A DNA stretch of 64,000 nucleotides from Pseudoxanthomonas sangjuensis (GTDB taxonomy: Bacteria; Pseudomonadota; Gammaproteobacteria; Xanthomonadales; Xanthomonadaceae), in contig NZ_PDWR01000001.1 in the NCBI RefSeq assembly GCF_010211755.1, forward strand, positions 124,001-188,000. Reading direction: 5' to 3'. Positions 1-64,000 of this stretch are shown piece after piece (positions within the stretch are counted from its first letter, which is position 1; each line of letters opens with the position of its first letter). The position numbers and the translations under genes are program-made. The notes under the pieces were generated by a model. The model saw only the letters and a list, made by a program, of their open reading frames with translations. It was not told where the DNA came from and did no database searches.

Positions 1-474
1 CTGGTTGGGGCGGTTCCAGGCGCGGAAGTTCTCGTGGCCGTCGACGTTGAACACCGGCACGAACACCAGCACCACCTTGTCCAGCACGCCCGCGCCGGTC
101 TTGCCTTCCAGCAGTTCGCGCAGCAGCAGGAAGCCGGCGTCCTTGCCGTCGATCTCGCCGGCGTGGATGCCGCCCTGCGCCAGCAGTACCGGCAGGCCGC
201 GCTCGTGCGCGGTCTTGGCGTCGAGCGCGCCGCTGGTCGAGGCGACCAGCGCCTTCATCGGCCGGCCCTGCGGCGTGGTGCCGAAGTCGGTGCAGCGCAC
301 CGCCTGCGGGTACGCCTGCTGGAATGCGTCGCACAGCGCGATCACTTCGTCGTAGCGGCCGGTTTCGGTGAAGCCGCTGCGTTCGGCGTGGGTACTCAGG
401 TCCGCCGCGGAGGCGGGCAGGGCGAGGGCGGCACAGAGGGCGAGAGCGGGCAGGCGGCCGAAGGTCTGGCGCAT
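1..474 (-). CDS. M14-family zinc carboxypeptidase, N-terminal part (cut by window edge)
   Basis: Reads leftwards and leaves the window at base 1, so only the first 158 codons are present. A Sec signal peptide (about residues 1-23, ending ALPASA) is followed by the start of a peptidase_M14 domain. The HxxE zinc-ligand pair is visible at H104/E107 in GGIHAGEIDGKDAG, and the next conserved block is VPVFNVDGHENF. M14 enzymes remove C-terminal residues from peptides; the signal peptide places this one in the periplasm or outside. The ATG at 474 is chosen because it begins the signal peptide; the Shine-Dalgarno (SD) site is weak. It is divergent from the peptide transporter at 602. The catalytic Glu and third zinc ligand lie outside the window, so activity cannot be judged. 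Confidence 0.85.
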   Translation of the reverse strand, partial: MRQTFGRLPALALCAALALPASAADLSTHAERSGFTETGRYDEVIALCDAFQQAYPQAVRCTDFGTTPQGRPMKALVASTSGALDAKTAHERGLPVLLAQGGIHAGEIDGKDAGFLLLRELLEGKTGAGVLDKVVLVFVPVFNVDGHENFRAWNRPNQ

Positions 475-601
475 GGCGGGTCCGGAGGCGGAAAACCGGC
501 ATGATGCCCGCAATGCGGCGCGCGCGCAGCCATGACCGGCGGGGTTCGATTCGCGCTGGCCGATACGGTACCCTTCCCGAGATTTTCCGCAGGAACAGAG
601 G

Positions 602-2212
602 ATGAGCACGACTGCCGGGACCGCGCCGGCGCGCCTGCCGCGCCAGATTCCCTACATCATCGGCAACGAAGCCTGCGAGCGCTTCAGCTTCTACGGGATG
701 CGCAACATCCTGACCCCGTTCCTGGTTTCGATGCTGCTGCTGTACGCCCCGGAGGCCGAACGCGCCGGCATCGCCAAGGACGTGTTCCACAGCTTCGTCA
801 TCGGCGTGTACTTCTTCCCGCTGCTCGGCGGCTGGCTGTCCGACCGCTACTTCGGCAAGTACAACACGGTGCTGTGGTTCAGCCTGATCTACTGCGCCGG
901 CCACGCCTGCCTGGCCTTGTTCGACGACAACCGGCAGGGTTTCTATGCCGGCCTGTTCCTGATCGCGTTCGGTTCCGGCGGAATCAAGCCGCTGGTGGTG
1001 TCGTTCGTGGGCGACCAGTTCGACCAGCACAACAAACACCTGGCGAAGGTCGTGTTCGACGCGTTCTACTGGACCATCAATTTCGGCAGCTTCTTCGCCT
1101 CGCTGCTGATGCCGATCTTCCTGCGCGAATACGGCCCGGCGGTGGCGTTCGGCATTCCCGGCATCCTGATGTTCGTCGCCACCTTCGTGTTCTGGCTGGG
1201 GCGCAGGCGGTACGTGCGGGTCCCGCCGACCCGCGGCGCCGACCCGGATTCGTTCTTCAACGTGGCCCGCACCGCGTTGCTCGCGAGGGCCGAAGGGCAG
1301 GGAAGGCCGGGATTGCTGGTCGCCGGCTGCGGCGCGCTGCTGGCGCTGGCGATCCTGCTGTGCTGGGCGCTGGAGCCGGCGTGGTGGCCGGAGAAGTTCG
1401 AGTTCGTGATCAGCTTCTGCCTGGCGCTGGGTGCGCTGATCGCGTTCGGCGGCATCGGTACCTGGCTGCAGCTGGAACGCGCGCGCGGTCGCCACGCCGA
1501 CAGCGCGGTGGACAGCGTGCGCGCGGTGCTGCGCATCCTGATCGTGTTCGCGTTGGTGACGCCGTTCTGGTCGCTGTTCGACCAGAAGGCTTCCACGTGG
1601 ATCCTGCAGGGCAACCAGATGCGCGTGCCGCACGAGGCCTGGTGGTGGCCGAGCTGGCTGGTCAGGGAGCCGGCGCAGATGCAGGCGCTGAACCCGCTGC
1701 TGGTGATGCTGGTGATCCCGTTCAACAACCTGGTGCTGTACCCGGCGCTCCGGAGGATCGGCTTCGAGCCGACCGCGCTGAAGAAGATGGGCTGGGGCAT
1801 CGCGATTTCCGGCCTGGCCTGGGTCGTGGCCGGCCTGATCCAGTTGCGCATCGACGGCGGCGCGTCGACCTCGCTGGCGTGGCAGGCGCTGCCGTACGTG
1901 CTGCTGACCTTCGGCGAGGTGCTGGTGTCGGCGACCGCGCTTGAGTTCGCCTACAGCCAGGCGACGCTGGCGATGAAGGGCGTGATCATGGCGTTCTGGT
2001 ACCTGTCCGTGACCTTCGGCAACCTGTGGGTGCTGTTGACCAACGCCGGCGTCCGCAACGAGGCGGCGAAGGGCGTCATCGCCGCCAGCGGCCTGGGCGA
2101 GAACGCCTTCCTGATGTTCTTCTTCGCCGGCTTCGCCTTCGTCGCGGCGCTGGCCTTCGCCGGCTACGCGCGTCGCTACCCGATGCAGGACAACTACCGA
2201 GCCACCGCCTAG
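602..2212 (+). CDS. POT-family proton-dependent oligopeptide transporter
   Basis: A 536-residue inner-membrane protein of the POT/PTR2 branch of the major facilitator superfamily, which takes up di- and tripeptides with protons. Diagnostic features are the N-terminal ExxER-type motif (NEACERFSFYGMR, about residues 22-34), the loop GGWLSDRYFGKYNTV and the segment GSGGIKPLVVSFVGDQF. Hydrophobic helices run through to the C terminus. The ATG at 602 follows an ACAGAGG SD. A rhomboid protease starts 8 bases after its stop, so the two are probably cotranscribed. Family membership is secure; the exact peptide range cannot be read from sequence. Confidence 0.92.
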   Translation: MSTTAGTAPARLPRQIPYIIGNEACERFSFYGMRNILTPFLVSMLLLYAPEAERAGIAKDVFHSFVIGVYFFPLLGGWLSDRYFGKYNTVLWFSLIYCAGHACLALFDDNRQGFYAGLFLIAFGSGGIKPLVVSFVGDQFDQHNKHLAKVVFDAFYWTINFGSFFASLLMPIFLREYGPAVAFGIPGILMFVATFVFWLGRRRYVRVPPTRGADPDSFFNVARTALLARAEGQGRPGLLVAGCGALLALAILLCWALEPAWWPEKFEFVISFCLALGALIAFGGIGTWLQLERARGRHADSAVDSVRAVLRILIVFALVTPFWSLFDQKASTWILQGNQMRVPHEAWWWPSWLVREPAQMQALNPLLVMLVIPFNNLVLYPALRRIGFEPTALKKMGWGIAISGLAWVVAGLIQLRIDGGASTSLAWQALPYVLLTFGEVLVSATALEFAYSQATLAMKGVIMAFWYLSVTFGNLWVLLTNAGVRNEAAKGVIAASGLGENAFLMFFFAGFAFVAALAFAGYARRYPMQDNYRATA

Positions 2213-2220
2213 GAATCCCG

Positions 2221-2841
2221 ATGCAATCCCCGATCACCTTCGTCCTGATCGCCGTCACCGCCGTGGTCTCGTGGCTGGCCTTCAACAACCGCAAGCTGGC
2301 CGACCGGCTGATCCTGTGGCCGCCGGCGATCGACAGGCACCGGCAGTACGACCGCTTGCTGACCTACGGCTTCATCCACGCCGATTTCAGCCACCTGCTG
2401 TTCAACATGATCACGCTGTTCTTCTTTGGCCGCTACATCGAGGCGAGGATGCTGCAGTTCGGCGGCAACATGCTGGTCTATCCGCTGTTCTACCTGTCGG
2501 CGCTGGTGGTCTCGATCCTGCCGACCTACCTGAAGAACCAGAAGAACCCGAACTACCTGAGCCTCGGCGCATCCGGCGCGGTGTCGGCGGTGCTGTTCGC
2601 CTTCATCCTGCTGGAACCGTGGGCGCTGATCTTCGTGTTCTTCGTGCCGATGCCGGCGATCCTGTACGCGGTCGCCTACGTGGCCTACAGCATCTGGATG
2701 GACCGCAGGGGCGGCGACCGCATCAACCACAGCGCGCACCTGGCCGGCGCGGCCTACGGGGTGATGTTCATGCTGATCATGAAGCCGGAAGTGCTGGGCC
2801 ACTTCCTGCATGCGCTGACGAATCCCTCGTTCGCGCGCTGA
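2221..2841 (+). CDS. Rhomboid-family intramembrane serine protease
   Basis: A 206-residue multi-spanning membrane protein. The rhomboid dyad is present: Ser118 in LGASGAVSA and His173 in the HxxGxxxG helix (HLAGAAYG). The HADFSHLLFNM segment is the usual rhomboid helix-2 block. Rhomboids cleave transmembrane segments of other membrane proteins. It follows the POT transporter by 8 bases with a short AGGA SD, so it is probably in the same transcript. The substrate is unknown. Confidence 0.9.
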   Translation: MQSPITFVLIAVTAVVSWLAFNNRKLADRLILWPPAIDRHRQYDRLLTYGFIHADFSHLLFNMITLFFFGRYIEARMLQFGGNMLVYPLFYLSALVVSILPTYLKNQKNPNYLSLGASGAVSAVLFAFILLEPWALIFVFFVPMPAILYAVAYVAYSIWMDRRGGDRINHSAHLAGAAYGVMFMLIMKPEVLGHFLHALTNPSFAR

Positions 2842-2922
2842 CGATCCGGAAAGGGCTCGCCATGCCGGGAGCCCGCGGGCGGCAGCTTGCCTGCGCGCCC
2901 GTGCGTCGTCCGGCCTGCCCGT

Positions 2923-3126
2923 TCAGATCGCCTGAAAGGCGTTGGCGCGGGATTTCTCCACGGCGGGCGCGTTGTACGAACTCATCAGGCGCTCGTAGAC
3001 GGCCTTGTTCAGGCGCTCGAACTCCCAGTCGTTGGTATGGCCGGCGATGGTCAACTGGTACAGGCCTTCCAGCAAGGTGAAGTCGCTGGCGGCGGCGCTG
3101 TTCTGGATGGTCTCGTGCAGGCTCAT
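2923..3126 (-). CDS. Small hypothetical protein (67 aa)
   Basis: A soluble 67-residue protein beginning MSLHETIQNS; I do not recognise the family. The ATG at 3126 is preferred over an upstream in-frame ATG because AGGGGA lies 8 bases before it. It has no signal peptide, membrane segment or cysteine, and is mainly helix-forming. It is convergent with the rhomboid gene. The SD and sensible protein composition argue that it is real, but no function can be assigned. Confidence 0.6.
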   Translation of the reverse strand: MSLHETIQNSAAASDFTLLEGLYQLTIAGHTNDWEFERLNKAVYERLMSSYNAPAVEKSRANAFQAI

Positions 3127-3328
3127 GGCATTCCCCTGGTCGATGGACAAAATCTTCATGACCGGGACACGCAGGATCCATGCCAATCCCTTTTGCAGGG
3201 CGGAAGGCCCTTTCGGGACGGGCTTTCCGGGAAGGCCGATGGCAGAAAGTGACGTTCAGCGTCCGCATCTGCCAAGCCGGCCGGGGTTGGCGCAAAATGC
3301 CCGGGTCGAAACCCGAAGGAGCAGTCCG

Positions 3329-3616
3329 ATGACGCAGCAGGACGACTACGCGATCCGGCACCGGCCGGAGCAGGGCCGCTTCACCACCGAAGTCGACGGC
3401 CACGAGGCCGAGCTGGTCTACCGGATGCGCAACGGGCGCATGGTCATCGAGCATACCGGGGTGCCGGAAGCCATCGGCGGCCGCGGCATCGCCGCCGCGC
3501 TGGTCAAGGCCGCGCTGGAGCATGCCCGCGCCGACGGCCTCAAGGTGGCGGCGCCCTGTTCCTACGCGGCGCTGTACATCCGCCGCCACCCGGAATACGA
3601 GAGCCTGCTGATGTAG
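3329..3616 (+). CDS. Small GNAT-like N-acetyltransferase (YidJ/Gtn-type)
   Basis: A 95-residue protein matching the short GCN5-like acetyltransferase family (PF14542 type). It has the beta-strand block VIEHTGVPEAIGGRGIAAAL, containing an acetyl-CoA loop equivalent to Q/RxxGxG/A, and the closing segment CSYAALYIRRHPEY. ATG 3329 is chosen for its GAAGGAG SD; the frame is open further upstream without a better start. Bacterial members acetylate unidentified small molecules or proteins; the substrate here is unknown. Confidence 0.85.
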   Translation: MTQQDDYAIRHRPEQGRFTTEVDGHEAELVYRMRNGRMVIEHTGVPEAIGGRGIAAALVKAALEHARADGLKVAAPCSYAALYIRRHPEYESLLM

Positions 3617-3681
3617 GCGGGCACCGGTACCCGAATCGCCGCGACACGGTCGTCGCGGGAACACCAACAAGGAGTCTGCAG

Positions 3682-4494
3682 ATGGTGAAGGCAAGGGCAT
3701 TCCAACCGGTTTTGTTGTGCGCGGCGCTCGCAGCCGCGCTGGCTGCGTGCAAACCCGATGCCGGCGCACCGGGCGCGGAGGCGGGGCCGGCGGCTGCACC
3801 GACAGCGGATACGGCGCTGAAGGACGAGATCGAGAGCAACGGGCGCTACCTCATCGGGATCAGCTATCCGCCCGGCATCGAGCGCTACCCGGGCCTGGCC
3901 AAGGTCGTCGGCGACTACGCGCACGAACAACGCGCCGGCCTGATGCAGGCGGTCGAAGCGCTGGGCAACGACAGGCCCAGCGCACCCTACGAGTTGTCGC
4001 TGGCCTTCGAACAAATTCTGGACACGCCGCAGCTGGTCGCGATCAAGGCCGAGGGCAGCCGCTACACCGGCGGTGCGCACGCCGAGCCGCTGGTGGCGCG
4101 CTTCGTCTGGCTGCGGCAGCAGGAGCGGTTGCTGAGCGCCGACGAACTGATCCCGTCGGCGGAAGGCTGGCTGGCGGTCAGCGGCTACGTGCGCGAGCAG
4201 TTGCACACCCAGGTCTCGGTACGCGCCGACGCCGACGAGATGGCGCCGGAGGCACGCGCCGAATTCGTGCGCAACGCCGACAAGATGATCGACGCCGGCA
4301 CCGAGCCGGACGCGGACAGCTTCCGCCAGTTCCAGCCGGTGCTCGACGCCGGCGGCAAGATCGTCGCGTTGCGCTTCGTGTTCCCGCCGTACCAGGTCGG
4401 CCCGTATTCCGACGGCACCCAGTCGGTGGACGTGCCGGCCGCGGTGCTGCGCCCGTACCTGGCGCCGGAACATGCGGGGCTGTTCGGTGGATGA
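3682..4494 (+). CDS. Lipoprotein with DUF3298/DUF4163-type domain
   Basis: A 270-residue predicted lipoprotein. A hydrophobic signal sequence ends in a good lipobox, LAAC, at about residue 22, followed by an Ala/Pro/Gly linker. The body (about 50-265) looks like the DUF4163 plus DUF3298 arrangement of PdaC/RsiV-like envelope proteins: an alternating beta core, SRYTGGAHAEP in the middle and FVFPPYQVGPYSDG near the end. SD AAGGAG precedes ATG 3682. The stop overlaps the start of cfa. Its envelope role is unknown; a lysozyme-binding or sensing role is known only for RsiV relatives. Confidence 0.8.
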   Translation: MVKARAFQPVLLCAALAAALAACKPDAGAPGAEAGPAAAPTADTALKDEIESNGRYLIGISYPPGIERYPGLAKVVGDYAHEQRAGLMQAVEALGNDRPSAPYELSLAFEQILDTPQLVAIKAEGSRYTGGAHAEPLVARFVWLRQQERLLSADELIPSAEGWLAVSGYVREQLHTQVSVRADADEMAPEARAEFVRNADKMIDAGTEPDADSFRQFQPVLDAGGKIVALRFVFPPYQVGPYSDGTQSVDVPAAVLRPYLAPEHAGLFGG

Positions 4495-5641
4495 GCGGCT
4501 GCAGCCGGCGACGCGCTCCCGTTATCGCCAGCGGGTCGAGGCGTTGCTGGCCGAAGCCGACGTGCGGATCGGCAGCGAGCGTCCGTGGGACCTGCAGGTG
4601 CACGATCCGAACCTGTACGCGCGCGTGCTGGCGCAGGGCTCGCTCGGGCTGGGCGAAAGCTACATGGACGGCTGGTGGGATGCCGGTTCGCTCGACGGCT
4701 TCCTGTACCGGCTGCTGCAGGCCCGGCTCGACGAACGCGTGCGCGGCGCGGGCGAGATCCGCGACGCGATCTTCGCGCGCCTGTTCAACCCGCAGACGCG
4801 CAGCCGCAGCCGCGAGGTCGGCGAACGCCACTACGACCTCGGCAACGACCTGTACGCGGCGATGCTGGGCCGGCGCCTGGTGTACAGCTGCGGCTACTGG
4901 CGCAACGCCGACAACCTCGACGACGCGCAGGAAGACAAGCTCGACCTGGTGTGCCGCAAGCTGCGGCTGAAGCCGGGCATGAAGGTGCTGGACATCGGCT
5001 GCGGCTGGGGCGAGGCGCTGAAGTACGCGGCCGAGAGCTACGGCGTCAGCGGCGTCGGCGTGACCATCTCCAAGGAACAGGCCGAGTTCGCGCGCCGGCT
5101 GTGCAAGGGGCTGCCGGTCGAGATCCGCCTGCAGGACTACCGCGACCTCGACGAGCCGTTCGACGCGGCGTTCTCGATCGGCATGTTCGAGCACGTCGGG
5201 GTCAAGAACTACCGGGCCTATTTCGAAATGGTGCGGCGCTGCCTGGCGGACGACGGGCTGTTCCTGTTGCACACCATCGCCAGCAACGTGTCGGCCCACC
5301 GCACCGACGCGTGGATCGGCAAGTACATCTTTCCGAACTCGATGCTGCCTTCGGCCGTGCAGATCGCGCAGGGTTGCGAAGGCCTGTTCGTGGTCGAGGA
5401 CTGGCACAACTTCGGCACCGACTACGACCGCACGCTGCAGGCGTGGCGCGAGAACGTCGAAGCGGCGTGGAACGCTCCCGACAAAAGCGCGCTCGCCGCA
5501 CGCTACGACGAACGCTTCCGCCGCATGTGGCGCTTCTACCTGGCCGGCTCGATGGCGACCTTCCGCAGCCGCCGCTCGCAGCTGTGGCAGATCGTGCTGT
5601 CGCCGCGCGGGGTGCCGGGCGGGTACGTCGCGCCGCGGTGA
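4472..5641 (+). CDS. cfa: Cyclopropane-fatty-acyl-phospholipid synthase
   Basis: Converts cis double bonds of membrane phospholipid acyl chains to cyclopropane rings using S-adenosylmethionine. The SAM motif LDIGCGWGEAL lies at about residues 173-183. The preceding ERHYDLGNDLYAAML block and the MFEHVGVKNY segment are typical of Cfa. About 384-389 residues compares with 382 in E. coli. The start is ambiguous: ATG 4472 lies inside the end of the upstream lipoprotein gene, and GTG 4487 also overlaps that gene's stop and has GCGGGG upstream. Either way the two genes are translationally coupled. Confidence 0.93.
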   Translation: MRGCSVDERLQPATRSRYRQRVEALLAEADVRIGSERPWDLQVHDPNLYARVLAQGSLGLGESYMDGWWDAGSLDGFLYRLLQARLDERVRGAGEIRDAIFARLFNPQTRSRSREVGERHYDLGNDLYAAMLGRRLVYSCGYWRNADNLDDAQEDKLDLVCRKLRLKPGMKVLDIGCGWGEALKYAAESYGVSGVGVTISKEQAEFARRLCKGLPVEIRLQDYRDLDEPFDAAFSIGMFEHVGVKNYRAYFEMVRRCLADDGLFLLHTIASNVSAHRTDAWIGKYIFPNSMLPSAVQIAQGCEGLFVVEDWHNFGTDYDRTLQAWRENVEAAWNAPDKSALAARYDERFRRMWRFYLAGSMATFRSRRSQLWQIVLSPRGVPGGYVAPR

Positions 5642-5756
5642 ATCGGTGAGCGGCGGTAGCCTGCTTTTTGTGACCACGATCGGGGGTGTTGCGCGCGCAT
5701 CAGACTTGGGATACGAATAGGCCGTGCCAGCAGCGCACGAAGAGGGGAAGGGTCTG

Positions 5757-6803
5757 ATGGCAGGGACGATGTCACGGATTGCAGCCAGCGGATTAGGCGT
5801 TCTCCTGCTGTTCGGGGCAGGCGGCGGCATCGCTTCGCCCCCGGTCGACTTCAAGGCTGCGCAGGCCCGTGATGCGAATATCGCGACCCTGCGGCGACTG
5901 CTCGACCAGCCCGAAGGACAGATCGACCTGGCGCGGGCCAAGGTCGCGATTGACCACATGGTCGATCCCACGGTGGACATGGATGGCACGTTGCGCCAGG
6001 TCGACCAGTGGGTCGCCAAAATCCGTTCCCGCTTCCCGCCTGGCGCTACCAACAAGGCGAAAGCGGACGTCCTCGTCTCGACGCTCTACGAGCCCGGCCC
6101 GTGGAACGACCGTCGCCCCTTTGGCTACGACTACGCCGATCCCTACGGGCGGGACATCAGGAAGTCACTGTTGTCCACCTATCTGGCGACCCGCAAAGGG
6201 CAATGTGTCGTCATGCCGACGTTCGTTGCCCTACTGGGCCAGAAACTCGGCTTGCCCATGACGCTGACGACGGTCCCCTACCATCTGGTCGTCAAATACG
6301 GCGACGAAGAGCAAGGCGCCTGGACCAACCTGGATGCCACCAGCGGCCTGTTCCATGATGACAGCGGCTATGAGCAGGCGTTGAACATATCGCCGGTGGC
6401 GCTCAAGAACGAAATCTTCTTGCGCCCCTATTCGCAAAGGGAGTCGGTCGCGCTGTTCGCCATTGCGGTGCTGGCGCCGCACTACCTCAAGAAGGGCCAA
6501 CCGGAGGAAGCCCTACAGGTGCTCGACCTGATCCTGGCCGTCAACCCCAAGGACACGGTGGCCATGACGCTCAAGGCCAATGCCTACGGCCTGCTGGTGG
6601 ATCAGCGCTTCCGGAGCAAATATCCCAAGGCCGATCATATCCCGGTAGCCGAGCAGGCGGAGTTCGAGACCTACAACAGTCAGATCGTCGCATGGCGCAC
6701 CAAGGCCGAGGAACTGGGCTGGCGCGAGTGGACGAAGGCCGATTGGGACAAGTACCTGAAGCACTTCAACAACGAAAAAGCGAAAGACCAAGGAGGCACG
6801 TGA
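5757..6803 (+). CDS. Exported transglutaminase-like (SirB1-type) protein with TPR-like tail
   Basis: A 348-residue protein with a signal peptide (about residues 1-27, ending GGGIAS). Its cysteine-peptidase-fold core keeps a complete papain-like triad: Cys150 (KGQCVVMP), His176 (PYHLVVKYG) and Asp193 (NLDATSG). This is the layout of the SirB1/transglutaminase-like family. The C-terminal third carries a tetratricopeptide-like helical pair (HYLKKGQPEEALQVLDLILAV). ATG 5757 is chosen for the strong SD GGGGAAGGG 5 bases upstream. Its TGA overlaps the ATG of the next gene (TGATG), so it is coupled to the Rhs-tip protein. The reaction is unknown. It could process, crosslink or anchor the neighbouring toxin-like protein, but that is inference. 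Confidence 0.8.
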   Translation: MAGTMSRIAASGLGVLLLFGAGGGIASPPVDFKAAQARDANIATLRRLLDQPEGQIDLARAKVAIDHMVDPTVDMDGTLRQVDQWVAKIRSRFPPGATNKAKADVLVSTLYEPGPWNDRRPFGYDYADPYGRDIRKSLLSTYLATRKGQCVVMPTFVALLGQKLGLPMTLTTVPYHLVVKYGDEEQGAWTNLDATSGLFHDDSGYEQALNISPVALKNEIFLRPYSQRESVALFAIAVLAPHYLKKGQPEEALQVLDLILAVNPKDTVAMTLKANAYGLLVDQRFRSKYPKADHIPVAEQAEFETYNSQIVAWRTKAEELGWREWTKADWDKYLKHFNNEKAKDQGGT

Positions 6804-7468
6804 TGGACAAGCTGAAGGTTCCCGCCAGCGCCCTGCTCGCGTTGTCGTTTCTGTTGTCTGGCTATGCGGCGGCGTCCAACGATCCGGTGAAGGCTAATCC
6901 GAACACCGGGGCCAGTTTCAATCGGTATAGCTACGCCAACAACAACCCCTATAAGTTCACCGACCCCGATGGGCGAGAAGTGAAATTAGCTGTTGGGGGT
7001 ACAGTCAATGAGGCCCAACTACTTAGTTTTCTGGTCAAGATGGCCTTCTCGCCTACGGGGCGAGCCGAATACCAACAGCTAGAGCTATCCAAGGCTACCT
7101 ACACCTTCCAGCTTGACTCCAGAGCGTCAAATTGGTTCGACCAGTCGAGCAACACAATTTACGTCAACCCTGTTTCCAATACCGTCATCCAGTCGAGTGG
7201 GGAAACGCTCGCCCCAGAACTTATCAGCATACACGAGGTTTCACATGCGGCCCAGTATGATCGCGTAGGGGCGGATGCCTTTAATCATGCATTACAGCCT
7301 ACTTTCACGACAACTACGGACTCGAATGGAAATACTACCGTCACGCGTGGAACGAGCCCGGAAGAATCCCGGGCGACACAGGTTGAACAAACTGCGGCGC
7401 AAGAAATAGGCCTGCCGGCTCGGCAGGATTATCAAGATACTTGTCGCCGAGGAGATAACGGATGCTAA
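6803..7468 (+). CDS. Exported orphan Rhs-tip protein with HEVSH metallopeptidase-like toxin domain
   Basis: A 221-residue protein in three parts. Residues 1-25 are a Sec signal peptide (ending GYAAAS). Residues about 33-57 are the closing motif of an Rhs/YD-repeat core (FNRYSYANNNPYKFTDPDGRE), without any of the preceding repeats. The remainder is a putative zinc metallopeptidase with HEVSH at 144-148 and EE at 187-188 as a possible third ligand, in a layout resembling M91-type effector peptidases (ending GLPARQDY). Rhs tips of this kind are usually polymorphic toxins. The SD AGGAGG is perfect, and the start overlaps the upstream stop. GC is visibly lower than in the flanking genes. Toxicity and substrate are inferred. 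Confidence 0.75.
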   Translation: MDKLKVPASALLALSFLLSGYAAASNDPVKANPNTGASFNRYSYANNNPYKFTDPDGREVKLAVGGTVNEAQLLSFLVKMAFSPTGRAEYQQLELSKATYTFQLDSRASNWFDQSSNTIYVNPVSNTVIQSSGETLAPELISIHEVSHAAQYDRVGADAFNHALQPTFTTTTDSNGNTTVTRGTSPEESRATQVEQTAAQEIGLPARQDYQDTCRRGDNGC

Positions 7469-7911
7469 AGCGCTTGCTTTTGGGCGCGGTGCTGGCCGTG
7501 CTTCCCGCGGCATGCTCGGCAATGTCGGGAGAAGTGCATGATCGAGATGTTGTCAATCTGATCAACGAACTACGCAGCGCCAAGCATTTCTGGCTTTATT
7601 TCATTACCAGAACCGAAGACTATTCTCTAACAAGTGATCAAATAAAGGCGCAATCGTCGATCAGGATTTACAGGGAGTGCGGCGCGAACTGTGCCAATAC
7701 CCTTGATGTGGTTGTACAGCATTTGCGAGAGGCGAAGCCCATAGTCTGCATTTCTGGGCCGGGAATGGAGAATGTCCTGCTGGAACTCTCCTCGGGCGAG
7801 CAAGTTGTTTACAGCCATGTCGGGCGGCAAGTAAAACTCAATGACCATTGCTATCTAAGTGATAGCAGCATCAACAAGGTTCTTGATCGGACCGACTATA
7901 TCTTCAAGTAG
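7462..7911 (+). CDS. Probable exported immunity protein for the Rhs-tip toxin
   Basis: A 149-residue protein of unknown family with an N-terminal signal sequence (MLKRLLLGAVLAVLPAAC). The cysteine at residue 18 could be a lipobox Cys, but Pro at -3 is unusual, so cleavage by signal peptidase I is also possible. Four further cysteines (in ECGANCAN, IVCISG and HCYLS) fit a disulfide-bonded periplasmic protein. It overlaps the toxin-like gene by 7 bases and has its own GAGGAGAT SD inside that gene. The tight coupling, small size and shared export make it the natural immunity candidate. It has the same low-GC codon use as the toxin gene. Function is inferred from context only. Confidence 0.6.
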   Translation: MLKRLLLGAVLAVLPAACSAMSGEVHDRDVVNLINELRSAKHFWLYFITRTEDYSLTSDQIKAQSSIRIYRECGANCANTLDVVVQHLREAKPIVCISGPGMENVLLELSSGEQVVYSHVGRQVKLNDHCYLSDSSINKVLDRTDYIFK

Positions 7912-7947
7912 TCGAGAGGGCTAAACGTGCGCCGCGGTGTTTGGAAA

Positions 7948-7973
7948 ACAGCGCCGTCCGGATGCGGCGCTGT
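7948..7973 (-). terminator. Hairpin terminator after dcp
   Basis: ACAGCGCCG pairs with CGGCGCTGT around an 8-base loop. Read on the minus strand, the stem is followed by TTTTCC, 23 bases after the dcp stop. On the plus strand there is no T-run, so it mainly serves dcp but may also slow readthrough from the immunity gene. Confidence 0.7.
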
Positions 7974-7995
7974 CATGTCACGGTGAAGGCGCGGC

Positions 7996-10149
7996 TTACT
8001 GCGTCGTCAACCCGCGCTTCTCCAGCAGCGGCTCGATCTTCGGCTCGTGGCCGGCGAAATCGAGGAACAGCTGCGAGGCTTCCTTCGCGCCGCCCTGCGA
8101 CAGCAGGGTCTGGCGGAAGTGGTCGCCGTTGGCGCGCAGCAGGCCGCCGTTGGCCTTGAACCACTCCTCGCTGTTGGCGTCGAGCACTTCCGACCAGATG
8201 TAGGCGTAATAGCCGGCCGCGTAGCCGCCCATGATGTGGCTGAAGTACGGCGTGCGGTAGCGCGGCGGCACCGGCGCGAAGTCGGTGCCGTTCTTCTTCA
8301 GCGCCGCGGCCTCGAACGCCATCACGTCCTTCGCCTCCGGCACTTCGGCGGCGGTCAGCTGGTGCCAGCTCTGGTCCAGCATCGCCGCGCCCAGGTACTC
8401 GGTGGTGGCGAAGCCCTGGTTGAACTTCGACGCGGCGACCACCTTGTCCAGCAGCTCCTGCGGCATCGGCGCGCCGGTCTGGTAGTGCCTGGCGTAGTTC
8501 TTCAGGATCTCCGGCCAGTCGGCCCACATCTCGTTGACCTGCGACGGGTATTCGACGAAGTCGCGCGGCACGTTCATGAAGAAGTACGGGTACTTCACGT
8601 CCGAGAACATGCCGTGCAGGGCGTGGCCGAACTCGTGGAACGCGGTGGTCACCTCGTCCCAGGTCAGCAGGGTCGGCTTGCCGTCGCCCGGCTTGGGGAT
8701 GTTGAGGTGGTTGGCGACGACCGGCTGGTTGCCGGTCAGGGCGCTCTGCTGCACGTAGCTGTTCATCCACGCGCCGCCGCGCTTGGACGCGCGCGCGTAC
8801 GGATCGAAGATGAAGATCGCCAGCTGCGATCCGTCTTCGTTGAACACGTCGTAGGTCCACGTGTCCGGGTGGTACTTCGGCAGGTCGGTGCGTTCCTTGA
8901 AGCTGATCCCGTACAGCCGGTTGGCGGCGAAGAACACGCCGTTCTCCAGCACGTTCTTCATCTCGAAGTAGGGCTTGAGCTGCGCTTCGTCGAAGGCGAA
9001 CTTCTCCTGGCGCACCTTCTCGGCGTAGTAGGCCCAGTCCCACGGCTCGAGCTGGAACTTGCCGCCGTCGCGATCGATCACCGCCTGCATGTCGGCGGCC
9101 TCGCGCTTCGCGTTGGCGACCGCGGCCGGGGCCAGCTTGAACAGCATGTCGTTGACGTTGGCCGGGTTCTGCGCGCCCTCGTCGGCCAGCACGAAGTCGG
9201 CCGGGGTCCTGTAGCCGAGCAGCGCGGCGCGTTCGGCGCGCAGCTTCAGCGTTTCGGCGACGATCGCGGTGTTGTCCCAGGGGTTGCCGCGGCTGCCGCG
9301 GGCGATGGACGCCTTGTGCAGCTTCTCGCGCAACGCGCGGTTCTGCAGTTGCGCCTCGGCCGGCTGGCCGGTGGTGTTGAGCAGGGCGATCACGTACTTG
9401 CCGTCCAGCTTGCGCGCCTTGGCCGCTTCGGCGGCGGCGGCGATCTGTTCGTCGGACAGGCCGGCCAGCTCTTCCCTGGTGTCGACGACCACCGCCGAGT
9501 CGTTGACCTCGGCCAGCACGTTGTCGCTGAACCGGGTGCCCAGCGCGGCCAGGCGCGCGTTGATCTCGCGCATCCGCGCCTTGTCCTGCTCCGACAGCGC
9601 GGCGCCGGCGCGGACGAAGTCGGTGTAGTAGCGCTCGACCAGGCGCCGTTCCTGCGCACCGAGGCCGAGCTCCGCGCGCCGGTCGTACAGCGACTTGATC
9701 CGCGCGAACAGCTTCGGGTTCAGGTTGATCGCGTCGCGGTGCGCCGAGAACTTCGGCGCGTACTCGGCGCGCAGCTTGTTGCGCACGTCGTTGGTGTCGG
9801 TACCGACCAGGTTGAAGAACACGGTGGTGGCGCGGTCGAGCAGCTGCCCGGACTTCTCCAGCGCGACGATGGTGTTGTCGAAGCCGGGTTCGGCGGTCTG
9901 GCCGGCGATGGCCTCGACTTCCTTCAGCTGCTCGGCCATGCCGGCGTCGAAAGCCGGGGCGAAGTCGCTGTCCTTGATCCGGTCGAACTGCGGGTAGTGC
10001 AGCGGCAGCGGGCTCTCCGCGAAGAACGGGTTGACGGCCTGCGGGGCGGCGGAGGTGGTTCCGGCGGTCTGGGCGGAAGCGGGCATGGCGGCAAGTTCGG
10101 TGAAGGACGCTAGGGTGGCGGCAAGCGCCAGGGCAAGTCGGGTGGACAT
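7996..10149 (-). CDS. dcp: M3-family peptidyl-dipeptidase Dcp, exported
   Basis: A 717-residue zinc peptidase of the M3 (thimet oligopeptidase) family that removes C-terminal dipeptides. The zinc motif HEFGH lies at residues 505-509 (TTAFHEFGHALHGMF). Further conserved blocks are DFVEYPSQVNEMWAD, which supplies the third ligand region, and SHIMGGYAAGYYAYIW, the substrate-binding segment. An N-terminal signal peptide of about 26 residues (ending PASAQ) indicates a periplasmic form, as often seen in xanthomonads. Size matches family members (about 680-720). It is monocistronic, with a terminator at 7948-7973. Confidence 0.95.
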   Translation of the reverse strand: MSTRLALALAATLASFTELAAMPASAQTAGTTSAAPQAVNPFFAESPLPLHYPQFDRIKDSDFAPAFDAGMAEQLKEVEAIAGQTAEPGFDNTIVALEKSGQLLDRATTVFFNLVGTDTNDVRNKLRAEYAPKFSAHRDAINLNPKLFARIKSLYDRRAELGLGAQERRLVERYYTDFVRAGAALSEQDKARMREINARLAALGTRFSDNVLAEVNDSAVVVDTREELAGLSDEQIAAAAEAAKARKLDGKYVIALLNTTGQPAEAQLQNRALREKLHKASIARGSRGNPWDNTAIVAETLKLRAERAALLGYRTPADFVLADEGAQNPANVNDMLFKLAPAAVANAKREAADMQAVIDRDGGKFQLEPWDWAYYAEKVRQEKFAFDEAQLKPYFEMKNVLENGVFFAANRLYGISFKERTDLPKYHPDTWTYDVFNEDGSQLAIFIFDPYARASKRGGAWMNSYVQQSALTGNQPVVANHLNIPKPGDGKPTLLTWDEVTTAFHEFGHALHGMFSDVKYPYFFMNVPRDFVEYPSQVNEMWADWPEILKNYARHYQTGAPMPQELLDKVVAASKFNQGFATTEYLGAAMLDQSWHQLTAAEVPEAKDVMAFEAAALKKNGTDFAPVPPRYRTPYFSHIMGGYAAGYYAYIWSEVLDANSEEWFKANGGLLRANGDHFRQTLLSQGGAKEASQLFLDFAGHEPKIEPLLEKRGLTTQ

Positions 10150-10291
10150 GGCGGGACGGGATTTCCGGTGGGTGGTGGCGGCAGGCTACCCCAAACCGGG
10201 GGCCCGGGCCCCTGACGAAAGGCATGGACAACGGCCGGCCGGCGGGACGATCATGGCCGCCCGGCCCAGCCGCATGGATGCCCGACCGCGA

Positions 10292-10774
10292 ATGACCACG
10301 GCCTACGATTTTTCCGCCACCGACATCGACGGCGTCGAGCGGTCGCTGTCGGCGTATGCCGGGAAGGCGTTGCTGATCGTCAACGTCGCCTCGAAATGCG
10401 GCTTCACCCCGCAGTACGCCGGGCTGGAGCAGTTGTGGCGCGACTACCGCGACCGCGGCCTGGTGGTGCTGGGCTTCCCCTGCGACCAGTTCGGCCACCA
10501 GGAACCGGGCGACGAGGCCGAGATCCGCAATTTCTGCTCGCTGAACTACGACGTCAGTTTCCCGATGTTCGCGAAGATCGAGGTCAACGGCGCCAACGCG
10601 CACCCGCTGTGGCGGTGGCTGAAGAAGGAGAAGGGCGGCCTGCTCGGGATCGGCGCGATCAAGTGGAATTTCAGCAAGTTCCTGGTCGGCCGCGACGGCA
10701 GGGTGGTCGCGCGTTACGCGCCGACCGATGCGCCGGCATCGCTGGCCACGGACATCGGCAGGGCGCTTGGCTGA
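10292..10774 (+). CDS. Glutathione-peroxidase-family thiol peroxidase
   Basis: A 160-residue GPx-fold peroxidase that reduces peroxides with thioredoxin or glutathione. The peroxidatic cysteine is in NVASKCGFTPQYAGLE, with Cys in place of selenocysteine. The second block LGFPCDQFGHQEPG supplies the Gln and a possible resolving Cys, and the conserved WNFSKFLVGRDG segment is near the end. ATG 10292 gives the canonical N terminus; two upstream ATGs in the same frame would add a poorly conserved leader. Its stop overlaps the ATG of the next gene. Confidence 0.92.
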   Translation: MTTAYDFSATDIDGVERSLSAYAGKALLIVNVASKCGFTPQYAGLEQLWRDYRDRGLVVLGFPCDQFGHQEPGDEAEIRNFCSLNYDVSFPMFAKIEVNGANAHPLWRWLKKEKGGLLGIGAIKWNFSKFLVGRDGRVVARYAPTDAPASLATDIGRALG

Positions 10775-11163
10775 TGGAACTGCCCGCTTCCCGGGTGCAG
10801 GTGGCCTTCCTGCAGCAGCGGGACTGGCTGGAGGTCGTGGTCAGCGGCGTGGCCGGGGGATTGCAGGACAGCATCGGCTACTGGAAGCGGATCGCGGCCG
10901 AGCGCCAGCGCACGGGCGCCAGGCGGGTGCTGGTGCTGGACCGGATGCGGGGCGACACGCTGACGCGCCAGCAGTTCGACGTATTCGTGAAGGAGTTCGC
11001 GCACATCAAGCCGGAAGGCGTGCGCGTGGCGATGGTGATCCGCGACCCCACGCTGGTCCCGCAGGTAGAATACGCCGCGCTGTTCGGGCGCGACAACGGC
11101 ATCGGCATCAGTTTTTTCGCCAGTCGCGAGGCGGCGGAAATCTGGCTGCGCCACGGCGAATGA
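10774..11163 (+). CDS. SpoIIAA/STAS-like small protein, first of two paralogs
   Basis: A 129-residue soluble protein coupled to the peroxidase (ATG inside TGATGG). It has alternating beta/alpha segments (RVLVLDRMRGD, GVRVAMVIRDPT, GIGISFFASREAAEIWLRHGE) in the order seen in SpoIIAA-like/STAS proteins of xanthomonads and pseudomonads. Its neighbour at 11215 has the same length and domain order, so the pair arose by tandem duplication. The role is unknown; a peroxide or stress link is only suggested by position. Confidence 0.65.
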   Translation: MELPASRVQVAFLQQRDWLEVVVSGVAGGLQDSIGYWKRIAAERQRTGARRVLVLDRMRGDTLTRQQFDVFVKEFAHIKPEGVRVAMVIRDPTLVPQVEYAALFGRDNGIGISFFASREAAEIWLRHGE

Positions 11164-11214
11164 AGGCATTGCGCCATCGGCGGCGACGGGATTCGGGTTC
11201 GAGGTAGCGGCGAC

Positions 11215-11631
11215 ATGTCGGGCGGCGGCACAGCGCGGAATTTCACCCTGGATTTCCATCCGACCGGCTACGGCCTGCGCGTGCACGTGCAGGGCGTCAA
11301 CGGTACGTTCGAAACCACCGTGGCCTACTGGCTGGGCATTGCCGGGGAGGTGCGCAAGCGGCGGCCGCGCGGGCTGCTGGTCGTCGACGACATGGAAGGC
11401 GAACCGCCGCCCGAAGAGGACTTGATGCGGTTCGTGAAGTCGATGCGCGGCGAGGGCTTCGAGGGCGTGCGGATCGCCTACGTCGAGCGCCACGCGCACC
11501 AGATCCCGGAAGTGGAACTGGCCAGCATCATGGCCAACGAGCATGGCTTCGTCGCGCGCGTGTTCGACAACGAAGCCGACGCCGAGCGCTGGCTGCGCTA
11601 CGGCGAGAGGCGCTTCAATCCCCGCGACTGA
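11215..11631 (+). CDS. SpoIIAA/STAS-like small protein, second paralog
   Basis: A 138-residue protein matching the preceding gene in architecture: YGLRVHVQGVNGTFETTVAYW at the front, RGLLVVDDMEGEPP in the middle (compare RVLVLDRMRGD), GVRIAYVERHAHQIPEVE (compare GVRVAMVIRDPTLVPQVE), and DNEADAERWLRYGE at the end. The sequences have diverged clearly, so the duplication is not recent. It starts 52 bases after the first copy, probably in the same transcript. Function is unknown. Confidence 0.65.
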   Translation: MSGGGTARNFTLDFHPTGYGLRVHVQGVNGTFETTVAYWLGIAGEVRKRRPRGLLVVDDMEGEPPPEEDLMRFVKSMRGEGFEGVRIAYVERHAHQIPEVELASIMANEHGFVARVFDNEADAERWLRYGERRFNPRD

Positions 11632-11665
11632 CGGCTTGCGGGACGGCACGCCGGGCCGGCGCGGC

Positions 11666-12223
11666 TCAGGACGCCTTGGGCGACCGGAGGTGCGCCGGCG
11701 GCCGCCGCTTCACCTCTTCCGGTAGCAGCGACAGGATTTCGTCGACGATGCCGGGAATCGATTCCTCGGAATAGCCGCGGTGGGTGTAGGCGACGCGGCC
11801 GTCGTGGTCGAGGATGAACATGTGCGGCAGCGCGGTCACGCCGTATTGATCGCTGACCCGTCCGCGCGGGTCGTGCACGTAGGTCAGCTCCAGTCCGCGG
11901 TTGGCCAGGACCACGGCGCGGAAGTCCTCGCGCGGTTCCTTGAAGTTGACGGCGATGACCTCCAGCGCGTCATGACCGATCACTTTCTGGAAATTGCCCA
12001 GCACCGGCAGTTCCTTGCGACAGGGGCCGCACCAACTGGCCCAGAAGGTCACGATGGTCACCTTGCCGCGGTAGTCGGCCAAGTTGACGTCCTTGCCTTT
12101 GCGGTCCTTGCCCAGCGCTTGCGGCGGCAGCTCGCCGACGGCGGGCGGCGGCGGGTCGGCTGCGCGCAGGATCGTCGGACACAGGGCCAAGCAGGCCAGC
12201 AGCAGCCATCGCGTCATCGCCAT
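11666..12223 (-). CDS. TlpA-like periplasmic thiol-disulfide oxidoreductase
   Basis: A 185-residue thioredoxin-fold protein with a signal peptide (about residues 1-21, ending ILRAA). The redox motif WCGPC lies in TFWASWCGPCRKELPVL, and the cis-Pro loop is in GVTALPHMFILD. This is the TlpA/ResA layout: exported proteins that reduce disulfides in the periplasm, often for cytochrome c or cofactor maturation. ATG 12223 follows GAAGGGGG. The longer open frame upstream has no start of comparable quality. No cytochrome genes are adjacent, so the client is unknown. Confidence 0.88.
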   Translation of the reverse strand: MAMTRWLLLACLALCPTILRAADPPPPAVGELPPQALGKDRKGKDVNLADYRGKVTIVTFWASWCGPCRKELPVLGNFQKVIGHDALEVIAVNFKEPREDFRAVVLANRGLELTYVHDPRGRVSDQYGVTALPHMFILDHDGRVAYTHRGYSEESIPGIVDEILSLLPEEVKRRPPAHLRSPKAS

Positions 12224-12306
12224 CGGATTCCCCCTTCGGTTCTGCCGAATCTTACCCGGGATGGGGGCGGGGGCAACGCAGAAGCCGTTCCCTCGGTCGC
12301 TCTCGC

Positions 12307-13101
12307 CTACTTTTCGACGAAGGCGCGCTCGAACACGTACTCGCCGGGGCTGCCGATGCGCGGCGCGGCCTGGAAGCCGCGCGCGTCGAGGATGCGGCGC
12401 AGGTCGGCGAGCATCTGCGGGCTGCCGCAGATCATCGCGCGGTCGTGTTTCGGGTCCAGCGGCTCGATCCCGAGCGAGCGCATCATCTCGCCGCTTTCCA
12501 GCAGCTCGGTCAGGCGGCCGCGGTTCGGGAATTCCTCGCGGGTCACCGCCGGGTAGTACAGCAGCTTCCCGCGGATCGCCTCGCCGAGGAACTCGTGCTG
12601 CGGCAGTTCCTTCTCGAAGTAGTCGCGGTAGGCCAGGTCCTTCACCTGGCGCACGCCGTGGGTCAGGATCACCCTGTCGAAGCGTTCGTAGGTCTCCGGG
12701 TCCTTGATGATCGACAGCCACGGCGCCAGGCCGGTGCCGGTGCCCAGCAGGTACAGGTTGCGGCCGGGGTGCAGGTCGTGGATCAGCAGGGTGCCGGTGG
12801 GCTTCTTGCCGATCAGGATGCCGTCGCCGGGCTTGACGTGCTGCAGGCGCGAGGTCAGCGGGCCGTCCTGCACCTTGATGCTGAAGAATTCGAGCTGCTC
12901 TTCCCAGTTCGCGCTGGCGATCGAGTACGCGCGCATCAGCGGCTTGTCCGTCCCGTCTTCCTGGCGCACGTTCAGGCCGATCATCACGAACTGGCCGTTG
13001 TCGAAACGGAAGCCGTCGTCGCGGGTGGTGGTGAAGCTGAAGTAGTCGTCGGTCCAGTGGCGGACGTCGAGCACCGTCTCGGTGCCGAAGGCGGAAGACA
13101 T
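12307..13101 (-). CDS. fpr: Ferredoxin-NADP(+) reductase
   Basis: A 264-residue flavoprotein moving electrons between NADPH and ferredoxin or flavodoxin. The FAD-binding block RAYSIAS, the phosphate-binding stretch GTGTGLAPWLS and the NADP-side motif MICGSPQML are all present, and the C terminus ends FVEK as in bacterial class I FPRs. Length matches E. coli Fpr (248) closely. A plausible -10 (TACAAT) lies at 13139-13134. It stands alone between the TlpA-like gene and rluB. Confidence 0.95.
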   Translation of the reverse strand: MSSAFGTETVLDVRHWTDDYFSFTTTRDDGFRFDNGQFVMIGLNVRQEDGTDKPLMRAYSIASANWEEQLEFFSIKVQDGPLTSRLQHVKPGDGILIGKKPTGTLLIHDLHPGRNLYLLGTGTGLAPWLSIIKDPETYERFDRVILTHGVRQVKDLAYRDYFEKELPQHEFLGEAIRGKLLYYPAVTREEFPNRGRLTELLESGEMMRSLGIEPLDPKHDRAMICGSPQMLADLRRILDARGFQAAPRIGSPGEYVFERAFVEK

Positions 13102-13133
13102 GGGGGAAGCGGGGCTGTGTCGGGTAGTTGCGG

Positions 13134-13139
13134 ATTGTA
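13134..13139 (-). promoter_or_regulatory. Candidate -10 box for fpr
   Basis: TACAAT on the minus strand, 32 bases before the fpr ATG. No convincing -35 is visible at 17 bases because that stretch is the hairpin at 13143-13160. Confidence 0.4.
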
Positions 13140-13142
13140 GTC

Positions 13143-13160
13143 GGCCGGCATTCGCCGGCC
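13143..13160 (-). terminator. Hairpin after rluB
   Basis: GGCCGGC pairs with GCCGGCC around a 4-base loop, about 60 bases after the rluB stop. It has no T-run on either strand, so it is a possible factor-dependent end or mRNA-stabilising stem rather than a textbook terminator. Confidence 0.4.
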
Positions 13161-13219
13161 TTGATCGAACTCAACGGGCGCACGTCCGCGGACGCGCCGC
13201 CCGGGTGCGACGACGGCGG

Positions 13220-14773
13220 TCAGCCGTGGCCGCCGCCGCGGGGCCCGCGGTTGCCGCCGCGCGGATGCGGGCGACCGGCACTGGGCCGGGCGTTGAAGCC
13301 GCCGCCCGCTTTGCCGCCGCCGCGGTTCTGGCGCGGTCCGCGCGGCTGCTGGCCGTACGGGTTGTAGCCGGGCGTGGCGTGGTCGGACGGAAAGCTGGGG
13401 GCGTTGCCGGGATGGCCATAGGGCTTGGCCGCGCGCTGCGGCTTGTTGCCGGCGGCCTGGCCGCGCGCGCCGCGTTCGGTGCCGAAGCCGCCGCCGAAGC
13501 CCGCGTTCTCGTTGCCGAAGCGGTCGCCGCCGCGACGGTTGCCGCGCGATTGCTGTTGCTTGCCGCCGGGCTTGTTGCCGAAGGGCTTCTTCGCCCCGGC
13601 GTTGCGATGGCCGGCGGGGCCGGTCTCGACGCCTTCCGGCACGTACCAGGTGCGGAACGCGGCCGGATTGCCTTCCGGCAGCGGCTTCGGGCCCTTCTGC
13701 TTGCGCTGCTTGAACGGCTTCTGCGACTGCTTCGCCGCCGCCTCGCCGCTGACCGTCAGGCCGCCGTGCGGCTTCTTGCCGCGACCGCGGCCGCGTTCGT
13801 CGCGGAAGGTATCGAAGCGGCGCAGTTCGCGGCCTTCGTCGGCGGTGCTGTGGCCGTTGACGTAGGCGTTGCCGGCGCCGCCGCGCACGTGCACGGTCGA
13901 TTTTGCCGCCCTGCGCTGGCCGATCACCGGCTGCAGGGTCAGCGCGGCCGGCGCGCCGTCTTCCAGGCCCAGCTTCTTGCGCAGGGCTTCGACCTGCGCC
14001 TCCGGCAGTTCCTGCGACTGGCCGCGCAGCAGCGGTTGCGGCAGGCTGATGTCGCCGTAGCGCACGCGCTTCAGGCGGCTGACCTGGCAGCCCTGCGATT
14101 CCCACAGGCGACGCACTTCGCGGTTGCGGCCTTCCTTCACGACCACGCGGAACCAGTCGTGCGAATCGGTGCCGCCGATGCGCTCGATCTCGTCGAACTT
14201 CGCCGGGCCGTCGTCCAGCGCCACGCCGCGGGCGAGGCGGTCGACGATGTTGTCCGGCACGCTGTCCTGGCCTTCCGGCGCGCGCACGCGCACCACGTAT
14301 TCGCGCTCGACCTCGAACGACGGGTGCATCATCGCGTTCGCCAGCTCGCCGTCGGTGGTGAGCAGCAGCAGGCCGGTGGTGTTGATGTCGAGGCGGCCGA
14401 TCGCGATCCAGCGCGCGCCCTTCAGCGAGGGCAGGGCGTCGAAGATGGTCGGGCGGCCTTCGGGGTCCTCGCGCGTGGTCACTTCGCCTTCCGGCTTGTT
14501 GTACATCAGCACGCGCGATGGCTCGCTCAGCGCGCTGGCGACGAAGGTCTTGCCGTCGAGTTCGATCTTGTCGCCGGCCTTGACCGACATGCCGACCTGC
14601 GCGGTCTCGCCGTTGACCTTGACCAGCCCGTCGGCGATGCGCTGTTCCAGCGCGCGGCGCGAACCCAGGCCGGCCTGCGCCAGTACCTTGTGCAGGCGCT
14701 CTTCCAGCTTGGCGGTTTCGGTGGCATCGGCGTCGCGCTTCAGCGACAGCTTGTTGCGGGGTGTAGCGTTCAT
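13220..14773 (-). CDS. rluB: 23S rRNA pseudouridine-2605 synthase RluB with long basic disordered tail
   Basis: Makes pseudouridine 2605 in 23S rRNA. The N-terminal S4 RNA-binding domain (about residues 23-85) is followed by the RsuA/RluB catalytic domain with the active Asp in IGRLDINTTGLLLL and the closing NREVRRLWESQG block. The enzyme proper ends near residue 290. A further 220 or so residues are low-complexity, rich in Gly, Arg, Asn, Gln and Lys (for example GGDRFGNENAGFGGGFG), giving 517 residues against about 290 in E. coli. Its ATG overlaps the scpB stop (ATGA). The cotranscribed scpA-scpB-rluB order is conserved in many proteobacteria. Confidence 0.95.
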   Translation of the reverse strand: MNATPRNKLSLKRDADATETAKLEERLHKVLAQAGLGSRRALEQRIADGLVKVNGETAQVGMSVKAGDKIELDGKTFVASALSEPSRVLMYNKPEGEVTTREDPEGRPTIFDALPSLKGARWIAIGRLDINTTGLLLLTTDGELANAMMHPSFEVEREYVVRVRAPEGQDSVPDNIVDRLARGVALDDGPAKFDEIERIGGTDSHDWFRVVVKEGRNREVRRLWESQGCQVSRLKRVRYGDISLPQPLLRGQSQELPEAQVEALRKKLGLEDGAPAALTLQPVIGQRRAAKSTVHVRGGAGNAYVNGHSTADEGRELRRFDTFRDERGRGRGKKPHGGLTVSGEAAAKQSQKPFKQRKQKGPKPLPEGNPAAFRTWYVPEGVETGPAGHRNAGAKKPFGNKPGGKQQQSRGNRRGGDRFGNENAGFGGGFGTERGARGQAAGNKPQRAAKPYGHPGNAPSFPSDHATPGYNPYGQQPRGPRQNRGGGKAGGGFNARPSAGRPHPRGGNRGPRGGGHG

Positions 14774-15573
14774 TCTTCTTCCTGCTCCGACGAGACCCTG
14801 GGGGCGTCGTCTTCTTCGTCTTCGTTTGCGTTTTCGTTGGGGGGGGAATCGCCGGCGGCGGCCGCTGCGCCGTCCGCTTCGCCGGTTCCGGCGTCGTCGT
14901 TCCCGTCGAGGACTTCGGCTTCGCCTTCGTTGGCCGCTTCGTCCTGCGTCTCGCCGGCTTCGTCCTGCGCCAGCCCGGCCGGGAGCGGGGCGCCGTCGAA
15001 CGGCAACTGCGGCTCCAGTTCGCCGATGTCCTTCAGTTCCGACAGCGGCGGCAGCTGGTCGAGGCTCTTCAGGCCGAAATAGTCGAGGAAGCCCTTGGTG
15101 GTGCCGAACAGCGCCGGCTTGCCGGGGACGTCGCGGTGGCCGACCACGCGGATCCATTCGCGTTCTTCCAGCGCCTGGATGATGTTGCTGCTGACCGCGA
15201 CGCCGCGGACCTGTTCGATCTCGCCGCGGGTGATCGGCTGGCGGTAGGCGATCAGCGCCAGCGTTTCCAGCGTGGCGCGGGTGTACTTGGTCTTGCGCTC
15301 GGTCCACAGCCGCGCGACCCATTCGTGCACGTCGGCCTTGACCTGGTAGCGGAAGCCGGACGCGACTTCGACCAGCTCGACGCCGCGCTCGGCGCAGGCG
15401 TCGCGCAGTTCCTCCAGCGCCTTCTCGACGCTGCCCGGAGGGGCGGGCTGTTCTTCGGGGAACAGCCCGTGCAGCTGCGCCAGGCTCAGCGGCTGGCTGG
15501 CCGCGAGCAGCGCGGCTTCGACGATGCGGTTGATCAGGGATTGGTCCATCGTGTTCCAGAGTGTTGTTTGCAT
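14770..15573 (-). CDS. scpB: Segregation and condensation protein B
   Basis: A winged-helix partner of ScpA in the Smc-ScpAB condensin complex that compacts and separates chromosomes. The conserved block TRATLETLALIAYRQPITRGEIEQVRG and the second winged helix with FGTTKGFLDYFGLKSL are clear. The last 80 residues are an acidic Ala/Glu/Asp tail ending SEQEEE. Two starts are possible: ATG 15573 (267 residues) or ATG 15549 (MDQSLINRI), which resembles the usual N terminus; neither has a strong SD. It lies between scpA (13-base gap) and rluB (overlap). Confidence 0.95.
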   Translation of the reverse strand: MQTTLWNTMDQSLINRIVEAALLAASQPLSLAQLHGLFPEEQPAPPGSVEKALEELRDACAERGVELVEVASGFRYQVKADVHEWVARLWTERKTKYTRATLETLALIAYRQPITRGEIEQVRGVAVSSNIIQALEEREWIRVVGHRDVPGKPALFGTTKGFLDYFGLKSLDQLPPLSELKDIGELEPQLPFDGAPLPAGLAQDEAGETQDEAANEGEAEVLDGNDDAGTGEADGAAAAAGDSPPNENANEDEEDDAPRVSSEQEEE

Positions 15574-15586
15574 CGGTGACGCGGGA

Positions 15587-16510
15587 TCAGGCTTCTTCGT
15601 CGTTCGCCGCGTCGCTGTCGTCGAACTCGCTGGAGAACTGCAGCGGGTCGTTGGTGTTGTTCAGCGCCAGCGACTTGACGTAGATCGGCGCCAGCGGCGC
15701 TTCCTGGACCACGTCGAGCAGCTGCTCCTTGGCCAGTTCCAGGATCGCCAGGAAGGTGACCAGCACGCCGAGCTTGCCTTCCTCGGCGGTGAACATCGAT
15801 TCGAAGCGATGGAACTTGCCGTCCTCCAGCCGCGCGAGCAGGTCGCCCATGCGCTGGCGGACGCTCAGCGCCTCGCGCTTGATCGCGTGGCCGCTGAACA
15901 GCTCGGCGCGCTTGAGCACGTCGTGCAGCGCCAGCAGCATCTCCTTCAGGTCCACCGGCGGCGGCAGCCTGACCACCGCGCGGTCCGGCACGAAGGCCGA
16001 CACCGGCGTGGTGTCGCGGTCCTGGCGGGGCAGGGCGTCGAGGTCTTCGGCGGCCTGCTTGAAGCGTTCGTACTCCTGCAGGCGGCGCACCAGTTCCGCG
16101 CGCGGGTCGCCTTCGTCCTCCGGCACGCCTTCCGGGCGCGGCAGCAGCATCCGCGACTTGATCTCGGCCAGCATCGCGGCCATCACCAGGTACTCGGCGG
16201 CCAGCTCGAAGCGCAGCTCCTGCATCACGTTGATGTATTCCACGTACTGCCGGGTGATCTCGGCGACGGGGATGTCGAGGATGTCCAGGTTCTGCCGGCG
16301 GATCAGGTACAGCAGCAGGTCCAGCGGACCCTCGAACGCCTCGAGGATCACTTCCAGCGCGTCCGGCGGGATGTACAGGTCCTGCGGGATCTGCAGCAAC
16401 GGCTGGCCGTGCACGATCGCCAGCGGCATCTCCTGCTGCTGCGGCCGGGACGGCTCTTGCGGGCGTGTATCGCTTTGCGGGTCCGCGTCTTGCGCGAGTT
16501 CGGATGTCAT
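15587..16510 (-). CDS. scpA: Segregation and condensation protein A
   Basis: The kleisin subunit of Smc-ScpAB, bridging the heads of the Smc dimer. The diagnostic N-terminal block FEGPLDLLLYLIRRQNLDILDIPV lies at about residues 59-82, and the C-terminal winged-helix segment VTFLAILELAKEQ lies near 260. ATG 16510 is chosen to give 307 residues; the open frame extends upstream but with low-quality Arg-rich sequence. It is first of the scpA-scpB-rluB operon. The smc gene itself is at 40642. Confidence 0.94.
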   Translation of the reverse strand: MTSELAQDADPQSDTRPQEPSRPQQQEMPLAIVHGQPLLQIPQDLYIPPDALEVILEAFEGPLDLLLYLIRRQNLDILDIPVAEITRQYVEYINVMQELRFELAAEYLVMAAMLAEIKSRMLLPRPEGVPEDEGDPRAELVRRLQEYERFKQAAEDLDALPRQDRDTTPVSAFVPDRAVVRLPPPVDLKEMLLALHDVLKRAELFSGHAIKREALSVRQRMGDLLARLEDGKFHRFESMFTAEEGKLGVLVTFLAILELAKEQLLDVVQEAPLAPIYVKSLALNNTNDPLQFSSEFDDSDAANDEEA

Positions 16511-16880
16511 TCGGTTTTGCCGTACAGCGTGTTGCCGATCTCCGTCGCCGTCCCGACCGGGCGCGGCGATGCCGTGCCGGGGAACCGCCGCACTCGCTGG
16601 CCGGCGCCTGTCGGATACTGCGTCTGGAGCCCTGTCGCGTCCTTGGCGGACGCTTCCCACATCAAACCACGGACCACGCGCGCCATGGCGGATGGCGGCG
16701 GGCTACATCTTCATGGAGGTCTTGGGTCCGGGCGGGAGGGGGACAGCGATTGTGTCGCCGGAAAGCGTGGCCGCTGCTGCCGGCCGGACTGGTTGAAGCC
16801 TAGGTTAAGCGCTGGCACGGCCCGTGTCCAGCCGGGCGCGGCCTACAATTCAGCATCGACCGGAAAGGAGCAATTCCCGC
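16511..16880. other. Divergent intergenic region scpA / yciI
   Basis: 370 bases between two divergent genes. A -10-like TACAAT lies at 16844-16849, 31 bases before the yciI ATG, with no clear -35. No convincing small gene, RNA or operator was seen in the rest; open frames here are Arg/Ala-rich and lack ribosome sites. Confidence 0.5.
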
Positions 16881-17180
16881 ATGTGGTACGCCATCGAAGG
16901 TTACGACGCCGCCGACGCCCTGGCCATGCGCACCGCCGCGCGGCCGGCGCACCTGGCCCGCCTGCGGGCCCTGCGCGATGCGGGGCGCCTGCTGGTCGCC
17001 GGGCCGTGCCCGGCGATCGACGCCGAGGATCCCGGCCCGGCCGGTTTCAGCGGCAGCATCGTGATCGCCGAATTCGAATCGATGCAGGCGGCGCAGGCCT
17101 GGGCCGATGCCGACCCGTACGTGGCGGCCGGCGTCTACGTCCGGGTCGAGGTACGTCCGTTCCGCCAGGTGTTGCCGTGA
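16881..17180 (+). CDS. YciI-family small protein
   Basis: A 99-residue protein of the YciI/ferredoxin-like-fold family. The N-terminal strand MWYAIEGYD, the [20 protein letters not shown] block and the C-terminal [17 protein letters not shown] are typical. It has a strong AAAGGAG SD. The stop overlaps the GTG of the BolA-like gene, an arrangement common in proteobacteria, where yciI and bolA sit side by side. The enzymatic role is unsettled for the family. Confidence 0.9.
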
Positions 17181-17461
17181 GTCTGCCGGCCGCGGCGCGC
17201 GTCGCGGCGATCCGCGAGCGCCTCGAGGCCGTTTTCCGGCCGCATGCGCTGGAAATCGTCGACGACAGCCATCGTCACGCCGGCCACGCCGGCGCACGCG
17301 ACGGTCGCGGTCATTTCGATGTCCACATCGTCAGCGCGGCCTTCGCCGGCATGGCGCCGCTGGCCCGGCACCGTGCGGTCTATGCGGCGCTGGGCGAGTT
17401 GATGACGACGGACATCCACGCCCTGCGGATCGAGGCATTGACCCCGGCCGAGGCGTCGTAG
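17177..17461 (+). CDS. BolA-family protein
   Basis: A 94-residue BolA protein; these bind [2Fe-2S] with monothiol glutaredoxins and influence cell shape and stress responses. The family core is present: [15 protein letters not shown], the [14 protein letters not shown] segment, and [13 protein letters not shown]. The start is GTG 17177, overlapping the yciI stop (GTGA), which gives the standard N terminus [12 protein letters not shown]. Confidence 0.93.
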
Positions 17462-17575
17462 GGGCGCCTCCGGGCGCGACCTCTCTCCCCGGCGCCCCAC
17501 GGAAAGATCCACGGGCATGGACGGCTTCGCGGTCGTGCCGGCGTGCGCCAGCGGGAAAGCGGTTCACAGCCGGCT

Positions 17576-17589
17576 TGAAAACGTTTACA
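17576..17589 (+). promoter_or_regulatory. LacI-type operator before bglX
   Basis: TGAAAACGTTTACA, 41 bases before the bglX GTG. It is identical over 14 bases to the site before lacI and close to those before the TonB receptor and GH1/ugpC. The AACGTT centre is the usual LacI-family half-site pair. Probably bound by the regulator encoded at 20263. Confidence 0.75.
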
Positions 17590-17630
17590 GTGCCGCCGTC
17601 GTCAGGAATCACGGGAACTGCGGAGGGGCA

Positions 17631-19898
17631 GTGAAAGACACCAAACACCCGTTCGGGAAGGGCCGGCTGCGTCTGGTCGCGGCCGTGGGACTGGTCGTCT
17701 CCGGCATTGCCGCCGCGCAGTCCGGCAGCACCAGCGAAGAGGACCGGCTGGTCGAAGGCCTGCTGGCGAAGATGACGCTGGAGGAAAAGTTCGGCCAGCT
17801 GAACCAGCCGCCGGGCCCCGACAACAACACCGGCCCGCAGGCCGAGGCCGCGGGGCTGGACCAGGTGCGCAAGGGCCGGGTCGGCTCGTACCTCGGCGTC
17901 ACGGGCGCAGGGCGCACCTGCCAGTACCAGCATGTCGCGGTCGAGGAATCGCGGCTGGGCATCCCGCTGCTGTTCGGTTACGACGTCATCCACGGCTACC
18001 GCACCATCTTCCCGCAGTCGCTGGGCGAGGCCGCGACCTTCGATCCGGCTGCGGTCGAACACGCGGCGCGCATCGCCGCGGTCGAGGCCAGCGCGGACGG
18101 CGTGCACTGGACCTACGCGCCGATGGTCGACGTGGCCCGCGACCCGCGCTGGGGCCGCATCTCCGAAGGCTCGGGCGAAGACCCGTACCTCGGCAGCGTG
18201 CTCGCCGCCGCGCGCGTGCGCGGCTTCCAGGGCGAAAAGCTCGGCGAGGACGGCACCCTGCTGGCCACCGCCAAGCACTTCGTCGCCTACGGCGCGGCCG
18301 AGGCCGGGCGCGACTACAACATCGCCGACATGTCCGAGCGCACCCTGCGCGAGGTGTACCTGCCGCCGTTCAAGGCCGCGGTCGACGCCGGCGTCGGGTC
18401 GGTGATGGCCTCGTTCAACGAACTCAACGGCGTGCCGATGCACGCCAACGCCGCGCTGATCGACGGCGTGCTGCGCAAGCAGTGGGGCTTCGACGGCGTG
18501 GTGGTCAGCGACTACACCGGCATCTGGGAGCTGACCAAGCACGGCGTCGCCGCCGACGAATCCGCGGCGGGCGTGCTCGGGCTGAAGGCCGGCGTCGACA
18601 TCGACATGGTCAGCGACATCTACCGCCGCTTCGGGCCGAAGCTGGTCCGCGACGGCAGGCTGGACGAGAAGCTGGTCGACGAATCGGTGCGGCGGGTGCT
18701 GCGCGCCAAGTACCGGATGGGCCTGTTCGCCGACCCGTACCGCTTCTGCGCCGACACCACGCGCGCCAAAACCCGCATGCTGACCCCGGAACACCGCCAG
18801 GCCGCGCGCGACGTGGCGCGCGAATCGCTGGTGCTGCTGAAGAACGACGGCGGCGTGCTGCCGCTGTCGAAGGACGTCGGCAAGGTCGCCGTGATCGGCC
18901 CGCTGGCGGACTCGCGGGCGGACATGCTCGGCAACTGGGCCGGCGCTGGCCGTCCGCAGGATGCGGTCACGCCGCTGCAGGGCCTGCGCGAAGCGCTGGG
19001 CGAGGCGCGCGTGCTGCATGCGAAGGGCGCCGGCGTCAACGGCGACGACGAGTCCGGCTTCGATGCCGCCGTCGCCGCGGCGAAGCAGGCCGACGTGGTG
19101 CTGCTGTTCATCGGCGAATCCGGCGACATGAGCGGCGAGGCCAGCAGCCGCTCGTCGATCGACTTGCCGGGCGTGCAGCAGGAACTGGTCGAGGCGGTGA
19201 AGGCGACCGGCAAGCCGGTGGTCGCGGTGGTGTTCAGCGGCCGGCCGCTGACCCTCCAGCCGCTGCACGACGCGGTGCCGGCGATCGTCGAGGCCTGGTT
19301 CCCCGGCATCGAGGGCGGCCATGCCATCGCCGACGTGCTGTTCGGCGACTACAACCCGGCCGGGCGCTTGCCGGCGACCTTCCCGCGCAACCTCGGCCAG
19401 GTGCCGATCTACCACGCGCACCGCAACACCGGGCGGCCCACGCGCCTCAACCCGGACGGCAAGATCGAGAAGTACACCTCGCGCTATCTCGACGTCGACA
19501 ACTCGCCGCTGTACCCGTTCGGCCACGGCCTCAGCTACACCACGTTCCGCTACGGCGCACCGAAGGTGAAGAAGGCGAAGATTGCCGCCGGCGAAAGCCA
19601 GCAGGTCGAAGTGACGGTGACCAACACCGGCAAGCGCGAGGGCGACGAAGTGGTGCAGCTGTACCTGCGCGACGACGTGGCCAGCGTGACCCGGCCGGTG
19701 CGCGAACTGCGCGGCTTCCGGCGCGTCCACCTCAAGCCCGGCGAAAGCCGCGTGCTGAGCTTCGAACTGAAGCCCGACGACCTGGCGTTCTACGACGCGA
19801 AGTTGCAGCGCGTGGTCGAGCCGGGCACGTTCACCGTGTTCGTCGGCGGCAGCTCGGAGGCGAAGCTGCAGGCGACGTTCGAGGTGAAGGCGCAGTGA
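17631..19898 (+). CDS. bglX: Periplasmic GH3 beta-glucosidase
   Basis: Hydrolyses beta-linked gluco-oligosaccharides from the non-reducing end. Start GTG 17631 follows CGGAGGGG and gives a signal peptide (about residues 1-28, ending GIAAAQ). The GH3 N-terminal TIM barrel holds the nucleophile Asp294 in VVVSDYTGIWEL; the GH3 C-terminal domain begins near ESLVLLKNDGG; and a fibronectin-III-like domain (VTVTNTGKREGDEVVQLYL) closes the protein. Its 755 residues match E. coli BglX (765). It is preceded by a LacI-type operator and followed by a stem-loop. First gene of the glucan region. Confidence 0.95.
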   Translation: MKDTKHPFGKGRLRLVAAVGLVVSGIAAAQSGSTSEEDRLVEGLLAKMTLEEKFGQLNQPPGPDNNTGPQAEAAGLDQVRKGRVGSYLGVTGAGRTCQYQHVAVEESRLGIPLLFGYDVIHGYRTIFPQSLGEAATFDPAAVEHAARIAAVEASADGVHWTYAPMVDVARDPRWGRISEGSGEDPYLGSVLAAARVRGFQGEKLGEDGTLLATAKHFVAYGAAEAGRDYNIADMSERTLREVYLPPFKAAVDAGVGSVMASFNELNGVPMHANAALIDGVLRKQWGFDGVVVSDYTGIWELTKHGVAADESAAGVLGLKAGVDIDMVSDIYRRFGPKLVRDGRLDEKLVDESVRRVLRAKYRMGLFADPYRFCADTTRAKTRMLTPEHRQAARDVARESLVLLKNDGGVLPLSKDVGKVAVIGPLADSRADMLGNWAGAGRPQDAVTPLQGLREALGEARVLHAKGAGVNGDDESGFDAAVAAAKQADVVLLFIGESGDMSGEASSRSSIDLPGVQQELVEAVKATGKPVVAVVFSGRPLTLQPLHDAVPAIVEAWFPGIEGGHAIADVLFGDYNPAGRLPATFPRNLGQVPIYHAHRNTGRPTRLNPDGKIEKYTSRYLDVDNSPLYPFGHGLSYTTFRYGAPKVKKAKIAAGESQQVEVTVTNTGKREGDEVVQLYLRDDVASVTRPVRELRGFRRVHLKPGESRVLSFELKPDDLAFYDAKLQRVVEPGTFTVFVGGSSEAKLQATFEVKAQ

Positions 19899-19901
19899 GC
19901 G

Positions 19902-19934
19902 AACGCCGCCGCTTCCCGGGGACGGGGCGGCGTT
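19902..19934 (+). terminator. Stem-loop after bglX
   Basis: AACGCCGCC pairs with GGCGGCGTT around a 15-base loop, 4 bases past the bglX stop. It is followed by GGTTGTG rather than a T-run, so termination strength is uncertain. Confidence 0.5.
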
Positions 19935-20207
19935 GGTTGTGCCTGGCGGCGGCCTTGCCGACGCCGGCATGCACCCCCAGACCCCTCGTTGAACGGGAAT
20001 GGCGTCACGCGGACTGTGCCGGCGCAGCGTTCGGCTGGCCGGCGACATCGGGTGCGCGCGATCAGCACGATCAGGCTGTTGCGGTTGCAGGCGGATCGAC
20101 CCAGCGTTTTGTTGCGAAGCAACAGGTCGGGGGCCTTGGCTGCACACATAACCCGCTGATCGGAAAGGTTTTCTGCCTGCAGCTAACATCGGCTTTACAT
20201 TGCCGGG

Positions 20208-20221
20208 TGAAAACGTTTACA
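20208..20221 (+). promoter_or_regulatory. LacI-type operator before lacI (autoregulation)
   Basis: TGAAAACGTTTACA, the same 14 bases as the bglX site, 42 bases before the regulator ATG. The position argues that the repressor controls its own gene. Confidence 0.75.
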
Positions 20222-20262
20222 GTCCATCCCGGACAGCAGACATCGTCGCGGAGGGGCGGCAG

Positions 20263-21291
20263 ATGGCGCGAAGCGGTACGGTCACGATCAAGGATGTGGC
20301 GCGCGAGGCGGAAGTCTCGGTCGCAACGGTTTCCCGCGCGCTCAACGGCCACGACAACGTCGCCGAGAACGTGCGCCAGCTGGTGCTGGCGACCGCGCAG
20401 CGCCTGCGCTACCAGCCGCACGCCGCCGCGCGCAGCCTCAGCAGCCGCCGCACCCAGACCATCGGCGTGGTCCTGCCGGATCTGTACGGCGAGTTCTTCT
20501 CCGAACTGATCCGCGGCATCGACGCGGTGGCGCGCGCGCGCCGCCAGCACCTGCTGGTTTCCAGCTACCACGGCCACCCGGAAGAGCAGGGCGAGGCCCT
20601 GCGCGCGATGCGCGGCCGCGTCGACGGCCTGCTGGTGCTGTCGCCCTATGCCGACCAGCCGGGCTTCCTCACCGACAACCTGCCCGCCGGCCTGCCGGTG
20701 GTGCTGGTCAACACGCAGCTGCCGGATTCGGATTACGCCGCGCTCAGCGTCGACAACTACGGCGGCGCCACCGCGATGGTCGAACACCTGGTCGGCGCGG
20801 GGCACCGCCGGATCGCCTTCATTTGCGGCCCGAAGGACAACTTCGATGCGCGCGAACGCCTGCGCGGCTACCGCGATGCCCTCGCGCGGCTGTTGCCGGA
20901 TACCCAGCCGCTGGAACTGCCCGGCGATTTCGACGAAGCCTCCGGCTACGAGGCCGGCAAAAGGATCGTGGCATCGAAACACCGGCCCGACGCGGTGTTC
21001 GCCGCCAACGACATGATGGCGCTGGGCTGCCTGTACGCGTTCAACGAGGCCGGCGTGCGCGTGCCCGACGACATCGCGCTGGCCGGTTTCGACGACATCC
21101 CGCTGGCGCGCTTCGTTCACCCGACCTTGACCACGATGCGGGTGAACATCGCCGAACTCGGCGGGCGCGCGATGACGCGGCTGCTCGATGCGGTCGATGC
21201 CAACGACGAACTGGCCGCGCCCGTGCAGACGCTGACCACGGAATTGATCGTGCGCCAGTCCAGCGAGCGCCCCCGGCGCGGAAGCGGCTGA
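20263..21291 (+). CDS. LacI-family transcriptional regulator
   Basis: A 342-residue repressor. The N-terminal helix-turn-helix TIKDVAREAEVSVATVSRALNG is a textbook LacI/GalR DNA-binding domain with the hinge helix at PHAAARSLSS. The periplasmic-binding-protein-like effector domain follows (QTIGVVLPDLYGEFFSELIRGI, AVFAANDMMALGC, ALAGFDDIPLARFVHPTLTT). ATG 20263 follows GGAGGGG. Operators flank it on both sides (20208 and 21310), and the nearby genes are all for beta-glucan use, so it is the likely master regulator. The inducer is presumably a short gluco-oligosaccharide such as sophorose; that is inference. Confidence 0.94.
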   Translation: MARSGTVTIKDVAREAEVSVATVSRALNGHDNVAENVRQLVLATAQRLRYQPHAAARSLSSRRTQTIGVVLPDLYGEFFSELIRGIDAVARARRQHLLVSSYHGHPEEQGEALRAMRGRVDGLLVLSPYADQPGFLTDNLPAGLPVVLVNTQLPDSDYAALSVDNYGGATAMVEHLVGAGHRRIAFICGPKDNFDARERLRGYRDALARLLPDTQPLELPGDFDEASGYEAGKRIVASKHRPDAVFAANDMMALGCLYAFNEAGVRVPDDIALAGFDDIPLARFVHPTLTTMRVNIAELGGRAMTRLLDAVDANDELAAPVQTLTTELIVRQSSERPRRGSG

Positions 21292-21309
21292 AAATTTTTT
21301 GTTCCGCCA

Positions 21310-21323
21310 TGTAAACGTTTTTT
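21310..21323 (-). promoter_or_regulatory. LacI-type operator before the TonB receptor
   Basis: TGTAAACGTTTTTT, the reverse complement of AAAAAACGTTTACA, matching the bglX/lacI operator over the AAACGTTTACA core. It lies in the 89-base lacI-receptor gap, 58 bases before the receptor ATG. Confidence 0.7.
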
Positions 21324-21380
21324 TCGACGCAAATACGTTGTTTCCACTTACTGATTGCACGCCCTGGGAGGGGAGACGTC

Positions 21381-24300
21381 ATGAAAGCAAGCACGCAACG
21401 CAATCGCCGCCCCACGCGCAAGCTGCTGACCTGCGCCTTGGCCAGCTGCCTGCTGCTGGGTACCGCGCCGGCCTTCGCGCAGTCGTCCAATGCGACCTTG
21501 CGCGGCAAGGCGCCGGCGGGAGCGCAGGTTACCGCGACCAATACCGCCACCGGCCAGATTCGCCGGGTCGCCGCCGCGGCCGACGGCAGCTACGCGCTGG
21601 TCGGCTTGCCGCCGGGCACCTATCGCGTCGATGCCGGGCCCGGCACCGAAAAGACCGTCACCCTGGCCGTGGCCACGGCGGTCAGCCTGGACCTCGAAGG
21701 CGGCGGCGCGCCGGCGCCGAGCGGCGAGGCGACCACGCTGGACACGGTCACCGTGACCGCCGCGCCGCTGGTCGAGGTGAAGACCTCGGAAGTCGGCACC
21801 AACGTGTCGCTGAAGCAGATCAACACGGTGCCGCAACTGACCCGCAACTTCCTCGAGTTCGCCGACACCGTGCCGGGCATGCAGTTCACCACCGATGCCG
21901 CCGGCCATACCCAGATCCGCGGCGGCGCGCAGCAATCGTCGGCGGTCAACGTCTACATCGACGGCGTCGGCCAGAAGAGCTACCTGTTCGGCGGCGTGTC
22001 CGGCCAGGAGCAGAGCGCCGGCAACCCGTTCCCGCAGCTGGCGATCGGCGAATACAAGGTCATCACCTCGAACTACAAGGCCGAGTTCGACCAGGTCGGT
22101 TCGGCGGCCATCGTCGCCGCGACCAAGTCCGGCGGCAACGAATTCCACGGCGAGGTGTTCGGGCGGCATACCGATTCGAGCTGGCGTGAAAAGACCGCCG
22201 GCGAGAAGGCGCCGGGCAAGGCGAAGCAGAGCACCCACCAGAACGAATACGGCTTCGCCTTGGGTGGCCCGATCATCCAGGACAAGATGCACTTCTTCGT
22301 CAGTTACGAAGGCAAGGGCTTCGTCATCCCGGCCGACCCGGTCGTGCCGGGGCGCCGCATCGCCCTTGGCGATTACCTGCCCGAAAGCGTGCAGGCCAAG
22401 TTCGGGCCGGTGACCCGTCCGTTCAACGAGGACCTGTATTTCGGCAAGATCGATTGGGACGTCGGCGACAACGACCGGCTCGAGTTCTCGGCCAAGGTCC
22501 GTAAGGAGGACAGCCGCGACAGCGTCGGCGGCACCACCACGGCCGATGCGGCGAAGAACAACAAGAACGAAGAATCGCGCTACGACCTGAAGTGGTCGCA
22601 TTACGGCGAAACCTATCTGAACGAGACGCGGGTCACCTACGAGGACGTCCTGTTCAATCCGACCGCCTACACCATCGGCAACCAGAGTATCTATACCGAA
22701 GGCGTCAACGAAAGCTGGGGGGTCATCACCGACGATGCCACCAGCGGTCTGGCGATCCAGAACAAGGGCCAGAAGGGTTGGGGCCTGCAGGACGACATCA
22801 CCTTCAATTCGTTCCAGTGGGCCGGCGACCACGTCATCAAGGCCGGCATCAAGTACAAGCAGGTCGACCTGACCCAGAGCGAGAACTCGACGCTGAACCC
22901 GTCGTTCTACTACTCGGTCAACGACGGCATGAATCCCGACGTGCCGGTGGGGCCCTACACGCCGATCGGCACCAACACCATCCCCTACCAGGTCAAGTTC
23001 AACCTGCCGTTCGAAGGCGGAATCAAGCCCACCGTCACCACCAACGACAAGCAGTTCGGCATCTACATCCAGGACGACTGGGACGTCACCGACCGGTTGC
23101 AGTTGAATATCGGCATCCGCTGGGACTACGAGGAAATTCCTTCGTACGAGGACCACGTCACGCCGGCGCCGCTGGTCGACGTGCTGATGAACGGCCACAG
23201 CACCTACAGCAATTCGGCCCCGAACATGGAAGCGGGTATCGCAGGGCAGCAGGTGCCGATCACCTACGCGGAACAGCTCGCGCTGGGCGGCGTGGACATC
23301 AGCGACTACATAAGCAATGGCCACAACCGCAAGGCCGACAAGAACAACTGGGCGCCGCGCCTGGGCTTCTCCTACGACCTCGGCGGCGACGAGCGGCACG
23401 TGATCTTCGGCGGCGCCGGCCGCAGCTACGACCGCAACCTGTACGACCTGATGGGGCTGGAGCAGGTCAAGTACGGCCTGGCTCCCTACACCATCCAGTT
23501 CGTGGAATCGTCCGGCTGCACGCCCGCGCCGGCGCAATGCGTGAACTGGGATCCGGCCTACCTGAGCGGCACCGACGCGCTGGCCGGACTGGTAGGGGTC
23601 ACGGCGCTGAGGGGCGAGCCGAACATGCTCAACAACGACCTGGTCACGCCGTATTCCGACCAGTACTCGTTGGGCATGCGCAACAGCATCGGAGAATGGA
23701 ATACCTCGGCGACGCTGTCCTACATCCACAGCAAGGAAGGTCTGGTCTTCACTCTGGGCAATCGCTACCCGGATGGTGCCTTCTGGGGGACGCCCTCGTG
23801 GGGTGGCGTCGGACAGCCGTGGGAATACGCACCGCCGGGCTTTGGCAACCTGATCCTGGTCAACAACGGCCTGGAAACCAAGACCACGCAACTGCTGCTG
23901 TCGGCGGACAAGCCCTACACCAAGGAGTCCGGCTGGGGCGTATCCGCGGCGTACACCTACTCGCACGCCCGCGGCAACCGCGGCAGCGACGAGCACTATG
24001 CGTTCGACGGCGCGACCATCGACGACTATCCGTTCATCGCGCTGAAGGCGGTGCCGGAACACCGCCTGGTGGTTACCGGCATCTACGACCTGCCGTGGGA
24101 TATCACCGCGTCCGCCAAGGTGACCTTGTCGACGCCGCCGCCGCTCAACGAAATCGCCCCGACGGCGCCGATCCCGACCCCGGTGGCGTTCGATGCGGCG
24201 GGCACGTACGGCGTCAAGCAGCTCGACCTGTCGCTATCGAAGGACATGCACGTCACCGAAAACGTCACCGTGCAGGTGCGCGGCGACCTGATCAACGCAC

Positions 24301-24434
24301 TGGACGCCGACAACCTGAGCGGCTACCAGTGGGATTGGGTCAACGGCAGCGCGACGAACGTGCGTTTCAACCCCTATGGCAGCCAGTACTCGCCGCCGCG
24401 CACGCTGTTCCTCAGCGCGCGCGTGATCTGGTGA
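21381..24434 (+). CDS. Oar-like TonB-dependent receptor
   Basis: A 1017-residue outer-membrane receptor. Order: signal peptide (about 1-33, ending PAFAQ); a carboxypeptidase-regulatory-like beta domain (about 34-115, with DGSYALVGLPPGTYRVD); a TonB box-like stretch (LDTVTVTAAP); a plug with QIRGGAQQSSAVNVYIDG; then a 22-strand barrel ending in aromatic FLSARVIW. This Oar-like layout is common among xanthomonad receptors for plant or microbial carbohydrates. ATG 21381 follows GGAGGGGAG. A LacI-type operator is upstream and an 11-bp stem-loop is directly downstream. The likely cargo is a beta-glucan oligosaccharide, judged from the locus. Confidence 0.93.
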   Translation: MKASTQRNRRPTRKLLTCALASCLLLGTAPAFAQSSNATLRGKAPAGAQVTATNTATGQIRRVAAAADGSYALVGLPPGTYRVDAGPGTEKTVTLAVATAVSLDLEGGGAPAPSGEATTLDTVTVTAAPLVEVKTSEVGTNVSLKQINTVPQLTRNFLEFADTVPGMQFTTDAAGHTQIRGGAQQSSAVNVYIDGVGQKSYLFGGVSGQEQSAGNPFPQLAIGEYKVITSNYKAEFDQVGSAAIVAATKSGGNEFHGEVFGRHTDSSWREKTAGEKAPGKAKQSTHQNEYGFALGGPIIQDKMHFFVSYEGKGFVIPADPVVPGRRIALGDYLPESVQAKFGPVTRPFNEDLYFGKIDWDVGDNDRLEFSAKVRKEDSRDSVGGTTTADAAKNNKNEESRYDLKWSHYGETYLNETRVTYEDVLFNPTAYTIGNQSIYTEGVNESWGVITDDATSGLAIQNKGQKGWGLQDDITFNSFQWAGDHVIKAGIKYKQVDLTQSENSTLNPSFYYSVNDGMNPDVPVGPYTPIGTNTIPYQVKFNLPFEGGIKPTVTTNDKQFGIYIQDDWDVTDRLQLNIGIRWDYEEIPSYEDHVTPAPLVDVLMNGHSTYSNSAPNMEAGIAGQQVPITYAEQLALGGVDISDYISNGHNRKADKNNWAPRLGFSYDLGGDERHVIFGGAGRSYDRNLYDLMGLEQVKYGLAPYTIQFVESSGCTPAPAQCVNWDPAYLSGTDALAGLVGVTALRGEPNMLNNDLVTPYSDQYSLGMRNSIGEWNTSATLSYIHSKEGLVFTLGNRYPDGAFWGTPSWGGVGQPWEYAPPGFGNLILVNNGLETKTTQLLLSADKPYTKESGWGVSAAYTYSHARGNRGSDEHYAFDGATIDDYPFIALKAVPEHRLVVTGIYDLPWDITASAKVTLSTPPPLNEIAPTAPIPTPVAFDAAGTYGVKQLDLSLSKDMHVTENVTVQVRGDLINALDADNLSGYQWDWVNGSATNVRFNPYGSQYSPPRTLFLSARVIW

Positions 24435-24455
24435 CGGAAGCGACGGGAAACGCGG

Positions 24456-24481
24456 ACGGGACCCGCGGATGCGGGTCCCGT
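24456..24481 (+). terminator. Perfect 11-bp stem-loop between TonB receptor and halogenase-like gene
   Basis: ACGGGACCCGC pairs with GCGGGTCCCGT around the loop GGAT, 22 bases past the receptor stop. It is followed by CTTACC, not a T-run. It probably stabilises receptor mRNA or reduces readthrough into the halogenase-like gene, letting the receptor be made in excess. Confidence 0.6.
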
Positions 24482-24504
24482 CTTACCCGGGACAGGGCGG
24501 GGTG

Positions 24505-26025
24505 ATGAGCGAAAACGCGATCCGGACCATAGTCGTCGTCGGTGGCGGCACGGCCGGCTGGATGGCCGCGGCCGCATGCGCCAGGAACCTGGGCAAGACC
24601 TGCGCCGTGCGCCTGGTCGAGTCCGAGGAGATCGGCATTGTCGGTGTCGGCGAGGCGACCGTGCCGCACATCCGCATCTTCAACAACGAGGTGCTGGGCC
24701 TGCCCGAGGCCGAATTCGTCAAGGCCACCCAGGGCACGTTCAAGCTGGGCATCCAGTTCCGCGACTGGGCACGGAACGGCGACCGCTACTACCACGGCTT
24801 CGGCCTGGTCGGCCGCGACCTCGGGTCCGTGCCGTTCCACCAGTGCTGGCTGCGCGCGCGGCAGGCCGGGCGTGCGACCGACTACGCCGACTACGGCCTG
24901 CAGAGCCTTGCGGCCGAACGCGGCAAGTTCCTGCCCGGCGCCAACGATGTGCCGATGGACTCGCCGTTGCGCACCATCGCCTATGCCTACCACTTCGACG
25001 CATCGCTGTACGCGAAATACCTGCGCGGTTTCTCGGAGAAGCTCGGCGTGGTCCGCCACGAGGGCAAGATCGTGCAGGTCTCGCAGCGCGCCGGCGACGG
25101 CTTCGTCGACGCGGTGGTGCTGGAGAGCGGCGAACGCATCGAGGGCGACCTGTTCATCGACTGCTCCGGCTTCCGCGGCCTGCTGATCGAACAGGCGCTG
25201 CGGACCGGCTACGAGGACTGGAGCCGCTGGCTGCCCTGCGACCGCGCACTGGCGGTGCCGTGCGCGCGGGTTTCCGACCCGACGCCGTACACGCGATCCA
25301 CGGCGCTCGGGGCGGGCTGGCAGTGGCGCATCCCGCTGCAGCACCGCACCGGCAACGGCTATGTCTATTGCAGCGGGCACATCAGCGACGACGAGGCGGC
25401 CGCCACCCTGCTTGCCAACCTGGACGGCGCTGCGCTCGCCGAACCGAGGCCGCTGCGTTTCGTCACCGGCAAGCGCCGGAAGTTCTGGAACAAGAACGTG
25501 ATTGCGGTCGGCCTGGCCAGCGGCTTCATGGAGCCGCTGGAATCGACCAGCATCCACCTGATCCAGATGGGCATCGTGCGCCTGCTGGACTTGTTCCCGG
25601 ACCGCGGCTGCGATCCGGTGCTGGCCGAGCGCTACAACCGCGCGGTCGATTTCGACTACGACCGCATCCGCGACTTCATCGTCCTGCACTACAAGGCGAC
25701 CGAGCGCGACGATACGCCGTTCTGGAGGCATTGCCGCGAGATGCCGGTCCCGGACGAGCTGCAGGAGAAGATCGCCCTGTTCCGCCATTCCGGTCGCTTC
25801 TATCGCGACGGCGAGGAATTCTTCGCGATGCACAGTTGGGTCCAGGTGATGCTGGGCCAGCGGATCATGCCGCGCGGCCATCACCCGTTCGTCGACCAGC
25901 TTCCGGAGGACGAGGTGATGAAGTTCGTCGACCACGTGCGCCAGGTCATCTCGAACTGCGTCGACGCGATGCCTGCGCACCAGGCGTTCATCGACCGCTA
26001 CTGCAAGGCGCCCGCGCCGGCATGA
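24505..26025 (+). CDS. Flavin-dependent tryptophan-halogenase-family protein
   Basis: A 506-residue FAD protein of the tryptophan-halogenase family. It keeps the FAD motif GGGTAGW (13-19), the catalytic lysine Lys80 in GTFKLGIQF (PrnA Lys79), the WxWxIP halogenase motif (W272-Q-W274-R-I-P) and the active-site Glu346 in FMEPLESTSI. By motif it should be able to halogenate, but relatives in TonB-receptor sugar loci of Caulobacter and Xanthomonas have no known substrate. ATG 24505 follows GGCGGGG. It sits between the receptor and the glucanase, apparently in one transcript. A flavin reductase partner is not in the window. Confidence 0.88.
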   Translation: MSENAIRTIVVVGGGTAGWMAAAACARNLGKTCAVRLVESEEIGIVGVGEATVPHIRIFNNEVLGLPEAEFVKATQGTFKLGIQFRDWARNGDRYYHGFGLVGRDLGSVPFHQCWLRARQAGRATDYADYGLQSLAAERGKFLPGANDVPMDSPLRTIAYAYHFDASLYAKYLRGFSEKLGVVRHEGKIVQVSQRAGDGFVDAVVLESGERIEGDLFIDCSGFRGLLIEQALRTGYEDWSRWLPCDRALAVPCARVSDPTPYTRSTALGAGWQWRIPLQHRTGNGYVYCSGHISDDEAAATLLANLDGAALAEPRPLRFVTGKRRKFWNKNVIAVGLASGFMEPLESTSIHLIQMGIVRLLDLFPDRGCDPVLAERYNRAVDFDYDRIRDFIVLHYKATERDDTPFWRHCREMPVPDELQEKIALFRHSGRFYRDGEEFFAMHSWVQVMLGQRIMPRGHHPFVDQLPEDEVMKFVDHVRQVISNCVDAMPAHQAFIDRYCKAPAPA

Positions 26026-26099
26026 ATACCGTTGTTTCCGGGATGAGGGGGAAGAGAGTGTTCGGGAGAGTTCCTGCGGCGCATGGATGCGGTCGTACC

Positions 26100-27722
26100 A
26101 TGAAGCGGGTCGCGTTCGTGTTGTTCCTCGCGTTGACCTTCGGCGCCTGCAAGCGCGAGCCGGAACAGCCGCAGCCGGCGCCGGCACCCGCGCCCGCACC
26201 GGGGACGGAGGCGCCGGCGAAGGTCGAGCCCGCCAAGCCGGGGCGGCCGGTGAAGCCCGAACTGCCGCCGCTGTTCCGCGACATTGAGCGGCGCACGTTC
26301 CAGTTCTTCTGGGACACCACCAACGAGAACAACGGGCTGACGCCGGACCGCTATCCGTCGCGGCCGTTCGCCAGCATCGCCTCGGTCGGCTTCGCCCTGA
26401 CCGCATACCCGATCGGCATCGAGAACGGCTGGGTCAGCCGCACCCAGGCCGTGGACCGCACGCTGACCACGCTGCAGTTCTTCCGCGACGCGCCGATGGG
26501 GCCGCAACGCGAAGGCAAGGCCGGTTACAAGGGCTTCTACTACCACTTCCTCGACATGCGGGACGGGGTGCGCTGGGGCAAGTGGGTCGAACTGTCCAGC
26601 GTCGACACCACGCTGCTGATGATGGGCGTGCTGTTCGCGCAGTCGTACTACAGCGGCGACGATCCGCGCGAAAAACAGATCCGCGAGATCGCCGAGCAGA
26701 TCTACCGGCGCGTCGACTGGGCCTGGATGCAGCGCAACGCGCCGCTGGTGTCGATGGGCTGGTTCCCGGAAAGCGGCTTCATCCGCAACGACTGGCGCGG
26801 CTACAACGAGGCGATGATGGTGTACGTGCTGGGGCTCGGTTCGCCGACGCACCCGCTAGGCGCGGACGCGTGGGAAGTGTGGACGCGCAGCTACGGCGAA
26901 TCGTGGGGCGTGTACCAGGGCCAGGAATACCTGTCCTTCGCGCCGCTGTTCGGCCACCAGTACAGCCACGTGTGGATCGATTTCCGCGACATCCAGGACG
27001 TGTGGATGCGCGAGCGCGGTCTCGACTATTTCCTCAACAGCCGCCGCGCGGTGCTGGCGCAGCGCGAGTACGCCATCGCCAACCCGATGAAGTGGAAGGA
27101 CTACGGCGAGAACGTCTGGGGACTGACCGCCAGCGATGGCCCGCAGTACACGCAGCAGGAATACCGCGGCGAACAGCGCACGTTCCGCGGGTATTCCGCG
27201 CGCGGCGCCGGCCTGTACGATGCCTTCGACGACGGCACCCTGGCGCCGACCGCGGCGATCGCCTCGCTGCCGTTCGCGCCGGAAGTGGTGATCCCGGCGA
27301 CCGAGGAAATGCACAAGCGCTACGGCGAATTCCTGTACTCCAGCTACGGCTTCCTCGACGCCTTCAACCCCAGCTTCGAGTACGACATCCCGCTGAAGCG
27401 CGGGCGCATCGTGCCGGGCCGCGGTTGGGTGGCCTCCGACTACATCGGCATCGACCAGGGGCCGATCCTGGCGATGATCGCCAACTATCGCAACGACTTC
27501 GTCTGGGACGTGATGAAGCGCAATCCGCACATCCGCCGCGGGCTGGAACGCGCCGGCTTCACCGGCGGCTGGCTGTCGCCCGAGGAGGAGGATGCGGGGA
27601 AGAAGGAAGCCGACGCCAGGGCGGCGGAGGCCCGCGAGATCGGCATCGCCGAGTCGCGCGCGATCAGCGCCGAAGCGAAGACGCAGCAACGGGAAAGCCC
27701 GGCGCCGGCGCAGCCGAAGTAG
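26100..27722 (+). CDS. GH144-type glucanase (glucoamylase-like) lipoprotein
   Basis: A 540-residue protein with a lipoprotein signal (MKRVAFVLFLALTFGAC, Cys17), a Pro/Ala-rich linker of about 35 residues, then an (alpha/alpha)6-type glucoamylase-like domain (PF10091). Visible blocks are RRTFQFFWDTTNENNGLTPDRYP, MGWFPESGFIRNDWRGYNEAMM and SYGFLDAFNPSF. Characterised GH144 enzymes are endo-beta-1,2-glucanases. The last 50 residues are an Ala/Glu/Lys tail. ATG 26100 is chosen because it begins the lipoprotein signal; an upstream ATG at 26043 is possible and neither has a strong SD. It is probably held on a membrane facing the periplasm or cell surface. Confidence 0.85.
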   Translation: MKRVAFVLFLALTFGACKREPEQPQPAPAPAPAPGTEAPAKVEPAKPGRPVKPELPPLFRDIERRTFQFFWDTTNENNGLTPDRYPSRPFASIASVGFALTAYPIGIENGWVSRTQAVDRTLTTLQFFRDAPMGPQREGKAGYKGFYYHFLDMRDGVRWGKWVELSSVDTTLLMMGVLFAQSYYSGDDPREKQIREIAEQIYRRVDWAWMQRNAPLVSMGWFPESGFIRNDWRGYNEAMMVYVLGLGSPTHPLGADAWEVWTRSYGESWGVYQGQEYLSFAPLFGHQYSHVWIDFRDIQDVWMRERGLDYFLNSRRAVLAQREYAIANPMKWKDYGENVWGLTASDGPQYTQQEYRGEQRTFRGYSARGAGLYDAFDDGTLAPTAAIASLPFAPEVVIPATEEMHKRYGEFLYSSYGFLDAFNPSFEYDIPLKRGRIVPGRGWVASDYIGIDQGPILAMIANYRNDFVWDVMKRNPHIRRGLERAGFTGGWLSPEEEDAGKKEADARAAEAREIGIAESRAISAEAKTQQRESPAPAQPK

Positions 27723-27731
27723 ACTGGGCCG

Positions 27732-29117
27732 ATGGACGCGACCGCGCGCATCGCCGCATGGGCCCGGGCCGGACTGGCGGCCGGCCTGCTCTCGCTCGCG
27801 GCCTGCGGCGGCGCGCGCGACGGCCGCGAGAAGGTCGTGTTCTGGGCGATGGGCCGCGAGGCCGAGGTCGTTTCCGGATTGGTCGCGGACTTCGAGCGCG
27901 AGAACCCCGGCATCGCGGTCGACCTGCAGCACATCCCGTGGACCGCCGCGCACGAGAAGCTGCTGACCGCCTACGCCGCCGGCGCGCTGCCCGACCTGTG
28001 CCAGCTCGGCAACACCTGGATCCCGGAATTCGCCGCGCTCGATGCGCTGCAGCCGTTGCAGGGATACGTCGGCGCCTCGCCGGTGGTGCGGCGCGACGAC
28101 TATTTCCCCGGCGTGTGGGACGCGGTCGTGGTCGACGGCCGACTGCTCGGCGTGCCGTGGTACGTGGACACGCGCCTGCTGTTCTACCGCAAGGACATCC
28201 TGCGCGAGGCCGGCGTGGCGTTGCCGATCCGCACCTGGGACGAGTGGAACGCGGCCATGGCGAAGGTCAAGGCGCACGTCGGCCCGCGGCGCTATGCGAT
28301 CCTGCTGCCGGTCAACGAATTCGAACAGCCGCTGTCGCTGGGCCTGCAGACCGGCGATCCGTTGCTGCGCGAGCACGATACGCGCGGCAATTTCTCCTCG
28401 CCGGGCTTTCGCCGGGCGCTCGGCTTCTACGCCAACGTGTTCGCGCAGGGCTGGGCGCCGAAGGTGTCGGAGACGCAGGTTTCCAACGTCTGGGACGAAT
28501 TCTTCAAGGGCAACCACGCCTTCTACCTGTCCGGACCCTGGAACATCCGCGAATTCCGCCAGCGCGCACCGGCGGAACTCGCGGACCAATGGTCGACGAT
28601 GCCGCTGCCGGGGCCGGACGGTCCGGGCGCGGGCATCGCCGGCGGCTCGAGCCTGGTCATCGCGAAAACCTCGAAGCACCCGCAGGCGGCGTGGAAGCTG
28701 GCCGAATACCTGTCGCGGCCGGAAGTGCAGCGGCGATTCCACGCGCTGATCGGCGACCTGCCGCCGCGACGCAGTGCGTGGCAATCGCCGCAACTGGCCG
28801 GCGACGAGTACGCGCGCGCCTTCCGCGACCAACTGGAACGCGCGGTGCCGCCGCCGAAGGTGCTGGAGTGGGAGCGCATCGCGCAGGAGCTGCGCCTGGC
28901 CACCGAGCGCGTGGTGCGCGGCGGCGAAAGCCAGGACGCCGCCGTCGCCGAGCTCGACGCACGGGTCGACGCGATCCTGGAAAAGCGCCGCTGGATGTAC
29001 CGGACGGGACGAATCCCGACGAAGCCGGGGCCGGAGTCGCCGGGTGCTTCCCCTTCGCCCCTCGCGGCAGCGGATGCCCCGATGCGGCAGGTATCGAACG
29101 GGACCGTACGTCGATGA
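27732..29117 (+). CDS. ABC sugar transporter substrate-binding lipoprotein
   Basis: A 461-residue family-1 extracellular solute-binding protein. The signal ends in a lipobox, LAAC, near residue 24. The body begins KVVFWAMGREAEVVSGLVADFE and carries the ligand-binding segments LPDLCQLGNTWIPEF and GGSSLVIAKTSKHPQAAW. It starts 9 bases after the glucanase stop, and its own TGA overlaps the next ATG. It binds oligosaccharide in the periplasm for the two permeases that follow. The C-terminal 35 residues are a Pro/Ala/Ser-rich extension without obvious purpose. Confidence 0.92.
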   Translation: MDATARIAAWARAGLAAGLLSLAACGGARDGREKVVFWAMGREAEVVSGLVADFERENPGIAVDLQHIPWTAAHEKLLTAYAAGALPDLCQLGNTWIPEFAALDALQPLQGYVGASPVVRRDDYFPGVWDAVVVDGRLLGVPWYVDTRLLFYRKDILREAGVALPIRTWDEWNAAMAKVKAHVGPRRYAILLPVNEFEQPLSLGLQTGDPLLREHDTRGNFSSPGFRRALGFYANVFAQGWAPKVSETQVSNVWDEFFKGNHAFYLSGPWNIREFRQRAPAELADQWSTMPLPGPDGPGAGIAGGSSLVIAKTSKHPQAAWKLAEYLSRPEVQRRFHALIGDLPPRRSAWQSPQLAGDEYARAFRDQLERAVPPPKVLEWERIAQELRLATERVVRGGESQDAAVAELDARVDAILEKRRWMYRTGRIPTKPGPESPGASPSPLAAADAPMRQVSNGTVRR

Positions 29118-29995
29118 GGCGCGTACCGCTCGCCGCCTGGGTCTTCGCCGGTCCCGCGCTGGCCGTGATCGGCGTGTTCTTCGTGCTGCCGGTGCTGGCC
29201 GCACTGGCGCTCAGCCTGACCGACTTCGACCTGTATGCGCTGGCCGACGCGCGCAACCTGCGCTTCGTCGCCTTCGGCAACTACTTCGACTTGCTGCGCA
29301 CGCCGCTGTTCTGGAAGGCGCTGTGGAACACGACGTACTTCGTCGTCGTCGGCGTGCCGCTGTCGATCGCGGTGTCGCTGGGCGCGGCGTTGCTGCTGGA
29401 TTCGCCGCTGGCGAGATTGAAGCCGCTGTTCCGCACCGCGCTGTTCGCCCCGGTGGTGACCACGCTGGTCGCGGTGGCGGTGATCTGGCGCTACCTGTTC
29501 CACACCGAATACGGGCTGGTGAACTGGGCGCTGGGCTGGCTCGGCATCGCGCCGGTGGACTGGCTCGGCGATCCGCGCTGGGCGATGCCGACGATCATCC
29601 TGTTCGCGGTGTGGAAGAGCTTCGGCTACAACATGGTGATCCTGCTCGCCGGCCTGCAGGCGATACCGCCGGAGCTGTACGAGGCCGCGCGCATCGACGG
29701 CGCCGGCCGCTGGCGCCAGTTCCGCCACGTCACCCTGCCGATGCTGGGCCCGGTGCTGCTGCTGGTCGCGGTGATCACCGTGTCCGGCTACTTCCAGCTG
29801 TTCGCCGAGCCGTACGTGATGACCCGCGGCGATCCGCTGCAGAGCACGGTCAGCGTGCTGTACTTCATGTTCGAGGAGGGCTTCAAGTGGTGGAACCTGG
29901 GCCGCGCCTCGGCGGTGGCGTTGCTGCTGTTCGCGATCGTCGTCGCGGTGACCACGCTGATGCTGCGCCTGGGCCGCAGGAAGGGGCTGGTATGA
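29114..29995 (+). CDS. ABC sugar transporter permease (MalF/UgpA type)
   Basis: A 293-residue permease with six predicted membrane spans. The EAA cytoplasmic loop that docks the ATPase is EAARIDGAGRWRQFRHVTLPML (about residues 190-211), with the conserved Gly. It starts at the ATGA overlap with the binding protein and ends overlapping the second permease. No ATPase gene follows; ugpC at 37905 is the probable partner. Confidence 0.93.
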   Translation: MRRVPLAAWVFAGPALAVIGVFFVLPVLAALALSLTDFDLYALADARNLRFVAFGNYFDLLRTPLFWKALWNTTYFVVVGVPLSIAVSLGAALLLDSPLARLKPLFRTALFAPVVTTLVAVAVIWRYLFHTEYGLVNWALGWLGIAPVDWLGDPRWAMPTIILFAVWKSFGYNMVILLAGLQAIPPELYEAARIDGAGRWRQFRHVTLPMLGPVLLLVAVITVSGYFQLFAEPYVMTRGDPLQSTVSVLYFMFEEGFKWWNLGRASAVALLLFAIVVAVTTLMLRLGRRKGLV

Positions 29996-30828
29996 GCCGC
30001 CGCGTCGGCGAACCGCGCGCGCAGGCGCTGTGGGTCAACGGCGCGCTGTTGCTGCTGGCGCTGCTGAGCCTGGCGCCGCTGCTATGGATGCTGTCGGTGT
30101 CGCTGATGCCGCGCGGCGGGGCCAGCCATTTCCCGCCGCCGCTGCTGCCGTCGGCGGCGACGCTGGAGAACTACCGCGAACTGTTCGCCCGCACCGGCAT
30201 GGCGCGCAACTTCGGCAACAGCCTGCTGGCTTCGCTGGCGATCACCTTCGGCTCGCTGCTGCTCAACACGCTGGCCGGCTACGCCTTCGCCAAGCTGCGC
30301 TTCGCCGGGCGCGAGCGCATCTTCCGCATGTTGCTGGCCGCGCTGGTGCTGCCGGCGCAGCTGGCGATGCTGCCGCTGTTCCTGCTGATGAAGCAACTGC
30401 ACCTGGTCAACAGCCTCGGCGGCGTGATCGTGCCGGCGCTGGCCACGGTGTTCGGCATCTTCCTGGTGCGGCAATACGCGCGCAGCATCCCCGACGAACT
30501 GCTCGAGGCCGCGCGCATCGACGGGGCGGGGGAGTGGCGGATCTTCCTGCGCATCGTGCTGCCGATGCTGCGCCCGGTGCTGGCGACGCTGGCGGTGTTC
30601 ACCTTCATGGCGGCGTGGAACGACTTCATGTGGCCGCTGATCGTGCTGACCGGGCAGGAGAACTACACGCTGCCGGTGGCACTGGCTTCGCTGTCGCGCG
30701 AGCACATCATGGACGTGGAACTGATGATGGCCGGTGCGGTGGTCACCGTGCTGCCCGTGCTGCTGCTGTTCCTGCTGCTGCAGCGGCATTACGTGCAGGG
30801 CCTGACGCTGGGCGGGGTCAAGGGTTGA
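29992..30828 (+). CDS. ABC sugar transporter permease (MalG/UgpE type)
   Basis: A 278-residue inner-membrane permease with six spans. The EAA loop EAARIDGAGEWRIFLRIVLPML (about residues 169-190) and the conserved AWNDFMWPLIVL region are present. It is coupled by ATGA overlap to the first permease and completes the membrane channel. Last gene of the rightward glucan operon. Confidence 0.93.
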   Translation: MSRRVGEPRAQALWVNGALLLLALLSLAPLLWMLSVSLMPRGGASHFPPPLLPSAATLENYRELFARTGMARNFGNSLLASLAITFGSLLLNTLAGYAFAKLRFAGRERIFRMLLAALVLPAQLAMLPLFLLMKQLHLVNSLGGVIVPALATVFGIFLVRQYARSIPDELLEAARIDGAGEWRIFLRIVLPMLRPVLATLAVFTFMAAWNDFMWPLIVLTGQENYTLPVALASLSREHIMDVELMMAGAVVTVLPVLLLFLLLQRHYVQGLTLGGVKG

Positions 30829-30844
30829 GCGACGCCGGCGCGGC

Positions 30845-31237
30845 CTATTCCTCGAAGCGGCCCGTGGCGTCGCGGTCGCGCTCGTATCGCCGCTCGAGCG
30901 GAAACGGCGGCAGCCAGGATTCGCGGCGGACGGTCCACAGTTCGTAGGTCGGCAGCAACTGGTCCGGGGCGTCCAGCGACCCGAGGTTCACTTCGATTTC
31001 GTCCCCGCTGCGTGCGAAGATGGGCGAGCCGCAGCGGGGACAGAAGAACCGCCCGGCGTAGTCGCGCGTTTCGCCGTCGATCGCCACCGCGTCTTCAGGG
31101 AAGATCGCGGAAGCGTGGAAAAGGGCCCCATGATGCTTGCGGCAGTCGAGACAATGGCAAAGGCCGACCCGGTACGGGCGTCCCGAGGCCACGATCCGGA
31201 CGTTGCCGCACAGGCAGCCGCCGGTGAAACGGTCCAT
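30845..31237 (-). CDS. GFA/CENP-V-family zinc protein
   Basis: A 130-residue member of the GFA (glutathione-dependent formaldehyde-activating enzyme-like) family. The structural and catalytic zinc cysteines are complete: GGCLCGNVR, CHCLDCRKHHG and FFCPRCGSPIF. Most bacterial members have no proven substrate. ATG 31237 is chosen because it starts the family consensus (FTGGCLCG). It is convergent with the ABC permease gene, with only 16 bases between stops. Confidence 0.9.
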   Translation of the reverse strand: MDRFTGGCLCGNVRIVASGRPYRVGLCHCLDCRKHHGALFHASAIFPEDAVAIDGETRDYAGRFFCPRCGSPIFARSGDEIEVNLGSLDAPDQLLPTYELWTVRRESWLPPFPLERRYERDRDATGRFEE

Positions 31238-31324
31238 GCTGCGCCTCCTCCGGAAGCAGGGGGGCGGCATGTTTACAACGAACCGCGCCGTCGGCGCAAT
31301 TGCCCGCCGGTGGGTTGAACTCGC

Positions 31325-32014
31325 ATGCGTCGCGCTTCGTTGCCGTTGTGGCTGGTTCCGCTGACCATCGGCTGCACGCTGCTGGTCGCCGCCCACCTCG
31401 CCTGGTGGTTGTCGATCCGCGGCGGTTACATCGAAGCCTGCAATCCGTACTGGCACGGCTGCACGTCGATCAGCCGCGCCGCGCGCCACGGGCTCGGCAA
31501 CTACCTGTTCCGCCTGCTGATGTTGCCGAACGCGCTGCTGCTGGCGATCCACTGGTGGCTATGCCGGCACTGGCTGCGCGGGACGGGGGGCGAACGCGAC
31601 GCGGCCGGCGCCAGGCTGCTGGCGATCGGGCTGGTCTCGGCGCACGCGCTGGCGGTCTATGTCGCCTTCCTCGGCACGCAGGGGCATGTTTACGCCTTCA
31701 TGCGCAGCTATGGCGTGGTCCTGTACTTCGGCTTCGGCTACCTGGCCCAGCTGGTGTTCGTGTACCTGGCGGGCAAGCGCGGCCGCCTGCCGCCGGGGAT
31801 GACGCTGGCGATGAAGGCGCTGTGCGGGCTGATGCTCGCGCTGGGCCTTTTCAAGCTGGGTTGCGACCTGCTGGTCGACGACGAGCAAGCGAAGGACCGC
31901 ATCGCCGACGCGGTGGAATGGCAACTCGGCCTGCTGCTGGCCGGCTGGTACCTGTTGCAGGCGTGGGCGTGGCGGGGCGAGCGGGTGTTGCTGGAATTCG
32001 CCGGCAGGGATTAG
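31325..32014 (+). CDS. Hypothetical multi-spanning membrane protein
   Basis: A 229-residue integral membrane protein with about six hydrophobic spans. The first loop reads IEACNPYWHGCTSISRAARHG, reminiscent of the Frag1/DRAM/Sfk1 family, but I cannot confirm this by eye. It has no signal peptide beyond the first span. The stop overlaps the eda stop end to end. It does not obviously belong to the sugar pathway on either side. Confidence 0.7.
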   Translation: MRRASLPLWLVPLTIGCTLLVAAHLAWWLSIRGGYIEACNPYWHGCTSISRAARHGLGNYLFRLLMLPNALLLAIHWWLCRHWLRGTGGERDAAGARLLAIGLVSAHALAVYVAFLGTQGHVYAFMRSYGVVLYFGFGYLAQLVFVYLAGKRGRLPPGMTLAMKALCGLMLALGLFKLGCDLLVDDEQAKDRIADAVEWQLGLLLAGWYLLQAWAWRGERVLLEFAGRD

Positions 32015-32682
32015 CCGCGCGCCTTGCGCACAATCTCCGCGGCCTGCGCCGAAGCCGCTTCGACCTTGTCCCACTCGCCGGCTTCGATCCACTTCAGATT
32101 GACCATCCACGAACCGCCGATGCAGACCACGTTCGGCTGCGCCAGAAATTCGCCGGCGTTGTCGGCGTTGATGCCGCCGGTGGGGCACAGCTTCAGGTCC
32201 GGCAGCGGCGCGGCAAGGCCCTTGAGCATGTTCATGCCGCCGGCGGCGTTGGCCGGGAACAGCTTGCAGGTGCGGAAGCCCAGTTCCATCAGCGACAGGA
32301 ATTCGGTCGGCGTGGCGCCGCCCGGAACCACCGGCACCGGCGCCTGCGCCAGCAGCTTCGCCATCGAAGGCGAGGTGCCGGGAGTGACGAGGAAGTCGGC
32401 CCCGGCCTCGACGCATTCGTCGACCTGCTTCGGCGCGACCACGGTGCCCATGCCGATCCTGATGTCCGGCAGCTCCTGCTTGAGCATGCGCAGCGCGTCC
32501 ATCGCCACCGGCGTGCGCAGGGTCAGCTCGATCGCGGGCAGGCCGCCGCGCAGCAGGGCGGCGCAGGTCTGGCGCGCCTGTTCCAGCGTATGGATGGTGA
32601 CCACGGGCAGGATGCCCGCGGCGCGCAGCAGTTGTTCGGCCTGGTTCTGGCGTTCGGCGATGGTCGGGTGCGTCGTGGTCAT
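32011..32682 (-). CDS. eda: 2-keto-3-deoxy-6-phosphogluconate aldolase
   Basis: Splits KDPG into pyruvate and glyceraldehyde-3-phosphate, the last Entner-Doudoroff step. The Schiff-base lysine is in FRTCKLFPANAAGG. The other class I signatures are IELTLRTP (catalytic Glu and substrate Arg) and the phosphate loop CPTGGINADNAGEFLA. Its 223 residues compare with 213 in E. coli. It starts 6 bases after the edd stop. Confidence 0.96.
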   Translation of the reverse strand: MTTTHPTIAERQNQAEQLLRAAGILPVVTIHTLEQARQTCAALLRGGLPAIELTLRTPVAMDALRMLKQELPDIRIGMGTVVAPKQVDECVEAGADFLVTPGTSPSMAKLLAQAPVPVVPGGATPTEFLSLMELGFRTCKLFPANAAGGMNMLKGLAAPLPDLKLCPTGGINADNAGEFLAQPNVVCIGGSWMVNLKWIEAGEWDKVEAASAQAAEIVRKARG

Positions 32683-32688
32683 GGGTGG

Positions 32689-34614
32689 TCAGGCGTCGGT
32701 GGTTTCGTGCGGCGCTTTCGCGGCGTCCGCGTCGTGGCCGAGTTCGTATTCGGCGTCGTATTCCCAGTCGCCTTCCGGCGACGGCGGGCCACAGGAAATC
32801 GACAGCGCGCCCTGGTCGGCGGGCGCGACCATGCGCCGGTTGAAGGCGAACAGGTTGCGGCCCAGGTCGAACGGCGCCGGCGCGGTGTTCGACGCGATGC
32901 CGCGCTGCGCCCATTCGCCGGCGTCGACCAGCGCCTCGAGCACGCCGGCCTCGGCGTCGAGGCGGATCAGGTCGCCTTCGCGCAGCTTGCCGATCGGACC
33001 GCCGCTGCTGGCTTCCGGGGTCAGGTGGATCGCGGCGGGGAACTTGCCCGAGGCGCCGGACAGGCGGCCGTCGGTGACCAGCGCGACGCGCCGGCCCTGG
33101 TTCTGCAGCAGGCCCAGCAGCGGCGCCAGCGAATGCAGTTCCGGCATGCCGTTGGCACGCGGGCCCTGGTAGCGGACCACGGCGACGAAATCCTGCGGCA
33201 GCGCGCCGGCGGCATGCAGCTTGTTCAGCGCGCGCGGGTCGTCGACGACGACGGCGGGTGCCTCGATGCTGCGGTGCTCCGGCTTCACCGCCGAGATCTT
33301 GATCAGCGAACGGCCCAGGTTGCCGCGCAGCAGGCGCAGGCCGCCCTGCGCTTCGAACGGCTGCGCGACCGGGCGCACCACGTCGGGGTCGGCGCTGTGC
33401 GCGATGCCCGGCGCGTAATCCAGCTTGCCGTCGTGCAGGCGCGGCTCGTCGCAGAATGCGCGCATGCCGCCGGGCACGATGGTCGGCAGGTCGTGCATCA
33501 GTCCCGCATCGAGCAGTTCGCGGAACACGAACGCGGTGCCGCCGGCCGCGGCGAAGCGGTTCACGTCGGCGTCGCCGTTCGGATAGACGCGCGCCAGCAG
33601 CGGCACGGTCCGCGAGATCTGGTCGATGTCGTCCCAGGTCAGCACCAGGCCGGCCGCGCGCGCGACCGCGACCCAGTGGATGGTGTGGTTGGTCGAACCG
33701 CCGGTCGCCATCAGCGCGGCGATCGCGTTGACGATCGCGCGCTCGTCGACCAGGTGGCCGACCGGACGGTAGTCTTCGCCGAGCGCGGTGATGCGCAGCG
33801 CGCGTTCGGCCGAGGCGCGGGTCAGCGCCTCGCGCAGCGGCTGCTCCGGGTTGACGAAGCTGGTCCCCGGCAGTTGCAGGCCCATCGCCTCCAGCAGCAC
33901 CTGGTTCGAGTTGGCGGTGCCGTAGAAGGTGCAGGTGCCGGCGCTGTGGTAGCTGGCCGATTCGGACTCCAGCAGTTCCTCGCGGGTGGCCTGGCCGGCG
34001 GCGTAGCGTTCGCGCACTTCGGCCTTCTGCTTGTTCGGAATGCCCGGCGTCATCGGCCCGGCCGGCACGAACACCGCCGGCAGGGGGCCGAAGGCGAGGG
34101 CGCCGATCAGCAGGCCCGGCACGATCTTGTCGCACACGCCCAGGTACAGCGCGGCGTCGAACATGTCGTGGCTCAGCGAAACCGCCGTGGCCTGCGCGAT
34201 CACGTCGCGCGAGAACAGCGACAGTTCCATGCCCGGGCGGCCCTGGGTGACGCCGTCGCACATCGCCGGCACGCCGCCGGCGACCTGCGCGGTGGCGCCG
34301 AGCGCGCGCGCGGTGTCGCGGATCAGCTGCGGGTAATGCTCGAACGGCTGGTGCGCCGACAGCATGTCGTTGTAGGCGGTGACGATGCCCAGGTTCGGCG
34401 TGGCGTCGCCGCGCAGGCGCTGCTTGTCGGTCGGCCCGCAGGCGGCGAAGCCGTGGGCCAGGTTGCCGCAGCCGAGGCGGCCGCGGTGCGGGCCGTCGCG
34501 CCAGGCGCTGTCGATGCCTTGCAGGTAGGCGCCGCGCAGATTGGCGCTGCGCCGGCGGATGCGCTCGGTGACGGCTTCGATGGCGGGATGGATGGACGCG
34601 GGATGCGGGCTCAT
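32689..34614 (-). CDS. edd: 6-phosphogluconate dehydratase
   Basis: Dehydrates 6-phosphogluconate to KDPG, using an iron-sulfur cluster. Cluster cysteines are visible in GNLAHGFAACGPTDK, AMCDGVTQGRPGMELSLFSRD and AGTCTFYGTANSNQ. The ILVD/EDD C-terminal domain has the TDGRLSGASGKFPAAIHLTPEA block. 641 residues (E. coli 603), with the extra length in an acidic tail (DWEYDAEYELGHDAD). ATG 34614 begins the normal N terminus (MSPHPASIHPAIEAVTERI). Confidence 0.96.
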   Translation of the reverse strand: MSPHPASIHPAIEAVTERIRRRSANLRGAYLQGIDSAWRDGPHRGRLGCGNLAHGFAACGPTDKQRLRGDATPNLGIVTAYNDMLSAHQPFEHYPQLIRDTARALGATAQVAGGVPAMCDGVTQGRPGMELSLFSRDVIAQATAVSLSHDMFDAALYLGVCDKIVPGLLIGALAFGPLPAVFVPAGPMTPGIPNKQKAEVRERYAAGQATREELLESESASYHSAGTCTFYGTANSNQVLLEAMGLQLPGTSFVNPEQPLREALTRASAERALRITALGEDYRPVGHLVDERAIVNAIAALMATGGSTNHTIHWVAVARAAGLVLTWDDIDQISRTVPLLARVYPNGDADVNRFAAAGGTAFVFRELLDAGLMHDLPTIVPGGMRAFCDEPRLHDGKLDYAPGIAHSADPDVVRPVAQPFEAQGGLRLLRGNLGRSLIKISAVKPEHRSIEAPAVVVDDPRALNKLHAAGALPQDFVAVVRYQGPRANGMPELHSLAPLLGLLQNQGRRVALVTDGRLSGASGKFPAAIHLTPEASSGGPIGKLREGDLIRLDAEAGVLEALVDAGEWAQRGIASNTAPAPFDLGRNLFAFNRRMVAPADQGALSISCGPPSPEGDWEYDAEYELGHDADAAKAPHETTDA

Positions 34615-34721
34615 GGCGAAGGCTGTGCAGCGGGGTCTGCAATTGTGCGCCTGTCGTGGAGCCAACGGAAGAAGTGGAATTCCATAGGTCTGACAGTGGT
34701 ATTGCGATTGGTGCCGTCAGC

Positions 34722-35210
34722 TCACGGGACACGCGTGAAATGGTTCGTGCGCAGCACCGGTTTTCCGTCGCGGTCGAAGTAGGCGACGGTCTCGATCATC
34801 GTCGTGCCGTCCGCGGCAACGGTGTAGATGCGCGTCGAGGCCGGGATCCCGCCCTTGCCGAGGTGCATGACCAGGACGTTGGGCGCGGGCAGCTGCAGCG
34901 CGAAGATGTCGGCCTCGTCGCTTTCGCGGACCGGTACGGGCGCGCCGTCGAGCGCGGCGGTTCCTTCGGAGTGCCTTTTCGTCCCGTCGTTCCCGGCGAT
35001 GTCGACCTGCGCCTCCCAGTTCCCGCCGCCGACATCGCGGAAGGTGATCACGACGCTCTTCGGCCGCGCCTCCGGCGGAACCGGCAGGCGGGAGACATCG
35101 ACGGACCAGCTGCCGAGCAGGGGAGAGACGGCAACCGGTTGCGCAGCAGCGGCCGGAGCTAGGCGGGTCATGCCTGCAAGCAGCAGCATCGTTGCGAAAA
35201 TCGCCTTCAT
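34722..35210 (-). CDS. Exported hypothetical protein in the glk-edd operon
   Basis: A 162-residue protein with a clear signal peptide (about 1-23, ending APAAAAQ). The mature part begins with SPLLGSWSVDVSRLPVPPEARP, followed by alternating strands, as in small lipocalin-like or beta-barrel periplasmic proteins. It has no cysteine and I recognise no family. It lies 70 bases after glk and 107 before edd on the same strand, so it is probably cotranscribed with sugar-catabolic genes despite being exported. Confidence 0.7.
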   Translation of the reverse strand: MKAIFATMLLLAGMTRLAPAAAAQPVAVSPLLGSWSVDVSRLPVPPEARPKSVVITFRDVGGGNWEAQVDIAGNDGTKRHSEGTAALDGAPVPVRESDEADIFALQLPAPNVLVMHLGKGGIPASTRIYTVAADGTTMIETVAYFDRDGKPVLRTNHFTRVP

Positions 35211-35280
35211 GCGAACCTCCCGATGAATCGCCGGCGGCGGGATGCGATGCGGCCGCGGGCGGCGAAGCCCGCCGTCGCGG

Positions 35281-36288
35281 TCACGCCTTCTCGCCGAACG
35301 CCTCGACCGCGAATGCCGCCGCGCCGAGCAGGCCGGGGCGCGGGTGCATGATCGCCAGGGTCGGGATCTTCGCCATCGCCGGCGAGAAACGGCCCTTGTG
35401 CTCGAAACGCTGGCGGAAGCCGGAATGCTGCAGGCTGTCCAGCACGCGCGGCACCAGCCCGCCGGTCAGGAACACGCCATCCCATGCGCCCAGGGTCAGC
35501 ACCAGGTCGCCGCTGATCGCGCCGAACACCGCGCAGAACACGTCCAGCGCGCGCGTCGCCAGCGCATCGCCGGCGGCCGCGCGCGCGGTGACGTCGGGCG
35601 GTTCCAGCAGGCCGGGATCGACGCCGGCGATTTCGCTCAGCGCGCGGTGGATGTTGACCAGGCCGGGGCCGCAGATCAGGCGTTCGTTGGAAACGCGGCC
35701 GAACTGCCTCGACAACCGGTCGAGGATCTTCAGTTCCTCCGGCGTGCCCGGCGGGAAGCTGACGTGGCCGCCTTCGGTTTCCAGCGGATAGCGGCGGCCG
35801 TCGCGCACCAGCAGCCCGCCGACGCCGAGGCCGGTCCCGGGGCCGATCACCGCATAGGTGCGCGGCTCCGACAGCGGCGCCGGCGTCCAGCGCACGCCGC
35901 CCACCGACACCACGTCGGCCGGGGTCAGCAACGACACCGCCATCGCCTGCGCGGCGAAGTCGTTGACCAGCCGCAGCCCGTCGAAGCCCAACGCGTCGCG
36001 CGTGCGCGACAGCGAGATCACCCACGGATGGTTGGTGATGCGCGCCTCGTCGCCATCGATGCGCCCGGCCACGGCAAAAACCCCTTTGGAGATGGCGCCG
36101 TATTTCGCCTGCGCGCCGGTCTGCTCGAGGTAGTGCCTGGCCGCGTCGGCCAGCGACGGGAAGTCGGCGACCTTGAACTCGTGCACGCTGTCTTCGAGCA
36201 GCGGCGAAGCGGCGTTGCAGTCGGCCAGCGCGAAGCGCGCGTTGGTGCCGCCGATGTCGGCGAGCAGGGCGTTGTGCTGGCCGCTCAC
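35281..36288 (-). CDS. glk: Glucokinase
   Basis: Phosphorylates cytosolic glucose with ATP. It is an E. coli-type (group B) glucokinase: ATP phosphate loop LLADIGGTNARFAL at the N terminus, LVNDFAAQA catalytic Asp block, GPGTGLGVGG, and ETEGGHVSFPPG. GTG 36288 is chosen because GCGAGGG lies 7 bases before it and the result (335 residues) matches the family (321). Upstream in-frame ATGs would add 40 or so unrelated residues. It lies 70 bases after the GH1 gene and should consume the glucose that enzyme releases. Confidence 0.95.
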   Translation of the reverse strand: MSGQHNALLADIGGTNARFALADCNAASPLLEDSVHEFKVADFPSLADAARHYLEQTGAQAKYGAISKGVFAVAGRIDGDEARITNHPWVISLSRTRDALGFDGLRLVNDFAAQAMAVSLLTPADVVSVGGVRWTPAPLSEPRTYAVIGPGTGLGVGGLLVRDGRRYPLETEGGHVSFPPGTPEELKILDRLSRQFGRVSNERLICGPGLVNIHRALSEIAGVDPGLLEPPDVTARAAAGDALATRALDVFCAVFGAISGDLVLTLGAWDGVFLTGGLVPRVLDSLQHSGFRQRFEHKGRFSPAMAKIPTLAIMHPRPGLLGAAAFAVEAFGEKA

Positions 36289-36358
36289 GCGCACACCCTC
36301 GCCATCGTGCGCAGCGGTACGCAATTGGTCATTTCCCCGTCCCTTCGGTGCAATACCG

Positions 36359-37735
36359 CTAATCGTACCCGCCTTCGAGCGCCGCGCCATGGCTGGCGAC
36401 GATCTTTGCGTAATAACGTGCACTGTCCTTGGGCGTGCGCACCTGGGTCTCGAAGTCGACGTGGATCACGCCGAAGCGCTTCGAGTAGCCCAGCGACCAT
36501 TCCAGGTTGTCCAGCAGCGACCAGACGAAGTAGCCGCCGATGTCGCAGCCCGCCCCCATCGCGGCGTGCACCGCACGCAGGTGCCCGCGCAGGTAGCTGG
36601 CGCGCAACGGGTCGCGCACGCGCCGCGCTCCCGACGGATCCGTCTCCGCCTTGGGCGGATCGAAGAAGGCCGCGCCGTTCTCCGTGATGAACATCCTCGG
36701 GTTGCCGTAGCGTTGCTTCACCCACAGCAGGGTATCGGTCAGGCCCTGCGGGAAAACCTCCCAGCCGGTTTCCGTATACGTATGCATCGGCTGCTTCACC
36801 GGCGCGGCCCGCAGCGGCCAGTTGGATGCGTCGTGGCGGGTGACGTTGCGGGTGTAGTAGTTGATGCCGACGAAATCGATCGGCTGCCGGATCAGGTCCA
36901 TGTCGGCCGGCGGCCAGTCCGGCCAGGCCTCGCCGAAGACCTCGCGCAGTTCATCGGGGTAGCTGCCGAGGAACACCGGGTCGAGGTACTGCCGGTTCAT
37001 GTAGGCATCGGCGCGCTTGGTCGCGGCCAGGTCTTCCGGCGAATCGCTGGCCGGGTACTTCGGCTCGATGTTCACCACGATGCCGATCTCGTGCTTGCCG
37101 TTGGCGCGGTACGCCTGCACCGCCTTGCCGTGCGAGCGCAGCAGGTGGTGCGAGGCGATCGGCGCCTCGAAGCGGTTGCGGTGGCCCGGCGCCAGCGCGC
37201 CGTGCAGGTAGCCGCCGTCGGTGACCACCCACGGTTCGTTGAGCGTGGCCCAGCGGCGCACGCGGCCGTCGAGGCGCTGGTACATCAGCGCCGCGTATTC
37301 GGCGAACCAGTCGGCGATGTCGGGGTTCAGCCAGCCGCCGCGGTCGTCCAGCGCCGCCGGCAGGTCCCAGTGGAACAGGGTGGCGACCGGCTGGATGCCG
37401 TTCTCGAGCAGGCCGTCGACCAGGCGCTCGTAGAAATCGAGGCCCTTGTGGTTGATGCGGCCGCGGCCCTCGGGCAGCACGCGGCTCCACGAGATGCTGA
37501 AGCGGTAGGCCTGCAGGCCCAGCTGCTTCATCAGCGCGACGTCCTCGCGCCAGCGGTTGTAGTGGTCGCAGGCCACGTCGCCGGTGTCGCCGTTGAGCAT
37601 GCGTCCCGGGGTGTGGGCGAAGCGTTGCCAGATGCTCGGTCCGGCGCCGTCGGCCAGCGGCGAGCCTTCGATCTGGTAGGCCGCGGTAGCGCTACCCCAG
37701 ATGAAGCCCGGGGGAAAGGTGTACGGCTTCGACAT
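36359..37735 (-). CDS. Cytoplasmic GH1 beta-glucosidase
   Basis: A 458-residue GH1 enzyme hydrolysing beta-glucosides. The catalytic acid/base Glu167 is in TLNEPWV and the nucleophile Glu352 in ITENGAA. The N-terminal signature FIWGSATAAYQIEG is intact. There is no signal peptide, so it acts on imported oligosaccharides, complementing the exported GH3 enzyme. First gene of the leftward set GH1-glk-hypothetical-edd-eda; a LacI-type operator lies 55 bases upstream. Confidence 0.96.
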   Translation of the reverse strand: MSKPYTFPPGFIWGSATAAYQIEGSPLADGAGPSIWQRFAHTPGRMLNGDTGDVACDHYNRWREDVALMKQLGLQAYRFSISWSRVLPEGRGRINHKGLDFYERLVDGLLENGIQPVATLFHWDLPAALDDRGGWLNPDIADWFAEYAALMYQRLDGRVRRWATLNEPWVVTDGGYLHGALAPGHRNRFEAPIASHHLLRSHGKAVQAYRANGKHEIGIVVNIEPKYPASDSPEDLAATKRADAYMNRQYLDPVFLGSYPDELREVFGEAWPDWPPADMDLIRQPIDFVGINYYTRNVTRHDASNWPLRAAPVKQPMHTYTETGWEVFPQGLTDTLLWVKQRYGNPRMFITENGAAFFDPPKAETDPSGARRVRDPLRASYLRGHLRAVHAAMGAGCDIGGYFVWSLLDNLEWSLGYSKRFGVIHVDFETQVRTPKDSARYYAKIVASHGAALEGGYD

Positions 37736-37789
37736 GGCCCCTCCGGCGTGTCGTCGGTTTTCTTCGGTGCCCGCTGGGGGCTTGGTAGT

Positions 37790-37803
37790 TGAAAACGGTT
37801 ACA
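37790..37803 (+). promoter_or_regulatory. LacI-type operator in the GH1/ugpC divergent promoter
   Basis: TGAAAACGGTTACA, differing from the bglX/lacI operator at one base (G for T at position 9). It is placed 55 bases from the GH1 start and 102 from the ugpC start, so it could control both directions. Confidence 0.65.
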
Positions 37804-37904
37804 TGGCAGAATAGCCCGAATGTGCCACGGTGTCATCGATGCCGGGCACAAAGGCGAGCGTCGCGGGAGGGGCCCGCGGGCGTCGCGTCCCCTCGGGAGC
37901 GGGT

Positions 37905-38924
37905 ATGGCGGATGTGCGGCTGGAACAGGTACGCAAGGTCTATCCGGACGGCCACGTCGCCGTGCACGGGGCCACGTTCGAGGTCGCCGACGGCGAACTG
38001 ATGGTGCTGGTCGGCCCGTCGGGCTGCGGCAAGTCGACGTTGCTGCGGATGATCGCCGGGCTGGAGGAAATCAGCGGCGGCACGCTGAGCATCGGCGGGC
38101 GCGTGGTCAACGACGTCGCGCCGAAGGACCGCGACATCGCGATGGTGTTCCAGAACTACGCGCTGTATCCGCAAATGACGGTCGCGGAGAACCTGGCCTT
38201 CGGGCTGAAGCTGCGCGGCATCGGCAAGGCCGAGGCGAAGCAGCGCATCGATGCGGCGGCGGAAACGCTGGGGCTCGCCGGCTTGCTCGGCAAGCTGCCG
38301 AAGGAGCTTTCCGGCGGCCAGCGCCAGCGCGTGGCGCTGGGCCGCGCGCTGGTGCGCGAACCGAAGGTGTTCCTGCTCGACGAGCCGCTGTCGAACCTCG
38401 ACGCCAAGCTGCGCAACAACGTGCGCAGCGAGATCGCGCGATTGCACAGGCGACTCGGCGCGACGATGGTCTACGTGACCCACGATCAGGTCGAGGCGAT
38501 GACCCTGGGCCAGCGCATCGTGGTGTTGAACGAGGGCGTGGTCCAGCAGATCGACACGCCGATGGCGCTGTACGAGCGCCCGGCCAACCTGTTCGTCGCG
38601 GGGTTCCTCGGCAGCCCGGCGATGAATTTCCTGCGCGGCGACGCGGCGAAGCGGTTTTCGCCGCATGGCGGGCGCGACGTGGTGCTCGGCATCCGTCCGG
38701 AGCACCTGCGGCTGTCGGCGGGCGAGGGCGCGTTGCGCGCGCAGGTCGAGCTGGTCGAGCCGGTCGGCAGCGAGAGTTTCGTGCACCTGCGTTCCGGCGA
38801 TCACGCGCTGGTGGCGCGGGTCGAACCGGATCGCGCGCCTGCGGTCGGCGACACGGCTGGCTTCGACCTCGCCATCGACCGCCTGCATTTTTTCGATGCG
38901 GAATCCGGCCTGCGGCTCATGTAG
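37905..38924 (+). CDS. ugpC: ABC sugar transporter ATPase (UgpC/MsmK/MalK type)
   Basis: A 339-residue ATPase: Walker A GPSGCGKST, Q-loop FQNYALYP, signature LSGGQRQR, Walker B VFLLDEPLSNLDA, switch His in YVTHDQVEAM. A C-terminal MalK-type regulatory/TOBE domain (VVLGIRPEHLRL) follows. ATG 37905 has GGGAGCGGG upstream. No permease is adjacent; it probably energises the permeases at 29114-30828 and perhaps other sugar transporters, as MsmK does. Its TAG stop lies inside the left arm of the intergenic palindrome at 38921. Confidence 0.94.
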   Translation: MADVRLEQVRKVYPDGHVAVHGATFEVADGELMVLVGPSGCGKSTLLRMIAGLEEISGGTLSIGGRVVNDVAPKDRDIAMVFQNYALYPQMTVAENLAFGLKLRGIGKAEAKQRIDAAAETLGLAGLLGKLPKELSGGQRQRVALGRALVREPKVFLLDEPLSNLDAKLRNNVRSEIARLHRRLGATMVYVTHDQVEAMTLGQRIVVLNEGVVQQIDTPMALYERPANLFVAGFLGSPAMNFLRGDAAKRFSPHGGRDVVLGIRPEHLRLSAGEGALRAQVELVEPVGSESFVHLRSGDHALVARVEPDRAPAVGDTAGFDLAIDRLHFFDAESGLRLM

Positions 38925-39012
38925 GAGCGGCGCAAGCCGCGACCGCGCCTTTCCCACATCGACCAATATGTCCGTCAGCCGAACCTCCGGTCGCGGCTGA
39001 CGCCGCTCCTAC
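38921..39012. repeat. REP-like long inverted repeat (GTAGGAGCGGC family)
   Basis: The left arm at 38921-38944 begins GTAGGAGCGGCGCAAGCCGC; the right arm at 38989-39012 ends in its near complement, GACGCCGCTCCTAC. About 44 bases separate them. The same palindrome type recurs across Xanthomonas, Stenotrophomonas and Lysobacter genomes. The left arm supplies the ugpC stop codon. Confidence 0.75.
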
Positions 39013-39038
39013 AGGAATCGGTCCCCGGTGGAAACAAC

Positions 39039-39060
39039 GAGGGAGGCCGAAGCCTCCCTC
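39039..39060 (-). terminator. Terminator hairpin after the aminotransferase gene
   Basis: GAGGGAGGC pairs perfectly with GCCTCCCTC. On the minus strand the loop is the very stable TTCG and the stem is followed by GTTGTTTCC. It lies 27 bases past the aminotransferase stop; on the plus strand it also sits after ugpC, so it may serve both convergent genes. Confidence 0.7.
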
Positions 39061-39086
39061 CTCGCATCCCGGATCGTCGAAGCGAA

Positions 39087-40292
39087 TCAGCCGCGGCTGA
39101 CCTCGTAGACCGCCTTGGCCACGTGGTCCAGGTTGCTGGTGCGCAGCGCGGCCACGCAGATGCGGCCGGTGCCGACCGCGTAGACCGCGTATTCCTCGGC
39201 CAGCCGCTTCACCTGCGCCGCGCTCAGGCCCGAATACGAGAACATGCCGGCCTGCTTCTGCACGAAGCCGAATTCCGGCGCGCCCAGCGCGGCCAGCTTC
39301 TGCACGAAGCCGGCGCGCATCGCGTGGATGCGGTCGCGCATCTCGCCCAGTTCGGCCAGCCATTGCGTGCGCAGCTCGTCGCTGTTCAGCACGCCGGAGA
39401 CCAGCGTCGCGCCGTGGGTCGGCGGGTTGGAATAGTTGGCGCGGATGAGGCGGCGCACCTGCGACTTCACCCGCGCGGCCTCGTCCCGGTCGCCGCAGAC
39501 GACGCTCAGCGCGCCGACGCGCTCGCCGTACAGCGAGAACGACTTCGAATACGAGCTGGCCACCACGTAGGCCGGAATGCCCGACGCGCCGAACAGGCGG
39601 ATCGCGTGGGCGTCGGTGTCGGCGTCCTTGTCGAAGCCCTGGTAGGCCATGTCGATGAACGGAACCAGCCTGCGTTCCTTCACCAGTTCGACGACCTGCT
39701 TCCACTGCGCCTGGTCCAGGTCGACGCCGGTCGGGTTGTGGCAGCAGGCGTGCAGCAGGACCACGGTGTTCGGCTCCAGCCTGCCCAGGTCCTCGAGCAT
39801 GCCGGCGAAGTCGAGGCCGTGGGTCGCCGCGTCGTAGTAGCGGTAATCGACGATCTCGAATTCGACCGCGCCGAACAGCGCGCGGTGGTTTTCCCAGCTC
39901 GGCGTGCTGATCGCGACCTTGCTGCCGGCCGGCAGGAACTTCTTCAGGAACTCCGCGCCGACGCGCAGCGCGCCGCTGCCGCCGAGGGTCTGCGCGGTGG
40001 TCACGCGGCCGGCGGCCAGCAGTTCCGAATCCGCGCCGAACACCAGCTTCTGCGTGGCCGCGTTGTAGCCGGCCAGGCCGTCGATCGCGATGTACCCGCG
40101 CGGGCGGATTTCCTTCAGCAGCGCCTGTTCGACCGCGATGACCGATTTGAGCACCGGGATGCGGCCCTCGTCGTCGCAATAGATGCCCACGCCGAGGTTG
40201 GCCTTGATGGCGCGGGGGTCGGCATTGAAGGCATCGGTGATGCCCAGGATCGGATCGCCTGGAACCAGTTCGACGTTTGCGAATACGGACAC
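39087..40292 (-). CDS. Aromatic/aspartate aminotransferase (class I, TyrB/AspC type)
   Basis: A 401-residue PLP enzyme transferring amino groups between aspartate or aromatic amino acids and 2-oxoglutarate. The PLP lysine is in SSYSKSFSLYGERVGAL; other class I marks are HACCHNPTGVDLD and PFIDMAYQGF. The start is taken as GTG 40292, giving the usual xanthomonad N terminus SVFANVELVPGDPILG; no good SD is visible. It is divergent from smc. Choice between TyrB and AspC roles cannot be made from sequence alone. Confidence 0.92.
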   Translation of the reverse strand: MSVFANVELVPGDPILGITDAFNADPRAIKANLGVGIYCDDEGRIPVLKSVIAVEQALLKEIRPRGYIAIDGLAGYNAATQKLVFGADSELLAAGRVTTAQTLGGSGALRVGAEFLKKFLPAGSKVAISTPSWENHRALFGAVEFEIVDYRYYDAATHGLDFAGMLEDLGRLEPNTVVLLHACCHNPTGVDLDQAQWKQVVELVKERRLVPFIDMAYQGFDKDADTDAHAIRLFGASGIPAYVVASSYSKSFSLYGERVGALSVVCGDRDEAARVKSQVRRLIRANYSNPPTHGATLVSGVLNSDELRTQWLAELGEMRDRIHAMRAGFVQKLAALGAPEFGFVQKQAGMFSYSGLSAAQVKRLAEEYAVYAVGTGRICVAALRTSNLDHVAKAVYEVSRG

Positions 40293-40641
40293 GGTGAAGG
40301 TCGCTCGGAAGGAGGTGGGAGAAGAGGGGCGTCTGCGCGCGGCAAACCATGCGATGTTAACAGGCGCACCCGGTCCGCCCAACGCAAACCTTTGATTCCG
40401 TTCGCGCCGCAACCGTCGTTCCGGAGCGGGCGGGGCGATCCCGGGCAGACGGGCCGGGGCCGGCGTCGAAGGCCGGAGCATCGACCCGCGCCGGCCCGTT
40501 ATACTCACCCATTGGCGCGCGCCGCGTGCCTGGCCGGGGCTTTGGAAATCAAGGCCCTGGAGATGGAACTTCACCCAAATCGACACCTGCGGCAACGCGC
40601 CGGCACCTTGCCGGGCGCGGTGCCTGGAAGCCAAACGCCGC
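40293..40641. other. Divergent intergenic region aminotransferase / smc
   Basis: 349 bases without a supported gene. It holds the smc -10 box at 40500-40505 and about 130 bases of smc leader. No operator or RNA structure stood out. Confidence 0.5.
40500..40505 (+). promoter_or_regulatory. Candidate -10 box for smc
   Basis: TATACT in CCCGTTATACTCACCC, 136 bases before the smc ATG. The -35 position is not a clear match. Confidence 0.45.
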
Positions 40642-43600
40642 ATGCGCCTCACCACGATCAAGCTGTCCGGTTTCAAATCCTTCGTCGATCCGACCACCCT
40701 GCACTTGCCGACCAACATGACCGGCGTGGTCGGTCCCAACGGCTGCGGCAAGTCCAACGTCATCGATGCGGTGCGCTGGGTCATGGGCGAAAGCTCGGCC
40801 AGCCGCCTGCGCGGCGACAACCTGACCGACGTGATCTTCTCCGGCAGCTCGGCGCGCAAGCCGGTGTCGATGGCCACGGTCGAGCTGATCTTCGACAACA
40901 GCGACCACACCATCACCGGCGAGTTCGCTGCGTTCAACGAGATCTCGGTCAAGCGCACCGTCGGCCGCGACGCGCAGAGCAACTACTACCTCAACGGCAC
41001 CAAGTGCCGCCGCCGCGACATCACCGACCTGTTCCTCGGCACCGGCCTGGGCCCGCGCAGCTACTCGATCATCGAGCAGGGCATGATCAGCCAGATCATC
41101 GAGGCCAAGCCCGAGGAACTGCGCATCTACCTGGAGGAAGCCGCCGGCATCTCCAAGTACAAGGAGCGCCGCAAGGAAACCGAGACCCGCATCCGCCACA
41201 CCCGCGAGAACCTCGACCGCCTCAACGACCTGCGCGAGGAAATCGCCAAGCAGCTCGAGCACCTCAAGCGCCAGGCCCGCCAGGCCGAGCAGTACCAGGC
41301 GCTGCAGGAAGAGCGCCGGATCAAGGACGCCGAGTGGAAGGCGCTGGAATACCGCGGCCTCGACGGCGAGTTGCAGAAGCTGCGCGAGGCGCTCGCGCAG
41401 GAAGAGACCAGGCTGCAGCAGCTGATCGCCGAGCAGCGCGAGGCCGAGGCGAAGATCGAAACCGGCCGCGCCAGCCGCGAGACCGCCAGCGAGGAACTGA
41501 ACAAGGCGCAGGCCGAGGTCTACCAGGTCGGCAGCACGCTGGCGCGCATCGAGCAGCAGATCCAGCACCAGCGCGAACTGGCGCAGCGCCTGCAGAAGGC
41601 GCGCGACGAGGCGCAGAGCGCGCTGGCCGAACTGGGCCAGCACATCAGCGACGACGAGACCAAGCTGACGGTGCTGCGCGCCTCGATCGACGAGGCCATG
41701 CCCAAGCTGGAGCAACTGCAGGCCGACGATGGCGCCCGCCAGGATGCGCTGCGCGAGGCCGAGGCGAAGCTCGCCGACTGGCAGCAGCGCGCCGACGCGC
41801 ATGCCCGCGAAGCCGCCGAAGCGGCCCGTGCGGCCGAAGTCGAGCGCACCCGCGTCGACTACCTCGACAAGCAGGCCTTCGAAGCCGACCGCCGCCGCGA
41901 AGCGTTGTCGGGCGAGCGCCTGGGCCTGGACCTCGACGCGCTGGCCGCCAGCTTCGCCGAGGCCTTCGAGCAGCACGAAACCCAGAAGGCTTCGCTGGAA
42001 GGCCTGACCGCCGACCTCGAAGCCCGCAAGCACACCGTCACCGAGTTGCAGGACCAGCAGCGCAGCGCGCAGGCCGAACTGGCCGAAGTGCGCAAGCAGG
42101 CGCAGGCCGCGCGTGGCCGGCTGTCGTCGCTGGAAGCCCTGCAGCAGGCCGCGCTGGGCCAGGAGCAGGGCGCCGCCGTCGCATGGCTGAAGGCGCGCGG
42201 GCTGGACGATGCCGCGCGCGTCGGCGAGAAGCTGGTGGTCGAACCGGGCTGGGAGAACGCGGTCGAAAGCGCGCTGGGCCAGCTGATCGAAGGCGTGCTG
42301 GTCGAATCGCCGGAAACCCTGGTCGACGCGTTGGGCGAACTCGGCGAAGGCCGCATCGCGCTGGTGGCTTCCGACGCGGAAGCCGTTTCCTTCGCCCCGA
42401 CCTCGCTTGCCGCGAAGGTGCAGGGCCCGGCGGCGATCCGTCGCCTGCTCGCGCGCCTGCACGTAGCCGGGGACCTGGCCGAAGCGCGCCGCCTGCTGCC
42501 GCAGCTGGGCGACGGCGATTCCATCATCACCCGCAATGGCGAGCGCTTCGGTGCCGGTTGGGTGCGCGTGCTGCGTTCCGGCGCGGCCAAGCAGGGCGCG
42601 CTGTTGCGCGAGCGCGAGATCCAGGCGCTGCGTGCCGAGATCGAGCAACTGCAGCACCGCGAACACGAACTGGAGCGCGGCATCGTCGCCTGGCGCGACC
42701 GCCTGCTCGCCGCCGAGCAGCAGCGCGAGGACGCGCAGCGCGCGTTGTACATGGCGCACCGCAGCGTTTCCGAACTCGCCGGCCAGCTGCAGAGCCAGCA
42801 GGGCCGCGTCGACGCCGCGCGCAACCGCATCGACCGCATCGACGGCGAGCTGGCGCAACTGGCCGAAACCCTCGACACCAGCCGCGAGCAGGCCAGCGAG
42901 GCGCGTGGCCGCCTCGAGGAGGCCGTCGCGCGCATGGCCGAACTGGAAACCGCGCGCCAGCAGCTGGAAACCGAACGCCGCGAGCTCGCCGACGCCCGCG
43001 ACCAGCTGCGCGACGCCGCCCGCGCCTCGCGCGACGCCGCGCACGCGCTGGCGCTGACCGTCGAGTCGCAGCGCGCGCAGATCGTCGCGCTGGAACAGGC
43101 GCTGCAGCGCATGGGCAGCCAGCGCGGGCAACTGGACTCGCGCCTGGGCGAACTCGCTTCGCAACTGGCCGAAGGCGATTCGCCGGTGCAGTCGCTGGAA
43201 GCCGAGCGCCAGACCGCGCTGGAGCAGCGCGTGCTGGCCGACCGCAAGCTCGGCGAGGCGCGCGCCGCGCTCGACGGCCTCGACAACGAACTGCGCCAGC
43301 ACGAACAGACCCGCCACCAGCGCGAGGAGCAGTCGCTGCAGCAGCGCGAGCGCATCTCGCAGCGCAAGCTCGACCAGCAGGCGCTGGCGATGAAGGCCGA
43401 GGCGCTGACCGAAGCGGTGGTGAAGGCCGGCTTCGAACTCGATGCGGTCATCGCCGCGCTGCCGGAAGTCGCGTCGCTGGCCGACTGGGAGCAGACGGTC
43501 AACGCCATCGACGCGAAGATGCGCCGCCTGGAGCCGGTCAATCTGGCCGCGATCCACGAATACGGCGAGGCCGAGCAGCGCAGCCAGTACCTCGATGCGC

Positions 43601-44145
43601 AGAACGCCGACCTGACCAGCGCGCTGGAGACGCTGGAGGACGCGATCCGCAAGATCGACCGCGAGACCCGCGGCCGCTTCAAGGACACCTTCGACCGCGT
43701 CAACGCCAGCGTGCAGGAACTGTATCCGCGCCTGTTCGGCGGCGGCCACGCCTACCTGGAACTGACCGGCGAGGACCTGCTCGACACCGGCGTGACCATC
43801 ATGGCGCGCCCGCCGGGCAAGCGCGTGTCGAACATCTCGCTGCTGTCCGGCGGCGAGAAGGCGATGACCGCGGTGGCGCTGGTGTTCGCGATCTTCCGCC
43901 TCAACCCGGCGCCGTTCTGCCTGCTGGACGAGGTCGATGCGCCGCTCGACGAGGCCAACGTGGGCCGCTTCACCGCGATGGTGAAGGAGATGAGCGAGAA
44001 GGTGCAGTTCCTGTTCGTCACCCACAACAAGGCGACGATGGAAGCCGCGCACCAGCTCAGCGGCGTGACCATGCGCGAACCGGGCGTCAGCCGCCTGGTG
44101 TCGGTCGACCTGGCCGAAGCCGCGCGCCTGGCCGGCGCGGCCTGA
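40642..44145 (+). CDS. smc: Chromosome segregation ATPase SMC
   Basis: A 1167-residue condensin subunit working with ScpA/ScpB. The N-terminal head has Walker A GPNGCGKSN (about residues 32-40); long coiled coils rich in Ala, Glu, Gln and Arg flank a hinge at about residues 510-650; the C-terminal head has the signature NISLLSGGEKAM and Walker B FCLLDEVDAPLDEAN. A complete, full-length Smc. The smc-zipA-ligA order is typical of Xanthomonadaceae. Confidence 0.97.
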   Translation: MRLTTIKLSGFKSFVDPTTLHLPTNMTGVVGPNGCGKSNVIDAVRWVMGESSASRLRGDNLTDVIFSGSSARKPVSMATVELIFDNSDHTITGEFAAFNEISVKRTVGRDAQSNYYLNGTKCRRRDITDLFLGTGLGPRSYSIIEQGMISQIIEAKPEELRIYLEEAAGISKYKERRKETETRIRHTRENLDRLNDLREEIAKQLEHLKRQARQAEQYQALQEERRIKDAEWKALEYRGLDGELQKLREALAQEETRLQQLIAEQREAEAKIETGRASRETASEELNKAQAEVYQVGSTLARIEQQIQHQRELAQRLQKARDEAQSALAELGQHISDDETKLTVLRASIDEAMPKLEQLQADDGARQDALREAEAKLADWQQRADAHAREAAEAARAAEVERTRVDYLDKQAFEADRRREALSGERLGLDLDALAASFAEAFEQHETQKASLEGLTADLEARKHTVTELQDQQRSAQAELAEVRKQAQAARGRLSSLEALQQAALGQEQGAAVAWLKARGLDDAARVGEKLVVEPGWENAVESALGQLIEGVLVESPETLVDALGELGEGRIALVASDAEAVSFAPTSLAAKVQGPAAIRRLLARLHVAGDLAEARRLLPQLGDGDSIITRNGERFGAGWVRVLRSGAAKQGALLREREIQALRAEIEQLQHREHELERGIVAWRDRLLAAEQQREDAQRALYMAHRSVSELAGQLQSQQGRVDAARNRIDRIDGELAQLAETLDTSREQASEARGRLEEAVARMAELETARQQLETERRELADARDQLRDAARASRDAAHALALTVESQRAQIVALEQALQRMGSQRGQLDSRLGELASQLAEGDSPVQSLEAERQTALEQRVLADRKLGEARAALDGLDNELRQHEQTRHQREEQSLQQRERISQRKLDQQALAMKAEALTEAVVKAGFELDAVIAALPEVASLADWEQTVNAIDAKMRRLEPVNLAAIHEYGEAEQRSQYLDAQNADLTSALETLEDAIRKIDRETRGRFKDTFDRVNASVQELYPRLFGGGHAYLELTGEDLLDTGVTIMARPPGKRVSNISLLSGGEKAMTAVALVFAIFRLNPAPFCLLDEVDAPLDEANVGRFTAMVKEMSEKVQFLFVTHNKATMEAAHQLSGVTMREPGVSRLVSVDLAEAARLAGAA

Positions 44146-44150
44146 ACCCA

Positions 44151-44168
44151 TCCCCCGCCCGCGGGGGA
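44151..44168 (+). terminator. GC hairpin after smc
   Basis: TCCCCCGC pairs with GCGGGGGA with almost no loop, 5 bases after the smc stop. No T-run follows, so it may be a repeat-type stem rather than a true terminator. Confidence 0.4.
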
Positions 44169-44218
44169 GGGTGCCGAAGGGGGATAAGGCGCGCGAGCGC
44201 AGCGAGCCGGCTTTCGCT

Positions 44219-44315
44219 CGTCATTCCCGCGCAGGGACCCGGCGGCTTTCGCTCATCCGGCCATGCGCGCGCCGAAGCGCGGGGACACTGGATTGCCGCT
44301 TCCGCGGCAATGACG
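44219..44315. repeat. Degenerate inverted repeat, CGTCATTCCCGCG family
   Basis: The left arm CGTCATTCCCGCG (44219-44231) and right arm CGCGGCAATGACG (44303-44315) pair at 12 of 13 positions, about 70 bases apart. An 11-base direct repeat, GGCTTTCGCTC, occurs at 44209 and 44244. This resembles a decayed copy of a common xanthomonad intergenic palindrome. Confidence 0.55.
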
Positions 44316-44420
44316 GTTCCGGGGAGGAGATGCGTCATCGCATGACCGTCCCGGGCCGACAACCGGTTGCCGCCGGTTTTGCTACCCTGTCGCGAATTCG
44401 GAAACAGAGACCCCCGGCAC

Positions 44421-45143
44421 ATGTCCGAAATGACCCTGCTCAGAATCGGCATCCTGATCGCCGGACTGATCCTGATCGGCGCGATCGTCTTCTTCGGCAG
44501 GCCGAAGAAACCCAGCCAGGGCAGGCGGGTGGAACGCGCCGAGCCGGGTTCGCAGAATGCCGAACGGGTGGAGCCGGGCCTGGGCGACGATGCGCCGGAC
44601 TACAGTTCCGACGCGGTCAGCCAACCCGAGCTGGGATTGCCGGGCGGCGTGGCGCTGCCGGAGAACGACCTCGGCAAGCGGCCCAGCCAGGACTTCGACA
44701 AGATCGTTTCGCTGTACGTGGCGGCGCGCGCCGGCCATACCCTGCGCGGCGAGGACATCGTGGTCGCCGCGGAGAAGACCGGGCTGGTGTTCGGGCACAT
44801 GAACGTGTTCCACCGGCTGGTCGAGCACCATCCGGAACGCGGACCGGTGTTCAGCATGGCCAACATCATGCAGCCGGGCAGCTTCGACATGACCACGATC
44901 CGCGAACTGGAGACGCCGGCCATCGCGTATTTCCTCACGCTGCCTGCGCCGATGCCGGCGCTGGAAGCATGGGACATGATGCTGCCGAACGTGCAGCGCA
45001 TGGCCGAGTTGCTCGAGGGCGTGGTGCTGGACGACAGCCGCAACGCGCTCGGCCGCCAGCGCATCATGCACATCCGCGAGGAGCTGCGGGCCTACGACCG
45101 CCAGCACGAGGCGCCGCCGCTGACCAAGACGCCGCGCTGGTGA
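44421..45143 (+). CDS. zipA: Cell division protein ZipA
   Basis: Anchors FtsZ to the inner membrane at the division site. An N-terminal membrane span (LLRIGILIAGLILIGAIVFF, about 6-25) with the N terminus outside is followed by a short charged linker and the C-terminal ZipA domain (about 100-235: ARAGHTLRGEDIVVAAEKTGLVFGHMNVFHR). The 240-residue length is short because the Pro/Gln linker of E. coli ZipA (328) is mostly missing, as in other xanthomonads. It sits between smc and ligA as usual. Confidence 0.93.
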   Translation: MSEMTLLRIGILIAGLILIGAIVFFGRPKKPSQGRRVERAEPGSQNAERVEPGLGDDAPDYSSDAVSQPELGLPGGVALPENDLGKRPSQDFDKIVSLYVAARAGHTLRGEDIVVAAEKTGLVFGHMNVFHRLVEHHPERGPVFSMANIMQPGSFDMTTIRELETPAIAYFLTLPAPMPALEAWDMMLPNVQRMAELLEGVVLDDSRNALGRQRIMHIREELRAYDRQHEAPPLTKTPRW

Positions 45144-45300
45144 GCGCCGTGCCGTGCGCGCAGCCACGGGGATGGCGCGCCGCGGGGAATCCGCACCTTG
45201 CCGACCCGGGTAGCCGGTATCCGCGGCCCGGACCGGTTGCCTGCCACGCGCAATTCCGGTATGTCGTCATGCATCGAATGATCGTCACGGAGCGACTGCC

Positions 45301-45825
45301 ATGTCCCAGGAAAACCTGATCGCGGTTGTCACCGATGCCCTGCGCGGACAAGTGCAGGCCGAACTGCCGGCGGAACTGCGGGTTTCGCTCGCAGCGACGG
45401 CGTCCGCCGGGGAGGGGGCGGCCGGCGTGTCGGTGCACCTGTTCCGGGTGGCATTGCCGATCGTGGCGCGCTCGGTGCCGCTGCTGTCGGGCGACGGCCG
45501 CCGGCTGCGCCCGGAAATGAACCTGCAACTGGATTACCTGCTGGTCGGCCATGCGGACGACGCCCTGCGCGCGCAGGCGAGCCTGGGAGCGGCGATGCGC
45601 GCGCTGCTGCAGGCGCCGATGCTGCAGGAGGAATCGGTCCGCCCGCTGCTGTCGCGCCCGGATCTGCTCGATTCGCTGCTGCCGGCGTCGCTGTCGGTGC
45701 ACTGGAAGGCGCTGGAGTTGCCGCTGCAGGAACAGGCCGCGGTATGGGCGGCGGTCGGCGACAGGATGGGCAACGGCATGTTCTGGCGCGCCGACGTGTC
45801 GTGGCAGGGGAAGGCGGAGACCTGA
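45301..45825 (+). CDS. Orphan DUF4255 (Pvc16-like) protein
   Basis: A 174-residue soluble protein. Its layout matches the DUF4255 N-terminal domain found in contractile injection systems and phage-tail-like particles: an initial ENLIAVVTDALRGQV helix, VSVHLFRVAL strand, LQLDYLLVGHADD, SLGAAMRALLQAPML, and a final LPLQEQAAVWAAVG helix with RADVSWQG strand. SD CGGAG precedes ATG 45301. No sheath, tube or baseplate genes are nearby, so it is an isolated copy; it interrupts the usual zipA-ligA adjacency together with the next gene. Assignment is by pattern only. Confidence 0.6.
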   Translation: MSQENLIAVVTDALRGQVQAELPAELRVSLAATASAGEGAAGVSVHLFRVALPIVARSVPLLSGDGRRLRPEMNLQLDYLLVGHADDALRAQASLGAAMRALLQAPMLQEESVRPLLSRPDLLDSLLPASLSVHWKALELPLQEQAAVWAAVGDRMGNGMFWRADVSWQGKAET

Positions 45826-45965
45826 GGTCTCCTTCCCCCGAAAGGGAGCAGAGGTCGGCGAACGGGGTCGTCGGAAAGCTCCCCGTGGCGGTATCGCCTG
45901 GATGATTGTCGGCGCGAACCCCGGCCTGCGCCTTCGGCACGCCTTCTCCCGCCGGGGGGAAGGGC

Positions 45966-47093
45966 TCAATCCATCGCTTTTGCGAACGCCTCGCGGAACT
46001 TCGCCATCTCCTCCGCCGTGCCCACGGTGATGCGCACGTGGTTCGGCATCGACTGCCAGCTGCGCCCGACGAAGACCTTGCGTTCCGCCATACGCCGGGC
46101 GAAGGCGCGGCCTTCGCCCTTCACGTCGACCATGAAGCAGTTGGCCTGGGTCGGCAGGCAGCGGTAGCCGCGCGACGCCAGCCAGGCGATGGTCTCGGCG
46201 CGAACCGTGGCGTTTTCCTGCTTGCGTTCGGCCAGCCGCTGCGGGTTCTGCAGGCTGGCGATGCCCGCCGCCACCGCCGGCACCGGCAGGCTGTTCATGC
46301 CGAACAGCACCAGCTTCTGCAGCAGGTCCGGCCGCGCCGCGGCGATGCCCAGGCGCATGCCGGCCATGCCGTAGATCTTCGAGAACGTGCGCAGCACGAC
46401 CACGTCGGCGCCGGCCTTCACCAGGTCCAGCGTGTCCGGCTCGTCGCTGTAGTGGATGTAGGCCTCGTCGATCAGCAGCACGCTGCCGGCCGGCTTGTTC
46501 CGCAGCAGCCAGTCGATGTCCGCGCGCGGGGTGATCGAGCCGGTCGGGTTGTTCGGGTTGCAGAGGTAGACCAGCCCGGCCTTCGCTTCGGCCGCCGCCG
46601 CGACCATCGCCCTGACGTCGTGCGCGGCGTCGGCGCGCAGCGGCACGCGCACGGCCTTCGCGCCGTGCGCGTCGGCCATCTGCGCCACCGACTCGAAGGT
46701 CGGGTCGGCCACGACCAGCGCCGCCTGCGGCGAGGTGAAGGCCAGCGCCGCCGAATCCAGCGCCACGCCGGAGCCGCAATAGCCGGCGACGCTGTCCTCG
46801 CGCAGGCCGTTGAGTTCGGCGAACAGGCCGGTCAGCTCGCGCTGCAGGCCGAACAGGTAGCGGTTGGCGCGCGGCAATGAGGTGGCGGCGGCCTGCAGCG
46901 CTTCCGGGAACGGGCCGAGCGGATTCTCGTTGAAGTTCAGCAGCACCGCGTCGGGATCGTCCATGCCCGGCGACGTCGGCGGCAATTGCGTGTGCGCGTC
47001 GCCGCTGGCGCCGAGCAGCGGGGCGAGCCCCGCGGTGGCCAGGCTGCAGGCGGAAAGTCCAAGGAAGCCGCGTCGGGACAGGGTCGGGTGCAT
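45966..47093 (-). CDS. Tat-exported HisC-like PLP aminotransferase
   Basis: A 375-residue class I/II aminotransferase related to histidinol-phosphate aminotransferase. The PLP lysine is in LRTFSKIYGMAGMRLG; LCNPNNPTGS and VLLIDEAYIHY are the other PLP contacts. Unusually it begins with a twin-arginine signal (LSRRGFLGLSACSLATAGLAP), implying folded export with cofactor bound. ATG 47093 has GAGGAAA upstream. It is antiparallel to zipA and ligA. A periplasmic substrate is not known; it is unlikely to be the biosynthetic HisC. Confidence 0.9.
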   Translation of the reverse strand: MHPTLSRRGFLGLSACSLATAGLAPLLGASGDAHTQLPPTSPGMDDPDAVLLNFNENPLGPFPEALQAAATSLPRANRYLFGLQRELTGLFAELNGLREDSVAGYCGSGVALDSAALAFTSPQAALVVADPTFESVAQMADAHGAKAVRVPLRADAAHDVRAMVAAAAEAKAGLVYLCNPNNPTGSITPRADIDWLLRNKPAGSVLLIDEAYIHYSDEPDTLDLVKAGADVVVLRTFSKIYGMAGMRLGIAAARPDLLQKLVLFGMNSLPVPAVAAGIASLQNPQRLAERKQENATVRAETIAWLASRGYRCLPTQANCFMVDVKGEGRAFARRMAERKVFVGRSWQSMPNHVRITVGTAEEMAKFREAFAKAMD

Positions 47094-47164
47094 GCGGGTT
47101 TCCTCGCGCGTGGGTTGCCGCGAAGCTAGCGCGGACGCGCATGCGTCGGCAAGGGCGGCGTGGG

Positions 47165-50508
<3,344 letters not shown>

Positions 50509-50610
50509 ACGGTCGCGAACGAACGCCGGCCGCGTAAACGGTTTCTTGAATCCGGGTTCATCGAGCCGGTGCGAACGTGCCGGCATTCCGCAACAGCAGG
50601 GAGAACGGCG

Positions 50611-51207
50611 ATGCGCGGCATGATCAAGGCGGTCTTCGCAACCGGGCTGGCGGGCGCCGTCGCGGCGCTGTCCGGCTGCGTGCTCGATCCGGTGTACGGC
50701 GGCGGTCGTCCGGGCGGCCATCCGACGTATCCGGACTATCCGCCTGCACAGGGCGGCTACCACCCACCCGGCCAGAATTACCCTTCGCCCGGTCATTCGT
50801 ACGACCGGCAATTCCGTTGCGAGTCCATCGACAATCGCCAGCGCTACTGCAGCGCGGATACGCGCGGCGGCGTGCAACTGGTGCGGCAATTGTCGAAGAG
50901 TCCGTGCGTGCGGGGCCGGACCTGGGGCTACGACCGCAACGGCGTCTGGGTTTCGAACGGCTGCCGCGCCGAGTTTCGCAGCGGTGGCGGCGGCTACGGC
51001 GGCCAGGATCCCGGCTACGGCGGCCAGGTGGTCCGCTGCGAATCCGTCGACGCGCGTTACCGCCACTGCAACGTCCCGGTGCGGCGCGGCGTGGAACTGA
51101 CCCGGCAGCTGTCGAAGGCGCGCTGCGTGGAAGGCCGGAACTGGGGCTGGGACCGCCGCGGGATCTGGGTGAATTACGGCTGCCGCGCCGAGTTCCGCGT
51201 CTACTGA
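50611..51207 (+). CDS. DUF3011 lipoprotein with two tandem repeats
   Basis: A 198-residue protein with a lipoprotein signal (lipobox LSGC, Cys23), a Gly/Pro/Tyr-rich linker (about 24-63), and two copies of the DUF3011 unit at about 67-122 and 140-197. Each has FRC/VRCES, a second Cys, a VxLxRQLS block, a third Cys, GRxWGxDRxGxWV and GCRAEFR. Four cysteines per unit suggest two disulfides. It has a good SD (CAGGGAG). Function is unknown; the family is mostly found in xanthomonads and relatives. Confidence 0.82.
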
Positions 51208-51247
51208 ATCGATTGCCGTCGTTGCCGTGCCGTCGCCGTCCATGCCC

Positions 51248-51253
51248 TAAAAT
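51248..51253 (+). promoter_or_regulatory. -10 box for a probable leaderless mtnA transcript
   Basis: TAAAAT ends 7 bases before the mtnA ATG, leaving no room for an SD if transcription starts at the normal distance. Confidence 0.45.
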
Positions 51254-51260
51254 GGCGGGC

Positions 51261-52316
51261 ATGGACGATATCGACTACGAGCGTTACGACCGCATCCGCC
51301 CGATCCGCTGGACCGGCGAGGCGTTGGAACTGCTCGACCAGCGCAAGCTGCCGTTCGCGCAGGAGTGGGTGGCCTGCCGCAGCAGCGACGAAGTCGCCGA
51401 CGCCATCCATGCCCTGATCGTGCGCGGTGCGCCGGCCATCGGCATCGCCGCCGGCTGGGGCGTGGTGCTGGCGGCGCGCACGGTCATCGCCGAGAACGGC
51501 AGGGAGGCGACGCAGAAGCTGGAGCCGGCGCTGCAGCGGCTCAACGCCGCGCGCCCGACCGCGGTCAACCTGGGCTGGGCGCTGGCGCGGATGCGCGACA
51601 CGCTGGCCAACGCCGGCGCGACCTGGCGCGAAGCGGTGGAACTGGAAGCGCTGGCCATCGCCGAAGAGGACCTGGCCGCGAACCGGCGCATGGGCGCGCT
51701 GGGCGCGGCGCTGATCGGGCCGGGCAGCGGCGTGCTGACCCACTGCAACACCGGCTCCCTGGCCACCGCCGGCTTCGGCACCGCGCTGGGCGTGATCCGC
51801 GCCGGCGTGGCGCAGGGCCGCATCGCCCGCGTGTTCGCCGACGAAACCCGGCCGTGGCTGCAGGGCGCGCGGCTGACCGTGTGGGAGCTGCAGCAGGACG
51901 GCATCGACGCGACCCTGATCGCCGACGCGGCGGCTTCGCACCTGATGAAGACCGGGGCGGTGCAGTGGGTCGTGGTCGGCGCCGACCGCATCTGCGCCAA
52001 CGGCGATACCGCCAACAAGATCGGCACCTACCAGCTGGCCCTCGCCGCGCGCCACCATGGGGTGAAGTTCATGGTCGTGGCGCCGTCTTCGACGGTCGAC
52101 ATGGCCACGGCCTCGGGCGACCTGATCGAGATCGAGGAACGCGACCCGGCCGAGTTGCTCGGCGTCGGCGGCGTGCGCACCGTGGCCGAGGGGATCAAGG
52201 CCTGGAACCCGGTGTTCGACGTCACGCCGGGCGATCTGATCGACGCCATCGTCACCGAGAAGGGCGTGATCGAGAAGCCGGATACGGCGAAGATGCGGGC
52301 GGCTTTCCCGGCCTGA
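51261..52316 (+). CDS. mtnA: S-methyl-5-thioribose-1-phosphate isomerase
   Basis: Converts methylthioribose-1-phosphate to methylthioribulose-1-phosphate in methionine salvage. The eIF2B-like fold has the catalytic Cys in [11 protein letters not shown] and Asp in [32 protein letters not shown] is the N-terminal signature. 351 residues. ATG 51261 is preferred; ATG 51252, three codons earlier, is also in frame but lies inside the -10 box. Other mtn genes are not in the window. Confidence 0.95.
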
Positions 52317-52469
52317 CCGGACTGGTCCGGGCAGCCTTCATCGCGCGTGGAACCTGCCCCGGAAGACCGCTTCGCGGGCCACCCGCGCGCCATGCGTCCC
52401 GGGTGGCGAAAATTTCGCCTAAGTGACTGATTTTTCCGGCCAAAAACCGGCCGGCCGCAGCCCCTTCTG

Positions 52470-52478
52470 TGGTACAAT
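52470..52478 (+). promoter_or_regulatory. Extended -10 promoter for gyrA
   Basis: TGGTACAAT matches an extended -10 (TGnTATAAT) with one change. There is no -35 match at the usual spacing, which fits an extended -10 promoter. It gives a leader of about 100 bases. Confidence 0.55.
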
Positions 52479-52584
52479 TTCCGTGCCGCGAATCACACCC
52501 GAAAACCGCCCGCCGGACTCGCTCGGGCAGCCCGGTTTCTGGCCGTGAAACGCCGCATCCCAACTGCACCAGCACGGAATTCGA

Positions 52585-55194
<2,610 letters not shown>

Positions 55195-55204
55195 CGGAAG
55201 CAAG

Positions 55205-55232
55205 AAGCCCCGGTGGAAGCCGGGGCTTTTTT
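55205..55232 (+). terminator. Rho-independent terminator of gyrA
   Basis: AAGCCCCGG pairs with CCGGGGCTT around a 6-base loop and runs directly into a T-stretch (TTTTTT in all), 10 bases after the gyrA stop. Confidence 0.9.
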
Positions 55233-55262
55233 CGTCGAGCGGGTCCGGGCTTCCCGCGGGAG

Positions 55263-55287
55263 CCGCTCCCGCGAAGATCGGGAGCGG
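55263..55287 (-). terminator. Hairpin after the peroxiredoxin gene
   Basis: CCGCTCCCG pairs perfectly with CGGGAGCGG around a 7-base loop, 5 bases past the peroxiredoxin stop on the minus strand. No T-run; possibly related to the GGAGCGGC-type intergenic palindromes. Confidence 0.5.
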
Positions 55288-55291
55288 GGCC

Positions 55292-55771
55292 TCAGGGCAA
55301 ATGCTCCAGCACGTATTCCGCCGACGACACCTTGTACTCGCCCGGCGCCTCGACCCACAGCCCCTTCACCACGCCGTCCTCGGCGTACAGCGCATAGCGC
55401 TTCGAGCGCAGGCCCATGCCGTAGCCGCTCGCGTCCATCTCCAGCCCCAGCGCGCGCGCCAGCTCGGCGTTGCCGTCGGCCAGCATCGGCAAGCCGTCGG
55501 GCACGCCCTGCGACTTGCCCCAGGCCTGCATCACGAACGGATCGTTGACCGAGGTGCAATAGACCTGGATGCCGCGGCGCAGGAAGTCGTCGTAATGCTC
55601 GACGAAGCCGGGCAGGTGGCATTCCGAGCAGGTCGGCGTGAACGCGCCGGGCACCGCGAACAGCACCACCTTCTTGCCTTCGAACAGGGCGCCCGTGTCC
55701 AGCGTTTCCACGCCGTTGCGGATCAGCTTGACGGTCACTTCGGGAATGCGTTCGCCGATCTGGATGCTCAT
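55292..55771 (-). CDS. Prx5-type peroxiredoxin
   Basis: A 159-residue thiol peroxidase of the Prx5 (AhpE/hybrid-Prx-like) family that reduces hydrogen peroxide and organic peroxides. The peroxidatic Cys is in VPGAFTPTCSECHLPGF, with a second Cys three residues on; SVNDPFVMQAW and MGLRSKRYALYAEDG are family blocks. There is no fused glutaredoxin domain. Convergent with gyrA, divergent from hsp20. Confidence 0.93.
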   Translation of the reverse strand: MSIQIGERIPEVTVKLIRNGVETLDTGALFEGKKVVLFAVPGAFTPTCSECHLPGFVEHYDDFLRRGIQVYCTSVNDPFVMQAWGKSQGVPDGLPMLADGNAELARALGLEMDASGYGMGLRSKRYALYAEDGVVKGLWVEAPGEYKVSSAEYVLEHLP

Positions 55772-55847
55772 GCACGTGCTCCGTTCGCGGGCCGGGGGAG
55801 GTGGATCCGATTCTAGATGAATCGGTCGTAGCTGGCGGCAAAACCGA

Positions 55848-55870
55848 CGTTTTCAAGGCGCTTGAAAACG
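55848..55870. promoter_or_regulatory. Perfect 10-bp palindrome overlapping the hsp20 promoter
   Basis: CGTTTTCAAG-GCG-CTTGAAAACG. The right arm contains the sigma-32 -35 box, so a dimeric repressor bound here would block RNA polymerase. It matches neither CIRCE nor HAIR. Confidence 0.6.
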
Positions 55871-55888
55871 CCGCGCCGGGGGCCATTT
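55861..55888 (+). promoter_or_regulatory. Sigma-32 (RpoH) promoter for hsp20
   Basis: A -35 of CTTGAAA (55861-55867), a 13-base spacer and a -10 of GGCCATTT (55881-55888) match the heat-shock consensus CTTGAAA-N13-15-CCCCATNT closely. The hsp20 ATG is 48 bases downstream. Confidence 0.7.
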
Positions 55889-55935
55889 TGCCTTCAACGC
55901 GGCGGCATGCCGCTTCCAGACACCGGAGCCTCCAC

Positions 55936-56391
55936 ATGTACCTGTATCCCAACATCCCCGATCGCCTGTACCGGCGACTGTTCGACGACCTGCGCGTCGC
56001 CGGCCTCCAGAACACCGTTCCCGCATGGACGCCGCGCGTCGACGTGAAGGAGGAAGCCGCGCGTTACGTCGTTTATTTCGACGTGCCCGGCATCGACCCG
56101 CAGGACATCGAGATCCAGGCCGAGCGCAACCAGCTCGTCGTCAAGGGCGAGCGCAAGCGCGAAGCCGCCGCCGAAGGCGAGAACTTCAGCCGCATCGAGC
56201 GCGTCCATGGCGCCTTCGAACGCCGCTTCTCGCTGCCCGAGACCGCCGATGCCGATGCGATCACCGCGACCGGCCGCAACGGCGTGCTGGAGATCAGCAT
56301 CCCGAAGAAGCCGCAGTCGCAACCGCGCAAGATCCGCGTGGGCGTGAACCCGCTGGACGGCGCGGACGAGGCGCCGCAGTCGGTGCAATAA
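55936..56391 (+). CDS. Small heat shock protein (Hsp20/alpha-crystallin)
   Basis: A 151-residue holdase chaperone that keeps denaturing proteins soluble. The alpha-crystallin domain spans about 36-135: WTPRVDVKEEAARYVVYFDVPGIDP at the start and the closing motif NGVLEISIPKK. A variable N-terminal arm and a short tail lie on either side. It stands directly ahead of cbpA, grouping two chaperone genes, and is driven by a sigma-32 promoter. Confidence 0.95.
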   Translation: MYLYPNIPDRLYRRLFDDLRVAGLQNTVPAWTPRVDVKEEAARYVVYFDVPGIDPQDIEIQAERNQLVVKGERKREAAAEGENFSRIERVHGAFERRFSLPETADADAITATGRNGVLEISIPKKPQSQPRKIRVGVNPLDGADEAPQSVQ

Positions 56392-56501
56392 CGGCGCCGG
56401 GGCCCGCGCGGATGCGGCGGGTCCGGCGCGTGGTCCATGTCTTAGAATCGGCCCGCGGCTGCAAGACCGCGGGCCGTTTGCGTTGAACCAAGGGGCAGTC
56501 G

Positions 56502-57383
56502 ATGGAATTCAAGGATTACTACGCCATCCTGGGGGTAGAGCCCAGCGCCGGCGAAGCCGAGATCAAGACGGCCTACCGCCGGCTGGCGCGCAAGTACCAC
56601 CCGGACGTGAGCAAGGAAGCCGGGGCCGAGGAGAAGTTCAAGGCGGTCAACGAGGCCTACGAGGCGCTGCGCGATCCGCAGAAGCGCGCCGCCTACGACC
56701 AGCTGCGCGCGCAGGGTTACCGGCCGGGCGAGGAATTCCAGCCCCCCCCGAATTTCGGCGGCGGCTTCGGCGGCCCGGGCGGTTTCGATTTCGAGGAAAT
56801 CTTCGGCAGCGCCGGTGGCACGGGCGGTGGCTTCAGCGACTTCTTCGAGGGCCTGTTCGGCCGCCGCGCCGGCAATGCCCGCGCCGCGCCGCGCGGCGAC
56901 TCGCGGGCCAAGTTCGCGGTGCCCCTGCAGGCGGTATACGACGGCGGCAGCGTGCGCATCACCCTCAACGGCAGGCAACTGGACGTGCGCGTGCCGAAAG
57001 GGGTGCGGCCGGGCCAGGTGATCCGCCTGGCCGGGCAGGGCAACGGCGGCGGCAACCTGCTGCTGGAAATCGAGTACGCGGCGCATCCGCAGTTCGAGGT
57101 CGACGGCCGCAACATCCTGTACACGCTGCCGGTGGCGCCGTGGCAGGCGGCGTTGGGCGCCACGCTGAGCGTGCCGACGCTGGGCGGCGCGGTCGAGGTC
57201 AAGGTGCCGCCGGATTCGGAGGCCGGGCGCAAGCTGCGCCTGCGCGGTCGCGGCCTGCCCGGCAGCGGCTCGACGCCGGCCGGCGACCAGATCGTCGAGC
57301 TGGAAGTCACCGCGCCGCGCGCGGAGAACGCCGCGCAGCGGCAGGCTTATGCCGCCCTGCGCGACGCCTTCGGCGGTGGCTGA
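56502..57383 (+). CDS. cbpA: CbpA-type J-domain protein (DnaJ class without zinc finger)
   Basis: A 293-residue Hsp40 cochaperone. The J domain (about 4-69) has the HPD motif in KYHPDVSKEA; a Gly/Phe-rich linker (about 80-130) follows; then the DnaJ C-terminal substrate-binding domains (from about 138: SRAKFAVPLQAVYDGGSVRI) without a zinc-binding cysteine cluster. AAGGGG precedes the ATG. A cbpM partner is not present. It follows hsp20 by 110 bases, with an imperfect GC stem-loop in the gap. Confidence 0.94.
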   Translation: MEFKDYYAILGVEPSAGEAEIKTAYRRLARKYHPDVSKEAGAEEKFKAVNEAYEALRDPQKRAAYDQLRAQGYRPGEEFQPPPNFGGGFGGPGGFDFEEIFGSAGGTGGGFSDFFEGLFGRRAGNARAAPRGDSRAKFAVPLQAVYDGGSVRITLNGRQLDVRVPKGVRPGQVIRLAGQGNGGGNLLLEIEYAAHPQFEVDGRNILYTLPVAPWQAALGATLSVPTLGGAVEVKVPPDSEAGRKLRLRGRGLPGSGSTPAGDQIVELEVTAPRAENAAQRQAYAALRDAFGGG

Positions 57384-57395
57384 GGGCCGCGCCGG

Positions 57396-59171
57396 TCAGT
57401 TGCGCGCAGGCGGGTTTTCGCCGCCCTGCGTCGCCTGCAGCGCCGCGGCCACGTACACCAGCGGCGCGTTCCAGTTGATCGCCACTTCGTTGCTGGCGTA
57501 GCTGCAGACACGGTCGATGTAGGCCAGCGCGGGCAGCGCGGACGGATACGGCGATGCCGCGCAGTCCCTCGCGTCCTGCCGGCCCGGATTCGGCCCGCCG
57601 GCCAGCCAGCCGGGAACGGGTTCGGCAATGCCGTCGGCTTCGGAAACGCGGTGATGGACATGCAGCGGCGGCCGCGTGCCGAAGCCGGTGACGAAGGATC
57701 GCGCCAGCGGATTGCGCCCCAGCACGTAATCCAGCTGCGACTGCGCCGCGTCCAGGTAATCGCGCCGGCCGCGCAATCGGTAGGCCTGCATCAGCACCAT
57801 CGCCTGGTTCATCGCGACGGCGTTGCTGCCCCAGACGAAATCCGCGGGCTGCATGGCGACGCGATAGGCGGAGCGCTTCCATTGCCGCACCAGCGCATCG
57901 GCCATTCCGGAAACGCGTTCTTCGATCAGTGCCCCGTCCGCGTGCGGGGTCAGTCGATCGCGATGCGCGGCCAGCGCCATCCACGCCAGGCCGCCGACCT
58001 CGTTCCACGAGGGCACGCGTGGCGCCACGCCGCGCGCGATGAACTCGTCGTAGAACGCATCGTCGCCGGTCGCGAGGTACAGTTCGGCGGCAGCCCAGGC
58101 GAACTCGTCGTCGAGCTTCCTGTCGCCGTATTCGCCGGTGGACACATCGGCCGGCTGCCGGTAGATGTCCTGCGGGTGCCGTTGCGCCCATGCCCATGCG
58201 GCCTTTGCGGCGGCCAACATCCGCGCGGCAACGCCGGGGAACTGCGCTTCGTAGCGCGCATAGACCCGGCTGGCCTGCGCCATCGATGCGGCGAAGCCGA
58301 GCGCGGCGGCCGTGCTCTTCTGCACTACGTAGCGCTGCGCGTGCGCATCCGCAGGCATGACGAAGCCTGCGAATTTCAACGTGGTCAGCTTGTGGTAGAC
58401 GCCGCCGTCGGCAGGGTCCTGCATGGACAGCATCCATTCCAGGTTCCACCACGCCTCGTGCAGCAGGTCGGGCGCATCGCTACCGCTCTCGGGGATGTCC
58501 AGGTCCTGCGCAGCGAACGCTTGCGGGAAATCCTGCCATGCGGCCAGCAGGGTCCAGGTGGTGATCGCGGAGTTGACGATGTATTTGTTGTAGTCGCCGG
58601 CGTCGTACCAGCCTTTGGGCGAGGAAATCTTCGTGCCCGCCGGCCGCGCGGGCGAGGCCGCCGAGGCATGCACCAGCACGGCGTCGTCCGGATGCCCGGC
58701 GGCGCGCGCGAAACGGCCGGCGTGGGCGGCATCCAGCGCGGTGCCGGCGCGGTTGAAGTAGAAGGCCTTCACCGCGGCGGCGGCGAGCGGGGCATAGGCG
58801 TCGCCGGCGACGACGAATTCGTCCGATGGCGGCAGGCCGTCGATGCGCAGGCGATAACGTCCGGGTTGGGCCAATGCGGAGAAGTCGGCGATGCGCACGC
58901 GGCGATCGGCCGGCTTCCATTCGGCCGCGGCGCCGAGCTTGCCGGTGTAGGCGGCTTTGCCGCTGGCGACGTGTTCGACGATGAAGTCGTTTTGCGCCGT
59001 GGCCGGCACCGTCGCCAGCTTTTGCGAGGCGGGCAGGTAGCCGACCTGGTTGATGCCGATGGCGGGGTCCCGGGCGAATGCGTGGGGGAACGGCAACGAC
59101 AGCTGGACGGCGATCACGATCGCCGCGCACGAATGCCTTCGCGCGTTTCCAACATGCGGCCGGAACTTCAT
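57396..59171 (-). CDS. GH9 endoglucanase (cellulase)
   Basis: A 591-residue secreted enzyme: signal peptide (about 1-34, ending AFARD), an N-terminal Ig-like CelD domain (about 36-125, INQVGYLPASQK), then the GH9 (alpha/alpha)6 barrel. The catalytic Asp pair is in GWYDAGDYNKYI; HHRVSEADG is the conserved His region; and the acid region is SNEVAINWNAPLVY near the end. GH9 enzymes cut beta-1,4-glucans. It follows the TonB receptor in the same direction, separated by a strong stem-loop, and is probably coregulated through the operator at 62492. Confidence 0.93.
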   Translation of the reverse strand: MKFRPHVGNARRHSCAAIVIAVQLSLPFPHAFARDPAIGINQVGYLPASQKLATVPATAQNDFIVEHVASGKAAYTGKLGAAAEWKPADRRVRIADFSALAQPGRYRLRIDGLPPSDEFVVAGDAYAPLAAAAVKAFYFNRAGTALDAAHAGRFARAAGHPDDAVLVHASAASPARPAGTKISSPKGWYDAGDYNKYIVNSAITTWTLLAAWQDFPQAFAAQDLDIPESGSDAPDLLHEAWWNLEWMLSMQDPADGGVYHKLTTLKFAGFVMPADAHAQRYVVQKSTAAALGFAASMAQASRVYARYEAQFPGVAARMLAAAKAAWAWAQRHPQDIYRQPADVSTGEYGDRKLDDEFAWAAAELYLATGDDAFYDEFIARGVAPRVPSWNEVGGLAWMALAAHRDRLTPHADGALIEERVSGMADALVRQWKRSAYRVAMQPADFVWGSNAVAMNQAMVLMQAYRLRGRRDYLDAAQSQLDYVLGRNPLARSFVTGFGTRPPLHVHHRVSEADGIAEPVPGWLAGGPNPGRQDARDCAASPYPSALPALAYIDRVCSYASNEVAINWNAPLVYVAAALQATQGGENPPARN

Positions 59172-59205
59172 GGGGCGGCCCTCCGCGATTCGGTCGGTGG
59201 AGAAA

Positions 59206-59231
59206 GACCCGCGCGGCTGCCCGCGCGGGTC
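59206..59231 (-). terminator. Perfect 11-bp stem-loop between TonB receptor and GH9 gene
   Basis: GACCCGCGCGG pairs with CCGCGCGGGTC around a 4-base loop, 23 bases past the receptor stop, followed on the minus strand by TTTCTCC. It has the same size and placement as the hairpin at 24456. Confidence 0.65.
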
Positions 59232-59253
59232 CTGTCGTGCCCGGAGCCTGCGC

Positions 59254-62200
59254 TTACCAACTGCCGCGCAACACCAGCGAGTAGCGGCGGTCGTTCTCGA
59301 ACCAGGCGCGGGTGTACATCGTGTCGTCCACGTAGCCGTCGCGCAGATACTTGCGTGGCCCCACCAGCAGCTTGGTCACGCTGTTGGTCAGGTTGTTGAC
59401 CTGCACGCCGAGCTGCATGCCCTTGCCGATGTTGTAGAAGAACGAGCCATCCACCTGGCCGTAGTCGTCGTTCCAGGTGGGCAGGAAGGTGATCGCGTCG
59501 CTGGAGGTCAACAGGTAGCGCGAACGCCAGTTGTAGGCAAGGCGCATGGAAATCTTGCCTTTCTCGTAGATGGCGATGGCGTTGTACGATCGCTTGGACA
59601 GGCCTTCCAGCGGCAGGTCGACGGCGCCGGCGCGGGCGGCGGAGGCGTACGGGCTGACCACGGCGTTGGTGCCGCCGCTGCTGTCCACGAAGGTGTAGTT
59701 GGCCTGCACGCCGAACCCGGGCAGGAAGTCGAAGAACTGCGAGTAGCCGACTTCGAAGCCGCGGATCTTGCCCTCGTCCAGGTTGTGGGTGCGGGTGATC
59801 AGGTAGTCGTTGCCGAACAGGGTCTCGGTGGTGGCCATGGAAGCGAAATAGCCTTCCACGTTCTTGTAGAACAGGGTGGCGTACAGGCTGTTGCCGGGGC
59901 CGAAATACCATTCCAGAGAGGTGTCGAACTGAGTGGCGCGCATCGGCTTGAGCTCGGGGTTGCCGCCGTTGCCGGTGAAGGACATGTCGGCTTCGCCGCA
60001 GCTGCCCGGTTCGCGCAGGCCGTCGCTGATCGCGTCCTCGCACGCCGCGGCGCTGGCCTGCAGCGGCAACCACGCCTGCATCAGGCGGAACTCCGGCCGG
60101 GCGATGGCCTTGGACGCGGCGAAGCGCCACTGCCAGCCTTCGCCGAAGCGCACGCGCAGGTTCAGGCTGGGCAGCACGTCGGTGTACGAGCTCTTGGTCT
60201 CGGTGCTGAAGGACTGGCCGGCGAACTTCGCCAGCACTTCCGGGGTCACCACCTCCGCCCAGCTTTCCATGTTGGGCATCGTCCCGCCGCCGATGGTATC
60301 GACACTGGTCTTGACCACGCGCACGCCGACATTGCCGTCCACCTTGTCGCCGCCGAAGTACAGCACGCCATATCCGGCCTGGGTGCGTTCGTCCTGGGTA
60401 TTGGTGCTGTCCGGCCCGTAGGCGATGGGCCGCCACTTCGCATTGGGAAGCAGGGCGAGGGTCGAGGCAACGGCGCCGATGTCGACCATGCTGTTCTTCG
60501 GCGACCAGAACTGCGTCGGCATGTTGGCTCCGCCGCCGAAGAAGTCGTCCATCGAATACAGCTCGGAGTCGCCGGTCTGGTACAGGTCCAGCCAGGCCAC
60601 GTTGGCGCGGGTCGGGTCGGCGTTGGCGCCGGTCAGCTTGTTCCAGTCGTCGCTGATGACGCCCCAGTTCCAGGTCGTGAACAGGTTGCGGTAGCTGCGG
60701 TCGGCCACGCGCGCGCCCCAGCGGAAGAAGCGCAGCCAGTCGCCGTCCTGGAAGGTGTATTCCAGATCGACCCGGCCGGCGCGCTCGACGCCCTCGCTGT
60801 CGCCGAGGTGGTCCATGGCCGAACGCCAGAAGTAGTTGCTCTGGTCGGTGACGGTGGACGGGTCGGCGACCGTCACCGACGGGTACTTGCCGCCCAGGTC
60901 GATGGTCATGCCCTGCAGCAGGGTCGAGGCGTGCAGCGAGAAATCGACGTTGCTGCTTTCCGACTTCACGTACTGGAAGTCGCCGCGGGCGGTCAGGCGG
61001 TCGGTGATGTAGTGCTGGAATCCGGCCGCCCAGTCGGTGGTCTTCGATTCCTGCGCATTGATGCGGTTGCCGCTGACGAACTGGATGCCGGTGTTGCCCT
61101 GGTATACGCCGGGATTCCCGTTGTCGAGGTCGCTGGGCTGGCCCGTCCAGCCGCCCTGGCGCACGGTGCCGCGGATGAAACGGCCGTTCTCGTCGTACTC
61201 GAACCGGGTGCCGAGCGCCGGGATCAGGTTGTTGGACATGTCGGCCAAGCCATCCTGATAGATCGGGTTGTAGTGGTCGGCGACGCCGTTCCAGTTGGGC
61301 TGGTTCTTCTGCGAGGCCCCGGCGAACTCCATGAAGTGCTCGTTCCAGGTCATGTCGTACTGCGAGGTGATGAACTGGGCGTAGAGTTCGGTGTCCTCGC
61401 TGGGCCGCCACTGGAAGGCGAGCGCGCCGCCCTGGCGCTTGCGCTCGAAATCGGTGCGCCGCCAGTTGACGCCGCCGGGCACGAACACCTGGTCGAGGCC
61501 GGAGCCTGCCAGCAGCGCGTCGCGCTGCGATTCCGCCGACTGCCACGATCCCGCGTCCCAGTCGTAGACCCAGTCGGTTTCCGAACCTTCCGTCTGCTCG
61601 GCCGGCTTGCGGCCGCGACGGTCGAAGGGCATCAGCTGGATGCCGTCCGAACGCGTGGACATTTCCGAGTAGGACAGATTGGCCAGGAAGCCCATTTCGC
61701 CGGCGCCGGTCTCCCAGCGGTCGCTGAACAGGAACGAGGCCGAGGGCTTGGCGTCCTTCGCCTTGTCGCCGTAGTTGTAGTCGATGCTGCCGGCGATCTT
61801 GCGGCCGGCCTCGTCGAAGGGCTTGCGCGTGCGCAGGTTGACCGTGCCGCCCAGGCCGCCTTCGATGATCTCGGCCGAGGGGTTCTTGTACACGTCCACG
61901 CCGGCCATCAGCTCGGCCGGCACTTCCTCGAAGTTGATGCCGCGGCCGCCGCTGGCGCTGAACACGTCGCGCCCGTTCAGTTCGCCGCGAACGAAGGTCA
62001 GGCCGCGGATCATCACCCCGCTGCCTTCGGCGGAGAAGTGGTCGGTATCGTCGCGCGAGGCGAAGCCGGTGACGGTCACGCCGCTGATGCGCTTGATGGT
62101 TTCGGTGACGCTGCGGTCGGGCAGGGCGCCGATGTCCTCGGCGGTGATCGAGTCGACGATCTGTTCGGCGTCCTGCTTGATGTCCTGGGCGCGGATGATG

Positions 62201-62412
62201 CTGCCGCGCACGCCGGTGACCACGACGGCATCGAGTGCCGTGGCTTCCGGCTGCTTGTTTCCATCCGCCGGCGGCGGCGGTGCGTCCTGCGCATGCAGCG
62301 CGCCTGCGGACAGGGCCAGGACGACGCCCGTCGCCAGGGCGGAGCGGTGGATGTGCCGGCACAGGCGTGCCCCTACGACGCGCCCGTTGGCGCGGATCGC
62401 TTGTTTCTGCAT
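59254..62412 (-). CDS. TonB-dependent receptor (carbohydrate-type)
   Basis: A 1052-residue outer-membrane receptor. Start ATG 62412 follows GGAGGGG at 9 bases; a TTG six codons earlier is less likely. Order: a long signal sequence (about 1-42, ending GALHAQD), TonB box-like LDAVVVTGVRGSI, plug domain (DRSVTETIKRISGVTVTGF, GVMIRGLTFVRGELNG), then a large barrel ending RYSLVLRGSW with a terminal aromatic. It belongs to the VVVTGVRGSI receptor group common in Caulobacter and Xanthomonas, many members of which carry plant polysaccharide fragments. It forms a receptor-GH9 pair. Confidence 0.94.
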   Translation of the reverse strand: MQKQAIRANGRVVGARLCRHIHRSALATGVVLALSAGALHAQDAPPPPADGNKQPEATALDAVVVTGVRGSIIRAQDIKQDAEQIVDSITAEDIGALPDRSVTETIKRISGVTVTGFASRDDTDHFSAEGSGVMIRGLTFVRGELNGRDVFSASGGRGINFEEVPAELMAGVDVYKNPSAEIIEGGLGGTVNLRTRKPFDEAGRKIAGSIDYNYGDKAKDAKPSASFLFSDRWETGAGEMGFLANLSYSEMSTRSDGIQLMPFDRRGRKPAEQTEGSETDWVYDWDAGSWQSAESQRDALLAGSGLDQVFVPGGVNWRRTDFERKRQGGALAFQWRPSEDTELYAQFITSQYDMTWNEHFMEFAGASQKNQPNWNGVADHYNPIYQDGLADMSNNLIPALGTRFEYDENGRFIRGTVRQGGWTGQPSDLDNGNPGVYQGNTGIQFVSGNRINAQESKTTDWAAGFQHYITDRLTARGDFQYVKSESSNVDFSLHASTLLQGMTIDLGGKYPSVTVADPSTVTDQSNYFWRSAMDHLGDSEGVERAGRVDLEYTFQDGDWLRFFRWGARVADRSYRNLFTTWNWGVISDDWNKLTGANADPTRANVAWLDLYQTGDSELYSMDDFFGGGANMPTQFWSPKNSMVDIGAVASTLALLPNAKWRPIAYGPDSTNTQDERTQAGYGVLYFGGDKVDGNVGVRVVKTSVDTIGGGTMPNMESWAEVVTPEVLAKFAGQSFSTETKSSYTDVLPSLNLRVRFGEGWQWRFAASKAIARPEFRLMQAWLPLQASAAACEDAISDGLREPGSCGEADMSFTGNGGNPELKPMRATQFDTSLEWYFGPGNSLYATLFYKNVEGYFASMATTETLFGNDYLITRTHNLDEGKIRGFEVGYSQFFDFLPGFGVQANYTFVDSSGGTNAVVSPYASAARAGAVDLPLEGLSKRSYNAIAIYEKGKISMRLAYNWRSRYLLTSSDAITFLPTWNDDYGQVDGSFFYNIGKGMQLGVQVNNLTNSVTKLLVGPRKYLRDGYVDDTMYTRAWFENDRRYSLVLRGSW

Positions 62413-62491
62413 GTTGCAGTTCCCCTCCAAGAGACTGAAAACGCGGAAGAAATCCGGGTTGGCGTGCCGCCGGCGTGGCGGTCGCGGTCGA

Positions 62492-62505
62492 TGATAGCGC
62501 TAACA
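62492..62505. promoter_or_regulatory. xyl-box-like operator before the TonB receptor/GH9 pair
   Basis: TGATAGCGCTAACA, 80 bases before the receptor start. It differs at one base from the xyl-box TGGTAGCGCTAACA as I recall it from the Xanthomonas campestris xylan system. The TAGCGCTA centre is a typical LacI-family palindrome and is unlike the AACGTT operators of the 17-38 kb locus. Confidence 0.6.
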
Positions 62506-62617
62506 TTCGAGGTGGACATGCTGCACCGCAGCTGAACCCGGGCGTGGGAACTCACGCTCTTGCGGCCGATCGCGCCGGCCGTGCGATGCCCACGGGCATG
62601 CCATGCACGGGAAACAC

Positions 62618-62647
62618 AAAAAAAGCGCGCCGGGGAACCGGTGCGCT
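62618..62647 (-). terminator. Rho-independent terminator of the response regulator
   Basis: On the minus strand AGCGCACCGG pairs with CCGGCGCGCT (one mismatch) around TTCC and is followed by seven T. It lies 26 bases past the response-regulator stop. Confidence 0.85.
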
Positions 62648-62672
62648 GGTCATGGATGCGGCGGATTGTGGC

Positions 62673-63062
62673 TCAGGCCGCGCCCGGCGGCGTGTCGAGG
62701 CTCTTGAACACGCGGTCGATGACTTCGGCCAGTTCGTCCTCGGAGAACGGCTTGGTCAGGTAGGCGCGCGCGCCCTGGCGCATGCCCCACATGCGGTCGG
62801 GGTCCTGGTCCTTGGTGGTCACCAGGATGACCGGGATGTGCTTGGTGGTTTCCTCGCGGCTCAGGCTGCGGGTGGCCTGGAACCCGTTCAGGTTGGGCAT
62901 GACCACGTCCATCAGCACCATGTCCGGCAGCTCGCGCTTGGCCACTTCCACGCCGGCCGCGCCGTCTTCGGCGGTGATCGACTGATGCCCCAGCTTCTCG
63001 ACGATGCGCTGGATGCCGAGCAGTTGCGACGGCGAGTCGTCGACGATCAGGATGCGAGCCAT
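62673..63062 (-). CDS. Single-domain response regulator (PilG/PilH/CheY type)
   Basis: A 129-residue receiver domain without an output domain. The acidic pair is in ILIVDDSPSQ, the phospho-acceptor Asp in MVLMDVVMPNLNGF, the conserved Thr in ILVTTKDQ and Lys in LTKPFSED. ATG 63062 has AAGGGGG upstream. Similar proteins act in Pil-Chp twitching-motility or chemotaxis pathways; the kinase and pil genes are not nearby, so which pathway it serves is unknown. Confidence 0.9.
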   Translation of the reverse strand: MARILIVDDSPSQLLGIQRIVEKLGHQSITAEDGAAGVEVAKRELPDMVLMDVVMPNLNGFQATRSLSREETTKHIPVILVTTKDQDPDRMWGMRQGARAYLTKPFSEDELAEVIDRVFKSLDTPPGAA

Positions 63063-63160
63063 GTATTTACCCCCTTGGATGGAACCCCGGCCACGATTGT
63101 AGTGTGACTTTGTGGCTTGGCTAGTGGGGAAACGGCCGGCTGGCGTGACCGGCTGCGCGT

Positions 63161-64000
63161 TTATCCGATTTTGACCAGGGTGCGGCCCAGCGAGCCGCCC
63201 GCCAGCATGTTCCCGAAGGTCCCGGACAGTCCGTCCAGCGTGGTTTCCCGGGTGCAGATCGCGTCGAGGCGGGCCGGCTTCCATTCCCCGGCCAGCCGCC
63301 GCCAGATGTCGTCGCGGATGTCGCGGGCGGTCCCTGCCGAGGCCACGCCCAGCAACGAGACGCCGCGGATGATGAAGGGCATCACGGTCATCGGCAGTTC
63401 CGGGGTCGCGGCCAGGCCGGCCGAAGCGACGCTGCCGTAGGGCGCGGTCTGTGCCAGCAGGCTGGCCAGCATCGGTCCGCCGACGTTGTCGAGGCCGCCG
63501 CCGAAGCGCGCCGATTCCATCGGCCGGGTCGTCGCCAGCGCGTCGCGGCCGAGCACCTGCGTCGCGCCGATCGATTTCAGGTAATCCGCCTGCTCCGGCT
63601 TGCCGCTGATCGCGTGCACCTCGAAGCCGGCCTTGCTGAAGATGTCGACGGCCAGCGAGCCGACGCCGCCGGTCGCGCCGGTCACGGCCAGCGGGCCGAG
63701 CGCCGGCGCCTGCCGGTTCTCGCGCATGCGATACAGCGCCAGTGCGGCGGTGAAGCCGGCGGTGCCGAGGATCATGCTTTCGCGCAGGCTCAGGCCTTCC
63801 GGCAGGGGAATGACCCACTGCGATTCCAGCCGTGCGTATTCGGCGTAGCCGCCGTCGCGGGTTTCGCCCAGGCCGCTGCCGGTGACGAGGACCGGGTCGC
63901 CTTCGCGGAATTTCGGGTCGCGCGATTCGACCACGTGCCCGGCCACGTCGATGCCGCCGACCAGCGGGAACCGGCGCAGGATCTTGCCCTTGCCGGTGCC
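63161..64000 (-). CDS. acuI: AcuI/YhdH-type NADPH-dependent acrylyl-CoA reductase, cut by right edge
   Basis: 280 residues of a medium-chain dehydrogenase/reductase are present; the N-terminal 45-50 lie beyond base 64000. The YhdH/AcuI marks are LVGGIDVAGHVVESRDPKF, GDPVLVTGSGLGETRDGGYAEYAR, the nucleotide loop VTGATGGVGSLAVDIF, and the ending GSLGRTLVKIG. There are no zinc cysteines, as expected for this group. AcuI reduces acryloyl-CoA to propionyl-CoA. The frame is open to the edge. Confidence 0.9.
   Translation of the reverse strand, partial: GTGKGKILRRFPLVGGIDVAGHVVESRDPKFREGDPVLVTGSGLGETRDGGYAEYARLESQWVIPLPEGLSLRESMILGTAGFTAALALYRMRENRQAPALGPLAVTGATGGVGSLAVDIFSKAGFEVHAISGKPEQADYLKSIGATQVLGRDALATTRPMESARFGGGLDNVGGPMLASLLAQTAPYGSVASAGLAATPELPMTVMPFIIRGVSLLGVASAGTARDIRDDIWRRLAGEWKPARLDAICTRETTLDGLSGTFGNMLAGGSLGRTLVKIG

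Follow-up and report, generated by a model that had tools for sequence, protein, structure and literature searches.

The gene pair P0001/P0002 of Pseudoxanthomonas sangjuensis belongs, as judged from sequence comparison, to a polymorphic toxin cassette that occurs widely and whose constant partner is of a new kind; both the toxicity of the cassette and the biochemical role of that partner are predicted. The partner (TG) is a transglutaminase-like protein, and the gene behind it encodes a plug-toxin, that is, a short protein in which a signal peptide is followed by a C-terminal Rhs plug and a variable tip. The locus lies in a window of 64 kb (the whole stretch of DNA that was analysed) and has the following features:

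5757..6803, + strand: TG (P0003), exported Transglut_core2 + TPR protein of 348 aa, constant partner of the cassette
6803..6874, + strand: apparent signal peptide of the plug-toxin P0001, residues 1-24 (hydropathy; cleavage site by eye)
6875..6976, + strand: Rhs C-terminal plug of P0001, residues 25-58 (TIGR03696 positions 47-75)
6977..7468, + strand: variable tip of P0001, putative zinc peptidase, weakly M91-like (H144-E-x-x-H148, E187)
7462..7911, + strand: P0002, small exported protein, candidate cognate immunity (7-base overlap with P0001; homolog after the same tip type)

Organisation of the locus

Each of the three genes overlaps the next. The stop codon of TG (TGA, 6801-6803) has one base in common with the ATG of P0001 at 6803 (TGATG), and P0001 (221 aa, coding 6803-7465, stop 7466-7468) overlaps by 7 bases with P0002, which starts at 7462 and encodes 149 aa with a hydrophobic N-terminus (coding 7462-7908). 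An alternative, longer start of TG is possible at a GTG at 5724. Signal peptides were called by an ad hoc hydropathy rule. The initial annotation had described P0001 as a signal peptide joined to the end of an Rhs core and a HEVSH domain, without YD repeats, and this description holds: TIGR03696 matches residues 25-57, HEVSH occupies residues 144-148 and no YD-repeat family was matched. Its small exported neighbour with four to five cysteines was also found as described, with five cysteines at positions 18, 73, 77, 96 and 130, the first of them inside the apparent signal peptide. The TG gene at 5757-6803, upstream of the pair, was absent from that reading. The GC content falls from 68% in the window to 52% in the tip and 50% in P0002; among 70 loci the tip is poorer in GC than TG in just 43, which makes this a weak signal. 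Rfam and tRNA scans of the 64-kb window gave no match.

Recurrence of the cassette

A search with TG as query (E up to 1e-20) in 395 genomes of the family found it in 39 places, in 30 genomes of 10 genera. A signal peptide followed by an Rhs plug and a variable tip lies directly 3' of TG in 34 of these 39 loci (27 found by regular expression and 7 by eye), and in 27 of the 34 the ATG of the plug-toxin overlaps the stop of TG, by 1 base in 17 loci and by 4 bases in 10. TG stands without a plug-toxin downstream in the other five: in two (L092, L099) a partial TG, interrupted by insertion sequences, precedes transposase-like frames, and farther on a remnant of tip or partner is recognisable by eye, and in L082, L096 and L106 no plug-toxin was seen after TG. 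Within 38 genomes of the genus, further short proteins consist of a signal peptide, the same Rhs ending and different tips, again behind TG, and all 8 same-genus TG loci have a plug-toxin downstream.

The specificity of this linkage was examined in two ways. In the genus, 30 Rhs matches fall in open frames shorter than 450 aa; 8 of them are TG-linked, and of the remaining 22, whose motif was unreadable in 3, none of the 19 readable ones is a signal peptide plus plug alone, as they carry more core, run off the contig end or are without a signal peptide. In 8 genomes TIGR03696 matched 60 times (E up to 1e-4). Of these matches, 15 are plug-only (starting at model position 41 or later) and coincide with the 15 TG loci that the same genomes contain; the other 45 are all more than 4 kb away from TG.

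A wider scan of named genomes with a TG alignment, partly covering the same genomes as the family set, listed 79 loci of 94 confirmed relatives. Among these listed loci a plug-toxin follows TG in 57 (52 identified by script, and L125, L137, L138, L142 and L151 by eye), and the hosts among the matches listed include Stenotrophomonas, Xanthomonas, Luteimonas, Lysobacter, Dyella, Variovorax and Paracidovorax, as well as Comamonas, Rhizobacter, Shewanella, Colwellia, Mesorhizobium and Rhizobium. The remaining 22 of the 79 have no plug-toxin downstream; three of them lie at contig ends (L156, L162, L163), are counted in the 79 and can be judged only in part, and one (L152) has its plug-toxin upstream. 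TG relatives without the cassette are, among the matches listed, mostly distant (Caulobacter, Erythrobacter, Frateuria, Sphingomonadaceae). TG was found on plasmids in five records, every one rhizobial, and none was found in phages. The linkage of TG and plug is well supported by these counts.

The Rhs plug and the signal peptide

Residues 25-57 of P0001 match positions 47-75 of the 76 of TIGR03696 (Rhs_assc_core) with E 1.1e-5 and 25.8 bits, below the cut-off of 32.5, and the YD-repeat shell is absent from the protein (PF05593 unmatched at E up to 1). A PHROGs search gave a weak match to the plug and nothing else. Both Asp residues of the Rhs aspartyl autoprotease motif are present (D27, D54), the activity being predicted from the motif, and D27, P28, D54 and G57 are invariant across 35 aligned plug-toxins. 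A start with a hydrophobic N-terminus is available in 26 of the 27 family loci found by regular expression. In three Variovorax/Rhizobacter loci (L153, L161, L171) the first Asp is lost and only YxxxNPxxYxDPxGL is kept, which argues that the plug may be maintained as a recognition element, beyond self-cleavage.

The four plug types require 4 changes on the TG tree (65 labelled rows), the minimum possible being 3, so it seems that TG and plug travel together and the tips do not. This tree was built by a quick method and has many weak branches; 118 loci were reduced to 104 and then to 88 rows by leaving out fragments of TG, sequences interrupted by stops and near-duplicates, and L152 was labelled 'none' despite its upstream plug-toxin. 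The tip clusters require 42 changes on the same tree, a figure set aside as evidence because many clusters are singletons.

Polymorphic tips and their downstream genes

The 87 plug-toxins collected (35, plus 52 among the matches listed) contain 72 distinct tips, and the 71 tips longer than 30 residues form 37 clusters by single linkage, a 12-residue tip (L127) having been left out. Tips over the Pfam cut-off belong to NlpC/P60 (L119), Tlde1_dom (L154) and Ntox10 (L150), and the others gave weak matches or none; since most tips have no Pfam name, the label 'toxin' rests mainly on genetics. Among the 151 TG pairs that are at least 60% identical, the tip clusters differ in 122 while the plugs are 77% identical on average, so that a conserved N-terminal carrier with exchanged C-terminal domains, as polymorphic toxins are defined, is what is found here.

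The gene downstream follows the tip. Downstream genes are homologous in 67 of the 114 pairs of the same tip cluster, compared with none of the 2232 other pairs; in the other 47 same-cluster pairs homology was not found, which is attributed to the single-linkage clusters, to short membrane proteins and to insertion sequences. The polymorphism and the concordance of partners are well supported, and they point to a polymorphic toxin-immunity system on a fixed carrier of TG and plug, with toxicity as a predicted property. For 71 distinct plug-toxins, a crude hydropathy rule classed the downstream gene as exported, lipoprotein-like or multi-membrane in 46 and as free of an N-terminal hydrophobic stretch in 18; for the remaining 7, no frame of 85 aa or more lies within 70 bases. 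Among the 18 are eight genes from alphaproteobacteria, the partner of a deaminase-like tip (L074, by eye) and a transposase-like gene (L075); one of 35 plug-toxins matched a deaminase family (E 0.0077). From this pattern, read by eye, the compartment of the immunity protein seems to follow the expected target.

The tip of P0001 and the gene P0002

The initial annotation had proposed that the tip is a zinc peptidase, perhaps of family M91. In favour of the peptidase are the HExxH motif and a Glu downstream of it: H144, H148 and E187 are invariant in 6 homologous tips and E145 is kept in 5 of the 6, E187 being the probable metal ligand. The assignment to M91 itself is weakly supported, as PF14891 matches with E 0.0049 and 17.7 bits, below the gathering cut-off of 25, and the best of four homologous tips scanned reaches 19.6 bits; hhalign of the six tips against an M91-positive tip (L010, PF14891 E 3.4e-25) gave a probability of 77%. 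An AF2 model of P0001, run without homologs, has a pLDDT of 40, a PDB sequence search with the tip gave matches at chance level at most (E 0.27), and no occurrence of the tip in viral contigs was confirmed.

Readable homologs of the tip occur in five other genomes of the family, all on Rhs cores (L034, L107, L108, L192, L193; open frames of 407-1076 aa), and a sixth (L194) is broken. Directly after the Rhs-borne tip of L034, in a genome of another genus (G103), lies a P0002 homolog with 36% identity. Further P0002 homologs (L033, L035, L036, L038) have no tip of the P0001 type visible beside them. Behind the tips of L107 and L108, and by eye also that of L193, lies a gene of another family, exported, lipoprotein-like and unrelated to P0002, which indicates that a tip type can be paired with different partners; no P0002-like gene was seen after L192. 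The initial annotation had counted tip homologs lacking the neighbouring gene as evidence against its pairing; L107, L108, L193 and L192 are of this kind and L034 is not. P0002 is a candidate for the cognate immunity protein of the tip.

The transglutaminase-like partner

TG has a hydrophobic N-terminus and matches PF13369 (Transglut_core2) over the cut-off (E 1.8e-10, 40.9 bits, cut-off 23.5), together with a sub-threshold TPR match in the Pfam scan. A putative catalytic triad is formed by C150, H176 and D193: the Cys and the His are invariant among 30 and among 50 aligned homologs, and position 193 is D or E in all 30 (by eye). The structure alignment leaves out L113 and L173, whose TG rows contain in-frame stops. 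The AF2 model of TG (pLDDT 88.6) has menin as its nearest solved fold, with similarity over the whole length, 11% identity and Foldseek TM-scores of only 0.3-0.5; the Pfam menin family is not matched at E up to 1, and a PDB sequence search with the TG profile returned TPR designs and a weak PNGase and found no close relative of TG.

The family has relatives that help to place it. Apart from the PF13369 match, 29 of 50 TG homologs match the NCBIfam SirB1 model at E up to 0.001 (best 1.7e-8), although P0003 itself reaches 16.4 bits against a model cut-off of 391. The function of the Transglut_core2/TPR (SirB1) family is described as unknown in PMC10318531, and a link of these proteins to toxins was not found in the literature searched. 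According to the same source, human menin is without the catalytic Cys, unlike TG, which is exported and has invariant Cys and His. Transglutaminase domains placed before RHS repeats, as PMC3482391 describes them, are inactive, fused and missing triad residues; they resemble TG in bringing a transglutaminase fold into an exported RHS-type polymorphic toxin setting, but TG is encoded by a separate gene and keeps its Cys and His.

Secretion route

Sec export of the plug-toxin is predicted from its signal peptide. The type VI secretion system (T6SS) protein VipB was not found in the genome of the window, and delivery by T6SS was rejected there on this ground; VipB is missing from 23 of the 30 TG genomes and present in 7. 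GspD is over the cut-off in all 30, which proves little because it was found in every TG genome and only TG genomes were searched. In Neorhizobium petrolearium the cassette adjoins a type II secretion cluster, annotated with GspM, GspE, GspF, pseudopilins, a prepilin peptidase and GspD, and other rhizobial loci have a GspD-like gene after TG (L152), a fragment of GspD N0 (R. leguminosarum) or a GspF-like stretch (L163).

Separate genes for Rhs shell and plug-toxin in rhizobia

Five rhizobial loci contain a plugless Rhs shell frame, which stops at RY[YM]DPxxGR[FY][VI]P, and encode the plug-toxin in a gene of its own, with an apparent signal peptide and a plug that begins with [RK]F[IV]SPD. These loci are:

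Rhizobium lentis, plasmid p2
Neorhizobium petrolearium, plasmid
R. wenxiniae, L175
Mesorhizobium, L145
Mesorhizobium, L152

TG lies between shell and plug-toxin in four of the five, and the order in L152 is shell, plug-toxin, small gene, TG and GspD-like gene. The overlap of TG and shell is 4 bases in R. lentis and N. petrolearium, and also in L145 and L175 if the first ATG is the start. The shell is of TcdB type according to the record annotation in the two plasmids, and also by Pfam in N. petrolearium, where a small gene overlaps the end of the plug-toxin by 4 bases. Besides, a shell remnant precedes TG on plasmid pRLN1 of R. leguminosarum, shell starts follow TG at the contig end in L148 and L163, and L179 (Exilibacterium) has shell and TG with no plug-toxin seen. 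A regular expression for the shell upstream of TG was positive in 1 of the 79 listed loci; tblastn with one shell added L145, L152 and L179 upstream and the starts of L148 and L163 downstream, so the regular expression missed some. The same expression found no shell upstream of TG in the 39 family loci, and a shell search in 38 family regions gave one weak match, to a different, downstream Rhs (L080). No shell was found near TG in the genome of the window, whose two long Rhs frames both have their own plugs.

Proposed function and alternative explanations

The preferred reading, to which a probability of about 0.68 is given, is that TG, the Sec-exported plug-toxin and a tip-specific immunity protein form one polymorphic toxin cassette in which a dedicated menin-fold TG would handle the plug-toxins; the toxicity, the contact between TG and plug and the release are its predicted parts. 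TG would be the constant partner, a Sec-exported menin-fold transglutaminase-like/TPR protein. The second gene would provide a detached Rhs plug, exported by Sec and carrying an exchangeable toxin tip (in P0001 a putative zinc peptidase), and the third a tip-specific immunity protein, exported in the case of P0002. In the periplasm the plug would serve as a handle by which TG recognises the toxin, and TG would process, hold or hand on the plug-toxin. In Xanthomonadaceae the toxins would leave the producer without a T6SS, most likely by type II secretion, and would be directed mainly against targets in the envelope of rival cells, while the exported immunity would protect the periplasm of the producer itself.

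The rhizobial loci suggest another general mechanism, in which the plug-toxin is the missing C-terminus of a separately made shell and TG loads or covalently joins both, rebuilding a toxin-filled cocoon outside the cytoplasm. The five loci with plugless shell and separate plug-toxin, four with TG in between, the remnant of pRLN1 and the shell starts of L148 and L163 agree with it; as a general mechanism it is nevertheless unlikely, considering that no shell precedes TG in the family loci, that the weak L080 match concerns a different Rhs, that the long Rhs frames of the window genome carry their own plugs and that L179 combines shell and TG with no plug-toxin seen. A broader formulation is advanced tentatively, at somewhat less than even odds: a split Rhs weapon class in which the Sec-exported plug-toxin is made apart, a menin-fold TG acts on the plug in trans (cutting it, loading it or joining it to a shell or carrier) and release is by type II secretion, with the shell in the same operon in some rhizobia and the plug-toxin of Xanthomonadaceae working without a nearby shell, on envelope targets.

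Two further explanations dispense with a dedicated toxin system. The producer itself could be served by the tips, which include putative peptidoglycan and peptide hydrolases, if these were exported housekeeping or nutrient enzymes sharing an Rhs-derived leader, with TG as their processing enzyme; this is improbable, as the fixed carrier bears 37 clusters of tips, the downstream genes are specific to the tip, and Ntox10, Tlde1 and NlpC/P60 are matched. The initial annotation had left the choice between a different delivery mode and a displaced orphan module. Its toxin-like tip with an own signal peptide, a coupled exported partner and a carrier unlike large Rhs proteins stands, and the orphan reading, in which a signal peptide became joined by chance to a stray Rhs-CT/immunity pair outside any dedicated system, was rejected because the architecture recurs with TG. 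The genus does contain orphan tips that show no apparent signal peptide (the second match of L107, L197, L199), and the tip type of P0001 ends Rhs cores in other genomes; yet the presence of TG at all 15 plug-only matches, the translational overlap, the wide taxonomic spread and the conservation of the plug type along the TG tree leave this explanation scarcely credible.

Comparison with known systems

In RhsA and Tse5, as PMC8765631 and PMC10684867 describe them, the two Asp of the plug cleave the toxin free inside the shell. The proteins of P0001 type share with them both catalytic Asp, kept in the 35 aligned family members, a polymorphic tip and an adjacent partner gene, and differ in having no YD-repeat shell, an own signal peptide and a TG partner. 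The MafA-MafB-MafI system of Neisseria (PMC4287609) likewise combines a polymorphic toxin exported by Sec with an immunity gene behind it and, in front, a gene for an exported protein. It differs in that MafB, restricted to Neisseria, brings an N-terminal domain of its own and that the lipoprotein MafA is dispensable for secretion; the cassette of P0001 uses an Rhs plug and a TG enzyme and is found across alpha-, beta- and gammaproteobacteria. The MafB N-terminal domain is absent from P0001, for which the Pfam scan at E up to 1 gave M91 only.

The SitA toxins of Myxococcus are reportedly lipoproteins and are said to have no dedicated secretion machine; the signal peptide of P0001 contains no Cys. 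They are also polymorphic toxins, with kin discrimination, and differ in being delivered by outer membrane exchange (PMC5562445). Searches of open-licence PMC papers did not find a TG-plug-toxin operon described, a scope outside which most subscription papers fall, so that this absence is not proof.

Biological meaning

With this cassette, the Transglut_core2/TPR family of bacteria gains a testable context. The predicted system defines a carrier of polymorphic toxins that would work without a T6SS and without an Rhs shell in the same polypeptide, and with a menin-like fold next to a short, conserved peptide tag the question of direct binding becomes testable. Besides, TG may serve as a marker gene with which many toxin-immunity pairs can be located, the majority of them with tips that Pfam does not name.

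Genes surrounding the cassette in other genomes

The gene for TG, the exported Transglut_core2/TPR protein that is the constant partner in the cassette, is found at several further loci. At L071 (4235-6179) one TG gene is followed by a tandem pair of plug-toxin genes (signal peptide, Rhs C-terminal plug and variable tip) whose tips differ, and the second of them is preceded by what looks like the out-of-frame 3' end of a TG gene. Partial TG genes at L092 and L099 are adjoined by transposase-like frames, beyond which a tip or partner remnant is discernible by eye, and the TG genes of L113/L076 and L173 carry one in-frame stop, the adjoining plug-toxin gene looking intact.

Rhs and secretion genes also lie near some cassettes. 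The TG/plug-toxin/lipoprotein cassette of L080 is followed by an Rhs-like frame of 1614 aa with its own apparent signal peptide, and on a Neorhizobium petrolearium plasmid (L218) an operon of shell (an Rhs frame ending without the plug), TG and plug-toxin has as its neighbours, all within about 26 kb, a type II secretion cluster and a full-length gene annotated as RHS.

Another truncated Rhs form occurs in the same genus as the window, at L198, L200, L202, L203, L206, L207 and L211, where no TG gene lies nearby. In this form an apparent signal peptide leads into a stretch of complete Rhs core (YIHTDALGS...), about 120 residues long, and a tip follows.

Relatives of the candidate immunity gene

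Genome G337 contains two genes of the P0002 family (small exported proteins, candidate immunity), L035 and L038, with 87% identity and about 10 kb between them. The window-type tip is beside neither of these genes, which are possibly orphan immunity genes.

Base composition of the cassette

Across the cassette (5757-7911) the GC content falls stepwise, from 68% in the window to 62% in TG, 58% in the plug, 52% in the tip and 50% in P0002. This compositional gradient is as would be expected if the cassette had been recently acquired.
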